A stretch of 64,000 bases of DNA from Lytechinus variegatus (Eukaryota; Echinodermata; Echinoidea; Temnopleuroida; Toxopneustidae), in assembly GCF_018143015.1 (NCBI RefSeq), contig NC_054756.1:23111440-23175439 (forward strand), in the 5' to 3' direction. The translations under genes and the position numbers were made by a program. Below the pieces are notes generated by a model. The model was not told the origin of the DNA. It saw only the letters and a program-made list of their open reading frames with translations, and did no database searches. Numbering within the stretch: the stretch's first letter is position 1; the number at the start of each line of letters is the position of its first letter. Positions 1-64,000 of this stretch are shown piece after piece.

Positions 1-14
1 ACTTCTATCTGCAG

Positions 15-51
15 GGCTGGCCGGAGTGGGAAATACTGGTGGGGGATACCA
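15..51 (+). CDS. possible internal exon of a gene running in from the left
   Basis: A 37-bp stretch is bounded by a polypyrimidine-CAG acceptor and a consensus GTAAGT donor. One frame reads L-A-G-V-G-N-T-G-G-G-Y. I recognise no family. Nothing similar follows downstream, so a chance pair of splice-like signals is quite possible. Confidence 0.2.
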
Positions 52-330
52 GTAAGTACTGCTTTGATAATTTTTATTTGCGAAAATGGGGAAATGCTTG
101 GAAATGCAGGGAAATTCTATGAAATCTACTTATTGAATACTTTCAGGTATTGCCAGGGTGTTTCTCAACCATACCTTATCACTTCCCTGTACAACTCTGA
201 AGTACTTCCTATGCAACATTGACAAGTTTTTCTCAGTATTTCCCACCTGGGTGTGAAATGCCTAAATGATATTGCCCTGTGAGGAGTTCCAGCAGCCCAA
301 TGGCACTTGAGATTCCAGGACTATGATCAG

Positions 331-572
331 GGGACCATCTTACAAAGAGTTACGATCTATCCGATCAACCTTAACTGTATGGATATCCATCAATGTCATT
401 TTATTTTTCTATGGGAACTTGCATAGGGCACATTGTATTCTCAAGAAAACAATGAATGTATGAACATGTATAAAAAATCTTTTGAACAAACATGTATTTT
501 AGATGTTGCGTTGCTGGCTTTATAGTTATGGTTGATCTGATCAATCTTAACTCTTTGTATAAAGACGAAGCC
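331..572. mobile_element. palindromic MITE, GGG-end/CWG group
   Basis: The ends are imperfect inverted repeats (GGGACCATCTTACAAAG at the left, its complement-like end at the right). They continue inward through a GATC-rich arm (CTTAACTG / ATCAATCTTAA). A CAG trinucleotide flanks both ends (328-330 and 573-575), consistent with a 3-bp target duplication. Related copies lie at 20594-20886 and 36154-36417. No coding capacity. Confidence 0.7.
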
Positions 573-1410
573 CAGGGCTGTATGTTATTACGATCAACTT
601 TAGATTTGACAAGAACTTCTTCGCCGAGGAGAACTTCACAAGACAAATAGTGTATGATGTTTCACAGACAGTATTGCTCTATAACCAATCAGATGCAAGG
701 ATTTCAGTAGCTTATAACAATTAGTCTGTGAAAATCTCTGAATATATGCTTCATGATATGCTTCTTTGATTGTCATCGGTTGCATCAACGTTCATTTTTA
801 TGATGAATTAAATCCTCTTGCCAACCACAGCAAATGGTGCTTTTCAAAATACATAGAAAAGGAGGCTGAACAGAGAATTTCTCAGAATTAAAATGTGGTT
901 TAATACTAGAAAATAAGAAAATACATAACTGCATGAACCCTATGACATTTTGTTATCAGTCCTACATCTGGACAATGATGTAGGCTGCACACTTAGGAAG
1001 CCTCATTCCATAATAAAGCTTCTGAAAAAAAAGTATTTTCTTCTCTTATCATTGTGATGAGAATAATATGAATAATACCATCCCATAAATGTAGCAATTT
1101 GTTGGTCAAATTTGTTTTTTCAAATATATTCATATGCTTTCCAATGAAAAAAAAAATCATCTCACAAACAGTTCATCATTACACTTGGTACGATTGTAAA
1201 CAACAGTTCCTTTGAACATTTGTGGCAGATTTATGGCAACTTTTCACCAGATAATCATACAATGTTTTAGACTGAAGTTACCCTTTGTTTGATGCATCAT
1301 CAGCCAAAGCAAGAAAAGAGTTGAAAATCGGCTTGAATCACCATGCAATATGGTAGCTGGTTACATAATTAACCTATCCTTTTAGGTAAAGGCACTGCCA
1401 TAAATGCATC
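573..1410. other. no recognisable feature
   Basis: AT-rich sequence with short homopolymers and scattered short ORFs lacking splice or protein-family support. It may include downstream flank or 3' UTR of THOC1, whose stop codon is at 3131 on the minus strand. Confidence 0.5.
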
Positions 1411-1688
1411 GGCCCATATTCTGAACTCAGGTTGATCTTAGTCCACAGTCTAACTCTCTGCTAGATTTATGAGAAGCCAAATGTTTCTTACATGTACACT
1501 GTATGTTTACTGTGCTCTTTCCTCATTCATCAACTTATTCAGACTTCCTAGACAATTGAGAATGATTTGAGAGTCACATGACCTGAAATGCTATATCTCT
1601 GTGAGTGATTTGTCACAATCGGCTATCCATACTTAAACCACGACTTTGAACCCCAGTTTCAATTAAACCCGACTTCAGAATACGGGCC
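1411..1688. mobile_element. MITE with GGCCCATATTCTGAACTCAG ends
   Basis: Terminal inverted repeats are GGCCCATATTCTGAACTCAG and the complement of CTTCAGAATACGGGCC. A second copy, enlarged by two later insertions, is at 42627-43808. The two share internal stretches such as GTTTACTGTGCTCTTTC. Non-coding. Confidence 0.7.
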
Positions 1689-1855
1689 ATTGTATCCATA
1701 TATTTCTTTCACACAACATATAAAGGGAACACTCTTGATTAAACTGCACAGATAAAAAAAAAAGAAGGTACCAAAGTTCTGGAATGCTCATGATTTAACA
1801 ACACCGGTTTCCTCTCAGGTTGGACAGTACATAGATCTTCACTGGAACAGGACAA

Positions 1856-2516
1856 CCCCTATAGAGTACCAAAGTGTGACGTCATCCATTTTCCTTTTTT
1901 GCATTTCAGCGATTCTTATTTATACCATGTTTTGGGGGAGCATGATGAAAAATTCCCATAACCCAAATTTAGTAAGAATCGGTCCATGGGGTCCCAAGAC
2001 ATGACCTCATGAATACATAATAATAATAATATATAGGGTATTTATATTGCGCACATATCCACCTTGTTAGGTGCTCAAGGCGCTCCTATATTACCCGGCT
2101 AAGCTAGGCGTTGATAGCGCACACAGCTTTTTAAGGAATTACTTCCTACCGGTACCCATTTACCTCACCTGGGTTGAGTGCAGCACATTGTGGATCAGTT
2201 TCTTGCTGAAGGAAATTACGCCATGGCTGGGATTCGAACCCACGACCCTCTGTTTCACAGTCCGAAGACTAATCCACTGGGCCACAACGCTCCACATAAT
2301 TACCTTCAATGTATTATTGGCCTGGATCTAAAAGTTAGGAACCAGGCCAATAATACATTGACTTCAATAGGACTGATTAGGTATTCATGAGGTCATATCT
2401 CATGCCCCCATGGTGGGGGTTTTTCCATTATGCTCTACCCAAATATGGTATCAAAAATGCTGAAATGCAAAAAAAAAAGTTTTTAGTGGCATCATCAATT
2501 TGGTACTCTATAGGAG
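1856..2516. mobile_element. palindromic MITE split by a SINE
   Basis: Long imperfect inverted arms start at CTATAGAGTACCAAA and end with TTTGGTACTCTATAG. They continue through matching GACGTCATC/GGCATCATC, GGTCCATGGGG/CCCCCATGG and ATGACCTCATGAATAC/GTATTCATGAGGTCAT blocks. The centre is a 21-bp-stem hairpin at about 2306-2366 (TTCAATGTATTATTGGCC and its complement). A SINE sits just left of the centre. Confidence 0.75.
2022..2293 (-). mobile_element. tRNA-derived SINE, full-length copy
   Basis: Read on the minus strand, it opens with a tRNA-like head: an A-box-like TGGCCCAGTGG and the canonical B-box GGGTTCGAATCCC. An approximately 200-bp unrelated body and an (ATT)n tail follow. ACATAAT occurs at both flanks (2015-2021 and 2294-2300), a plausible target-site duplication. 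Relatives lie at 21855-22105, 33672-33957, 55765-56020 and 60165-60340. The peptide-like ORFs over these copies are the SINE read in frame, not genes. Confidence 0.8.
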
Positions 2517-2768
2517 AGCAACTCCCTTTGATATGATTCCAACATGAAAACCCCTTGGAGTACATACTGTATCCCCAAGAGAGGATAGATGGGCAAATAT
2601 CCTTGGAGGATAACTCATCTCAAAGACTACTTCCTGGAGGACAAATTGCTAGTCTCTCGGGGTAATTGTCTTCCAGGAGAAAGTGCATGAGTGTAATTTG
2701 TATTGTGTGTATAATTATAAATCAAATATGATCATTTTCACTTGGATCAGACCATGGACATGACCTTT

Positions 2769-2924
2769 TGGGGCATTTCATGAAAGGACTTGTCAAACGT
2801 TTTATCCTACAAGTCCTGTTTTATCCATGAGTTACCATAGTAACAGTGCTTCTCAGCCAATCAGCATCAAGGAAAGATGTCAGATCGGACAACTTGTCAC
2901 ATGAAAACGTTGAAACACTCGGGG
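2769..2924. mobile_element. MITE of the TTTCATGAAAGGACTTGTC family
   Basis: Contains TTTCATGAAAGGACTTGTC at one end, a diverged partner at the other, and the internal core AGTTACCATAGTAACAGTGC followed by AGCCAATCAG. Both are shared with copies at 23624-23791 and 40525-40681. No clear target duplication survives. Confidence 0.6.
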
Positions 2925-3130
2925 CTGAAACCTTGAACCTCTCCAGTTAATCTGTAACAACCCCCTGTTGCTAGGATTGCAGGATGCAATGTCCACGGAG
3001 TTGTCCGGCAAACCAATGGAACATCTTTCCTGGATCCGCTTAAGTGTGACTAGGGTACGGTATGGATTATTTTAGGAGGCTTCATCCTCCACCTATATGT
3101 ACCATCTTGGTACAGTTAATACAACAAGTC
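2925..3130 (-). other. probable THOC1 3' UTR start
   Basis: Lies directly downstream of the THOC1 stop codon on the minus strand. I cannot fix a polyadenylation site from sequence alone; the transcript end is undetermined. Confidence 0.35.
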
Positions 3131-3477
3131 CTATGAGTCCGTCTCCATAGGTTGCGGTTCAGCTACGGCATCCTCACCGTTCTCAACCGCCTTCCGCTTC
3201 TCCGTGAACACCGACTCCACGATGTCGTCCAGTCCGCTTTCCGTCAGTCCGGCGATGAGCCTCTCCCGCGATGGCTCGTCGCCCTCTCTGTCCTGCCAGA
3301 GTCGTAGCATCCGCTTGGCCTGATCCTTGAGGTCGGATGTCTCTGAAACGATGGAGCTGATCTCCTCATCGCTGAAGCCAAGCTCGATGGCAAGCGTTTG
3401 CCAGCTGTCGCCGCTCTTTGAAGCTACGAGTGCAAACTGTTCTTCAGTGACGACTGTAGAAGGCGATTTGTCCATGC
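3131..3477 (-). CDS. THOC1: THOC1 last exon: death domain
   Basis: After a TATAG acceptor the exon opens with the rest of a glycine codon, then MDKSPSTVVTEEQFALVA, and ends in ...PQPMETDS and a stop. The roughly 75 residues after VTEEQ have the helical pattern and SWQTLAIELGF / LRLWQDREG signatures of the THOC1 C-terminal death domain. In THOC1 this domain is a protein-interaction module. The upstream intron is about 2.7 kb and filled by mobile elements at 3520-3750 and 4526-6123. Confidence 0.93.
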
Positions 3478-6400
3478 CTATAGATCGGTAAAAATCATTG
3501 AAATATTATTTGTTTTGACAAGGCTCCACACTAACTTTTTTTTCTTGGTGGCCGGATCGGTCCACCAAAATAATCAATTTCATATTCTTGGTGGCCCGAA
3601 AAGCAAATATGGTGGCCCTAAAACAATAGAAAACATTACAATTTATCAAAACTTTGGTAGCCTGACTGGGCCAACTGCAGGCCTTTACAAAATTTTGGTG
3701 GCCCGCCTCTCATTTTTGGTTGCCCCCGGCCACTGCTAATGTCGAGCCTTGGTTATGAGTTATCTTACTGGACTAAGAAATAGAGTGGTTTGTCCACACA
3801 TGAACATTATTAGGATAAATGTTACAACCAATAAATCATTCAATGTCAAAGTTTATGTTGAGAAGTAGTAACTAAAGGACGATTGGCACAAAACTGAAAG
3901 TATTATCATGTTGCCACCCTTCCAAGAAAATATCTATGTGAGAAATAATCTGAAATGATTTTATTCTTTAAAAACATAATTCATAAAATGTACTTTATAG
4001 AAAAGGAGGCCTTTTTCACCCTTCAAGTTCTGCTACTCATTTGTTCTCCTTCCGTTTTGAATTGCTTTTATGTTCTTATTTTATTGTACAATTTGAATTG
4101 CACTACATGTATCATTGTAAATCTGAAAATATTGAAAAAAAGGGAAAATAAATGAGTTTGAGAGAATCGAAGTATATTAATGGCAAAGCAACACCCTATT
4201 CCTCCATAAAGACAGCTTTCCACAATATAGAACAATATAAAACTAGCCCCTTTGCAAACACATTTGCATTAATGGAAACTGCTACACACATACAGAAGAT
4301 CTGATTATCACTTCATTTGACATTTAGTATCTTTTAAAACCTCATATATGCAGTAATTCCAGCTGACAAAGTAGTTTAACTATTCAAAGTGACATATCAG
4401 CCATTACTAAAAAATTCACCTTAATGATTTGCTTAACTTTACTGAAACAAAAGGGGCTCTGCAATACTGTATATGCACATAATGTTTACAATTAACCACA
4501 GTCATTGTGATTTCGAGTAATCTTTGGCTGTGTTTATGCTTCCACTTTTCAGGCCAGAATCAGCGTTTCCAAACGTGATTAGTCCAAAACACGGTTGCGT
4601 CCATGCTTACTTTCATTCAGACGCTGTTTCAAAACGCCGATCGTAAACTCACAAACAAGTGGAATGCCTCTGGCCGTCTCACCTGCATCACGCGGTTCAA
4701 TATAGCAGCAGTGCTGACTTTGAATACTACTCTAACTCGCACAAGATGTTCAGTGATACATGGTTACTCTTATGTCCACTTTTTATGAACGAGACCAATA
4801 AACTTACAGAGATATGATGGTTATTCAACAAAAAACCCCAACATGGCCAAAGTTCAATGACCATACATGACCTTTGACCTTGATCATGTGACCTGAAACT
4901 CGCACAGGATGTTCAGTGATACTTGATTACTCTTATGTACAAGTTTCATGAATAAAATCCATTAACTTTCATAGTTTTGATGGTAATTCAACAGATAAAC
5001 CCAATTCGGCCAAAGTTCATTGACCTTTGACCTTGGTCATGTGACCTGAAACGTGCACAGGATGTTCAGTGATATTTGATTACTCATATGTCCAAGTTTA
5101 ATGAACTAGACTAATAAACTTTCAAAGTTATGATGGTAATTCAACAGATACCCCCGATTTGGCCAAAGTTCATTGACCCTAAATGACCTTTGACCTTAAT
5201 CATGAGACCTGAAACTTGCACAAAATATTCAGTGATGCTTGATTACTATTATGTCCAAGTTTCATGAATCATATCCATAAACTTTCAAAGTTATGATGGG
5301 AATTCAACAGATATCCCCAATTCGGCCAAAGTTCATTGACCCTAAATGACCTTTGACCTTGGTCATGTGACGTGAAACTCATGCAGGATATTCAGTGATA
5401 CTTGATTAACCTTATGTCCAAGTTTCATGAACTAGGTCCATATATTTTCCAAGTTATGATGACATTTCAAAAACTTAACCTCAGGTTAAGATTTCGATGT
5501 TGATTCCTCCAACATGGTCTAAGTTCATTGACCCTAAATGACCTTTGACCTTGGTCATGTGACATGAAACTTTAATAGGATGTTCAGTAATACTTGATTA
5601 ACCTTATGGCCAAGTTTCATGAACTAGGTCCATATACTTTCTAAGTTATGATGTCATTTCAAAAACTTAACCTCAGGTTAAGATTTGATGTTGACGCCGC
5701 CGCCGTCGGAAAAGCGGCGCCTATAGTCTCACTCTGCTTCGCAGGTGAGACAAAAAGTGCGTTTGTAAACGTCGTTTGACCAGAATCAGGCTTTCTGGGG
5801 AAGTATGAACAGAACCACGATCGTAAACGTGTTTAAATGACGTCATTTGGTACATGCTTCCGGTGAGATGAAAATCCGCGGGCAAATACACTCGCATTGC
5901 TCCATGCTATCTCCACGTAGTAACAACACTCGGAAAAAAACTTACGAAAAAAGGCGCGCCCAATTTGACCTCAGTTTTCTTGTGAAGCCAGCTGGAGATC
6001 GTGATTTCGCCTCTGAAAAGTTAAGCATAAACAGCACTCCCAGAACTACATTTACAATCTGCGTTTTGAATCGACGTTTGAAAATGCCGATTCTGTCCTC
6101 GCAATGGAAGCATAAACACACCCTTTGATGACTGCATTTTTTATCCTACCTTCTTCGGAGGCCTTCAAGAGCTCATCGTTTTCGTTAGTCTCTTCCTCCG
6201 TTTTGAGTTCTTCTGCTTTGTTCTCCTCAGATTGCTAAATAAAATTAAATAAAAGTAAATTAAGTAAAACAATATAGAAAATTCCTGAATTGTGTGGGGA
6301 CAGTAATTTTCTGTTATAAAAAGTGGTCTTTCCCGGTTCTGAAATCCTGTAATTCTGTTTCAAAATTGATGTAACATAGAAAACATACACAGCAAAGACA

Positions 6401-9400
6401 AGAATTTTGTTATGCGAATGTTACTCCAATGAATTTTCACATGAAAATAAAAGAACCAAAAACAGATTTCCTATTTTCTTTATTTACAGGTAAGCATGAA
6501 AATCACTATCCCTACATATGAAAGGAACAAGGACATTTTTGCTCAATGTGCCCTTGAAAATATATTTGTGCAATAAGAATATATCCAAGTCCAGATAGAA
6601 ATTAACACATATCTCCTACCATTCAGCATTGTATGATTACAAAATTATTCTATACATGGGCTCCGTAACACAAAGGTTTGCAATCAATTGCTAAGTACCA
6701 ATGACCAATCAGCATTACCGTTGCATGCGTGCTCTGCTTAAAATACTGACCGGGAACCACTCAGTGCGGTTATTTCATATTTGCAATTCATCGCAAACCT
6801 TCGTGTTACGGAGCCCAGAATGTCCACATAGTGAAAACAACAAAAAAAAGTACATAAATTCTAAAAAGGAAAGCACAGACACTATAAAGCAAAAGTACTT
6901 TACTAATATGTAGCTCATTTAGCCTCATACTCAATACACAAAAATGTGCAGAACTTACAGGGAGCTCTTTGGCTATCTTGGTGACCATGTACTCCAGGTA
7001 CGCAGGGATGGTCTTGAGTGGAGGATTGGTGGCCGTTACGGTCTGGAAAAAATGGGGGCTGCGTTTGGCCAAGAGCCGGATGGCTTGCCAGGCGTAGTTA
7101 CTGTTGTTTACCACTCTGTTAAAGGTAAGAGGATAGTAGTTGCAGCAAACAAGTATTTCATGAGAAATTCATTTAAATCGAGGTCAATTGCCATCATATT
7201 ATCACAGATATAGATCTGGGGTCTATTGCAGAAAGACTTGCGTTTAAACGCAAGTCAAAAAATAAATCGCAAGTTCACAATGCGCGGTTGATTGGTTGAA
7301 AATAAAGTTGTGCATGATGTTTGATTGCAACTCTTTCTGCAACGGGCCCCTAGTACGTTAATGTTAACTTATCTTTGTGAAATCACGAAATCTTGGCTCA
7401 AAACCAATAATTCTGATCATCACTAACACAGAAAAGTACATGTACAAGTGGGACAATGTGTTAAAATTGCTTGAAAAAATACCAGACATTTGTTTGAATT
7501 TGTTGCTAATTTCTCAGCAATTACACCTTTTCTTCCATTGTCATTTGGCACAAATTTCTAATTCTATTTTGTATACCAAAACTTGGGCGGTAATTTTATT
7601 TGATTCTTATCAAACCAATTTTTAGATCATTACCACAACTGACATTTATCGTCAAAATATGCAATAGAAATAAATGTTGATATCATGAATGGAAGGCAGA
7701 ATATAACTGGGTGGGATGTGATAAACGAAACAGACATCAACTTGGCCGTTATCATAATACTGGCTTATCAAAAGAAAATTTGATCAGAGTCCAAGTGGGA
7801 TTCTGGTTACAAGAGCCTATAAACAAAAGATCAACCATTGGGGGGGGGGCTTTATTCACTCAAGAATAGCATACCTTGGCTATTACAAATACAAAATGAG
7901 AATAAATGATTCGTAAGAAATTGAATAAACAGTTTTATTGGTTACTTTGTGGGTGATATTCATGGCATTTATCATTGAAAATGCGCGATGGAAGGCTGAG
8001 ATCGTGGGGTTGAGAAATCTACCCTCCCCTGGCTAAAGAGGTGGGTCTCAATATCCCAGCCTGATATCCCAGCTCTAATAGGTGTATTCTGTCTCTACGA
8101 TAGTTTTCGAACCAATGTAACCTCAAAGGCGGGGGGGGGGGGGGGGGGGGGGGCAGGTTAAAGCTTACTTGTATTCTGCTTCTATCATGGCTTCAGGATC
8201 GGCCTGATCTATAGCTTCTTGAAAGAAATCTTCAACCTGAGGTAGAAATATCCTGCAAAACAAAAAAATAACAGGGAATTAAAATACCGGCAACAAATCA
8301 AAGTCTACTATTACTGCAGAGGACTTCAAGTATGGTGGACTGAAAGCATGCCCAATGGCATAAAGGTAACAAAAAACAAAACACAGCGAGAATGGCTTGA
8401 TTACATCATTTTTTTTTCAAATCAACACAGAATAGTCAAGTTGACACTTATATTTCAGTTTCCATGGTTACCTGTCTTCTGCAGCGCATGCTTCAAGGTT
8501 GCTAGGATACACATTCCATAGCCTCGTCAGTTCTGGGCTTCCCAAGTCAATCTTCTTAGAAGCTCCTGCCATATTTAATTCTTCACCTAATGTCCTCTTC
8601 CTAGCTCTGCATCAATAAGAAAATTACAAAAAAACACAATTTATTAAAAAAATTGGTTAGAGCATGTGAAGAATTTGTCAGTGGTTTTCCCTGACAAATT
8701 TGCTGGAAATCGATAAGCTGGCATCTAGTGTCCCAAAGTGTGTATCTTGCAATCTGAGTTTAATTAAGAATAGTAAAAAAAGTAAAGAATTAAAAATCAA
8801 ACGATGATGTCCTGAAACTAATGGATCTCACACGGAAAGAACTATTAAAGGGGTGGTCCAGGCTGAAAATATTTATATCTTAATACACAAAGTAGAAGTC
8901 ACTGAGCAAAACGCCAAAAATTTCATCCAAATCGGATGACAAATAATAAAGTTATTGAAGTTTAAAGTTTAGCAATATTTTGTGAAAACAGTCGTCATGA
9001 ATATTCATTAGGCGAGCTAATGTCACATCTCCACTTTCTGTTTTCTTGTGTTATTACATAAAATCATATTTTTTTTCATTATTTCATACTTGTGTGAATA
9101 ATATGTCTTGCTTATAATGAAATAAGTTGCAGCAATAAATATCTAATGCACTAAATCAGTTGTCAAAGTTTTCTAGTTCTTGAAGGAACACATTTGAATA
9201 AACCTCATTTCTTATAATAAAATACAAAAGAACAAGTGGAGACGTGACATCATCAGTCCACCTAATGAATATTCATGACGACTGTTTTTACATAAAATTA
9301 CTAAACTTTAAAATTCAATAACTTTGCTATTTGTTGTCCGATTTTGACGAAATTTTCGGCATTTTGCTCAGTGGATTCTACTCTATTTATCAAGCTATAA

Positions 9401-12400
9401 ATACTTTCAGCCTGGACTACCCCTTTAATATCAATAAAAGAACGCAAACTCTCATATTATGGCCATACTAGAAGACATGAATCTTTGTCAAAGAAAATCA
9501 TGGAGGGAAAAATTGACAGCATAAGAGGAAGGGGACATAAAAGAAAAACCTGGCTTGGAAAAATTGAAGAGATGACAGGCAGAAAGATAACAAATGAACG
9601 TAAGTGCTGCTCTGTTTAATCATGTAAATAGCTTGTTGATTTGTACTGTGATTTATTTTTTGATCAATAAAGATTGAAAGAAAAAAAAAGATAAACAAAT
9701 GCTGCAAGACAGCACTGGATAGAGACAGATGGAAAACCATGACTTCCAACCTCTTGAAAGAGCGGTAAGGTAAAGGTAGGCTCACAAGTTATAAAGTAAG
9801 GTATACGTAGATGGCATAAAAATGATTAATCCATGTTAATTTTCCAGGAAGGGTTGCTGACCCAAGCAAGCATAAGGAATGGAAAGAGTCTACTCCCAAG
9901 TTCCATAGTTACTTTATGCTCACAAAACATACCGATGTACTCATGTTTGTGCATGCAAAATATGCATGTACTAATAAATCCTTCTGTAAGCACTCACCTT
10001 GATTTCGGCCTTGCTTGTTCTGTCTTCCCTCTGTAAACAAAAAATAAAAAATAAAGAGAGGAAGAGATTTTTTACCACTACAACACCATTCAAATTCATG
10101 TATGATTAATCAAGTCACATTAATACATGTAAGATTTATTAGAAAGTAATAGAATACAGAGCACACATAAGCTATTGCAATGAAATTCCAAAAACAGAAT
10201 AAACCAGTTGGCCTAGTGCTCATCTTTGCTCTTCCTTTCTCGCATTTCTTGTTGCCAATCGTCTTTGCTCATAAGGATTTTGGATGCAGCCAGTTGAAAA
10301 TATTTGAAAAAAACCCAAACACGCGAACCAGAAAGCAAGGCCTCTGGGGTAGTTTATTGATTAACTTTGTATTTGCTTGTTTGCTTGTGTTGTTTTGTGT
10401 TTGACAATGTACATATTAGTGTTTGGGCAATAGGCAGCTGTGCTCAAGCAAAAAATTCAAAGGGTGTGAAGAGTGTAGATGGAACAAGAGTAGAACTTAC
10501 TTTTCTTTGACATAGCTAGGGCACCCTTCATTCTTCCATGCATTCCAGTGTTCTTCTCTGCTTAATATATGCTGAAAATAAATCAATAAGATATTCTAAA
10601 AATTTAACCATATAAGAATGTCAAGGCCTATTAAGGGTACCTGATGAACATATCTGAATACTTTCTTTTAGTCTAATCATCAAGTTTACATAGAGTGGCA
10701 ATTAGACCATCTAGGCATTGGACTAAATGGCAATTTGTAACCGATAAGAAATGGACGTATATCAAACGTCAAGTGGATTGGACAATTAGAATGGGTTTTA
10801 CAACAAGTGAATTGTAGACCAGACATCAAATCGTCATGTCAGTGCAAGAACGCCCAAAGCAAAACATTTCCACACCTCGCATCGGAGCAGAAATGCACAC
10901 AATGCCCTCATGTGTGCCACTAAGGGAGCATGGGATTCGCGAGAGTGTGGTGTCAAGGGTGTTCTTGCACAACACGACGAATTAGACCAAAATGATGGTA
11001 GAGGCGCTTAGCCCATGTGATATCAACTTAGCCAATGTGACTATCAACATGCAGTCCCTCAGTTATGGAACTAACTCCAGATAATATGGCAGAATGTTCT
11101 TTATACCTCTATCCCCTCAGCAAACTTGACGCCATGGGGAGGGGTTTCCCTGAGGAGGGCGATGACTTTCTCCCGGGTTTCCTTGATGAACAGTGACATC
11201 TCATCGGTGAGAACATGGTGGGCTCTGAAATTATAATGAAAACAACAATAGAATAAATGATGATCCATCCATGTTTTTCATTAATCTATTATGTCATGTA
11301 CATGTGCGATTCTTGTCAGCGCATGAGGGCGCTTTTGCGTAATAAAAGAAGTCTCAAGGTAATTTTATGAATTACTGTCTCTCTTTCTGTTTTTTGTTTG
11401 TTTTATATTGTTGATGGAGTTGTTGTGATAGTCATATCAGAAAGAGTATTTTCTTAACCCCCCCCCTGATATGACATAATTGTGCTGCAATTGACTCAAA
11501 TGAGAGATGAATGGGTTCTAAGCAGGATTAATTCCTTGAATGCATTGAGTGGCATAATTGAATGCCATCTCGAACTAAAGCCAGGGTAACAACACTTGCG
11601 CATTGTATTTTCTGAGAACCAAGCTATAATTATTACTTTTATTCTATAAAGAATGGATATTGGAGTTTAAGATGGCATGGATAAGTAATTTATCATTTCA
11701 TATAATCACAGAGACTGCTCTGATTCATTATGTATCATAGCTAAAGAGATTACGACAACAACTACGTTAATTACAGATAACAACCAGAAAAAAAGGGGGG
11801 ATTTGTGGTTTACTCTATCTAGAGAAAATAGATCAAGAAAAAACTGATAGTAATCAATCTAGAATACAAGAGATATATCCATTTCTGTTGTAAAGCACTG
11901 GAGACCAAGACATGCTGTCAAGAAGTATATGCAGATTTTTCCTCCGTTTTTTAAAATATCTTTATTGATATTTGCATATGATTCATGCTTCTTCATTTCT
12001 TAGGGCACCTCATCAAAAGTCTGTGGCATGTCTTTAACCCTATGTAGGCCGGGGTATTTTGGGGAGTTCATATGGGCAGAGGGGGGGGGGCCTCCCAGGC
12101 CCCCCCTTGAGATCTCGGCCGTCGACGAAAATTGGCACGCGGGTTGCCTGGGACATAATCTACACAATTGTATAGTAATTTCATATGAATCGCTATTAAG
12201 TGATTATGCTAATTTATGCATAATTAGTATGCGAATTCATACTTTTTCCTCTAACTCCCTAAATAAAGCTCCAAATGTACTCATATTTGGTATAGGAACT
12301 CTTTGTGGTGTTCTCAGCAAGCATACATGAAAAAAATTGCGAGATCAAATCATTTTCTTATGTATTATATTGCTTTTGCAATTTCTTATGTATTTCTCTG

Positions 12401-15400
12401 TTTTTTTTACTTTTGTTTTTTATTGTTTTTTCAATGAAATTTGTTGGGGACTCTTCTAGCTGAGATCATAAAAAGCATAAAATAAATTAATTTAGACCAG
12501 CAAAACTAAAAATAATCATACATTTATGAATTTTGGAACCGCGTACCCGGGAGACGCAAAATTGGTCTCAAAAGTTGCGCAAGACTTGAAAGTAAAAAGT
12601 CAGCGAGCGGCGTGGTCAAAAAATTTTGCACGGCGAAAATATCGCGCGATTTGTTGAGGGGGGCCTCCGAGGCCCCCCCCGGCCTAGATAGGGTTAAGCA
12701 CGAATCCTGTTATAAAGGCTCCCAGTTTCGCATGTTTTCTAAGTTGTTGCAGTGAATTACATGTATATTAATGGAATGGAAGTTGTTTTGATATGCAACA
12801 AAATATAACAGAGTCTGACTATCGTGCTTTCGAATTTTGGGGCGATCCTTGACTTTTCCCAGATTTGAGGTATTTCTAAATCGAATTCCCTGCTTATTTC
12901 TTGACTGGAAAAAAGGAAAATAATTTTCCCTGATTTCCCTAATGTGCGGGGAACCCTGTATCTTCCTGCGGGAGAGACATTGCTCTGACTTTCAATAAGG
13001 TGCTTTAACCCTAAATAGACTGGGCTATTTCAACGCCTGAAAAGACTGGGGGGGGGCTGATTCAGCCCCCCCTTATGATCTCGGCTGTTGATCGCGCGAT
13101 CGCGCCGAAAATTGGCACACGCGTTCCCCATGGCATTATCTACAAAACTATAACATCAAATTCTGCAAAAAATCTCATGTCTCATTAATTATGCTAATTT
13201 ATGCGTAAAATAATAAGTTTGTTCTAATTAATAAAATAATGCCCCTGAAATGCTAATTTTTGTTTCACATACTCTAGATAGGCATCTGATCAAATTGATT
13301 AAAAAAAAATTTCAAAATCAAATTTATTTTCTTATGTATTCTATTGTTTTCTAAATTTCTTATGTATTTCTTTGTTTTTCGACTTTTTGTTTTTTATTGT
13401 TTTTTCAATGGAAATTGTCGGGGACTTTATTTTGACCATAAACAAGATAAAATTAATTGATTATAAGCAGTAAAAGGAAAAATAATGATACATTTATGAA
13501 TTTTGGCTAAGAACACTATTTGCATTGGATTTGTACACAAATTCACGTTTTTGAGTAATTTTGGGTCTGCATGCACTTACGAAATGTTGCGTAATTTTGG
13601 AACCGCGTACCCGGGGGTCACAATTTTGGTCTCAAAAGTTGCGCAAAACTTGAAAGTAAAAAGTCAGCGAGTGACACGGTCAAAAAATTTTGCGCAGCAG
13701 ATTTATCGTGAAAAATGTCGAGGGGGGGGCTGAATCAGCCCCCCCCAGTCTTTTTAGGGTTAAGGCCACCGCACACCTTACGACCCGACTGGTCGCCGAC
13801 TGGCTTGCGACTGGGTGAGGGGAGATGAGTCGCAAGGCAGTCATAAGCCTCGACACTGCACACCTTGCGATCCGATCTGCGACTCACGCATGCGCTTTTT
13901 GCTTTTTGGCATAGCATCTGAGAAATAGCGCTTACTACTGCGTATGCGCGTTGTTTATCATAATACGCGTTATGCAACTCTGCTGTCTGATTGGCTGGAG
14001 GTTGGATCCAGTCATAAGGATTCGACATGTCAAATCCTTCCGATTTTCCTTGTCTCTGACCGGTCTGCGACTGTGAAGCTGACAAGCGCTGTGACGTCAC
14101 CTCTCCCCTCACTCAGTCGCAAGCCAGTCGGCGACCGGTTGGGTCGTAAGGTGTGCGGTGGCCTTTACTCCTATCATAAGTATGAGCACTCACTGTTTGA
14201 ATTTGACCTGCTGGTTCAAGTACTGGAAGAGGATGAGGAACTGAACGTAGACATAGCGCCTGAACATGGCATCACTCAATTGAAGATCAAAGAGCTACAA
14301 AGAAAACAAGAATATAATAATACAAATTGGACAATAAAAATGAACTAATATTGAATTTGAAATAAATAAATAACACATGCAGTAAACAGAATTCCTTAAT
14401 TATATAATTCAATTTTATTATAAATGGAAAAGTGTAATATTTAATTAAAAAAAATAGTGAGCATCATTCAAATAACAAAAGCATTGAGTCTTGAACTTCT
14501 TGAACTCCCCCCCCCCCTCCCCCAGAAATATCAACATTACTACAATGAATTTACTTTCAACCTCAGTTCATTAAAACACAGGCATTCATGCTTTCTAAGT
14601 GGTCAGGTCAAACAAAACAAGAAACATCCTTCAATTTCTAGAGCTATGCAACTTTCATTAGGTCAGGAAAAAAGATTAATCTGCTTTAATATTCTCCCCA
14701 AATTGGCAACATTTTCTACCTTTCTAATAAATTTCATTAAGTTTCATGAAAAAAGAAAGAAATATGGATATAACATGGGTCAAATTGAATCAAAGTAGCA
14801 ATAATTATAGTCGCATAATTGCCTTTTTAAATTGTGATTATATTGTTTGTATAGTGTTGGCAATTTGCATTTTGAACAGTGATTTGATTGCTGTCATGGT
14901 GTTGCCAATTTAGAGTTGGTTAAAAGATGATCAATACCTAAAATGATGATTAACACATGTCAAAATGAATCATAGGAGTAATATTCACACAGAGATGCAA
15001 ATTAGCCTGTTAAAATTTTCATTCAATTATTGTTCTTACAGTGTTGCCAATTTGCATGTTTAAACAGTGATTTTATAGTTTTTATAGTGTTGCCAATTAA
15101 AAGTTTGGTTACAAGACCATCAATACCCAGTAATGCAAGTTAAAATTAATCATAGAATTATTTACACAGAATTCAATTTTTTTTTTTTAAAATTGATTTT
15201 ATTGTTTTCACAGTGTTGCCAATTTGCGTTTTTAAAGAGTGATTTTAGTGCTTTTTTAGCATTGCCAATTTAAAGTGGGTTGCAAGATGATCAATACCTT
15301 CTCGCTGGTGAGGTACTTTGCGAAGGACACTTGATCGCCGGAGCCAGTCTCTAAATCCTGCTCCATCTTCAACAGCATTTGTTGCCTAGCGAGTTCCTCC

Positions 15401-18400
15401 TCTTCCTCTTCCTTCTGCTGCTGCCGATGGTGTCGTCTCCTCTTCTTCTTCTTTCCAGCCACCACGTCTTCCAGCTTCATACTGTGGAAGGCATCTAAGA
15501 CTGCAAGGGCATTCTAATATTAAAAACAGAATTATTTTCGCGAGAGAGGTTGGTTGATTACAGTTGGAATCTCAAGAATACAAGACAGAGAATTTGCATA
15601 ATGACGCATTTTCTAAAGTTCCAGAGCGGATAAAAATCTCAATCCTGGTACATTTATTTCTGCGATGATGAAATGCACAAACGTATATGCTACAAAGCTG
15701 AATGCAAGTTGAGCTATGTAAAACACAGATTATTGACTTACTGACTTAGGTGCATAGGACGGTGTGTCCCTTCGCTCTCCTACAGGTGATCATTTTCCAT
15801 TCAGTTCTACCCTGGGCTAGGCCTTCAGCCTCCAGTACAGGGAGACCCACATCGCATCTGACTTGGTCCCTCCATCTGGAAGGGGACGTCCTGGTGGTCT
15901 CCTCTTTTCAAAGTCATTTCTGGAAGCCTGAACTGGAAAGTGGTTTTGTTTCATACGTCATATGTGGCTGAACTACCTCAGGTGTTTTTTGTAGCTTCCT
16001 CACATTTTGTGCTTGTGATATGTAATCTCCTCCTGATATCCGCATTCCTGACTTTGTCCAACAAATGGACACCTTACATGTTGCGAAGGCATCTCATTTC
16101 AAAGACTGCAAGCCTATCTTGATCCACTTTCCGCAGGGTCCATGTTTCTGCGCCATAAATGCAATATGAAGAATGAGGGATGTGTAGATCCTGATCTTCA
16201 GCAACCTTAGGATGTCTTAGTTAGACCAAATGTTACTTTTTAGCCTCCCAAATGCCCAGGCGGCTAAGGATATGCGTCGATTTACGTCATGCTCCACCAA
16301 GGGGACTACACGACCGAGGAAAACAAAAGAATCGACTTTGTCAATGCTAGTGTCATTTAGGGTAATGTCACGATGGTTTCCATTCATAAATCGGCACTTT
16401 GAGGCATTAATTTCCATTTCCCATTTTCAGCAGGCCTTCTCCAGGATATCTCTTGAGAGTTGGAGTTTTTCAAAAACAAGTTCTAACAGCAACAGCGTGG
16501 TATCGTCAGCATATCTGATGTTATTCATGTTGCCCATCTTCAATCGACTTCTTGGGTTTTTAATGTCCTCCAACACGAATTCGAGAAATAGGTTAAAGAG
16601 ACTTGGAGACAGGAGGCAGCCGTGTCTTACGCCGACAAGAACATCAAACCAATCTGATGTCTTCCTATTTACCATGGCAGAACATGTATTTTGTTTGTAA
16701 CTGCATTCCATCAAGTCAACTAGAACTTCATCCACTCAAACTGATCTCAGGCAATTCCAAAGGGCTTCTCTCCAAACAGTGTCGAATGCTGCCTTAAAGT
16801 CAACAAAATTCCAGTGGACAGGCACCTGTCTTTCTTTGGCTTTTTCAAGTATTTGTCTGACCAGAAAAATGGCATTGGTCGTTCTTGGTGAGCTGCGAAA
16901 ACCACATTGTTCTTCTGCGAGATGATCATTGATGATTGCGTGAATTCTATTAAGAATCACTCTGCAAAAAACTTTTCCAGGTGTAGATAGCAAAGTAAGT
17001 GCTCTACAGTTAGCTACATTTACATGTAGTTTGTCTCCTTTCTTGTGTACAAGAGCAGTCTTTGAGGAGTTTTACATTGAGACTATGAAGCATTGATGAT
17101 TTTGAGTAGAAACTCTCTCATTTTTAGACCTCCTGCTTTCAGAGTTTCAGCAGTTATCTCGTCCCAACCGCATGCTTTGTTGTTTTCAAGCAGTTTTATA
17201 GCAGCCTCTGCTTCCTCTATTGTGAATGGTCTACTTTTAGTGTTTGCTAGTGGTGGATCATGCCTTGTAGAGCATCTTCATCCTGAGGAAATCGAGTGTT
17301 CAGATGGAAATTAAAATGCTGTTTCCAACAGTCCTGTGCATCATGGGTTGCAATTTTTAGTACACCATTTTCATTCTTTGTCTCTTTCCCCAGCAAGCTT
17401 CTTCCCTTATTTGAAGAGCTTGTGCGAGTCACTCTTTGCCTCAGCAGTTTCCATTTCTTTGACTTCCATGTCGAGAATTTTCTTTTTCCATTGTTTTACT
17501 TCATCCTTGTCTTACTGGTTAATTGTTTTGGAAGTTTTCTTAGTCTTTGTGCAGGGGTTCTTGAGCATCAGCGTTCTCGCTTTCCGTCGTTGCTCACAAG
17601 CTTTCCTTACATCCTCCCATCCTCCGGAAGACCTTTCACTTCCTCAGATTTCTTGAATTCAACCTTCTCTTCCGTTATGGTGTCAGTTGTGTCACAGAAT
17701 TTGCAGGAGCTAATGTTGTGTCATCGATGATACAATGCACATAAATAAAGAAAGAATCATCTAAATATATCTTATGGAAATGATTTTCCATAATCTTCTC
17801 AAAGAAATTAATGAATTCTCTGACCACTTCTTAAAAAAAAAAAGCAATTTCTATTTCGATATGCAACAATACGTTTTAGGGTTTGACATAGCTTACATTT
17901 GAGAAATCCTTCCACTTGTCCTTGGCGTAGCACTGCAGTGGAGCCCTGAAGAAGTCCTGGAGTGACCAGAACTGACGGTAGAGCTTGTAGTCGACAGGGG
18001 TCGATGCCCCCATCTCCCCTTCCTCATAATCCATCGAGTCCTGTTTATCAATGGCCTGCAAATAAGGATTCAATGGGGAATCTTAAGTTATTGGGGTGAA
18101 AATGTTTTGCAGAGCTGGAAAATTCTTCAAGGACAATGCAATGCAACCATACTAAGGGAATTATCAGATGAAGGAGTAATTGATTAAACAGCAATTTCTT
18201 GCACTGATACGGACTATTCATTGAGGATTCCTCCTTGTAGAAGCTTCCTTACAATTAAGGATTTCAATATTTAGGATCAGCAAGATGATTATTTTTACTA
18301 CAAATTGTAAGTCAGTTGGCCACTTTTATCATGTGGAACTGCCCAGTTGCAAAAAGAAAATTACAGAATAGAAAATGAAAATGTAATCTACAAAGGGATT

Positions 18401-21400
18401 AATGAAATGGCTTTGGGGCCTAGGAATAGCAATAAATGAGGGAAGTGGATGGGGCAAAATGTTCCTAGTCTGCTTTGCAAACCCTTCTCTTGCATACTTG
18501 CCAACTTTAGAAAAAAAAAAGAGGAATCCATTTTTCACGCAGAGTAACAAGCGTGTGACATTTTGCGCGGGAAGGGTGTGGGGACTGGGGGTACCCTGGC
18601 CCCTGCCACGGTTAGAAATTTTTTGAATTTTAGAACATGAAATGGGGGGGTTTCCTTCACTTTTGAAGTGCCTTTTACCTGTCTTCAAAGAAGAAAAATA
18701 TCTTAATTTTGTCCCAGTGTAATGAAACATGAAACAGGAAAATCAACAGGATTCATTTCATGAAATTGTACTAAATTTTTTTACTTGAAAAACATGTATT
18801 TCCATTACAATAATAACTGGATATTTCTCAGAATACTCCTTGTATTTCTAAATAATTTTGGCTTTGTTTCACGAAAACAGACTAACAGTCTAAATGCATA
18901 TGTAACTTCCACATGAACGGGCCGCGACTGGGCTAGGTACCGGTACTCAGTCACTGCCCACTGCACTCATGCACTGTCTGTATAACGATCGAAATCACAG
19001 TCACATTCACAATCCAAACGACGCATTGGTGACGGTATCCAGTTTCCACACACTAAATTTGTAATTTTGGCTTTAAAATTTCACGGAAAACTATATGCTT
19101 TGGCCATTAATCCGACGATCGTTGAGCTGGATCTTACGTTTGCACACGTATGCACTTGCAGCGCGGTAACCCACGGAGCTCCGGCCCGTCGGTAACCTGG
19201 CACAGGCCGAAGCTCCCTTGGTTAGCAGCGAGGTATACTCGCGCTCGCGGCGTCGCAGCATGCATTGTACTTGCATGTGTTGTCGCTCTAGCTGTGTTTG
19301 CACGTGCTTCTGCAATGTGCGCGCCATGTGAGATAGGCAAAGTGAAAAACTACGTACAAGAGTGTGTTCAGTTAGTGGAAAAATAATGCTATTTGGGATA
19401 TCGCGATATCCAGGTGTCCGCAAGCTTCAGATTGGTCTAACCTTCGCTCCAGCCGTTTTTTCAATATTATCAATGTAAAAATTAATGAAAATCGGAATTA
19501 TGGGGTTGATATTCGTAATGCGGAATTGGCATTAAAAAATCAGGATGATTCCGCCAAAATCGGAATGGTTGGCAAGTATGCTCTTGTGTTAAGGGGTCTG
19601 AATGCACAGGCTATAATGATTTATGCATTGAAGGTCCACATTGAAACAGCAAGTTTTATATAAGTGAGCATTTTGTGAAGACCCAATTGTTGATCAAATT
19701 TTCAATCAGGGTCTCTGCCTGCAGACTAGGACCTTCGTGTCTGTTGAACAAAAAGATGCATCACCTGGGGTACTCGAGCGCGAAGTGGTCCCTCCAGCTT
19801 GGTCCTGTTATATGTGGTAACATTGTCCAGATGGAAGTTACTCATCAAGTTAAGACCTGTATGAGGTTTACAAAGAAACATACATTGTTGGAGAGATGTC
19901 ATAAATATGGCAGCTATTATCACCACCACCACCACCACCACTACCACCATCATCATCATCGTCATCATCGTCATCATCGCCATCATCATCTTAATCATCA
20001 TAATCATAATTATCATCATCATTATAATCATCACAATAATCATCATCACCATCATCATCATCTTCATCATAATCATCATCATTACCATCATCAACACCAC
20101 CATAATCATTAATGATACCAAATAGCATAATCATCCTACCTACGAAAATGACTTTTTCGTCCCTGATTATCATCATATTGTGGGACTTATAATTGTACAT
20201 TAATGCTATTCAACTCTTACCTGACTTCTCATCCAGTGGAAAGAACCGGGCCAAGAAGAGTTGAATTCGACCACAAAACACCATGTCCTGGGACTTGGAC
20301 AACCTTCTCAGTAGATCTGAAAATATGGTTAATGACAGTTCAATTAACCTGTGATGAATTTCGAAGTAGCTAATAAGCAATGGATTATTGCAGATTTATG
20401 TGAATAATTGCCCCCCAAATGATTTTTTTTGGTGCCTGGATAAGCAAAACACTTTCTGGAAACAGATGCATTTTTTGTACTGACACTATAACAGATTACA
20501 TTCATTAGTATGTATACACATGTACGTGGATTGGCATGGAAATGGCTTCATATTGTCTGATTTCCGTGAAATCTCAAGGCAAAACATCATCTGGGGCCTG
20601 TCTTACAAAGACATCCAAACAATCACAACTATGGACGGCCAGCACTTCAACGAAATGCAAATTTGTTCAGAATATTTTCTGGATATGATGTGTTATCATA
20701 CATTTATTGTTCTCTTGAAGATTCAGTGTGATTCTCTTTGTTTATTTTCTGGAGAAAAAAAAATTATAGTATGGATTTCCATAGTTAAGATTGATTGAAT
20801 CAATCGTGGCTATTTGTAATTATAGTATGGATTTCCATACAGTTAAGATTGATTGAATCAATCGTGCCTATTTGTATGACGAGGCTCTGATATGCTTCTT
20901 GTGATTTCCGGTGACTTTTTGTTAAAATATTTCAAATTACTATGAACCATCAATGCTGCCAACACACTGCTCCCGTGCCAATGACACGACATTTGCTCCT
21001 ACGACAATTGCTCTGGGTTTAATTTTCGTCTGAAATGTAGGGTTAGGGTTGCAATAGGGTTATATATATGCTAGGTTTAGGTTAACGTATAGTTTTAAAC
21101 CGAGGGTTGAAGTTGGTCATTCGATTAGTGTGTAGAATTTAGAGCGGAGAAAATATCATGGAACGCCCCTGCCATCCACTTGGGCAGCATGCTTAAAGAG
21201 AAATGCCAGTAGTTGCAGTAAAGACTGATTTTATGAGAAAGTCTGTAAAACCAGGCTTAATTGTCAGAATATCATCGAGGATCTAGATCTGGTACAGTTA
21301 CATAAACTGAACTTTGTGAAATCTTGAAATCTACGCTGAAAAATGTTCACACTGAAGATCACCAACACAGATAGGCACACGTGGGACAGTGTATTAATAT

Positions 21401-24400
21401 TGCTGGAATAAAGACCCGACGGAAGTGACCGAATCCGCGCTTATTTTGCTAATTTCTCAACAATTACACAATTTCTTCCAGAATCCTTTGGCACATATTT
21501 TTTATTCATACAAACAGACACTTGGGTGGTCACTATATTAGATTCTGTCAAAAGTCATTTTGAGATCGTTACCAAAACTGGAATTTATCTTTAAGGTAAA
21601 CATTACAAGGAAACAAAATATTAAGAAATGTAAGAGGGTTGTTACCTACCATTGCACATCCTGAGCAGATAATTCTTTCCTGAAGAATAAAAATCAGTCT
21701 GAAATAGAAACATCAATAATTTATATATTCAATCATTGCCAATATATGACATAATCATTAGATTTGACATGCACTAAAAACAGTACGGCAGGGTGAGCAT
21801 GGTATGAACAGGGGACTTTAGATTAAAGGGGAGGGGGTTGTCATCTGTTTTCAATATTAATAATAATAATATTTCCATTTACATAGCACAGTTTATACTA
21901 CATGTACATGTATGTGCATACTCTCAACTGCGCTTTGATACTAATACTTGGTATATTATTACCCCAGCTGTAGCTGAGCTGCCATATTAATAGCCGCTAA
22001 AGCGTTCAAGGAAAAATTCTACCGGGTACCCATTCACCTCGCCTGGGTTGAGTGCAGCACAATGTGGATAAATTTCTTGCCGAAGGATTCGAACCCAGAC
22101 TAGCGAAAGATATACAATGCCACTGAATAATATGAGATGGTAAAGGCATTATCTCACTTTCCCAGGCTTCACAGATGCCTAAGGATAATTAAGCTAGGCC
22201 GGAGAATTTCTTGCTGGTACATCAAGTTTGTAGGGACAGTAATTTTCCGTTTTATTGGTAAATAAAACGGAAATCCATTTGGTTCTTATACTTTTCATTA
22301 CTTTTCAACGGAATTAAGGTCTTTGCTGTGTACATTTTCAGTGACAAACAGAATTTCCAATATCAGATCATGTTGAAATGGAATAAGAGATTTTCAGAAA
22401 AAGAAAAGACAATTTTTAGAAACGGAAATTCACTGTCTCTAAGTTTGTTATCCCCTAAAGATTTCTCTGGTACAGCTATATTCAATGCTTTCCACAAAGT
22501 CTGGTGTCAGCACATAAGACTAATCTCCACATGGAACAGGGATGCCACTAGGTGTCCTCCAAAAATACTGAAACTTATCGCGGGCAGGGACAGTGTCCAG
22601 GATCAGTGAATTGGGGCATTGGCGGCGGAAGCCCCCCAATTTTTTTTTTTTTTTTTGGGGGGGGCAAGTGGCTTCTTACCTTGTTGTGATCGATGACATT
22701 GAAGCCAAGGTTTGAAAAAAACTGACGGTAGTTAGTTGTGTGTTTCTAAAGTAATAGAACGCTAGACTAGTAAAAGCTTCAGTCTCTGTATTTTGGTTCC
22801 TCCGCTGAACCGCGTTGGCTCCACTCACCAATACATAGACTGAAGAGTTGTTGGCCTGTACATAAAGACAATCAGCTAACCCAGTACCAGGGAGCACCGG
22901 CCAGCGAAGCGGGCCGGAGCTCCCTGGGTTACGTACCGTATCAGCATGCAGCTGTAACGTTAGATCCAACATTCGGCAGACCGATTTTTGGATCGTTTTT
23001 GGTACATAAAATGTCACATTATGAAAAAACAACCACATCCAAATTCACGAGAAAATATATAAAATTCAGAAACATCGTACCTTATACAGCAGTTACCGCT
23101 AATTCCTTTCAAATTATGATCAAAACTTAGTCATCCTCGATCCTTTCGTTGGTCATTGTAAGTTGCCATCTTGGATGACGTCATCATCTTTACAGACGTA
23201 TTTACCAGTCGCTATTATATCGCGATTCGTGCCGCTGTTTTGCGCTTGTCTATGTGCGTGCGTTCGGAACTTGTCGCTCGCATTGATTGGCCAGGATATT
23301 GAGGATTCCAATCGAAAAGCCTTGATAAAAGCATAACTCAATGAACGTAGTGGGCAGTGCGCGCGTTTATAAATTATGTATAAAAGCAAATATCTCGGGG
23401 AAATATCTTTCACTCGGTCGATCGACATGCATCGCAATCGGGAGAGTTGTAGGGGGAAAAAAGGAGGACTTTCCGACTTTTTTTTTAGTACACAGAAAAC
23501 AGGAAAAGTCGGAAATACGGAAATAAGACGGACAACAGGGAAAAAGACGGAATTCCGTATATATACGGAAAAGTGGCATCCCTCATGGAAGCTGAGGTCC
23601 AACTGACTTTCAATACTAACCTGGGGACCGTTTCATGAAAGTTGTCAGCACTGACAAGTTGTCTTTCTCCGACAGTTACCATAGTAACAGTCAGAGACCA
23701 GTGCCTTTCAGCCAATCAAAGCTAAGGATTTCACTGAAATTGTCAGCACTGACAATTTAGTCAGTGCTGACAACTTTCATGAAACACCCACCTGTTTCCA
23801 TGTGGCAACCCTGTCTTCCACAAACTGGAAGACATCCTTGCAGACGCTGATGGTCACCGAATCGAAGATATCTGTCAGGAGCAGGAATGGGGTCGCAGGG
23901 GAGCAGAGACCCGCCTCTACAGCCTCGGTGGACAGGTGGACCAGGGACGTGAAGTCACTGCAGCTAGCACCGCTAACCTGCATTGGGACATATATGGCAG
24001 GTTATTGATGTATGCCAGACAGTTATTTTTCACTAAAACTTTAGTATATGTATCTGTTTCTGTTTATGGACAGCGTTTTGCTGGTAAACGCCAAGCTGGG
24101 ATATAACCAATTAATACCTAGGAAACATTTTACGTCTAGGTTAATCAGTCATAATACGATAATCAATTAATGATGATAATAATAAATGGTAATCTGTACA
24201 TACATGTATGTATACATTGCAGATTTTCTATAATGCAAATACTCTACTGCATGTTAAAAAAAGTGTGTAATATTTTATTTCATAAGGAATTAAAGCTACA
24301 ACTGGTTTAAAATGTCCCTGACTCACATATGCCAATTTGGATTCTGGGATGAGTCTGTGGAAAAATATATTTACTTAAAGGAGAATGAAACCATTGGAAC

Positions 24401-25839
24401 AAGATAGCTTGTGTGAAAACAGAAAAATCAAAGAAACAGATCAACAAAAGTTTGAGAAAAATCGGACAAATAATGAGAAAGTTATGAGCATTTGAATATT
24501 GCGATCACTAATGCTATGGAGATAGCAAATTGGCAATGCGACAAAGATGTGTGATGTCACTTGTGAACAACTCTCCCCATTACTTTAGTACATATTTGAC
24601 TTGAATTGCCTCTTTTATCACATCTATCCATAGATCATGTGTTCTTTCTACATGAGGGCATGTAATACATATTTTTTAAGAATACATCTTGGATAAAGAG
24701 TTTGTATCATCACAAGAAAAAGTAAAAAGAGACATTTTGAGGGTATTTTATAGTCCACCAAAGGGAAAGTTGTTCATCAGTGACATCACACATCCTTGTC
24801 GCATTGCCAATGGGAGGATCACCATAGCATTAGTGATTGCAATATTCAAATGCTCATAACTTTCTCATTATTTGTTCGATTTTTCTTAAACTTTCTTTAT
24901 TCTTATTCTTTGATTTTTCTGTTTCTACGCAAGCCTTGCAAATATTGTGAATATTGTTAAAAAAGCAGTCTAGGTACTTACCACAAGCTTCCTCACATAG
25001 TTTCTATATGCCTGATCCAAGGCAGTCTTCTTCTCTCCATCACTGCAAAATTAAAACAATATACAATGAAAATAATGACATAAACATACAACAATGAAAA
25101 ACAAGATTAATAAGATTTCCCAGAAGGAGCAATGTAATTTTTCTTTGTTTTTCATTAATGGAGATATCATCATCATCACATCATCATCATCACCATAACG
25201 ATCATCATCACTATCATCCAGCCACCTGACTATCTTCATCACCATCATCATAATCACTATCATCATCTCTCAATCTCGATCCTATATTGAATACATTCAA
25301 AGCGCAAGCTCAATTTTAGTAAAGTACCAACGTAGAGGGCAGCACACGGCCATGTGCTGCTGCCCTCTACGTTAAAAATGTACATTACAATATCAAAATG
25401 GCAGTTAGGCGAAATACGTTGACTGCTAGGGCGATGTCCAAAAAGCCTAAAAATAATCGATAAAATTTCATCGAAACCTAAATTAATGCTAATATTGTGA
25501 AAGGTGAGGGTGTATTTATGCTAAATATGTTTGTTAAAAGATGTTATGTAATCGTTTACATCCAATGAAAGCGTTCTTGGTACAGTGGCAGATACAAACT
25601 TTGACCTACGCGAGTATTGTGTCATCTCTATAATGCATTAAAAATGCATATTGATTATGTCCTTTTGTCGATAGTTATCGATATTGGTAAGATATTTTCA
25701 GCGATATATCGACAGAGAATTTTCTAAATGATAACAGCCCTATCATAATCATCATCATCTTCATCATCATCATCACCATCATCATCATCACCATCATCAT
25801 CATCACCATCAACATCATTATCATCATCATCATCATCAT

Positions 25840-25873
<34 letters not shown>

Positions 25874-28800
25874 GTCATCATCATAACCATCACCATAATC
25901 ATCATCATCATACCAACCTCCCTGTAAGTGAATCTGTGCATATCTGAAGACAGGAGACTGATTGTTTCTTGTGGGATGCATCCAAACTCAACTATTAAGA
26001 GAAAAATTTATTGAAACTAAAATCATTAAAAACAAAAACAAAATAGAGGTCTAGCATGAAATCACAAATGAAAAATTAATATTTAAAAAAAAACTTTTAA
26101 CAGTTTTCTTTACATTTGACAGTAGTACTGCTACGCATAACCACACACTATAAATATAACAAGAATCTATCAAATATTATACTTCATTTTCATTGAATGT
26201 GGCCATAAAAAAATTGTTGTCACCGCCAATCCCAAGGCAAAACTGAGATTTGGCAAATTCAAAGAGACTGTTCTGTAATGTTTTCTATCATGTACATTTG
26301 TGAAATAGATTTCAGTCTGCTGAAAATAATTGAGCTGCCTACAAGTAGAGGAAAAAAACACTCCTGACAATGACAATAGCCTGAACAAAACGGGGGGAAC
26401 AAAACTAAAAAGTATCAAAAGACGAAAAAAGCTCTATAAAAAAGTACAAAGACAGCCATGACTGAAGTGGCACTTAAATGCCTAGTTGCGTGTGGTATAC
26501 AAGGCATAACCACATTGGTTAGATCATGCCCGTTTAATTTAGATACAAGTTTGCATTTAAAGGGGTGGTCCAGGCTGGAAATATTTATATCTCTATAAGT
26601 AGAGTAAAATTCACAATGTCCTTATGAATATTCATTAGGTGGGCTGATGATGTCATATCTCCACTTGTTCTTTTGTATTTTGTTATATGAAATGAAGTTT
26701 ATTCAAAAATTTTCTACCAAGAACTAAAACTATTGGACTGACACCTGATTAAGTGCATTAGTTATTTATTGCCGCAACTTTTTTTCACCATATTGGGAAC
26801 ACATCATTTACACATGAAAAAAATGAAACATTTATGATTTCATGTAATAACATAACAAAAAGGAAAGTGGAGATGTGACATCATCAGCCCACCAGATGAA
26901 TATTCATGACGATGTGCATATAACCATTTTCACAAAATATTGATCAACTTTAGAGTTCAATAACTTTGTTATTTGTTATCCGATTTTGATGAAATTTTCA
27001 GCATTTTGCTTTGTGAATTTTACTCTATTTATTCAGATATAAATATTTTCAGCCTGGACCATCCCTCTAAGTAGATCCTATGTGCAATTGTGAAACATAT
27101 CTCCTACATGTATTACTTACTGCTTGGTGTGTCATGTGTGTTCATATTAATGCAGTATTGGTATGTTACTATGCAGTCACAAATCACAATGCAGGAGGAG
27201 TGAGACTCATGAGGAAGATACATGCACATTCACACACGGATATAGCCAGGAGGCTCCTGGAGAGTAAAAATCATTCTAATGTAGGCTTACTCTACATCAT
27301 ACATGGATCCAGGGATTGCGTCCCGTTCATGTGCATGTACCGAGAAAAAAAAATGAAAAAAAATTTCGCCCCAGAGATTTCTTTCTAAAAGATCTAGCCT
27401 AGCCCTAAATCATGTAAATAAGAATTATAAGATAAAACTTCATAGTGTTAATTTCCACTTCCAGAATTTCTATGATATTGATTTCATTTTTAAACAATTA
27501 ATTAATAAAAAAAATATTGCGTGCTGTCGTCTTGGCCAAAGACAAAGAAACCAAGATGGCGACACAAACGTTGGCAAGTTTTCCACGTCTTTTCATAATA
27601 TTTTTTAATGCCTTTTTAATGAATTCTTGTTTAAAAATGAAATCAATATCGTAAAAATGTCGCAAATGAAGTTGTATCTCATTTACAATACATTATTTAG
27701 GGCTAGATTTAATCATGTAAACTTTTAGAAAGAAAGTCATGAAAGTAGTCAGTAGAAATCTCTGCCGCAGTCTCTGACTCTGGACTGAGCCGAGGTGAAG
27801 CCGAAGCCGGCGAACATTGGCGAAGGTCTTTTGCGGTACACGCGCATGAATGGGACACAATCCCTGGCTCTGTGGAGAGTAAGCCTACGTTAGTAGAATG
27901 ATTTTTTACTCTCCAGGGGCCTGTTGCATGAAATGGTCTTTCGTAGAACCATTCTACGTAAGAACGAGACGTAAGAACGAGATATCGCTCAACTGTTTCA
28001 CAAAGCCGATTTGGGCGATACGAAGAATGGTCCTTGGAAAGACACCTCCAGACATGTCCTACGTAGGCATGATCTTCTTTGCACACCGCCCGCCACCGTC
28101 GGCATTGAGAGAAAATGCGTTTACGGCAAGCCACACTGACATATCACCTTTAAACATATTTTTTAGGGGGTTGATGATGCATTTTATCTGGGATGGCGCC
28201 AAGTTATTCTTTGTTTGGGAGCTAGTTGTCATAAACTTCAGGTCGACAAGACGACCAAAAACGGATGTCATTTTATCTTCTCCGGGGGTAATGTAGGCCC
28301 AATTTTTTTAAATATGTTTTCTTTTATTCTCCCTCCGTCCTATCCCCACCCCTATCCCATTAAAAAAGAAAATAAACTTGAACTATCGAAATGGGCAGCA
28401 CTGCACTATCTCTCTGACCGCTCATGCTTTCACATTGTATACAATTAAACAACATGAAAACAATTTCTTTAAAAGAAATTATGTAAGGAAAAAAAGGATT
28501 TATAACGTTTAGCTGAAAAATGAACAATACAAAACTAAGATGTGCTGAAATTGCAATATCAATGAAAGGTGTCTCTAAAAGGACACCGTGTTATAAATAA
28601 GGGAAATAATGACAATTTCAATTTTATTCAGTTATGTTTGTGAATCTTCATTTTTTTTTCTCTGTTTACCTCATAAAGTAAGCTCCATACATCAATTCAA
28701 CAATCAGTAATAAATAAAACATCATTTGATCTCCTTTTATTGAAATAATTGATTTTATGAAAGGTCGTCATTCCAAAATAAAAGGTTCAGCCTTCAGGTG

Positions 28801-29263
28801 ATGATGAAGACTAAATATTTTTTCGATACTAAACGATGTCGCGAACTTGGAAGACAACATTGCCTTCGTGCATGTCGTGAAACGGAAAGCGCTGATTTGT
28901 TGCCAATCTTCCTATCTCGGAAGAATGGTCCTAGGACGTTCCTACGTATCGCTCATCTCGTCATGCAACAGGCCCCAGAAGCCTCCTGGCTACAGGATAT
29001 GGCAACAGCCAACAGAAAAGTCGGGAAATATACACAACAAATTTTACAATATATGGGACAATACAAAATTTAACAATGGATTTAACAAGATTAAATAAAC
29101 TTAACAATGATACAGAGCCAAAATAAAATTTTGATCCAAAGGTACAAGAATAAAAACATAATGATTTTATAGAATAAATAAATGTGTAGATTGTCAGAAA
29201 ACATCTTACCAAGTATTTTCCCCTCGAGGCTTCAAAATCAAATTGTGACTCGGAGGCCGCCAT
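3131..29263 (-). CDS. THOC1: THO complex subunit 1 (17 coding exons found, one missing)
   Basis: Nuclear THO/TREX subunit coupling transcription to mRNA packaging and export. Minus-strand coding exons, in order: 29263-29210, [one not found], 25042-24982, 23977-23792, 21698-21650, 20316-20221, 19856-19765, 18055-17897, 15513-15298, 14294-14194, 11224-11107, 10571-10501, 10030-9998, 8606-8472, 8252-8169, 7115-6959, 6234-6150, 3477-3131. Splice phases agree at every located junction. Peptides match human THOC1 as remembered: ATPFLLLTDIFDSV, GKNYLLRMCNDLLRRLSKSQ, YRQFWSLQDFFRAP, FAKYLTSEK, HWNAWKNEGCPSYVKE, SPELTRLWNVYPSNLEAC, NNSNYAWQAIRLLAKRSPHFFQ (in part), and a C-terminal death domain. The total is about 681 residues plus the missing exon, against 657 in human. 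I chose the start at 29263 (MAASESQ) because ACCATGG is a strong context; an in-frame ATG at 29284 is the alternative. Introns are full of MITEs. The gene identity is firm. Confidence 0.95.
3520..3750. mobile_element. small element with AGGCTC..GAGCCT ends and GGTGGCC repeats
   Basis: Inverted ends (AAGGCTCCACACTAAC and GCTAATGTCGAGCCTT) flank a body with four or five spaced TTGGTGGCCC-like words. It lies 43 bp upstream of the last THOC1 acceptor. The outer element at 30067-31717 shares the GGCTCGACA-type terminus and a similar spaced-word body (TTGCCCG instead of GGTGGCC). Confidence 0.5.
4526..6123. mobile_element. MITE with TGTTTATGCTTCCA ends, carrying a 1.1-kb insertion
   Basis: Inverted ends are GGCTGTGTTTATGCTTCCA and the complement of TGGAAGCATAAACACACCC, with TTT on both flanks. 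A 500-bp uninterrupted copy at 62678-63177 matches it on both sides of an insertion at about 4654-5755. The right end is 26 bp from the THOC1 donor at 6149. Confidence 0.8.
4654..5755. mobile_element. mobile element with ~165-bp tandem units carrying DR1 motifs, copy 1
   Basis: Outer ends are AACAAGTGGAATGCCTC and the complement of TTTTTGTCTCACC. An inverted GTCTCACCTGC lies just inside both. A GC-rich block (AAGCGGCGCC) is near the right end. The interior is five degenerate tandem units, each with TGACCTTTGACCT (complement AGGTCAAAGGTCA) at about 4868, 5021, 5185, 5348 and 5538. Other copies: 41134-42235 (opposite orientation) and 54097-55005. The insertion is confirmed by the empty relative at 62678-63177. 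Confidence 0.8.
6659..6814. mobile_element. MITE with GGCTCCGTAACACAAAG ends
   Basis: Terminal inverted repeats GGCTCCGTAACACAAAGGTT and its complement. A related copy at 46345-46504 shares ends and internal CAATCA words. The right flank is CAG, the left ATG, so the duplication is not preserved here. THOC1 intron. Confidence 0.65.
7219..7349. mobile_element. MITE with TTGCAGAAAGA.. TCTTTCTGCAA ends
   Basis: Inverted ends GGTCTATTGCAGAAAGACTT and the complement of AACTCTTTCTGCAACGGGCC, with a second inner GCGTTTAAACGC palindrome. The left flank is CTG, the right CTA. Related to 44402-44546. THOC1 intron. Confidence 0.6.
7355..7660. repeat. dispersed repeat, copy also at about 21300-21600
   Basis: Long shared words (GTGAAATC.CGAAATC, ATCACTAACACAGA, GTGGGACA.TGTRTTAA, TTTGCTAATTTCTCA-CAATTACAC, TGGCACA) recur in the same order at about 21300-21600, also in a THOC1 intron. 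No protein signal; family not recognised. Confidence 0.5.
8845..9428. mobile_element. palindromic TTAA MITE, family A (AAAGGGGTGGTCCAGGCTG)
   Basis: TTAA at both borders. Inverted ends AAAGGGGTGGTCCAGGCTG and the complement of CAGCCTGGACTACCCCTT. Long inverted arms include CATGAATATTCATTAG and CTAATGAATATTCATG. A second copy is at 26557-27070. THOC1 intron. Confidence 0.8.
10816..10983. mobile_element. short palindromic element (GTGCAAGAACGCCC arms)
   Basis: AATCGTCATGTCAGTGCAAG at the left is mirrored by the complement of CTTGCACAACACGACGAATT at the right. No clear target duplication. THOC1 intron. Confidence 0.5.
11225..12033. other. THOC1 intron, no distinct feature
   Basis: AT-rich intron between the exon starting at 11224 and the first TTAA element. 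Short homopolymers only. Confidence 0.5.
12034..12697. mobile_element. palindromic TTAA MITE with CCCTA..TAGGG ends, copy 1
   Basis: TTAA borders. Ends TTAACCCTATGTAGGCCGGG and the complement of CGGCCTAGATAGGGTTAA. G- and C-runs sit near each end, with GCCTCCCAGGCCC / GGGCCTCCGAGGCC hairpins. Internal TTATGTATTNTATTGTTTT words are shared with the next element. Confidence 0.75.
13005..13763. mobile_element. palindromic TTAA MITE with CCCTA..TAGGG ends, copy 2
   Basis: TTAA borders. Ends TTAACCCTAAATAGACTGGG and the complement of CCAGTCTTTTTAGGGTTAA. Subterminal GGGGCTGATTCAGCCCC hairpins are at both ends. The interior is collinear with 12034-12697 (GAACCGCGTACCCGGG near the right arm). It abuts the next element with no spacer. 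Confidence 0.78.
13764..14163. mobile_element. 400-bp palindromic MITE with GGCCACCGCACACC ends
   Basis: Nearly perfect inverted arms of about 50 bp: GGCCACCGCACACCTTACGA at the left and its complement at the right, continuing through GTCGCCGACTGGCTTGCGAC. GC-rich compared with its surroundings. Its right end is 30 bp from the THOC1 splice donor after 14194. Confidence 0.78.
14578..14620 (+). repeat. fragment of a SINE tail
   Basis: GGCATTCATGCTTTCTAAG followed by GTCAGGT matches the 3' region of the tRNA SINE at 59900-60123 (read on its own strand). No head is present. Confidence 0.35.
14840..15297. repeat. ~180-bp tandem units that include the start of a THOC1 intron
   Basis: GTGTTGCCAATTT words alternate with a block ending GATGATCAATACC. 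The latter occurs at about 14926, 15113 (GACCATCAATACC) and 15286. The last copy is the functional splice-donor region of the exon at 15298-15513, whose intron begins GTATTGATCATC on the minus strand. The array therefore holds two extra donor-like copies downstream of the real one. Confidence 0.65.
15298..15513 (-). CDS. THOC1: THOC1 exon with a charged insert
   Basis: Reads NALAVLDAFHSMKLED, then a basic run (KKKKRRRHHR), QQQ, six glutamates, an amphipathic ARQQMLLKMEQ stretch, and finally VSFAKYLTSEK, which matches human HVYFAKFLTSEK. The charged middle makes this region about 25 residues longer than my recollection of human THOC1. It looks like a low-complexity or helical expansion; the frame is kept through both splice sites. 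Confidence 0.9.
15750..17730 (-). mobile_element. truncated LINE (non-LTR retrotransposon), sense in a THOC1 intron
   Basis: Minus-strand translation shows reverse-transcriptase blocks in the usual order: AEEQCGFRSSPRTTNAIF and NFVDFKAAFDTVWREAL near 16750-16950, then VGVRHGCLLSPSLFNLFLEF and RYADDTTLLL near 16500-16650. A C-terminal region (GRVVPLVEHDVNRRI, RWRDQVRCDV) follows towards 15780. The catalytic YADD is present. At least two in-frame stops interrupt the RT part (near 16736 and 16427), and the 5' end (endonuclease) is missing. Clade not assigned. Confidence 0.85.
18492..19581. mobile_element. ~1.1-kb element with GCATACTTGCCAAC ends
   Basis: Inverted ends TGCATACTTGCCAAC and the complement of GGTTGGCAAGTATGC. 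The interior is a mixture, including a GC-rich patch at 19130-19330 (GGAGCTCCGGCCCGTCGGTA) with similarity to about 22890-22930. THOC1 intron; no recognisable protein. Confidence 0.5.
19915..20112. repeat. (CAC/CAT)n microsatellite
   Basis: About 200 bp of trinucleotide repeat, CAC shading into CAT, in the THOC1 intron between the exons at 19856 and 20221. The poly-His, poly-Ile and poly-Met ORFs on both strands are reading-frame artefacts. Confidence 0.9.
20594..20886. mobile_element. MITE of the GGGCC-GTCTTACAAAG type with duplicated right arm
   Basis: The left end GGCCTGTCTTACAAAG follows CTG at 20591-20593; the right end ...TTTGTATGACGAGGCT precedes CTG at 20887-20889. The right arm is present twice as a ~56-bp tandem duplication (20764-20818 and 20819-20875; TATAGTATGGATTTCCATA and GATTGATTGAATCAATCGTG in each). 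THOC1 intron. Confidence 0.65.
21855..22105 (-). mobile_element. tRNA-derived SINE, degenerate copy
   Basis: Same family as 2022-2293: (ATT)n tail at the plus-strand left edge, TACCCATTCACCTCGCC and GTTGAGTGCAGCACAATGTG in the body, and a B-box remnant (GATTCGAACCCAG on the plus strand). Part of the head is missing. Confidence 0.7.
22775..23345. repeat. dispersed repeat, inverted relative at 51660-52170
   Basis: Shares, in reversed order and opposite strand with 51660-52170, words such as TCAGTCTCTGTATTTTGG, ACATAAAATGTCACATTATG, AAGTTGCCATCTTGGATGACGTC and CGGAACTTGTCGCTCGCATT. No protein signal; family not recognised. THOC1 intron. Confidence 0.65.
23624..23791. mobile_element. 168-bp MITE inserted at the THOC1 exon-intron border
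   Basis: Inverted ends carry GTTTCATGAAAGTTGTCAGC and its complement; the core AGTTACCATAGTAACAGT and AGCCAATCA are shared with copies at 2769-2924 and 40525-40681. CTG flanks it on both sides (23621-23623 and 23792-23794). On the minus strand the THOC1 exon ends ...AAACAG and the MITE begins GTGGGTGTTTCATG, so its first bases form the current splice donor. After the MITE comes CAG-GTTAGT, a better-looking donor that is probably ancestral. Confidence 0.85.
23792..23977 (-). CDS. THOC1: THOC1 exon whose donor lies in a MITE
   Basis: A 62-codon, phase 0-0 exon reading VSGASCSDFTSLVHL...ATPFLLLTDIFDSV...FQFVEDRVATWKQ. Spliced directly after ...QAYRNYVRKLV, it gives the same spacing as human THOC1 between QAFRG and ASTPF. 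Continuing past 23792 without splicing gives V-G-V-S-stop, so the MITE-borne GT at 23791-23790 is needed for an open product. Confidence 0.92.
24375..24938. mobile_element. palindromic TTAA MITE, family B, right end lost
   Basis: Starts TTAAAGGAGAATGAAACC, with long inverted arms (ATTTGAATATTGCGATCACT / AGTGATTGCAATATTCAAAT; GCATTGCCAA both ways). The intact copy is at 48826-49413. The final bases of the right end are not recognisable. THOC1 intron, ending about 40 bp before the next donor (24981). Confidence 0.75.
25160..25265. repeat. degenerate (ATC)n microsatellite
   Basis: Imperfect ATC/CAT repeats in the large THOC1 intron. Confidence 0.75.
25328..25374. repeat. short hairpin (AACGTAGAGGGCAGCA)
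   Basis: AACGTAGAGGGCAGCACA is mirrored by TGTGCTGCTGCCCTCTACGTT with a single 3-nt bulge and a 6-nt loop. The stem is long and GC-rich, unlike the flanking AT-rich intron. It may be the remnant of a foldback element. Confidence 0.5.
25740..25912. repeat. (ATC)n microsatellite
   Basis: Nearly pure ATC/CAT repeat of about 170 bp; Met-rich and Asp-rich ORFs over it are artefacts. Confidence 0.9.
26557..27070. mobile_element. palindromic TTAA MITE, family A, copy 2
   Basis: Ends TTAAAGGGGTGGTCCAGGCT and the complement of AGCCTGGACCATCCCTCTAA, collinear with 8845-9428. The right border is CTAA rather than TTAA. Confidence 0.75.
27241..28997. mobile_element. palindromic element interrupted by a second palindrome
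   Basis: Left arm: TAGCCAGGAGGCTCCTGGAG followed by AGTAAAAATCATTCTAATGT. The right arm carries the complements in 27700-27916, but its last ~20 bp (AGCCTCCTGGCTA) are found only after 28975, because another element interrupts it. Arms also share CAGGGATTGCGTCCC-like and AGCCCTAAATCATGTAAA-like blocks. First THOC1 intron. Confidence 0.65.
27917..28975. mobile_element. ~1.06-kb MITE with GGGCCTGTTGCATGA ends
   Basis: Perfect 15-bp terminal inverted repeats GGGCCTGTTGCATGA, extending imperfectly inward (ACCATTCTACGTA / TACGTAGGAACG). CAG on both sides (27914-27916 and 28976-28978) fits a 3-bp duplication. Removing it and one CAG restores the outer palindrome almost exactly (CTCCAG + AAGCCTCC against CTCCAGGAGCCTCC). 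No convincing protein. Confidence 0.75.
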
Positions 29264-29637
29264 GGTTAATTTTATTAGTTTCATCTTAGGATTTTTCTAT
29301 TTAAAATAAACGAACTAAAACAGAATTAAAGTGACTAAATTGCCAAACTAATCACAGTGACTTATCATTTATTGTAAAGAATAAAAAGAATCGTTGTTAT
29401 GAATGTCAGGAATCGGTGTAAAAGATATGAAAATAGAAAATATGTAGTCCCGAGTCAACGATTATGTAATTAGAAGTCTTTTATTAAGACTATTTTGCTC
29501 ATTTCGCAATTGTCAACACGCTGACGTCGCGCGCTTGCTGTGCATGTGCCAAGCTAGCTAGCTGGCTCAGGCTAGTGTAGAAAGAAGACTACTACTTCAA
29601 CGTTCTCCCTTAAAACAAAGATACTTTGATTAAAAGT
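29264..29637. promoter_or_regulatory. divergent THOC1 / SRD5A promoter region
   Basis: 374 bp separate the THOC1 start (29263, minus) from the SRD5A start (29638, plus). The part nearest SRD5A is relatively rich in CpG (CTGACGTCGCGCGCTTG at about 29520) and contains a CRE-like TGACGTC. CpG density stays high into the SRD5A intron up to about 30000. No convincing TATA box for either gene. A shared promoter is inferred from arrangement only. Confidence 0.6.
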
Positions 29638-32600
29638 ATGGATTCCAATCTGGCTGCAGAAGTAAGCGGCAACACATCGAATATCGGTATCAATTTCGAG
29701 GTAAATTTACGTAAAGAGAGCCCAGCCAGCGCCAGGCCAGGCTTGCCGCTGGCGCTGCACTGCCACTGTCGAGGCCACTGGACCCAGGCATGATGATCCC
29801 ACTCCCGCAGTCCCGGCTCCCAGCTCTACCGCCCTGGCCCTAGGCGTAGCCTGCGCCTAGCTAGGCCAAGCTCGACCCGGGCCGCGGTGGTAGCGCGCGC
29901 TTGATGTCCAGTGGCAGTATGGGATAGCGAGAGCCTAACTTTACTAAGGCAGGTTAGGCCGGTATAGGCTATAGCTTAGCTTGCCGGAGCGGTGCGGGGA
30001 TTTATCGGAGTTTGTTGGAAAGAAAGAAACTGGGCCTAACTATTGTAACTTAGAATTTATAGAAACAGGGCTCGACAAACCCGCTTGCCCGGCCGGGGCA
30101 AGTGAAAATGACGTGCGAGCAAGCATTTCTCAAAGTCAGTTGCCCAATCGGGCAAGTGGTTGTTTTGAAAATGAAAAAGATAAATTGACAGTTAAGTTTA
30201 ATAATTTTGCAATTAACAGCCAAATCATGACAATGTTTTACCAGTCAAAAAACAGTGGAAGCATGTCAAATCAGCGCCAATTTATCGCCAGCGGTCCTAT
30301 TCGATAGGGGCTGCCTTAGATTACACTATGCGCATGCGCTTCTTATCGACGAAGCCGAACGAGCTAGCTGGGGAAACCCCTCTCTCACCCTCTGAGCATA
30401 TACAGTACATGTACGTATGTACACGAGCGATCGCAAGCCAGCCGACTCGAGGTCGATCATGCTAGCGCTGAATGCATGCAACGCCAGGACCAGGGTGACC
30501 AGACGTCCCGTATTTTATTCATTTCTAAAACATTTTATTATTTTTTTTTATATATTAAACAAAACGCCAAATATCATTAGGATTTTTGTTATATGATTGG
30601 ATTGTTTTTATTTGCTTGAAGTTTGAACTGCTTTCTCTTTTCTATCCTTTCTTCATCCTTCTATCCTTCCTTGCCCTTTTTTGTTACATCTATCTTTATT
30701 TCCTGATCCTTTCTCTCTGTGTTCATTTTCTTTCTTTCCTTCTTTCTCTTACTTGCCTTCTTCATTACATTTTTTTTATATTTCTTTCATTCTTTCTTCC
30801 CTTAAACTTTTCTTTGCTTCCTTCTCCCTTCCACTCGTTTTTATTTTCGTTCTTTCTCTCCTTCCATTATTTTCTCTTTTATTCATTCTGGCCTCCCTTC
30901 ATTCTTTCCTCCCTCTCTTTCCTCTTTTCTTTCTTTCATTATTTATTTCATTTAATCCTTATTCTTTTCCCTATACTTTATTTCCCTTTCTTCCTTCATT
31001 CCTTCCCTCATTTTTTTTTTTCCCTTTGTTTCTTTCTTTCCAAGAATAAAGAAAACATTTTCTTTCCTTTATTCTTTCTTTCCTCCTTTTTTTAACTTTC
31101 TTTTGTCTTTCTCTTCTTTATTTTAACTTTCACACATTTCTTCATCTTCCCTTCTTTTTTTTTTCTTTCTATATTCAATTCAAAGAATGACGGAAACCTT
31201 TTTATCTATTTTAATTCTCTCTCTCATCCTTCTTTTATTAGAACTTATATTTTTTATTATTTCCTTCATTTTTTCTTTCTTTTCAATTCATCTCTTTTCT
31301 TTCTCTCATTCTTTCGTTCACCCTCCCTTCAAATTCTTTATATTTTTTTCACAAGTCTAACACTTTAACCTTTCTTGATCTTTTTTTTTTGTTGATTGTT
31401 CCGTATTTCAATTTGTGAAATCTGGTCACACTGGGCAGGACTTTGCTTCAACTTCAAAACAAATAAACGATTAGTTGGCTGACTAAAATAGGCGACTTTT
31501 GTCGTTGTGATGTGCAACCAGAACAACTTGAACAAGAGTCGAGAAAAAGAAATGCCAAGGCCAGCACCAGTAAATCAAGTTCAGCCAGGACAGAAAAAGA
31601 AAAAAGAGTGCTCAAAAGAACTTGAAAAAAATCGGGCAAGCAGTTTTTTCTATCGGGCAAGCAATTTTTTTATTGCTTGCCCGACAGGGCAAGTGATTAT
31701 TTTTTTTTGTAGAGGCCTGTAGAAAGAAACATGAGAAAGAGAGAGAAAGAAAGAAAAAGACAGAAAGAATTCAATTAGAGAGGAAGCAAGCAAGTAAAGT
31801 AAGAAAGAGGAAATAAAGAAAAAAAATGTGTGAATCAGCCGGTGTGAATGGATGAATGAGTGAAAGAATGAGTAAATGAATCACGAGTGAGTACATGGAT
31901 GAACGTGATAAATGAATTTAAAAAATGTCTTTTTTTTCTTTTGCATCCTCACTTGTAGGTCTTGCTTAAAATAGAAATTAGGCCTTCACGCCACATGTTG
32001 CCCCCTAAAAAAAATGATTGGTGAAAGAGTTGAGAATTACCACCAAGAAATCATGCAGAATGTATGAGAAAGAGATAGCTCTCAATGTGAAGTCCAACCC
32101 CAAAGCATTTTGGCGGTATACCCATAGCAAGCTCAATACATCCTGTAGATCAGGGGAAATCAGAGGGCCAGAGAGGACCCCTATATCTTCAGATAAAAGG
32201 AAAGGCAGATGCTTTGAATGAGTTCTTTGCAACCACTTTCACTGATGAGGATAAGACATCCATTCCGGCATCAAAGTATTCAGGAATGCCATTAACTTCC
32301 ATCTCCATCTTGGAAGATGACGTCTATAAGAAACTAGTGAGTTTGTCAAAATATAAGACTGCAGGACCAGATGGCATATACGCATGTTTTTTTAAGGCAA
32401 CTACTGTTTCTATCGCAAAGCTCCTTGCCTTGATCTACAATGCATCACTATTAAAAGAGGGCAAACTACCAAGTGTCTGGAAGGTTTAAGTCATGTAGTA
32501 CCTGTGCACAAAAAAGGCAGCAAGGTGGATGTTCGAAATTACAGACCAGTCAGTTTGACATCTGTACCTTGCAAAATCCTGGAATCACTAATTCTGGATG

Positions 32601-35600
32601 AAATAGTTGGCCACCTTATAGAAAATGATCTTCCGTGTGATGAACAGCATGGCTTTGTTCCTGGAGGCTCATGTCATGTGTGACACAGCTCTTGATGGTT
32701 ATGGAGAAATGGACAGTGATGCTGGATGTAGGAAGTCCTAGCGATGTACATGTAATCTACCTGGATTTCCAAAAAGCTTTCGATAGTTTCCCTCATCTGC
32801 GCCTCCTTTCCAAACTTGAGGTTTATGGTATAGGTGGCGAAATCAAAGCCTGGATAACGGACTTTCTCCAAGGAAGACAGCAGAGAGTTAAAGTCGATAA
32901 TGAATTATCTGACTGGACAAGGGTAAGGAGTGGAGTGCCGCAAGGCACTTAAGGCAGTATCCTCATCTTAACAATGTTTGTATGCCACTGAAGAACCCCC
33001 CTCTCCCGAAAAAATTCCCTGCACAGCATAGAGCAATATTTTTGTTTGTCATTCTCCCAACTGATGATTGAACACCAATTGAGACCTGGGATCTCCCACA
33101 TTGGAGCCTCTACTGTTCAGAGTTCCTGTCGAGGAAGGCAACCTTGCCCAGATTTGGGTCGTGCCTAAGTTATTTATCCATAAATTATACCATGCAAGAG
33201 AACAATTCCATAGATTTTATTGATAAAAGGCAATCTTGAATTCGATCTTGACACATTATGTCGTGGCCAGGCTTATAAAACCTTGTATTTCAAAATTTAC
33301 AAAATTTGAGGACAGCTTAGAAATTCTTGTTAGAAAAGGCTTTAAAAAAAGGCTGAATTATAAAATGTCGCAATGGTAGGGGAGATCAGGGTTAGTTGGA
33401 ACGCGGGGTAAGTTCAAACATTGTAATTTTTTCTAACGCCTGTAAAATAAATTTATGCAATACTGCCCTCAATTTATTGCTCTTAATAGTCCAACTAACC
33501 CCGATCTCCCCTACAGTCTCATATTGTCTTAAAATAGTCTCCTGAAACCTGTGAAAAGATCTTTCGAGGCAACAGAATGTTGCTACCCATGGTCATGTTA
33601 TTCTAAAATCTAGCTTATTCGGAGCTATCATCAAAATATTTGAATTTTGAGATACAAGATTTTAATCATATTGATAATGCATTTCTTGTATAGCGCATAT
33701 CACATCATGTCATAACGTCCCTATGCGCTTCCAAAGGACTTGGATATTATTACCCTGGCTTTAGCCCCGCAGCCATTTACAGCGCGGTGCCATTTCAAGG
33801 AATAAATTCCTGCCAGGTACCCATTCACCTCACCTGGGTTGAGCGCAGCACAATGGGGATGAATTTCTTGCTGAAGGAAATTACGCCATGGCTGGGATTG
33901 GAACCCATGACCCCCTGTTTCAAAGTCAGAAGACTAATCCTCTGGGCCACAATGCTCAACAAGATTTTTTCAGCTCAGCCACGATGTATGAGAAATATAT
34001 TGATATTTGGCAACTACTTCTATAAAATTTCATCATTTTTTTTACTCCAGCCTATTCCATGGGACTTCAACGTGGATGAGCTCCATTACTGGGTCCACTA
34101 CGGCCTGGTCATTTTTGGGGCCGTCTTCACTCTTGTATCCTTCGTGGTTCAGTTCCGGGAGCCTGCAACCTATGGTAAACATGAAGACAAGCCGGACAAC
34201 TACAAGGAGGTCACCAAAAATGGAGCCACTCGTGTTGAACTTTCAGAGGGCGACGACGATCCTTTGACTGCTGAACAGGACTCGACCACACAACTGGAGG
34301 TAAGCATTGGCTTAAAAATTTCTGCTAGATTGGCTTCATTATTGTGACACAATTCTTTTGTATCAGGGTTTTTTTTCCCAACTTGAATATAGATAGGACT
34401 TATTTGTAAAACAATTGATCATTTCCGGGAATTAGACTGCTATATATTTTATTCAAATGTCTTGTGTGGCAGGTTTATTGCATTGGACTGTCCAGAACAT
34501 TGGTGAACTCTTCCCCAAATAATCCCACTCTGTAACTGCTGATTAAAACGATCTGCTGTCCCACTCGTCACGTTCCCTTTATCTCTATAGCCCGATTTCT
34601 AGTACTATATGTATTTATGTAGAAAGGAATTCATCAAGACTGTACATACTGTACATGTTCCTGGTCATACTACTGATCCGGTGCGGATGGATGATCCAAC
34701 TGGGTTAGACACAATCATTTTGAGGGGAATTATTCTGCACAAACGCCCCACGCTAGTACGCCCCACCTGAAAAGATGATGAGGCCGATGATGATGATAAT
34801 AATTATGAATGTGATTACATGTATGACGATGACGATGGTAATTACAATCATATAGCGCATAATATTCATTATCTTGAGAACATTTGGTGATTTATCTCAT
34901 TCAAATTGATCCACTGCTGCTGTTGGATCTTGTCTGTAGATATGTTATGCTCATCACTTACACAAAAAAAAGGAATTCATATTTTATCTTTTGTGACTTC
35001 AGAGAAAAGATCAAGCACGGAGTGGCTGTCTCATTCCTCAGCGGATAGGACACTTTTGCTCTGACGGACCACCAGGTTGTATTCTCTTCCCATTGGTTAG
35101 TACTTTGAAGGGGTTGAATGGTATAGTGTTTAAAAAAAGATTCAGGCAGTTTAGGAACATTCCAAGATACCTTGGAAGCTTATAACAAAGGCCTTTTTAT
35201 TTGCACAATATCAACTGTACGCATACCAGACTCCTGAAGATCGTTAATAGAACTTTGGAGAATTTTATAAATGCCAGGAGATATGTAATTGGGGTAAACA
35301 ATATTGATTACCAGTAGATAGCACTTATTTATTCTCACACACAAAAACTAGAATTGAAACATCAAAATTACATCACAAATCCCTCCCTTGTGACTTTTGA
35401 CATGTCACAAATTACACTTTTGCCTTTCATATTTGCTTACCTATGCATGACTTTATACCTAATCAATAAAATCTTCACTTATCATTTGCCAATAAATGCA
35501 ACATCTACCAAATAAGTGTGCAGAAAACTATTTTGTTGAAAAGTTATGCTATTTAGAAAAAAGGGAAACATTACCTTGTTGTGATCATAACATACATGTA

Positions 35601-38600
35601 TACTTATCTTATACCTTTACCTTTTTTATGAAGGGGGGGGGGGTTGGGATGTAAAGTCCTCCAAAATGTACATGTAAATAATGTATCATTGTAGCACTAG
35701 GCACTGCAACAATAGAGCTGTTAGCAGATTGTTTGCTCAAACATTTCTGTGCGACCAATACTGGTTGTAAGCTGTGTCAATTTGTTTTCTTTTTTGGTGT
35801 TTTTTTCTACAACATGATGACATGACCAGTCCTATTATTTGTTGATGTTGTTTTCTTTTCAGGTATTTTTCCTCTACGGCAGCATTACCGATCCTGTCAA
35901 TGTGGTATTCCTGTCTCTCTTCATAGCTCATTACTTTCATCGTGGGTTCATCCATCCATGTATCATGAAATACAGCAAAGCAAAGGTCCCATTCTGGTAT
36001 GTCCAAGCGTGTATTTTGCTCTGAATGAAATAAATTGATAATACGGCTCACTTTGCCTGTAAGTCAATTCTGTTGGAACTGCAGAGGTTTGTATGACTTT
36101 GTATCGGAGGAAACTTGCTTACATGCAGAAGAACTCATGCTTTGGATAATCTGGGCCCCGTCTTACAAAGGTTAAGGATTGATCCGATCAATCGTAACTC
36201 TACGAAAATCCATCAGTGTCATAATTTTATTCAGGAAAAATTTGCACAATGTCCTTTGTGTGCAAAAAGAAGCGCAGTGAATTTTCAAGAAAACAATGAA
36301 TGCATGAATATACATCATAGCTAGAAAATATTTTGAACAAACATGCTTAATAGAAGTTGACAACAATCCATAGTTGCGATTGGTCGGATCAATCATAACT
36401 CATTGTAAGACGGGGCCTTGGTTAGGAAAAAAAAATCAACTTCGAAAATGTTAAGCATATGGGAGGTTTACTTCTAATCACATTTACCTGTTATACAGTG
36501 TGAATGAATAAGATAATCCTAGAAAGCTTAGAAGGTAGTCTTCAGAGATGGAAGAAAATTGCAATATTTATGTTTTAGACATAGAAATGTGCCCGCTGGG
36601 AAAGTGACCTTGTTTTTAAAGTATTGCAATTTTATGTCATTTTATTTGGAAAATGTGTCCTTTCCTTGATTGTCTTTCGCTCTCCTCTTTCTCCATTTCT
36701 CCTACAGGATCACGGCCGCAGGGATATTCCCAAACTCGATATTCAGTTTTGTGAATGCTGACTGGACGGGATCTGCTAAATATAGTAATAACTACTACTA
36801 GTGAGTATAGACTTTGTGTGATTTACATATTTAAAGAAATAATATACAACAACGTTCTCATTACACTTTCTAAAACTAGTTCACTGGTAACCGGTTCAGG
36901 AAACCAGTTTGGAAGATTGCTTTGCTAGCGTTCCCACTTGATCACACCAAAGTGGTTTTGAAATCACTTCACTTAAAGCAATCTTGTTGCTATTGTTACG
37001 ATACTGCAACAAATAACAATAAAATAATTTGAAATTGATTTCCCTTTTTTATTACAGGAAATAATTAACCATATACAATCATAAATAAAACATAAATAAA
37101 TATTGATCTTATGTCTCTTGAGATTGCGATAATAATCCAAAGAAAAATCCAGTATTTAATCTAAGTTGGCTGGCGAAGATAAGTTCACAATGATGGCGAT
37201 GATGAAACTGATGTTGAAGCACGATGAATAACAAGAGTCAATGTAACGAGTTGAAATGTCCGTGAAGACGATGTTGATGATGATTAACAGTCAATTTCAG
37301 CAATCCATGGGTTGAAAAGCGTTCATTAAAACAGGTTGACGATCTGCAAACAGTTCATTGATGGTGTGTAAATAATTCCACAGAAGATAAATATTCCAGG
37401 TGGAAATAAAGTCTGCTCTGACATAAAGTCTGGTGTGAAACTCTTAGCTCTGACATAAAGTCTGGTGTGAAACTCTTAGCTCTGATCCGATATGATCTGA
37501 TCTGATGAAGTGATCTAGTATGATATGATGATGTTCTTGAAGAAACTGTCACCTTATATGTATATACACATTTCAATTAGTCTAGATACTTCTAGTATTC
37601 ACTTTGAAAAGAACATTCTCCTTCTTTCTGGAGTAATAACATTCTGGAAGACTCTTGAATGACCTCAGTGAAATTAACATGTCAACAAAATAGCTAAGCC
37701 TATTGTTCATTTCCACTACCAATACAAGTTTATTGTAAGGCAATCCCTATTGTTTAGCAGTCTGTATTGTAGTGAGAACAGTGTCTACATGTATGTGTTT
37801 GTCACACAAAGCCAATACAGCATTCTTTGCTTGACACAACATAGAAAAAACATGAGGGTGACATTTATGGTGTCTCTAAAATTCCTCCAAAATGCTTGCT
37901 TTTGGGTAACCATTCTTTTTAGAGTCACCCCAGGATCTGTCACAAAAAAATATTCAAGACGATTTAGAAAATCAAAATTTTAATTTTGGAAGAATAATGA
38001 TATTTGCTTTTGCTGCCTAATTGCTTGTTACCCCTAAAATATAACCCTTTACATGAAAGTAAACCCCCCCCCAAATCGCCCATATGTGGAAGATGGCGTC
38101 TAAAAATGGAAATAATTTTTCCTACCCTTCCTCTACGGCTAGCTTATGGAAACTGTACGTCCCCAAAATCGAGAGATACAAGTGACTGCAGGAAATCTAT
38201 TATTTACTTATTGATGATTGAAAATGAGTATGGTTTCAAATGTACTTTGAGCTTTTGAAGTCACCATTATTCGACATTTCAAAAGGTTCACTTAATGTAT
38301 AACCTATCTGATAATTGATTGTAAGTTTTTCATGGTTTGCCAAAGACTTTATTGTTGTCCATTGTGATATTGGTTGATCTTTTTTTTTTACAAATCTAGG
38401 TTATTAATTAAGAATTTGTGTTATAATTTTTGTTTATACTGATTTTTTTCCAATCCTATTTTTCAGTGATCCAAGGTTTATTATCGGTGTAGTGCTGTAT
38501 GTTGTCGGGTTCATCATAAACAGATGGGCAGACTGGAAACTGAGGAGTCTAAGGTCTTCGGGTAAGTATAAAATTGTATTCTGAAAAAAAAACTGCATTT

Positions 38601-41600
38601 CTAACAATAGACATAATCCACACAGGAAGAGGAACACTTGGATTAATTGTCTATTCCAGCTTTGGTTAGACCTTGATTTTCCGATTTTTTTTACACACTT
38701 TAGCAATAATACTTAACAACTGGTTATTTTTGCAATGCTTCTATTTTCACAAATTTCATGAGTTAGTGCTCACAAAATTTCAACTTAAGTTTATACAGCA
38801 TTCATAACACTACAAAGGAAATAGTGAGTGAGACACGTCATAGACTCTCTCATTTGCAGGTCACAGAATTGGGCATATTACTGTTGTGTGATAAATAAGC
38901 AGAACTTTAAATTCGCATAACTTTTTTATTTTACATCAGAGTTTGTTGTGCTTGGTTGATTTTGCTCTATTGATTCAATTCAACATATTTCTGGGGTAGA
39001 ATTGACCTTTAATCGGTTAGTAATTTCAGTGTGTTGTACAGCTGAATTGCATGTGCAGGCCACAGCAACAAGTTAGGCTTACGGATGTACAGGGCAATTA
39101 TGTCCAAACTATCAGAATCACAGGAATCTCTAATTTCTGAGAAATTAGAGGTAGATATATGTACAGTGTATCCCAGAAAAAAAAATCGAGATGTATCATA
39201 ACTTAATCACAAATACAATAGACAAATGACCTATCACTGTAAAGCTTAGAATCTCCTCTTTCGTTTGAAATAACATATCATTCTTCATTCCTGCATGAGT
39301 GAGCAAAAACAATGTGAAGAAAAAATACCAAAAAGTTACTTGGCATGCAGTATCTTTGTTTCAAAAAGAAAATAACATTTTTTATAAGTTTATTACTCAT
39401 AAATTTGATACATCAGTTCCAGAAAATGGTCAAGAAATATTGTTTATTTGAAATAAGGCTTTGATTTCAATGATTCAATAAAATGAAGAAGTTTTACAGG
39501 CTAGCATTGAGATATACTTGAATTTCGTTGACGATCAGCCATGTTTTGAGTCTTTTGTTAAATGTGAGATAGCTTCCGTGGGAAACTGGTGAAAACATTG
39601 TTGTTTAATAAAATTATAGAAATACAAGCATTGTTCTGAAGTAACAGAACTTTTTTATTTATTGACCATTTTCCATGATTGAGGTAAATTAAATATTGAA
39701 CTTTCTAGGCATGTGATTTTCTTTTTGAAATTCAGATATCCCCCGCCAAATGACTTTTTGGTATCCTTTGTTTTAATTGTTTTTAATCACTCATTTGTGT
39801 ATGAGGATTAATTTAAGTTATTTCAGATGAAAGAAGAGATTCTAAGCTTTTCGATGATAGGTCATTTGTCTATTAAGTTATGATAAATCATCGCTAAATC
39901 TTGGCTTCATTTTTTATGGGATGGACTGTATATTACACATGTTTTGGATAATCTGGTTTAAAAACTGTTTTGGCTTGGGGAATATTCACTTTATGAAATG
40001 TAGACTTACGCAAATTCACCTATGCATTTATACTATTAAAATCTTATCCTTTAGGTGGCGGTGGTTACTACATTCCGCGAGGGGGTCTCTTTGAGCTAGT
40101 ATCCTGCCCCAACTACCTTGGGGAACTGGTTGAGTGGTTCGGCTGGGCACTGGCTAACTGGTCAGCGGCTGGTCTGGTCTGGTGGCTCTTTGGCTGTTCA
40201 ACCTTCATACCGCGGTCAAGGGACAATCACAGATGGTCAGTAACACTTCCCTGTTTGGTTACATTAGAGCAAGCTTAAAACTGTCACCCAGATAATGAGT
40301 TCTTGGATCTTATCAGTATCTTCATCCTCCAAAAGAAATGATCTTTTGGAGATGACAGAATCTTGGATGTAGTCATGTCAACATCATGTTCATGTATAAG
40401 TGACGATCAGATGACCAAATTTTGGAGCATGTCATGTTCACATCCTTAGAAGATGAGTAGATTTTAGATCACATCTACATCTCATCCTCTGATCATGTCT
40501 TAAAATCTGCGATCTCGTCATCTGGGGGGCGTTTCATGAAAGGACTTGTCGGGCATTTTATCCGACAAGTACCAATTTATCCGACAGTTACCATAGGAAC
40601 AGTGCCTCTCAGCCAATCAGAATCAAGGAAAGATGTCAGATCTGACAACTTGTCGGATGAAAATATTGATGAAACGCTCCCCCGATCTATTGGTTAGCAA
40701 GATATTTACATGTGGATAATTATGTCAACATCTGGGTGGCACTTTTGAGCCTCCATATAGCCTCCATATTACTGGATTGTTCTATGGGGCTTTGGGGTAT
40801 TGAACTTGGGAATCACCGGGTCTCGACTCTCACAGATACTTTCAATAAATTCTGAGCAGTATGCTGCCTCCATATATTTCTTCTATAATCTCTCCAATTC
40901 TTCATAGACAAAACAAAAGGGAATGCAAGAAATCTGATTGGATTCCAGCCCAAAGAAGTAAAGCAGACCTTTATTAGGTTCTTTAGATAAATATGTCAGC
41001 TGGGGTAAAAATGGCAAGAACAGAATCCTATGAAATGAACACTGAAATATTTGTATCAAGGAAAGCTGTCAAAAATGTTAATGAATAACCTCTAGAAGTC
41101 CTTTTCATTTTAATAGAGCCTGAGGCCTTTTTGTCTCACCTGCATAGCAGAGTGAGACTATAGGCGCCGCTTTTCCGACGGCGGCGGCGGCGTCAACATC
41201 AAATCTTAACCTGAGGTTAAGTTTTGAAATGACATCATAACTTAGAAAGTATGTGGACCTAGCTCATGAAACTTGGCCATAAGGTTAATCAAGTATTACT
41301 GAACATCCTATTAGAGTTTCATGTCACATGACCAAGGTCAAAGGTCATTTAGGGTCAATGAACTTAGACCATGTTGGAGGAATCAACATCCAAATCTTAA
41401 CCTGAGGTTAAGTTTTTGAAATGTCATCATAACTTAGAAAATATATGGACCTAGTTCATGAAACTTGGACATGAGGTTAATCAAGTATCACTGAACATCC
41501 TGCATGAGTTTTATGTCACATGACCAAGGTCAAAGGTCATTTAGGGTCAATGAACTTTGGCCAAATTGGGGGTATCTGTTGAATTCCCATCATAACTTTG

Positions 41601-42525
41601 ATAGTTTTTGGATCTGATTCATGAAACTTGGACATAATAGTAATCAAGCATCACTGAACATTTTGTGCAAGTTTCAGGTCTCATGATTAAGGTCAAAGGT
41701 CATTTAGGGTCAATGAACTTTGGCCGAATTGGGGGTATCTGTTGAATTACCATCATAACTTTGAAAGTTTATTGGTCTAGTTCGTTAAACTTGGACATTA
41801 GAGTAATTAAGTATCACTGAACATCCTGTGCGCATTTCAGGTCACATGACCTAGGTCAAAGGTCAATGAACTTTGGCCAAATTTGGTGTATCTGTTGAAT
41901 TACCATCAAAACTTTGAAAGTTTATGGATCTGATTCATGAAACTTGTACATAAGAGTAATCAAGTATCACTGAACATCCTGTTCGAGTTTCAGGTCACAT
42001 GATCAAGGTCAAAGGTCATGTAAGGTCAATGAACTTTGGCCATGTTGGGGTTTTTTGTTGAATAACCATCATATCTCTGTAAATTTATTGGTCTAGTTCA
42101 TGAACATTAGACATAAGAGTAACCATGTATCACTGAACATCTTGTGCGAGTTAGAGTAGTTTTCAAAGTCAGCACTGCTGCTATATTGAACCGCGTGATG
42201 CAGGTGAGACAGCCAGAGGCATTCCACTTGTTTAAAATATTCAGGTTAATGTGTTTTTTCTTTTTGTTGTTTGTATCCATTTCAATGTAAAGCTCTCTGG
42301 TACAGAATAGTACTCGACAAATTAAAAGCCAGATCAAGATACATTTTATAGATTCCTTGTATGATTTAGTTCTTAAGATATTGAACAGATAAACATCTGG
42401 ATTCAATAAACATTATATGTGATGCTTATATATGCAACTTTTTTTTTATGTTTCCCTACAGGTACAAGAAGAAATTCAAGGAGTACCCGCCCAACAGAAA
42501 AGCCTTGATTCCTTTCATCTACTAG
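29638..42525 (+). CDS. SRD5A1: 3-oxo-5-alpha-steroid 4-dehydrogenase (steroid 5-alpha-reductase)
   Basis: NADPH-dependent reductase of delta-4,5 3-ketosteroids in the ER membrane. Eight exons, all phases matching: 29638-29661, 34051-34299, 35003-35095, 35863-35996, 36708-36800, 38467-38561, 40055-40235, 42462-42525; 310 residues. The first codes only MDSNLAAE. Residues 9-55 hold the first membrane span and the EPATYGKHED motif; IAHYFHR (143-149) contains the conserved His-Tyr; DPRFIIG, FIINRWAD and YIPRGGLFE...NYLGELVEWFGWALANWS follow. The C-terminus KKFKEYPPNRKALIPFIY matches vertebrate SRD5A1/2. The length exceeds the usual ~255-260 mainly through an acidic linker (about 60-100). Exon 3 is weakly conserved: Asp112 aligns where the family usually has Glu (WFLQELPS), and it is the least certain exon. 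Pro-orthologue of SRD5A1/SRD5A2 is likely; which is closer was not tested. Confidence 0.93.
30067..31717. mobile_element. element with GGGCTCGACA ends and TTGCCCG words, interrupted
   Basis: Starts AGGGCTCGACAAACCCGCTT and ends with TTGCTTGCCCGACAGGGCAA..TGTAGAGGCCT. Spaced GGGCAAG/TTGCCCG words lie near both ends. A hAT-like MITE is inserted at 30491-31433. A short reading frame at 31507-31722 (EKEMPRPAPVNQVQPGQKKKK) looks compositionally protein-like, but I recognise no family. Confidence 0.45.
30491..31433. mobile_element. hAT-like MITE with an 8-bp duplication and a large polypyrimidine tract
   Basis: Ends CAGGGTGACCAGACGTCCCG and the complement of AAATCTGGTCACACTG. Flanks GCCAGGAC (30483-30490) and GGCAGGAC (31434-31441) match in 7 of 8 positions. 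CAG...CTG ends with 8-bp duplications are typical of hAT elements. The interior (about 30620-31380) is almost entirely C/T on the plus strand; the 169-aa Leu/Phe/Ser ORF there is an artefact. Confidence 0.75.
32005..32955 (+). mobile_element. truncated LINE (CR1/L2-like reverse transcriptase), sense in SRD5A intron 1
   Basis: Plus-strand frames show NPKAFWRYTHSKLNTSCRSG, LNEFFATTFTDED, YKTAGPDGIYACFFKA, NYRPVSLTSVPCKILESLI, VIYLDFQKAFDSFPHLRLL, KAWITDFLQGRQQRVKV and VRSGVPQGT, i.e. RT blocks up to just before the catalytic FADD. Frame changes occur near 32215, 32490 and 32670. The endonuclease and the 3' half of the RT are absent. Sequence style is that of the CR1/L2/Rex group. Confidence 0.85.
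33379..33511. mobile_element. 133-bp MITE with GGGGAGATC ends and TA borders
   Basis: TA-GGGGAGATCAGGGTTAGT at the left; the complement of TAACCCCGATCTCCCC-TA at the right. TA on both borders suggests a Tc1/mariner-type element. SRD5A intron 1. Confidence 0.65.
33672..33957 (-). mobile_element. tRNA-derived SINE copy in SRD5A intron 1
   Basis: Same family as 2022-2293. On the minus strand the head reads GTGGCCCAGAGGATTAG with B-box-like GGGTTCCAATCCC. The body has GTTGAGCGCAGCACAATG on the plus strand. It lies antisense to SRD5A and ends about 90 bp before exon 2. The 33787 reading frame fuses SINE sequence to the true exon and is not the gene start. Confidence 0.75.
36154..36417. mobile_element. 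palindromic MITE of the GGCCCCGTCTTACAAAG type
   Basis: Inverted ends GGCCCCGTCTTACAAAG and its complement, with arms GATTGATCCGATCAATCGTA / TTGGTCGGATCAATCATAAC. Flanks are CTG and TTG. SRD5A intron 4. Confidence 0.75.
36801..38466. other. SRD5A intron 5, mostly unremarkable
   Basis: AT-rich intron. The only structure seen is a 32-bp tandem duplication at about 37416-37479 (CTGACATAAAGTCTGGTGTG in each unit). Confidence 0.6.
38820..39015. mobile_element. right-half remnant of a family C TTAA MITE
   Basis: Resembles the right half of 58374-58980: AATAGTGAGTGAG, CTCTCTCATTTG, CATAACTTTTTTATTTTACAT, CTCTATTGATTCAA and a terminal GAATTGACCTTTAA. The left half is missing. SRD5A intron 6. Confidence 0.6.
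39162..39930. mobile_element. palindromic mariner-like MITE (TACAGTSYATCCCA ends)
   Basis: Left TACAGTGTATCCCAGAAAAA and right complement TACAGTCCATCCCATAAAAA. Arms of over 100 bp share ATAGACAAATGACCTATCA and AAAGCTTAGAATCTC. TA borders and CAGT starts fit Tc1/mariner. SRD5A intron 6, ending about 125 bp before exon 7. Confidence 0.75.
40525..40681. mobile_element. MITE of the TTTCATGAAAGGACTTGTC family, copy 3
   Basis: Left end GGGGGCGTTTCATGAAAGGA after CTG; right end ...GATGAAACGCTCCCCC. Core AGTTACCATAGGAACAGTGC and AGCCAATCAG as in 2769-2924 and 23624-23791. SRD5A intron 7. Confidence 0.75.
41134..42235. mobile_element. DR1-bearing tandem-unit element, copy 2, in SRD5A intron 7
   Basis: Same family as 4654-5755 in the opposite orientation: TGTCTCACCTGCATAGCAGA at the left, GGCGCCGCTTTTCCGACGGC, then tandem units with AAGGTCAAAGGTCAT at about 41334, 41526 and 41690, and further copies to about 42010. 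Ends GCAGGTGAGACAGCCAGAGG and CATTCCACTTGTT. Confidence 0.8.
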
Positions 42526-42657
42526 CATTATGTCCCTTAATATGAAATATAGATAGCATTGTTACTAGGGTATCAATGAGAAGCTTGGGTCAGTACTTTT
42601 TTGCTGGTGTGCATTTCAAAGGCTTTGGCCCATATTTCTGAACTCAGGTTTGACTTT

Positions 42658-43155
42658 GGTGTGTTCAATGTCGGTTTTCAAATTTAAACGGCAACATAGA
42701 TTATGATTGAAAACGTGATTATAATGAGAAGCAAAGGATGTGTTCAATGTCCACTACTCCCGGTCATAAAAATAAACGTCTTTCAAATCATGATTGGGAG
42801 GGAAAATCTAAACGTCCAAAAAGATGCGCTTGTAAATGCGATCAGCTCGAAATTACGACCTTGAGCATCGCGAATGCGACATTGAACACAATTGAGTTTT
42901 GAAACGTTTATAAATTTGCTCTTGCAGTGGAAGCCTATACAAATAGGTGCCAGAACTGACTTTTTTTGTGGATGGGTCAAACTGAGCAGCGCTAACGAAA
43001 GCGGGAAATTTAAGACGATCCACATTTAAACAGCTTTATATTTTCGACACTGAACGGTGCACCGCTGATCGTGTTTGTTTTGGGTTTTTTGTAATTGAGT
43101 TTTCAATCATGATTCATGTTGCTGTTTGAATTTGAAAATTGACTTTGAACACACC
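42658..43155. mobile_element. ~500-bp MITE with GGTGTGTTCAATGTC ends
   Basis: Inverted ends of about 55 bp: GGTGTGTTCAATGTCGGTTT / complement of AAATTGACTTTGAACACACC, continuing TTTCAAATTTAAACGGCAAC / GTTGCTGTTTGAATTTGAAA. Inserted in 42627-43808. Confidence 0.75.
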
Positions 43156-43419
43156 CATAGACCATGGCCTATCTTTGTGCTAAAATATTATGAAAAGCCA
43201 AAAATGTCACAATTTTGTTTTGCTTCTTCTGTTTACTGTGCTCTTTCATAATTTTTTAACTGTGAAGACAGCCCTCCTATTCATCCTTCCGAGACCGTTA
43301 GGAATGATTTTAGAGTCGAATGAGCTTATTCATTGAACCATTACAGTTAAGAGATTTATGTGACAATTGGCTATCCATAGTTAACAACTTTAAACCAGAG
43401 TTATACCTGACTTCAGAAT

Positions 43420-43793
43420 GGTAAACTGCCAATTCGTCTACTGCCAACCCGTCCACTCACCACATGGTTTACTTTCATTTAGTCTAATGCAATTCCGTCC
43501 ATCAACATTTTGTCTAACAAACATTTGGTCCATTAACCATTTTGTCCAATTATCACTTTGTCTGATCACCATTTTGTCTCTGACCATTTCGTCTCATTAC
43601 CAGTTGGTGTAGTTTCCATTTCATTTTACCCAATTTAACACTTAGTCCAATCAGACCAAATGGTATATGGACCAACTGGTTATTAGACGGAATGACAGAC
43701 TAAATGAAAGTAGACCGTGTGGTGAGTGGACGAACTGGTGGTAGACCAAATGATAGTAGACGAATTGGCATTAGACGAATTGGAAGTAAACCC
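43420..43793. mobile_element. inverted element made of degenerate TTTGGTCTAAT words
   Basis: Ends GGTAAACTGCCAATTCGTCT and the complement of AGACGAATTGGAAGTAAACC. The body is about 20 spaced words of the form CATTTGGTCTAAT / CCATTTTGTCC on one arm and their complements on the other. Flanks TTCAGAAT (43412-43419) and TTCAGAGT (43794-43801) suggest an 8-bp duplication. Confidence 0.7.
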
Positions 43794-43869
43794 TTCAGAG
43801 TAAGGGCCTTCGTATTCATTTGTTCTACAAATAGTTGATCAACTTCTCAGATATCCTAAAACCAATTTA

Positions 43870-44275
43870 CATGTAGGGTAAATCCATTTGGTCTACTCTC
43901 GGTTTACTCTTGTCGATAATTGGTCTATGCTATGCTTGGTCTAATATCCACAGTCGAATTTTCATTTAGTCTTATGCCCAATTGATTCAATTTCCTGTAT
44001 GTGTACTTATTGTCTCGTACATGTATTTTGTCGAATGAAAATTCAATTCATTAACAGTTTGTCTATAAATCATATGGACCATATGGTGTATGTCTGAATG
44101 CATATTAGAGAAAATTGGTATAACTTAAATGGAATGTAAGAAAATGGTAAATGGGCATTGGCAATTGGACCAAATGATTTGTAGATGAATTGGTTATTGA
44201 CTAACGTAGATTAGACCATGTGGGATGAGATCAAATAGAAAGTAGACTAATTGCGTGTAGAGCAAGGTGCAATAT
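43870..44275. repeat. second block of degenerate TGGTCTA words
   Basis: Same spaced words (CATTTGGTCTACTC, AATTGGTCTATG, then complements such as TTGGACCAAATGATT). Probably a second, more decayed copy of 43420-43793. A remnant also occurs at about 10690-10815. Confidence 0.6.
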
Positions 44276-44401
44276 ACATGCTAATGCTGTGAATCTGAAT
44301 ATGAAATTCGAGGTGGCACTGCCTCCAGTGCCCATATGAGAAGCAAGGGTCAGTACTATGTTGATGGCCTGTAATTCAAGTGCCAAAGTTATGACGTCCA
44401 G

Positions 44402-44546
44402 GGCCCCGTTTCAGAAAGAGTTGCAATCAATCGCAACTCTAAAAATCATGCGCAACTTGATTTTCAACCAATCAACAGCGCGCATTTGGGACTTGTGTTT
44501 GAATTTTTGACTTGCGTTTAAACGCACCTCTTTCTGCAACAGGCCC
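44402..44546. mobile_element. MITE with CCGTTTCAGAAAGAG ends
   Basis: GGCCCCGTTTCAGAAAGAGT and the complement of CTCTTTCTGCAACAGGCCC, flanked by CAG (left) and CTG (right). Related to 7219-7349 (shared GCGTTTAAACGC and CAACCAATCAAC words). Confidence 0.7.
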
Positions 44547-44724
44547 CTGTTTAGATTGATCTGAATGATATTGAGACTATGGATTTCAATCAATGTCATT
44601 ATACACATTATGTTCCTTTGGAAACAAAATGGAGCACACTCTATTTGTCGAGGCAATGATGGCATAGCTGGCTTTCCATAGTTTTGATTTATCTATTGCA
44701 AGTTTTTTGTCAGATGGGACCCTG

Positions 44725-44901
44725 GGGGCCGTTTCATAAAGCTGTTTGTATGTTAAGAGTGACTTTAAGAACAAATGGTGATCCTATCTTGTGGTAAATG
44801 ATATTCACCTTTAAATGTTCATTGGTAATTACTTAACGCATAAGAAAGATTCACCAGTCGTTCTTAAAGTCGCTCTTAGCTTTACAGTTTTATGTAACAT
44901 C
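44725..44901. mobile_element. MITE with GCCGTTTCATAAAGC end
   Basis: GGGGCCGTTTCATAAAGCTG, then TTAAGAGTGACTTTAAGAAC, mirrored by TCGTTCTTAAAGTCGCTCTT and a diverged right end. Flanks CTG and CAG. A copy is at 48144-48297. Confidence 0.65.
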
Positions 44902-45342
44902 CAGCGGTTGGGTGTTTGCATAATGTAGTTTGTATTAAGTTAAGCAACTCACTCTATGGATGACCGGGACTCTTTCTGAGAAACCATAAATCAACACTGA
45001 TGGAAATCTATTGTATATCATTTACCACATGAATGGCCAATGGGTCACCAGCCGTTGGTATAGTCTTCTGTAAACTTTTATTCCGAACAGAATTTATCAA
45101 ATTGACTGGAATTTTGATTTCAGTATTCATACTACCATCGGGATGATTGGAAAGATTTCATAGGTTGAAATGTTCATATCAAATGCTATTGCAATTTCTT
45201 TTAATATGGGACCGCAACAGATCGTGTTTTGTGTGTGCCGGGTTTTAGCCTTGAGGCCTCAAGTCCTTGATCCAGGTCAATATGGCCTTGGTCTTGGCCT
45301 TAACCTTGTCTTTCTAGTCTTCCATACAATGAACTCTTATAA

Positions 45343-45740
45343 CAGGTGCGGATCCAGCTGGATTAGACACAATAGTTATGACAGGAAGAGTATTGTGCAA
45401 AAAACAATATGGCAGCCAGGGCTTCACACGAACCATTTTGTTCTACTGGTCTGACCTGATCATGTCAGACCAGTTGATTTGTTTTTCAATTGTTTTACTG
45501 GTCCCCCCAAATAACGAAAAAAATATTAAGACTCTAGTTTCATTTGCTGTCCTTTAGTGCCTATTGTTGAACCCCCCCCCCCCCCTGGTCCCCCAAAATA
45601 CCGAAAAAATATTTAAAAAGACTCTAGTTTCATTTGCTGTCCTTTATTGCCTATTGTTGAACACCCCCCCCCCCTCGTGATGCATGCTGAATATGGCTCC
45701 CGATATGTTTCTGTGTCTAATGCGGATGGATCTGCACCTG
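45343..45740. mobile_element. element with CAGGTGCGGATCC ends
   Basis: CAGGTGCGGATCCAGCTGGA and the complement of GCGGATGGATCTGCACCTG, continuing ATTAGACAC / GTGTCTAAT. Contains a ~88-bp tandem duplication with C-runs (45498-45675; TTTCATTTGCTGTCCTTTA in each). A related end is at about 34676-34720. Confidence 0.6.
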
Positions 45741-46344
45741 ATTTATAGTCCTTTGAATACTCTGGAGTTAAAATTTATAGCTATGTATAATAGCAATCCT
45801 CCCTGTTTGTCGTAGAAATCATGATTGGCAACATAAAGAAGTTAAAATTTGGCCTTTACTGTGACCAATCGAATTGTAATTACCCATAATATTCTATTCT
45901 TAAAATATGGTTATTTTACAATGTTTATTCCTAGGGGTTTAATACCTGTCTAAAATAGTAGAAATTACTAATGAGTAAAATTAGAATTACAAGCATTTTA
46001 TTGAAAAAAAAATTCATTTCATAATCAAGCTTGCATAAATCATGGATCAGACAATTTTTGTAATTAATGTGACAGACAACAAAATATGGTCGAAGTTGGG
46101 CAACAAATGTCCAAAATCTCTCCTTTCTGATCAGGTTCATAGTTATGTATTCCAAACCAAAGAAACACTCAGGACTCTGCATATACTTATTGTGTATAGC
46201 ACAAAATTTATATAACCATAATTTATAAATGAACTCTATGCAAATGACTAAGCAATATGAATATTATTTGCTGTAATAAATTTAAAAAAATTATGTTTCA
46301 TGAATCCATATTTCTAGCATTAGATTGTGTTAAATCACCTCCAG

Positions 46345-46504
46345 GGCTCTGTAACACGAAGATTAGCGATCAATCGCTCGCTAAATGAACTGACCAATCA
46401 ATATCAATGTTCAATGCGCATTAAATTTAAAATGCTGACCAGGGACCAATCAGGGGTGTTCTTCCATATTCGCAATTCATCGCAAACCTTTGTGTTACAG
46501 AGCC
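46345..46504. mobile_element. MITE with GGCTCTGTAACACGAAG ends
   Basis: Inverted ends GGCTCTGTAACACGAAG and the complement of CTTTGTGTTACAGAGCC, with CAG on both sides (46342-46344 and 46505-46507). Same family as 6659-6814. Confidence 0.75.
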
Positions 46505-47015
46505 CAGATATGGTACTCTTTGTAAGATCGGGCCCTGAGGTCTATTTTATATTAAAGGAACTTTTTCATTACATTCATCATCATGGAAATCTGAATTTGG
46601 CTGCTGAGCCCAGTACCATGGTAATTGCTATGATGGAAAAATTATCATAAATTTGACATAGAGAGGATAACCAAATGATTGAGTGGTATTTCTGACAATC
46701 TCAAGACCATGTACATGGTAAAAAGATTCTAATATGTAATCAGTTCCCCATGATCTAGCTTAAAATTATCAAAAACAAGAAATTCTAGACAAAGAACGAA
46801 ATAACAGCCAAGTTCCAGAGTGCTTTGCAAAGGTTTTCTGTACATGGCATCGTTTGTTCCCCATCGGGTGGTGGTATTTTTTTGTGGGATTATTACCACT
46901 GACCTTTTGTTTTCAATCTCAAAATAATACCATAAGGCATTGCTTCAGTTGCAAAGAGCAGTTCAACTACATATAATCAGTTCATCTTTAATTCTCCTGT
47001 AACGCTCTGTTCATA

Positions 47016-50000
47016 TCACGTAAGTCCTGCTAAAATTTTCTCTCTCTCCTCTGGACCTGGAAGCACCGGTATGATTCCGTCTTTCCTTCTCTGTTTCATA
47101 ATTTTGCCCTGAAAAGAATTTAAAAGTGCAAAAATTTAAATCAGCATAAGTAAAGCAAGTGATTTTTCCCCGGGGGTTAAACATCATTTCTTGTTACTGC
47201 AATTGTTCATGTTTTAGTTTGAAGAATTGGGATTTGGTTTGGTTTGGATTGCATTTCAGAGAAGTTTTTCACATGTGATAATACCATTGATCACCAAAAC
47301 AGAAAATGAAAAGGTTCTGGTTTCATAAAATGATTTCTCATTCTGTATTGGAAGCATGTAAATCAGATTGCCTCCCCTGGCTCCGACACCTAATGTTACA
47401 TTACTAAAATCAGAACTTAAGTAGAGTAAAAAGACAAAACCATTTTGAGGAGCCACATAAAGTGTATAGGGAAAAATTTCTAGAAAGATGTGAGCAAGCA
47501 ACATAAGCGAGCAAAAAAAATATAACTTTGTGACAAATTGTTACAAAATATTAAGAAAAAGTATCTTTCACAAATTTTGTCCACAGCTTTTTTTTTCTAC
47601 TCCTTTTTCTTTTTGGTCACGTTAAAACAAAACAAAATATGGGGGAGGTGCATGCCCCCTTCCTCTAAAATGCTACATGTATCAATGGTACTATGAACAG
47701 CTCAAAAACTTGTGAGATTAATCCCAAAACAGGGTTCAAGTGGTGCTCTAACATTCAGTGGTTTCCCATATACAATGCATTTTAGAGATCCACTTTACAA
47801 CTTTGGTCTCATCAGGTCCAACATGTACACCAGAGCTATGGCATAAGATGAACTCTGATTCTTTGTAGATTTTGGTCAAATCATCACTAATATTTTTTCT
47901 CTTACATCTGTACTTTTCTGATTTTACTATTAACTTGGCATCAGCATGAACTTCTCCTTCAAGCCCTTACCCAAAAGTTCTTGCAATTCTTATAGTTGGC
48001 AAAGTATCCTTTACATCTCTCACGGTCAAAGTTATAATCATGAAGGCACTGGTACGATGCGTTTGCTTCCTGAAAAAAAAGGGAAATAGAAAAGATCAAT
48101 GATATTTCTCTGCTAAAGAACAAACAAAATTTCTACAATACTGGGGGCAGTTTCATAAAGCTGATCTTAAGAGTGACTTTAAGAACGACTGGTGAACCCT
48201 TCTTACGCACTGAACTATTGCCAATTCAATATACCATTTACCACAAGAAAGGATCACCAGTCGTTAAAAAGTGGCTCTTAACTTACAAACAGATCACAAA
48301 ATGCACATAGATCTAGATCAAACTAGTCCAAGTCTTAACAGCTCGGCTCACCTTACTCACTGACTTAATTCAAACAGAGACCGAAGTTCTAACACGATCT
48401 GTACAGGGACTCAATGGCCATTATACAAATAATGCATGCAGCCGACTGAGCTGAGTGCGTTAGTGGAAATGCACAGCACGCGAGGTTTCTTTAGATAGGT
48501 GCTGCACTGTGCACCAGCCACTGGCTGCGAGTGCCCAGTGTGCACCATCTGAAGAAACAGAGCTCTCTCTCTGCATTTACTTTTATGCACGACAGAGCAA
48601 GTGCATTATCTCTGTTATAATAAAATAGCGACACAGCTACAAATTCTTAAAAAGTTAGGCCTACAGTAGTTTTGTTGGACTTCTCCCAGGACTTCTACTG
48701 CACTGGCCTACTTGAGTTGAGCGTGCACAATGTCAATTTTCGTTGCACACCTTTCCTTTTGCACTGCCGAGCATGCACAAAAAAAGTTGGATGTCATGTG
48801 ATGCATATTGGCCAAACGCGATGCTTTAAAGGGGAATGAAACCTTTGGAACAAATAGGCTTGTGTAGAAACAGAAAAATCAAAGAATAAGAATAAAGAAA
48901 GTTTGAGAAAAATCGGACAAATAATGAGAAAGTTATGAGCATTTGAATATTGCAATCACTATTGCTATGGAGATCCTCCTATTGGCAATGCGACAAGGAT
49001 GTGTGATGTCACTGATGAACAACTTTACCTTTGGTGGACTATAAAATACCCTCAAAATGTCTCTGCTTTTTCTTATGATGATACAAACTCTTTATCCATG
49101 ATGTATCCTTAAAAAATATGTATTACATGCCCTCATGTAGAAAGAACACATGATCTATGGATAGATGTGATAAAAGAGGCAATTCAAGGGAAATATATAC
49201 TAAAGTAATGGGGAGAGTTGTTCACAAGTGACATCATACATCTATGTCGCATTGCAAATTTGCTATCTCCATAGCATTAGTGATCGCAATATTCAAATGC
49301 TCATAACTTTCTCATTATTTGTCCGATTTTTCTCAAACTTTTGTTGATCTGTTTCTTTGATTTTTCTGTTTTCACACAAGCTATCTTGTTCCAATGGTTT
49401 CATTCTCCTTTAAATCGAAGCGAATACACCTAATTCTATTTGATAAATTACTACTAAGTTCGGATAAACCAGGGAGTGGGAGTTGCACGACACTCGACAG
49501 CAGAAGTAAGTCACTGTTTTTCCTTCCCCGTTTTGGTGCATTTCAGGCCAAAACAGAATAGAATATCTTTAATTTTATTTTGGTCCAGTTCTTTTCTTAT
49601 CATTTTATGAAATAAAGACAAAATTCGTGGGGGGATTTTGCATTGTTAATCCCCAAAGCCAAAGGCCAAACGACAACGTTCATCACTTCATGGCAGTAGC
49701 ATAATCGGCATCGCGGGTCGTCTGCGTACGACTACGAGGTCGAGGAGAAATTTTTTTTAAAATGATAAAAAACTCCTCGAATCAGACCGCTGCCAGCAGG
49801 CAAAGCCACACACATGACACACAGCACAGGCATGACAATTGACAGGTTCCATTTTATTATCATTCATTATTTTTTCAAATTCAAAGTCACCACTGATTAA
49901 AATTAAATATCCAGTCAGTGTCCATCATTGTCAAATTTTAAAAAACTGACAAACTTACAGTCAAACAGGGATTACTGTCTCCATCAGTCCATCGCCTTTG

Positions 50001-50066
50001 TTTTGTAAACGGCTGTGTCTTCTTTTGAATTTGGCTCGGAATCGCAACAGGATCTCCCGTTTCCAT
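47016..50066 (-). CDS. CHCHD7: twin-CX9C protein, CHCHD7/COX23-like
   Basis: Small mitochondrial intermembrane-space protein; the yeast relative Cox23 acts in cytochrome c oxidase assembly, and import is by Mia40 oxidative folding. Three minus-strand exons, all phase 0: 50066-49959, 48069-47971, 47108-47016; 99 residues. The coiled-coil-helix-coiled-coil-helix pattern is visible as C34-x9-C44 and C55-x9-C65. The stretches NPCLT, YNFDRERCKGYFANYKNCKN and MKQRRKDGIIP correspond to human CHCHD7 NPCLSESD, NNYDRERCSTYFLRYKNC and VMQRRKNGVKP. A roughly 25-residue N-terminal extension (METGDPVAIPSQIQKK) is longer than human. The start is chosen because it is the only in-frame ATG before the first motif and has A at -3. 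It converges on SRD5A. Intron 1 contains two MITEs. Confidence 0.93.
48144..48297. mobile_element. MITE with CAGTTTCATAAAGCTGATC end
   Basis: Shares GGGGCAGTTTCATAAAGCTG, AAGAGTGACTTTAAGAACGA and a mirrored AGTCGTTAAAAAGTGGCTC with 44725-44901. CTG precedes the left end. CHCHD7 intron 1. Confidence 0.6.
48826..49413. mobile_element. palindromic TTAA MITE, family B, complete
   Basis: TTAA borders. Ends AAAGGGGAATGAAACC and the complement of GGTTTCATTCTCCTTT. Long inverted arms (CATTTGAATATTGCAATCAC / GTGATCGCAATATTCAAATG). CHCHD7 intron 1. Confidence 0.82.
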
Positions 50067-51655
50067 TTTCACTTTTTTCAGAATGGAAGAAAATGTTAAA
50101 TACCGGTACGTGGGACTACGGAGAAATTATAGTAACGCATGTAATGTGGAGTTCTCGTTTTCCCACGGCCCTGGCCGATCAGTTTGTTTGGATAAACCCA
50201 TGACCCTTGTAGGGGGAATAAAAATAATGATTTATTTATCTAGTGTACTGATTTATTAGCTGATGAACCAAAAGTTCATGAAATATTAGATATTTGATTT
50301 ACTTACATAAATATTTTTTTCTGATTTCTCAGTATCGTTTATATTGATTAAAAAAAGGTGTAAAGTAAATACGTACACCTATAATTGTTAATGGACTATT
50401 CCAAATTCCCGGTACCCAAAATGCATTAGAACTTGGACTGTCAACATGGCTGACGGAATCGCGAAAATTACAGATGACGAGAATAATCAATGAAAGACGA
50501 TTTTGTGATTTGTAGGTGCCAAGGAGCTCAACTAGTGAGTGGGTTGAGTAAAGGCTTGGGCCAAGGTATGGATCCAATCAATTCCTAAACGTTTTCCCCT
50601 CTCGATGTCATGTTAGAGTTATTATTTCTTACCGATATGAATATTGTTCCCACCCAGTTTATGTGTGCACTGCATGTGAATGAATGAACGTTGAATTGCC
50701 AATGACAAGTGACAGAAGCAGACCGAGCTGAGTGAGTGTGCATGTGCATGATCAATTCATGGTGAGTGAGATGGGTTGAGCTCGAGCTCGACAATCCAGG
50801 AGCCGGTCGAGTGTACCGGCAATTGACATCCAAATTGTTGGGCTTCACAACTAAATACAGACAGTTTTTGGCTCACAAATTGAGTGACATTTTAATGATT
50901 GACAATATTTTTCATTTTTCTGATGATAAATTTGCGGCGCTGCACTGCAGTTTCACCATCATATGTCAGTCACTCCGGCTGACTTCCTTCGCCGCTTTGG
51001 GATGATTTCCTCACCAAAATTAAAAAGAATATAATATACCCAGTTGTTTTGTGTCCGGACAATGAATTTTAGACAGACATTTTGAAAAATTCAATGGCAG
51101 TTTCATTGATTTTTAGTACAAAATGTTAGGCAATTATTAGAGAACAAAATAGAAGATACAATTGATATTATTATTAAACTTTTCAAGACATGAAAGACGG
51201 CTTCAAAAATGTGGAGACCTGACCACCCCCCAATCGTATTGTTTACAAATTTCACAGCCAGTCTCGATTCCTCAATCTTTTTCAAGGTCAATATGCACAC
51301 TGCTTTTTCAGTAGACAGGAATAACCGTCGTTTCTGGGGATTTATTCAACAATTTCTGACATTTTACTGTAATCCCCATTTACCGACGGCAATGTGTCAG
51401 TACGAGTCTTCATGTGTAATCTGGTCCGACAATTCGGCGGACGGGTTTTGTCCAGATTTTTTACTTCTTTTAGATTCTAAATGACATTATATTATCTTGG
51501 ACGAAGGTCCACTATTTTCGTTAGACTCTAATCTTTCTATTGATACTATATACATTATTTATTATTTCGAAAATATACGTTACCGATGAGTTATTCCCCG
51601 GGTTATTCCTTATTTTTTGACTTTCTGCCGGAGAGGAAAATATGGCAGCCGTCAA
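50067..51655. other. upstream of CHCHD7: promoter expected, no further gene seen
   Basis: The CHCHD7 5' UTR and promoter should lie just above 50066. Several ORFs of 60-90 codons occur on both strands, but none shows protein-family signatures or coherent splice partners. Confidence 0.4.
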
Positions 51656-51659
51656 CGAG

Positions 51660-52170
51660 TTGTGCTTGTATCAAGGCTTTCCGATTAAATTTTCGATATC
51701 TTGGCCAATCAATGCGAGCGACAAGTTCCGAACGCACGCACATCAATATGTCCAAGCGCAAAGCAGCGGCACAAATCGCGATAGGTAGCGACTGGTAAAT
51801 ACGTCTGTAATGATGATGACGTCATCCAAGATGGCAACTTACGTTAACCAACGAAAGGATCGAAGATGACGATGTTTCGATCATCATTTCAAGAGAATTA
51901 GCGGTAACTGAGGTCTAAGGTACGATATTTCTGAATTTTAAACATTTTTTCGTAAATATGGACGTGATTTATTTTTCATAATATGACATTTTATGTACAA
52001 AAAACGATCGGAAAATCGGGTTTCCGCTGTTAAATCTAACGTTACTGCTAAAATACGTTGTCTGTACGTACGGGCCTCCAAGCTTTTCAGTCTATGTATT
52101 GGTGAGTGAGCCAACGCAGTTCAGCGGAACAACCAAAATACAGAGACTGAAGCTTTTGGTCTACTTTTTC
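51660..52170. repeat. dispersed repeat, inverted relative of 22775-23345
   Basis: Carries the complements of the same words in reverse order (AATGCGAGCGACAAGTTCCG, GACGTCATCCAAGATGGCAA, CATAATATGACATTTTATGT, CCAAAATACAGAGACTGAAG). Divergence is moderate, with small indels. Confidence 0.65.
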
Positions 52171-52190
52171 AGATACTCCAATAGTTTTTG

Positions 52191-54090
52191 GCTTCGATCT
52201 CGTCATTCAAAATTCTCCGACATCGCTTCGCTGTGGACTTAGTTAGAGACCATAATCATGCAAACTAATGGGTGGGCTGTGGCAGCCAGATTTTTTGGTC
52301 ACTATTTTCAATCCATATCAAAACTATGGCAAAGCCACGCATTGCTCTTAAGCAAAACAATGTCTGAATGAGAATTTGACATGTCAATGACCTCAAGATC
52401 CAACCAAAATACCATGAACGGCCGTTTCCAATAGCGATATTGAGAAAAACAGTGGGCATTTTGACCTTGATATGTGATTGAGAGACTTGCTATGACACTT
52501 GCAAACAATTACTGGTGCGTAAATTCAAACAAAGTCGCCTATTTCGAGAAACTGCATTAGCACCAACTTTGCATGATAAACGCGTGAAAGATGTTAAAAT
52601 GGGGCGCTATAAACTTTCGCATTGGGGCTTGCTGGTACAGTTCGCTTACTAATTTGTTACTTTACCAGGTGGTCTAGCTGTGCTGATGTGGTACAGGACT
52701 GAGACTGAGTGGTGCACAAGTGCATTGCATTATTATCGCCATAAATGGCCATGAGGTTGCTGTTAATCGGTCGTTATTCTTATTGAGCAGGAGAGGCACA
52801 TGGCAAATATTTATTTTGGATACTCTCTCCAATTAATATGGGCTGAGACAATCTGTGATATTAGCATGATTTAAGACTTGCTTTACATAAGGATTAAAAG
52901 AAGCAAACAGCAAATCAACACAGTCATTCCCTACAAAAAGTTTGCCTCGCTGAAGTAAAAAGGCCAATTGTTTTGTGTGTGGATAACAAAAAGTGGTATG
53001 AAATCAAAAGTAGATGGTGAAGTTTTGAATTCTAAAGACAGTGAAGAGGAGTAATTTTTCATGACAAATTTACTTATGTTTCCCATGTTTTTTTCCCATC
53101 AAGGTATAAATCAAATTCTTGCAAAGTAAATAAAAAAGGGAAAGTGGACCCCAAACTGGAGACTGTCTCTGAAATTAGATCTATCTACAATAGTCTCTTT
53201 TCTTGATACTGAGTAGATCTATACTAAATGGGAGAGAGTCTTCTGGCTTTGTGTCTATCTTTACTGTTGAGCGGGGTCTTTACACTCATCCAATGATAAA
53301 CCTTGCCTTAGCAGCCACTGTGGGGATATACTGCTTGCAATGTTAAGTTTATTTCATAGGGTTGCTGTCTTGTTTTTTGACACTGTGTGAACTTGACTCT
53401 GAATTAAATTGAATTCTTTTAATTATTTTTTTCCGAATTAAAAAAGAGAGTTTGTGGTTTTCCATTTCAGATCAACTAGAGGTTTCAAATTAAATGCTCA
53501 AATTGAAAGTTTTTGAGCACTCTGGTAAATAATAAAAATGATCTCTGGACAAACTTATTCATGAAAACAAATGATAGATGAATTGGACTTATGACAAAAG
53601 TGACAATTTTTTTAGACTTCTTTTAGATTATGTGTTGTATGTTGCATAGATCTAAATTAAATCACATTTTTTAAACCCAATTTTTTTTAAACAATGTGCA
53701 AACATCAAAAATAAAATCCCTTACACTGACATAAATAAACTTTAAAAGTCATACATTTTTCACTACCGGTACTACATGTAAGATAGCTTTTTATTTTATA
53801 CCCCGGTAATTGAATAAAGTCAAAACAGAATTTATAGAAAATATGAATGTTGTGAAGAGGCTGACAGTCTCTGCTGTGTCTGCATCCTCTGATGTAGAGA
53901 GCTCCTACCGACTGGTCCAATCCAGTACCGTCTTGGTACAGCTAAATGCTGCATAGTTGGTGTTCCTATTTTAGAAAACTGCATTTATTTTTTTTTTACT
54001 GTCGCGTTCTGACGCTAAACTGAGTGGATTTTTTAGAATCACAGGTGCTGCATTTCAGAAAAATTAGTTTCAACTCTTGATATCCGGGTA
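52191..54090. other. no recognisable feature
   Basis: AT-rich, with homopolymer runs and a few short ORFs lacking family or splice support. Confidence 0.5.
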
Positions 54091-54096
54091 CCATTT

Positions 54097-55005
54097 TTTG
54101 TCTCACCTGTGAAGCAGAGTGAGACTGCAGGTGCTGCTTTTCCGACTGCGGCGGCGTCAACACCAAATCTTAACCTAAAGTTAAGTTTTTGAAATGACAG
54201 CATAACTTAGAAAGTATATCACTAGTTTATGAAATGTGGCCATAAGGTTAGTCAAGTATTCCTGCCTGAGTTTTGAGTCGAATGACCAAGGTCAAAGGTC
54301 ATTTAGGGTCAATGAACTTTGGCCAAATTGGGGGTTTTTGTTGAATTACCATCATATTCATAACTTTAAAAATTTATGGATCTGATTCATGAAACTTGGA
54401 CATAAGAGTACCCTGGTAATCAAGTACCATTACACATCCTGTGCAAATTTCAGGTCACATGATCAAGGTCAAAGTTCATTTAAGGTCAATGAACTTTGGC
54501 CAATTTGGGGGTATTTGTTGAATTACCATCATAACTTTGAAAGTTTATTGGTCTAGTTCATAAACCTTGGACATAAGAGTAATCAAGTATCACTGAACAT
54601 CCTGTGTGCATTTCAGGTCACATGTCCAAGGTCAAAGGTCAATGAACTTTGGCCAAGTTTGGGGGTATTTGTTGAAGTACCATCATAACTTTGAAAGTTT
54701 ATTGGTCTAGTTCATAAACCTTGGACATAAGAGTAATCAAGTATTACTGAACATCCTGTGCGAGTTTCAGGTCGCATGACCTTTCAAAGTTTATAGTGTA
54801 TAAAATGTGGATGTAGGGGTTATCAAGTATCACTGACAAGTTTTAGGTCAAACAATCAAGGTCGAATGTCAATGAACGTAGTATTGTATCATTATGTATG
54901 AATGGTGTGTTTTGTGAATAATTATTTTACAGTAGCTTTCAAAGTCAGCACTGCTGAGTTTTTCATGTGATGCAGGTGAGACTGCCAGAGGCATTCCACT
55001 TGTTC
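54097..55005. mobile_element. DR1-bearing tandem-unit element, copy 3 (shorter)
   Basis: TGTCTCACCTGTGAAGCAGA at the left and GATGCAGGTGAGACTGCCAG + CATTCCACTTGTT at the right. Tandem units carry AAGGTCAAAGGTCAT (about 54288), AAGGTCAAAGTTCAT (about 54467) and AAGGTCAAAGGTCAA (about 54628). The right part is more degenerate than in copies 1 and 2. Confidence 0.78.
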
Positions 55006-55764
55006 AAAACGCTGTGCTGCACCAGGTCACGCCGTAACTTTGATAACAAAACATTTCTTTTTTTAATTGGATTAATTTTGAAGATACCGTCCTAAATTTG
55101 CAAGAAATTAAGATCCTTTACTCACATTTTTTTATTTATAGTAATTTTCCATGACCCCACTCTTTGAATCTGAACTAAGCTTCACTTTAATAGTGCTCTG
55201 GAAATATGGCACAGATCCCCCAATTTTAAGACAGAAATTAGGATTTTCAGTGCGGATTTTTGATGAGTTAATGTACAGTCAGTGCCCGAGTGTATTCATG
55301 TATACCGTAGCTGCCTGTGTTGCGGTGATAATTGACATTGAGCTGTGTGTTGCGGTGATGATTGACTGAGAGTTGTGCTGTGGCATATGCGTAGGCATAG
55401 CTTAGCTTGAGAAATATTTGACATGTTGACGTTAGCTGTCACGCTCTGATGCTTCCAAATAATATTTCATAAGATATTTTTTTGAGTGAGTTTGAATAAA
55501 AAAGTAATCGTGAAATATCCCCCTGAATACAAAATGTTCTGTTCAAATTTGATAAACTTCATCCCATTCAATTTGATGAACAAAATTGTAAAAGTTAGAG
55601 CGTCCAGTTAATTTAATATATGTACAAAATACTTCATGAAACATTTTGCATATACATGTAGTGATTTTTTGTTGAATGTGCATTTGAACAGAATTCATTG
55701 AAGTACTTTTGTACATGTACATGTATGTCTAAAACAAAAAGGCAGTTTTGAGGACTTTATTCTT

Positions 55765-56020
55765 TTTCCATTTCTATAGCGCAGCTACGATAATTGCATG
55801 TACTGAGCTTGATATCATTACCCTGGCTGTAGCTCTGCTCAGCCGCTGTATAGGCGCTAAAGCATTCAAGGACTAAATTCTGGATACCCATTCACCTTTA
55901 ATACCTGGGTCAAGTGCATTACAATGTGGGTAAATTTCTTGCTGAAGGAAAACATGCCATTTCTGGGATTTGAACCCACGTCCCTCTGATTGAAAGTGGA
56001 GAGTCGTATCTACTACAGTA
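55765..56020 (-). mobile_element. tRNA-derived SINE, degenerate copy
   Basis: Same family as 2022-2293: ATTACCCTGGCTGTAGC, ATACCCATTCACC, TCAAGTGCATTACAATGTGG and a B-box remnant (GGGATTTGAACCCACG on the plus strand). The head region is diverged. Confidence 0.7.
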
Positions 56021-56089
56021 GACGTGACGCCCCCACAATGAATAAACATGTAATCTATGACATGTATGCACCATACATGTACATGTAGA

Positions 56090-57065
56090 TGTCAAAAATT
56101 TTAAGGTTCAAAGGTAAAGGTCACAATAGGCGGTTTCAAACCGCCTCGATCACAAGAATCCCCGTTAAATTACGAGAACTTTTTTAGGCTGAAAAATACC
56201 TGTTAATTATTCCTGCATTCACACCGCCCTGAAACATACCCTTCGGGATAAGTTCCTGAAGTTACGAGCATGCGCAGTATGGTCTGATAAGCAGGCAAGG
56301 CGCGATTTTCACAATCACTAGCCCAGCAGCCACCCACAGCTCCCCGCCCAACGACGACCAACGACACGCTGGGCTAAAAGTTCCCGTAATTTGATTTCAC
56401 ATCGCCAAAATACCTGCGACCTTGAAAAAAATCCCCGCGAAAGTTCTCGTAATTTCGCCAAGTACCTACTATTTAGCGGGTATTTTCTTTCGGGGAGATT
56501 ACGCGTAGTTTGCTTTCACATTACCAAAATACCTGGTATTTTCTGATCGGGGTAAATTTCCCGATCAGAGAATACCTGGAACTGGCGAACTTCGAGGCGG
56601 TCTGAAACCACCTACTGACATATTTTCAGCTACATGTATACCCTTCTGCAGTCCTTGTAAATGCAATAACTTCAGTTTAACTGAACCTACATGTAGGCTC
56701 ATATAATTTAGTGTGTATGATGCTAGCATGGATCCCAGGAAGCCTATTGATTTTGAGGTCCAAAGGTCAAGGTCACACTGAAATGTTTTCGCCTTACCCT
56801 TCTAGTTTAACTTAACTTTGGCTCATATAATTTGGTGTATGATACTAGCATGGATCCCAGGAAGCCTATTGATTTTAGGTCAAAAGGTCAAAGGTCAAGA
56901 TCACAGTGACATTTTTTCATCTTTACCCTTCTGAAGTCCTTGTTAATGCGATAACTTCAACTTAACCTAGGCTCATATATGTAATTTGGTGTGTATGATA
57001 CTAGCATAGATCCCAGCAATTATATTAATTTTGAGGTCAGACAGTCAAAGGTAAAGTTGCCACCT
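56090..57065. repeat. ~150-170-bp tandem repeat (minisatellite), split by a MITE
   Basis: Three to four units share ACCCTTCTGNAGTCCTTG, GGCTCATATAATTT, GTATGATACTAGCATGGATC and AGGTCAAAGGTCAAG. The MITE at 56129-56612 interrupts the first unit. The units again contain AGGTCA half-sites, but otherwise differ from the DR1 elements. Confidence 0.7.
56129..56612. mobile_element. 484-bp palindromic MITE with GGCGGTTTCA ends and TA borders
   Basis: Left TA-GGCGGTTTCAAACCGCC; right complement GGTGGTTTCAGACCGCCTCG. Arms include several GGTATTTT / AAAATACC and CCCCG / CGGGG words. The TA border on each side fits insertion into the tandem repeat. Confidence 0.72.
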
Positions 57066-57734
57066 CCCACTTTTCTTGCTTGACCATTAACTCTATTTTC
57101 CGTGTTATAGGCAGGCGTATTACATGTATGTGCTCACTCTAGCGAAACTCTTCTTCTTTAAATATGTCTTGGTATTAAGGCTGCTACATTAATGTATTAA
57201 AAAGAACATGTTTCAGGGCATAAATTTGCAATTTCCATTCTCGCATGAAAACTTAAGGAAACTGCATGTACGATTGATTTTTCCCGCTGGGAACAGAATA
57301 TTGTTTGCTCTCAGACATACATAGAAATGATTAAAATCCGCACAAACTCCAATAGTGGTCAGGGACTCGGCCAAGCGGCTGGAGGCGATATTATTACCAT
57401 GACGATTTGATCTATGGAAAGCAATGTGACAGCTGCAAATCATACAGGAATGAAAACAGAATATCCTCTGATCAATCAATAATGAACATCGACACAAGAA
57501 TATGAGTGTATTGATTTCTTATTTCGCTCATGGAGTTCAGCGGAAGGGAAAGCAGTTATTTGTGACAAAGTGGTCATGGCCGGAAAATAAAAAAAGGATG
57601 AGAGATTGGATGCGATTATTGTCTGGGTTATGCTGTATACAGTGCATTCTGTACTAAAGACTAACCAAGAATGACAGGATTTTTTTAATTCACCTCATTT
57701 ATTTTTAAAATTCACCTCATTATTGTGTGCAGGT

Positions 57735-58223
57735 CCCGGGGGGGGGGGGGGGGCACTTCCATTGATAAGTGGATGCCAGGCATGACCAAAGAAACCTGTA
57801 AAAAGATTGGACATGTTACGTACAAAAACACTAAGATACTGAAAAAGGGTATAGTTTCCTTGGAAAGCTATGAGTTTATGGTCAAATTTGCAAGGGTACT
57901 ATAAGAATTATAGATTAAAATGCTTTATAAAGGATGTACTTTTTGCCCCAACACTACATTTACAAGTCCGATTTGAGCGAGGTGTGGGAGTGGGGCAGTA
58001 CTATAAAAGCCAACAGAAATAATTGAAATATGGTTTTACTTGTTAAGGGGTCAATTCAGGAAATACTTGTCAAGGGTACCATTTTGTTTCTAATAAATAA
58101 GTGTAGAGTTTCACACGCCAATACTTGTTTAGAATATGGAAAATACTTCCATGTTTAGGATGCTTTTCAAAACCCATGGTCGCGCCTGGCATCCTCTCGT
58201 CAATAAAAAGTGCCCCCCCCCCC
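57735..58223. mobile_element. palindromic MITE with poly-G ends and 8-bp duplication
   Basis: The left end is a G-run followed by GCACTTCCATTGATAAGTGG and ATGCCAGGCATGACCA; the right end carries the complements and a C-run. GTGCAGGT flanks both sides (57727-57734 and 58224-58231), a perfect 8-bp duplication. Confidence 0.8.
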
Positions 58224-58373
58224 GTGCAGGTGGTCCTTAGGTCTCAATGTAATAAAAGAAAACTTACTTAATAAGATAGGAGACCAATGTTGGGGGAGGG
58301 AGTTGAAACTTGAAAGGTGGACCTTCTATATACATGTAGATGGTCGCTGAGTCAGATCTTACTGGACCTGCTC

Positions 58374-58980
58374 TTAAAGGACAAGTCCACCCAAACAAAA
58401 ACTTGATTTGAATAAAAAGAGAAAAATTCAACAAGCATAACACTGAAAATATCATCAAAATCGGATGTAAAATAAGAAAGTTATGACATTTTAAAGTTTC
58501 GCTTCATTACACAAAACAGTTATATGCACATCTCGGTCGGTATGCAAATGAGGGAACTGATGACATCACTCACTCACTATTTCTTTTTTTATTTTATTAT
58601 ATGAAATATGAAATATTTTGATTTTCTTGTCATTGTCATGTGAAATGAAGTTTCATTCCTCCCTGAACATGTGGAATTCCATTATTTTAACATTTTGTGG
58701 CTCAGGCAAGGAGGTCCTATTCGTCAAATTCGTAAAAATGAAATACAAATTCAAACAATAAAAAACAAAAGAAATAGTGAGTGAGTGACATCATCGACTC
58801 TCTCATTTGGATGGAACTGGCTCGTTCATATAACTATTTTGTTAAAAATAAGTGAAACTTTGAAATGTCCTAACTTTCTTATTTTACATCCGATTTTGAT
58901 GAAATTTTCAGCATTGTGCTTGTCTGATTTTTCTCTATTGATTCAAATCAACATTTTTCTGAGGTGGACTTGACCTTTAA
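58374..58980. mobile_element. palindromic TTAA MITE, family C, copy 1
   Basis: TTAA borders. Ends AAAGGACAAGTCCACCC and the complement of GAGGTGGACTTGACCTTT. Arms with ATCAAAATCGGATGTAAAAT / complement. Copy 2 at 60696-61302. Confidence 0.82.
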
Positions 58981-59775
58981 TATGTAATTTGTTGTGAGGA
59001 AATTGAGAGAGGGCAGTATACATGTACAGTACCAAAAGATTTTATAGGCATGTTTTGACCCAGTCATGCAATGTACTACTTTCCCACCTGTGCCAAGGTA
59101 CATGTATGCCATCCATTAAAGCTTATAAATACATGTACATTCCTTGTATCCTGCAGTCATTACTTTGTACCTCACACCACCCCCCTTCAAAAAGAGAATG
59201 AAAGGTTGGTCTTTTTGTAGTGCATTAATTCACCTTGTGTATTTAAAAGGAGGGGGGGGGGGGTGATGGTGTACAAACTGTATGTACATGTATGTTCATG
59301 TATGTAGTTTAAAAAAATATCCCAAATGATGGTTTGAATAAATTTCTTCAATGCCAAAGCTGATCCTGAAATGTATGTTGCATCTGTAGTTATTGATTCA
59401 TGCCATTTCTACTCATGGCTGAATAATACCTACATGTAAGGAGCTCGACATGACTATATTCTTGCGCGATGCACTTGAGCTAAATTTGGTGAGGGCTATA
59501 ATGACGGCTCCTTCACTTCACATCACAGTGTCAATCGCTACCTGAGCTTGAGTAGGATCGAGTTATGACTAGATGATAGAGTGGAAGTAGTAGCAAGCAG
59601 GCTTGAATGACCCATTTGAATTTCTTGCTCTGACGTTTATAATATGAGTGCATATTTTTTCTAGCCACTTTTCGGCATAGGCATGTACCCCACCCCAATT
59701 TACACCACCTTGTAATACAGTACTATTGAAAAAAAAAATCTTTGGGAACATGTACATGTAGGTAAGAAATGGTTC

Positions 59776-59909
59776 ATACAGTCTGTGGCAAGAAAAAAAA
59801 ATATATTCTAGCATTGCAATAAATATTTTACATGATTGATTGATACAGTCTGTGGCAAGAAAAAAAAATATATTCTAGCATTGCAATAAATGTTTTACAT
59901 GATTGATTG
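59776..59909. repeat. 67-bp tandem duplication
   Basis: Two nearly identical units (ATACAGTCTGTGGCAAGAAA ... ACATGATTGATTG); only one or two differences seen. The second unit runs into the tail of the SINE at 59900-60123. Confidence 0.85.
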
Positions 59910-60123
59910 GTTTGATTGATTGGTGGTGATTTTTTACCTGATTGCTAAGAAAGCATGAATGCTTGTAAGCAAGCAACCAGAGGACCGACGGCTTAAGGTC
60001 CCCTCCGAAGGACCTGGTACTGAGGATTAATGCCTTACCAAAGGGCACTAGCGCACCAAGTGGGAATCGAACCCGGGTCACCGGAATACGAATCCCCCGC
60101 TCTACCGACTGAGCTATCGCGCC
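59900..60123 (-). mobile_element. second tRNA-derived SINE family (GGCGCGATAGCTCAG head)
   Basis: On the minus strand: GGCGCGATAGCTCAGTCGGT, D-arm GCTC..GAGC, B-box GGGTTCGATTCCC, then a body with GGTCCTTCGGAGGGGACC and TTAAGCCGTCGGTCC. The tail consists of TTGATTGATTG-type repeats. The 5' acceptor strand does not pair with what follows the T-arm, and the anticodon stem has two G-G oppositions, so this is a SINE head and not a working tRNA. Confidence 0.78.
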
Positions 60124-60164
60124 TTTTGCATGCATTTCATACTTCTAGATTACCTAAATGATAT

Positions 60165-60340
60165 AGCAAGAAATTGATTCACATTGTGCTGCACTCAACC
60201 CAGGAGAGGTACATGTACATGTAAATGAGTACCGGCAGGAAGTAATTCCTGAAAAATATTGGCAACAGAATTGGTTGACTACATGGGTGTTCCTGATATG
60301 CGCTTTGCAAACACCTTGTGGATGTATTATCTACATGTAT
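60165..60340 (+). mobile_element. 5'-truncated copy of the first SINE family
   Basis: CACATTGTGCTGCACTCAAC, GAGTACCGGCAGGAAGTAAT and a downstream GATATGCGCTTTGCAAACAC match the body of 2022-2293 in RNA-sense orientation. The head is absent. Confidence 0.65.
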
Positions 60341-60695
60341 GCAGAACTCTATGCTTTTTTTTTAAACTCCAATATCAAGGAGAAAAACAGAAGGAAAAAT
60401 AAAGGGGGGGGGGTAAGGTTATAAATGGTAACCAAAACAAAGTGTTGATGGAAAAGGCAAATGTTGTAATTTTCCCCCTAAAAAAAAGGTTGAGTGATAC
60501 AGCCCAGCCCACTAACATTGTCACTATGGATTAAGGAAATGTATCACTTTGTAATGATGTGTGGGGAGTAAAATGGGGTCCAGATTTTTCTAGGTTTCAC
60601 GCAGGAGCCATCTGGAATTATCACTCAATTTTCCACTATCTTTCTATCTCAGTGTATCCAATTCCAACAACCTTTCTGTTCTTCCTACTTTTCTT

Positions 60696-61302
60696 TTAAA
60701 GGTCTAGTCCACCTCAGAAAAATGTTGATTTGAATCAATAGAGAAAAATCAGACAAGCACAATGCTGAAAATTTCATCAAAATCGGATGTAAAATAAGAA
60801 AGTTATGACACTTCAAAGTTTCGCTTATTTTTAACAAAAAAGTTACATGAACGAGCCAGTCACATCCAAATGAGAGAGTCGATGATGTCACTCACTATTT
60901 CTTTTGTTTTTTATTGTTTGAATTATACAATATTTCAATTTTTACGAATTTGATGATTAGGACCTCCTTGCCTGAAGCACAAAATGTTAAAATAATGGAA
61001 TTCCACGTGTTCAGGGAGGAATGAAACTTCATTTCACATGACAATGACGAGAAAATCAAAATAATTCATATTTCATATAATAAAATACAAAAGAAATAGT
61101 GAGTGAGCGATGTCATCAGTTCCCTCATTTGCATACCGACCGAGATGTGCATATAACTGTTTTGTGAAATGAAGCAAAACTTTAAAATGTCATAACTTTC
61201 TTATTTTACATCCGATTTTGATGAAATTTTCAGTGTTATGCTTGTTGAATTTTTCTCTTTTTATTCAAATCAAGTTTTTGTTGGGGTGGACTTGTCCTTT
61301 AA
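60696..61302. mobile_element. palindromic TTAA MITE, family C, copy 2
   Basis: TTAA borders. Ends AAAGGTCTAGTCCACCTC and the complement of GGGGTGGACTTGTCCTTT. Collinear with 58374-58980 throughout. Confidence 0.82.
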
Positions 61303-62603
61303 TATTGTTGATTGTCCTCTCTTTCTTTCATTCATCCTTTCAATACAGTTTCTACTGTCACTGTCTTTCCCATTCCTCCCATCATTTTTCCTATCTAATT
61401 TCCTATTTTGAGCCTTTCCGTTTTTACCCCAAGACAACCTTTTCTTGCTTCTTGCATGTTAATTGGGCAAAACAGTGCAACCGGCAGTTGCTACACAGGC
61501 ACATTGCGCAAGCAAGAACTTCTGCCGGGTTGCCGGGTACCGGGAGGATTCATTCCACCACATGTCGCTTCCCCTCAATCTTTTGATTATAATGAAGATG
61601 AAAAGTGAGAGTGTGCATATATCTTGACATTTCGGTTTATAAGGGAAAGTTCTTCTTTAAAAAAAAAAAACCCTGCAGTCGTTCTCTCTCTCCCTTTCTC
61701 GCTTCACTTGCCAAGGGTGAATGTCAGTGACTCACCGTGTTTATTTTCGTGAAGGACATTCTGATGTCAGGGCTAGTTATCCCACAGGTTTCCAGTGAGA
61801 ACCAACCCCCCAACAATTGACTGCATGTGTGGCGAATCCTACACATGTCCTGTTGATATCAAGGTCCCTTTTTCACTTTGGTGATAAAATGCAATCGGTT
61901 TCCCTGCGACCATTGTGCAGCTACTTGCATTTGGGCAATTGTGCATAAAAAGAGAGTGCATGTATCTACAGAATATATTGGAGAGAAGTCCTGTGTGCCG
62001 GCATTTACAGAATATACATGAGTCATGGCTTTGGTCAGTATACATGTGTAGATCTCAGGTTGAGTTTCGGTAGTGTTTTGTGTCTTTGGAGAATGATATG
62101 CGTGCTTTTAATAAACTTGTCTGAATAAGATGTGATGATTTGTATAGCATGTCTCATACTGTTGTTTGCATGTGTGCCACCTGTGTGAATGTTTTAATAT
62201 CTTCTCTAGATTGGTGGATGCACATTACATGTGCACTGCGTAATCGCTTGCGAATGTATGTATCCTGGGTAAGGTCAAAGGTCACTGGGTCATGACCCTT
62301 GATATTTCATGCATTTTATTGTATTGCTCGGCCAGGGGTGTTTGCAGTGGTGCACTAGACCGGGCACTCGGGCAGTTTTTATCTCCATTCCTACATGTTG
62401 TTGGTGTGAACTACATGCACATGTATGCGTGCGTTACTCTGGAATTTATTATCCTACTCAGTCTGTCGGAGTGTTGGTTATAAAGTGGAAAGTGATGGGC
62501 ATGTCACTCTTTATTCAGTTCAAAATGAACAGATGATCGAGAGATGAATGAAACTTTACTTTCTACGGCGCCCTCTCTCTTTCTTCCTCCCTCTATACTA
62601 CAG
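61303..62603. other. no recognisable feature
   Basis: Mixed sequence with pyrimidine-rich stretches. A single AAGGTCAAAGGTCAC occurs at about 62272. No coding or element structure that I can support. Confidence 0.45.
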
Positions 62604-62655
62604 GTCCAAGTCCCCCACTGGCCAGTCCTTCCAGCCATGGGCAAAGAGCCTCTGT
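62604..62655 (+). CDS. possible exon of a gene extending to the right
   Basis: A 52-bp GC-richer segment lies between a pyrimidine-tract CTACAG acceptor and a GTAAGT donor. Frames read PSPPLASPSSHGQRAS or SKSPTGQSFQPWAKSL; I recognise neither. It is followed 22 bp later by the MITE at 62678. Weak candidate. Confidence 0.3.
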
Positions 62656-62677
62656 GTAAGTACAATTATCCTTATTA

Positions 62678-63177
62678 GGCCATGTTTATGCTTCCACTTT
62701 TCAGGCCAGAATCAGCATTTCCAAACGTGATAAGTCCAAAACATGGTTGCGTCCATGCTTACTTTCATTCAAACGCTGTTTCAAAACGCCGATCGTAAAC
62801 TCACAAAAAGGTGCGTTTGTAAACGTTGTTTGACCAGAATCAGGCTTTCTGGGGAAGTATAAACAGAACCACGATCGTAAACGTGTTTAAATGATGAAAT
62901 TTGGTACATGCTTCCGGGTGAGATGAAAATCCGCGGGCAAATACAGTCGTATTGCTCCATGTTATCTCCACGTAATAACAACAATCGGAAAAAAACTTTC
63001 GAAAAAAGGCGCGCCCAATTTGACCTCGCTTTACGATGCGAAGCCAGCTGGAGATCATGATTTGCTCTGAAAAGTTAAGCATAAACAGCACTCCCAGAAC
63101 CACGTTTACGATCGGCGTTTTGAATCAAAGTTTGAAATCGCTGATTCTGTCCTCGCAATGGAAGCATAAACACACCC
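62678..63177. mobile_element. 500-bp MITE with TGTTTATGCTTCCA ends (uninterrupted copy)
   Basis: GGCCATGTTTATGCTTCCAC and the complement of GGAAGCATAAACACACCC. Its interior (GCGTTTGTAAACGTTGTTTG, CGATCGTAAAC, AAGGCGCGCCCAATTTGACC) matches 4526-6123 on both sides of that copy's insertion and lacks the insertion. It acts as an empty-site reference. Confidence 0.82.
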
Positions 63178-64000
63178 TAAGTTATACAAGGGTAAAAAGG
63201 TATTGGATGGGCTCAGTAGGAGTTCTTTTTATCAATTACTATTAAAACAAAACAAAACCTTATATTTTTGGTCTGATCATTATGCAATCCCTTATTTTTT
63301 TTAAAAATACTGTAGAAATTTATAGCTGATTGTTTATCTTTTTTATTATGTGTTATTTAATAGGCATATACATTACATGTAAAATAGGGTTTTGCATTGA
63401 ATGTAGCCGTTATTTTTATATTATCCCTAATACTTGTATCTTCCACACACAAAAATGCGCAATAATGTTCATGTAAAAAAAATGATACAGCAGAATAATT
63501 TGTTTTTCCATTGACTGCTTATTGCACAAAAAGTAACACTTATAATAAAAGCCCCCAAAATTCAGTGTCTTTCTAATTTGGAAACAGAAATAGCCCCTAA
63601 AAAATAAAAATAAATTAAATACTACCCTGGTCCTGGATATATTTTTAAACCCAAACAAGCTGCAGTGTTTTATAACAAAGAACAGGATGCGCTTTAATTG
63701 GTCTGCCAAATTTCAAAACAGCATGATTATCCCCTCAAAGAAATTGAAAAGAGAGTTTTAATCCTCGTTTGTCACCTTGCACAATGCTAGAAGCCAGATT
63801 GCTTAAAGCTGTTAAAGTCTCACTATAAAAGGGAATTATTAGGTCTCTGGAATTATCCAAATTACCTCATTAATAACAGGAACCTATATGATCAGGGGGT
63901 CTGTTCCACAAAGAAGAAAGCGCAGTTTTTCGAATGCCTAAGCATGAATGTGCCATTGCCCGCAACTTATTTTTTTCCACTCTTTAATTATAATAAATGA
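63178..64000. other. no gene seen; a MITE end begins near 63896
   Basis: AT-rich sequence. At 63893-63895 a CAG is followed by GGGGTCTGTTCCACAAAG, the style of the GGG-end/CWG MITE group; the rest runs past the window. Confidence 0.45.

Follow-up and report, generated by a model that had tools for sequence, protein, structure and literature searches.

A transposon end at an exon border of sea-urchin THOC1 may act as a ready-made splice donor

How can a conserved gene stay open when a transposon lies exactly on one of its splice donors? The question arises from THOC1 of the sea urchin Lytechinus variegatus, within a stretch of 64,000 nucleotides (contig NC_054756.1, positions 23,111,440 to 23,175,439), here called the window, whose own numbering is used throughout. 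An original prediction made from the letters alone had placed a MITE precisely on the border between a THOC1 exon and the following intron, with a GTTAGT donor left behind a second CAG, and this was confirmed base for base. The features concerned, in the direction of transcription, are:

Positions 23792..23977, minus strand: THOC1 exon of 186 nt with a 3' end in phase 0, encoding VSGASC...VATWKQ; its 5' border is presumably set by the AG before GTTAGC.
Positions 23792..23794, minus strand: first CAG, the last codon of the exon and the 5' copy of the CWG target.
Positions 23624..23791, minus strand: MITE of 168 nt, GTGGGTGTTTCATG...CATGAAACGGTCCC, with three differences (1.8%) from the consensus of the 29 other best copies.
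Positions 23786..23791, minus strand: GTGGGT, the family-consensus terminus, which reads as a splice donor after CAG.
Positions 23760..23785, minus strand: first inverted repeat arm, 26 nt, perfect.
Positions 23630..23655, minus strand: second inverted repeat arm, partner of the first.
Positions 23644..23650, minus strand: TGCTGAC, which we take to resemble a branch point, its A 24 nt before the AG and inside the inverted repeat stem.
Positions 23621..23623, minus strand: second CAG, which reads as an acceptor together with the CCC of the MITE end.
Positions 23615..23620, minus strand: GTTAGT, the presumed original donor, now behind the MITE.
Positions 21650..21698, minus strand: next THOC1 exon, 49 nt, TDFYSSGKNYLLRMCN, with its acceptor directly before 21698.

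The host gene is well identified, as the 23792..23977 exon alone matches THOC1 in the PDB (7znk_A/7apk_A, E 1.8e-10) and the Pfam family efThoc1 (37.1 bits, cut-off 27), and, joined to the next two exons, gives an ungapped alignment of 110 residues with human THOC1 (E 1.9e-40). The last base of this exon, which closes with ...ACATGGAAACAG on the minus strand, is 23792, and reading on into the MITE gives V-G-V-S and a stop, which reproduces the earlier claim that the open frame depends on the GT borne by the element. Because read-through stops and the joined exons match the human protein ungapped, the frame as read from the DNA requires a junction directly after 23792, and a productive mRNA would need the GT at the tip of the MITE. 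Neither a second copy of the exon nor an empty haplotype was found in the assembly, where the exon is present once, so that no second intact THOC1 gene is at hand.

The element itself has the properties of a MITE, being short and non-coding, with perfect arms of 26 nt and many near-identical copies in the genome. Within the window, the arm occurs twice when up to three mismatches are allowed, a number reached by none of 100 shuffled sequences. A family search of the whole genome (869.6 Mb) gave 1417 candidates, 40 of which were scored as matches, at 95-100% identity. Read together with their flanks, the 30 best copies define the family ends as GTGGGTGTTTCATG at one side and, read inwards, GGGACCGTTTCATG at the other; GTGGGT is the exact start in 25 of these 30 and hence the consensus end. 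Genome-wide, CWG followed exactly by GTGGGTGTTTCATRAA occurs 4,390 times, and the reversed-pattern control 0 times. Compared with the consensus of the other 29 best copies, the THOC1 element differs at internal sites only. The supposition that a point change in the MITE end had made the donor has thus to be abandoned, and we infer a revised mechanism in which the mutated donor is replaced by a ready-made one. A target copy of five letters, CAGGT, which would make the GT host-derived, was ruled out, as elsewhere in the family CWG directly precedes GTGGGT while the far CWG is followed by letters other than GT.

The family has relatives, among them a sister family sharing the same end but having a different interior. 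The window contains three related elements (at about 40525-40684, 44725-44897 and 48144-48294): one represents a third sister family, and the other two belong to the second family, with their GT-side end damaged or lost. The earlier remark that other members in the window have no GT at this position is true of these three, but all of them are sister-family members, and in two the GT-side end is damaged or missing, so that the remark does not hold for the family to which the THOC1 element belongs. Elsewhere in the genome, near-identical MITE copies recur with their flanks about every 1.3 kb (L036-L039), as if the MITE had been captured in a tandem array, and two copies (L021 and L050) seem to share their flanks although the MITE points in opposite directions, as in a paralogous site where the element was inverted or separately inserted. 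The window also holds a different repeat, whose units resemble TTATGTCCAAGTTTCATGAA; it forms one block at 4943-5623 (plus strand) and an oppositely oriented one at 41464-41943 (minus strand), and occurs again at 54395 (minus strand).

What kind of transposon leaves CAG on both sides? At the THOC1 locus, the duplicated CAG agrees with the 3-bp target duplication originally proposed, and across the family 22 of the 30 best copies, a set not selected by its flanks, have CWG at either end. However, the centre letters of the two triplets agree in 14 of these 22 copies and differ in 8, which is not clearly above the even split of independent sides (binomial calculated by hand, about 0.14, one-sided), and a plain 3-bp duplication is for this reason a weaker reading than the single THOC1 locus suggests; the triplet present before insertion may have been CAG or CTG. 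The ratio of CWG to CSG before the family end is 4,390:532 (8.3), versus 1,782:577 (3.1) in the window. A target overhang with an A/T mismatch repaired either way, to which mPing offers a parallel, would explain both the CWG flanks and the unequal centre letters. The 8 copies with differing letters look as if the mismatch had been repaired independently on each side.

As the best explanation of these properties, the MITE appears to be a non-autonomous DNA transposon resembling NuwaI of the PHIS superfamily, whose target site duplication is CWG, confirmed there by empty sites (Han et al. 2015, PMC4482050). The two share an animal host, CWG as the apparent target and, at one end, an inverted repeat starting with GGG (here GGGACC). 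They differ in that NuwaI inverted repeats, as described in that paper, usually start with GGG whereas the other end of the sea-urchin element starts with GTGGGT, in that echinoderms are not among the hosts named in its account of the group, and in that the CWG centre letters are often unequal in the sea-urchin copies. Furthermore, the autonomous partner of NuwaI encodes a DDE transposase and a Myb/SANT protein (PMC4482050), while no such partner was found for the sea-urchin MITE and no transposase was tied to its ends: DDE_Tnp_4 genes are present in the genome (the best 150 of 458 candidates were scored), and the one match checked near a MITE end showed no second end within 2.4 kb and no link.

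How, then, might the THOC1 transcript be spliced? Predicted pairing with U1 is strongest for the MITE donor (CAGGUGGGU, -11.1 kcal/mol), weaker for the displaced donor (CAGGUUAGU, -7.9) and weakest for the end that the reverse orientation would offer (-5.0), in which the exon end would read CAG|GGGACC. Among the 256 CAGGTNNNN donors, GTGGGT ranks 10 and GTTAGT 21 by a human matrix. The MITE RNA is predicted to fold into a long stem (z -10.8 alone and -8.5 in context) that buries TGCTGAC and leaves the GT at its foot, with weak pairing of the exon end with GTGG in the context fold. From the element, its flanking CAGs, the family end and the reading frame, all seen in the sequence, and from the predicted U1 pairing, we infer the use of the MITE donor in RNA and the following order of events. 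A NuwaI-like MITE would have inserted at the CWG that closes the THOC1 exon, immediately ahead of GTTAGT, with its GTGGGT end facing the exon. With the insertion a ready donor would have arrived; since GTGGGT is the normal terminus of the family, no later mutation would be required, and THOC1 probably survived without one. Productive splicing would then use the donor CAG|GTGGGT (at 23791) together with the acceptor in front of 21698; the MITE would form the first 168 nt of an intron of 2,093 nt, and the old GTTAGT would be a bypassed decoy. Taken as a whole, an insertion at the exon-end CWG whose own GTGGGT end serves as the working donor is the best explanation at hand, and one we consider reasonably probable.

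Other routes through the same letters have to be weighed against it. The MITE may be removed as an intron of its own, 171 nt from GTGGGT to CCCCAG, rebuilding CAG|GTTAGT, which would then remove the remaining 1,922 nt; as read from the DNA, this and direct splicing yield the identical, correct THOC1 mRNA. All signals for two steps are there, namely the donor, TGCTGAC at a distance of 24 nt from the AG, CCCCAG, and GTTAGT behind it, and the juxtaposed AG|GT has the form of recursive-splicing ratchet points, as described in PMC8605326. However, TGCTGAC sits within a stem of 27 bp, which disfavours removal of the MITE as a separate intron and makes this route unlikely; as the predicted stem buries TGCTGAC and leaves the GT at its foot, direct use of the donor at 23791 is favoured. 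The stem cuts both ways, as it adjoins the MITE donor and could hinder it. Alternatively, the old donor may be used wholly or in part. The exon would then be longer by 171 nt and the protein would stop after V-G-V-S, so that GTTAGT used alone would truncate THOC1, and the allele would be weak or its output lowered. GTTAGT after CAG is a fair donor by its rank, but its predicted U1 pairing is the weaker of the two, and the gene is conserved and single copy; this reading is improbable. Least credible by far is an assembly error at the exon border, as no sign of one was found, neither the element nor the flanking CAGs nor the exon is damaged, and the family has many copies.

Nor is an insertion of this kind an extraordinary event. 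CWG sites number about 24 million genome-wide, as extrapolated from the single window, and the genome may be taken to hold 150,000-250,000 introns, 30-40% of them ending in CAG. From these general intron figures and the 4,390 ends, CAG|GT donors would by chance alone have received roughly 8 to 18 insertions, counting both orientations and before selection, and one surviving sense case is therefore expected rather than astonishing.

Is the THOC1 copy then one visible member of a working introner family, with exonic copies elsewhere being spliced out exactly and new introns made? The architecture would allow it. Because GTGGGT is the ordinary family end, any sense insertion at CAG would supply a donor and a possible branch point, and the second CAG would complete an acceptor; this is the introner layout, with the GT inside the element and the AG of CAG outside. 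By pattern matching, the layout CAG|GT...CAG is found in 383 copies (368 and 15 longer ones), and exact ends run into the thousands. Against this stands a sample of 82 copies that were selected for CWG at either end and include 69 distinct by their left flank, 42 of these with CAG/CAG: among the 69, and with Pfam queries covering 19 ORFs other than those of THOC1, coding sequence recognised by Pfam or the PDB adjoins only the THOC1 copy, and ORFs spanning the junction number 29 in sense versus 20 in antisense, of which two and one, respectively, are those of THOC1 itself. For exon-interrupting copies beyond THOC1, 19 ORFs were submitted to Pfam, namely 9 sense junction ORFs out of the 27 not belonging to THOC1 and 10 of the 69 left-flank ORFs (among the longest, with THOC1, L003 and L052 excluded), and none scored over the cut-off. 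Matches below it were YrhK (E 0.021) and a zf-PHD-like domain (0.02) for junction ORFs, and Fan1_SAP (0.076), EGF_3 (0.025) and SR-25 (0.0025; 17.9 bits versus 40) for left flanks; the ORF matching SR-25 had no PDB match up to E 0.1, and in one copy (L041) a stretch downstream of the MITE that appeared protein-like by eye gave none in Pfam.

Donor-like sites likewise show no sense excess, with 9 in sense and 17 in antisense, raw counts uncorrected for the frequency of intact ends of either kind and thus a weak negative, for an introner family as for use of the MITE donor at THOC1. The nine sense copies, which have CAG|GTNAGT on their right, consist of the THOC1 element, four copies with a further MITE end behind them (L095, L110, L112 and L113, the last two near-identical) and four in which inspection of the letters alone revealed no sign of an exon (L094, L109, L111 and L114). 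In the four copies preceding another end, sister-family MITEs stand head to tail and share one CAG, the GT end following the neighbour's CAG. The introner-like behaviour originally suggested accordingly holds for the architecture but is not accompanied by a second exonic or exon-border copy in the sample, and a family already working as introners is doubtful. With slightly less reserve, though still as a speculation that we rate as rather unlikely, we hypothesize that this very abundant MITE clade, for which no fewer than 4,390 intact ends were counted, may be a latent introner. Next to CAG its terminus would by default be a strong donor and, together with the second CAG, make up a whole intron, so that copies inserted in sense at a CAG, within an exon or on a donor, would be silently spliced and could seed introns in a deuterostome lineage.

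A transposon could thus land on a splice donor, even in a conserved gene, and be tolerated from the outset, its own end being a donor. If RNA confirms this at THOC1, the clade would offer a naturally occurring test case for the conditions under which introner-like ends give rise to a burst of introners, or fail to, in an animal with many introns.

Among known systems, the closest are introners that arose from DNA transposons (Gozashti et al. 2022, PMC9860276; PMC12403724). As portrayed there, they resemble the THOC1 element in having terminal inverted repeats and a copy of the target on either flank, in that the element brings one splice site and the flanking copy the other, and in an mRNA that in principle stays unchanged after insertion (PMC9860276). 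Introners are, however, defined as families of at least five sequence-similar introns (PMC12403724), whereas here a single case at an exon border, THOC1, was found in 69 distinct copies with partly searched flanks, in an existing rather than a new intron and as read from the DNA. In the 2022 survey, only two groups among animals and land plants, both animals, had introners (PMC9860276), and the words urchin and echinoderm are absent from its main text. In the open-access literature searched, we found no report of introners in echinoderms and, among the papers listed for these subjects, none that mentions NuwaI and introners together; the one mention of sea urchins in an introner review is a reference on snRNA.

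The locus is also reminiscent of stwintrons as characterised in PMC12403724, since a complete intron lies at the donor of another and two consecutive splicing steps are possible. By definition, though, the internal intron of a stwintron interrupts a splicing element of the external one, which in the [D1,2] type is the donor, divided between G1 and U2. The MITE instead lies directly before G1, between the last G of the exon and the G1 of GTTAGT; the donor hexamer is uninterrupted, so that the locus does not fit the definition, and one-step splicing would give the correct mRNA as well. With the ratchet points of recursive splicing described in PMC8605326, the locus shares the juxtaposed acceptor and donor, here CCCCAG|GTTAGT, but this candidate site would be transposon-made and lies 171 nt into an intron of 2.1 kb. 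A transposon that carries a splice site is an already known class, and the THOC1 element adds a further instance to it.
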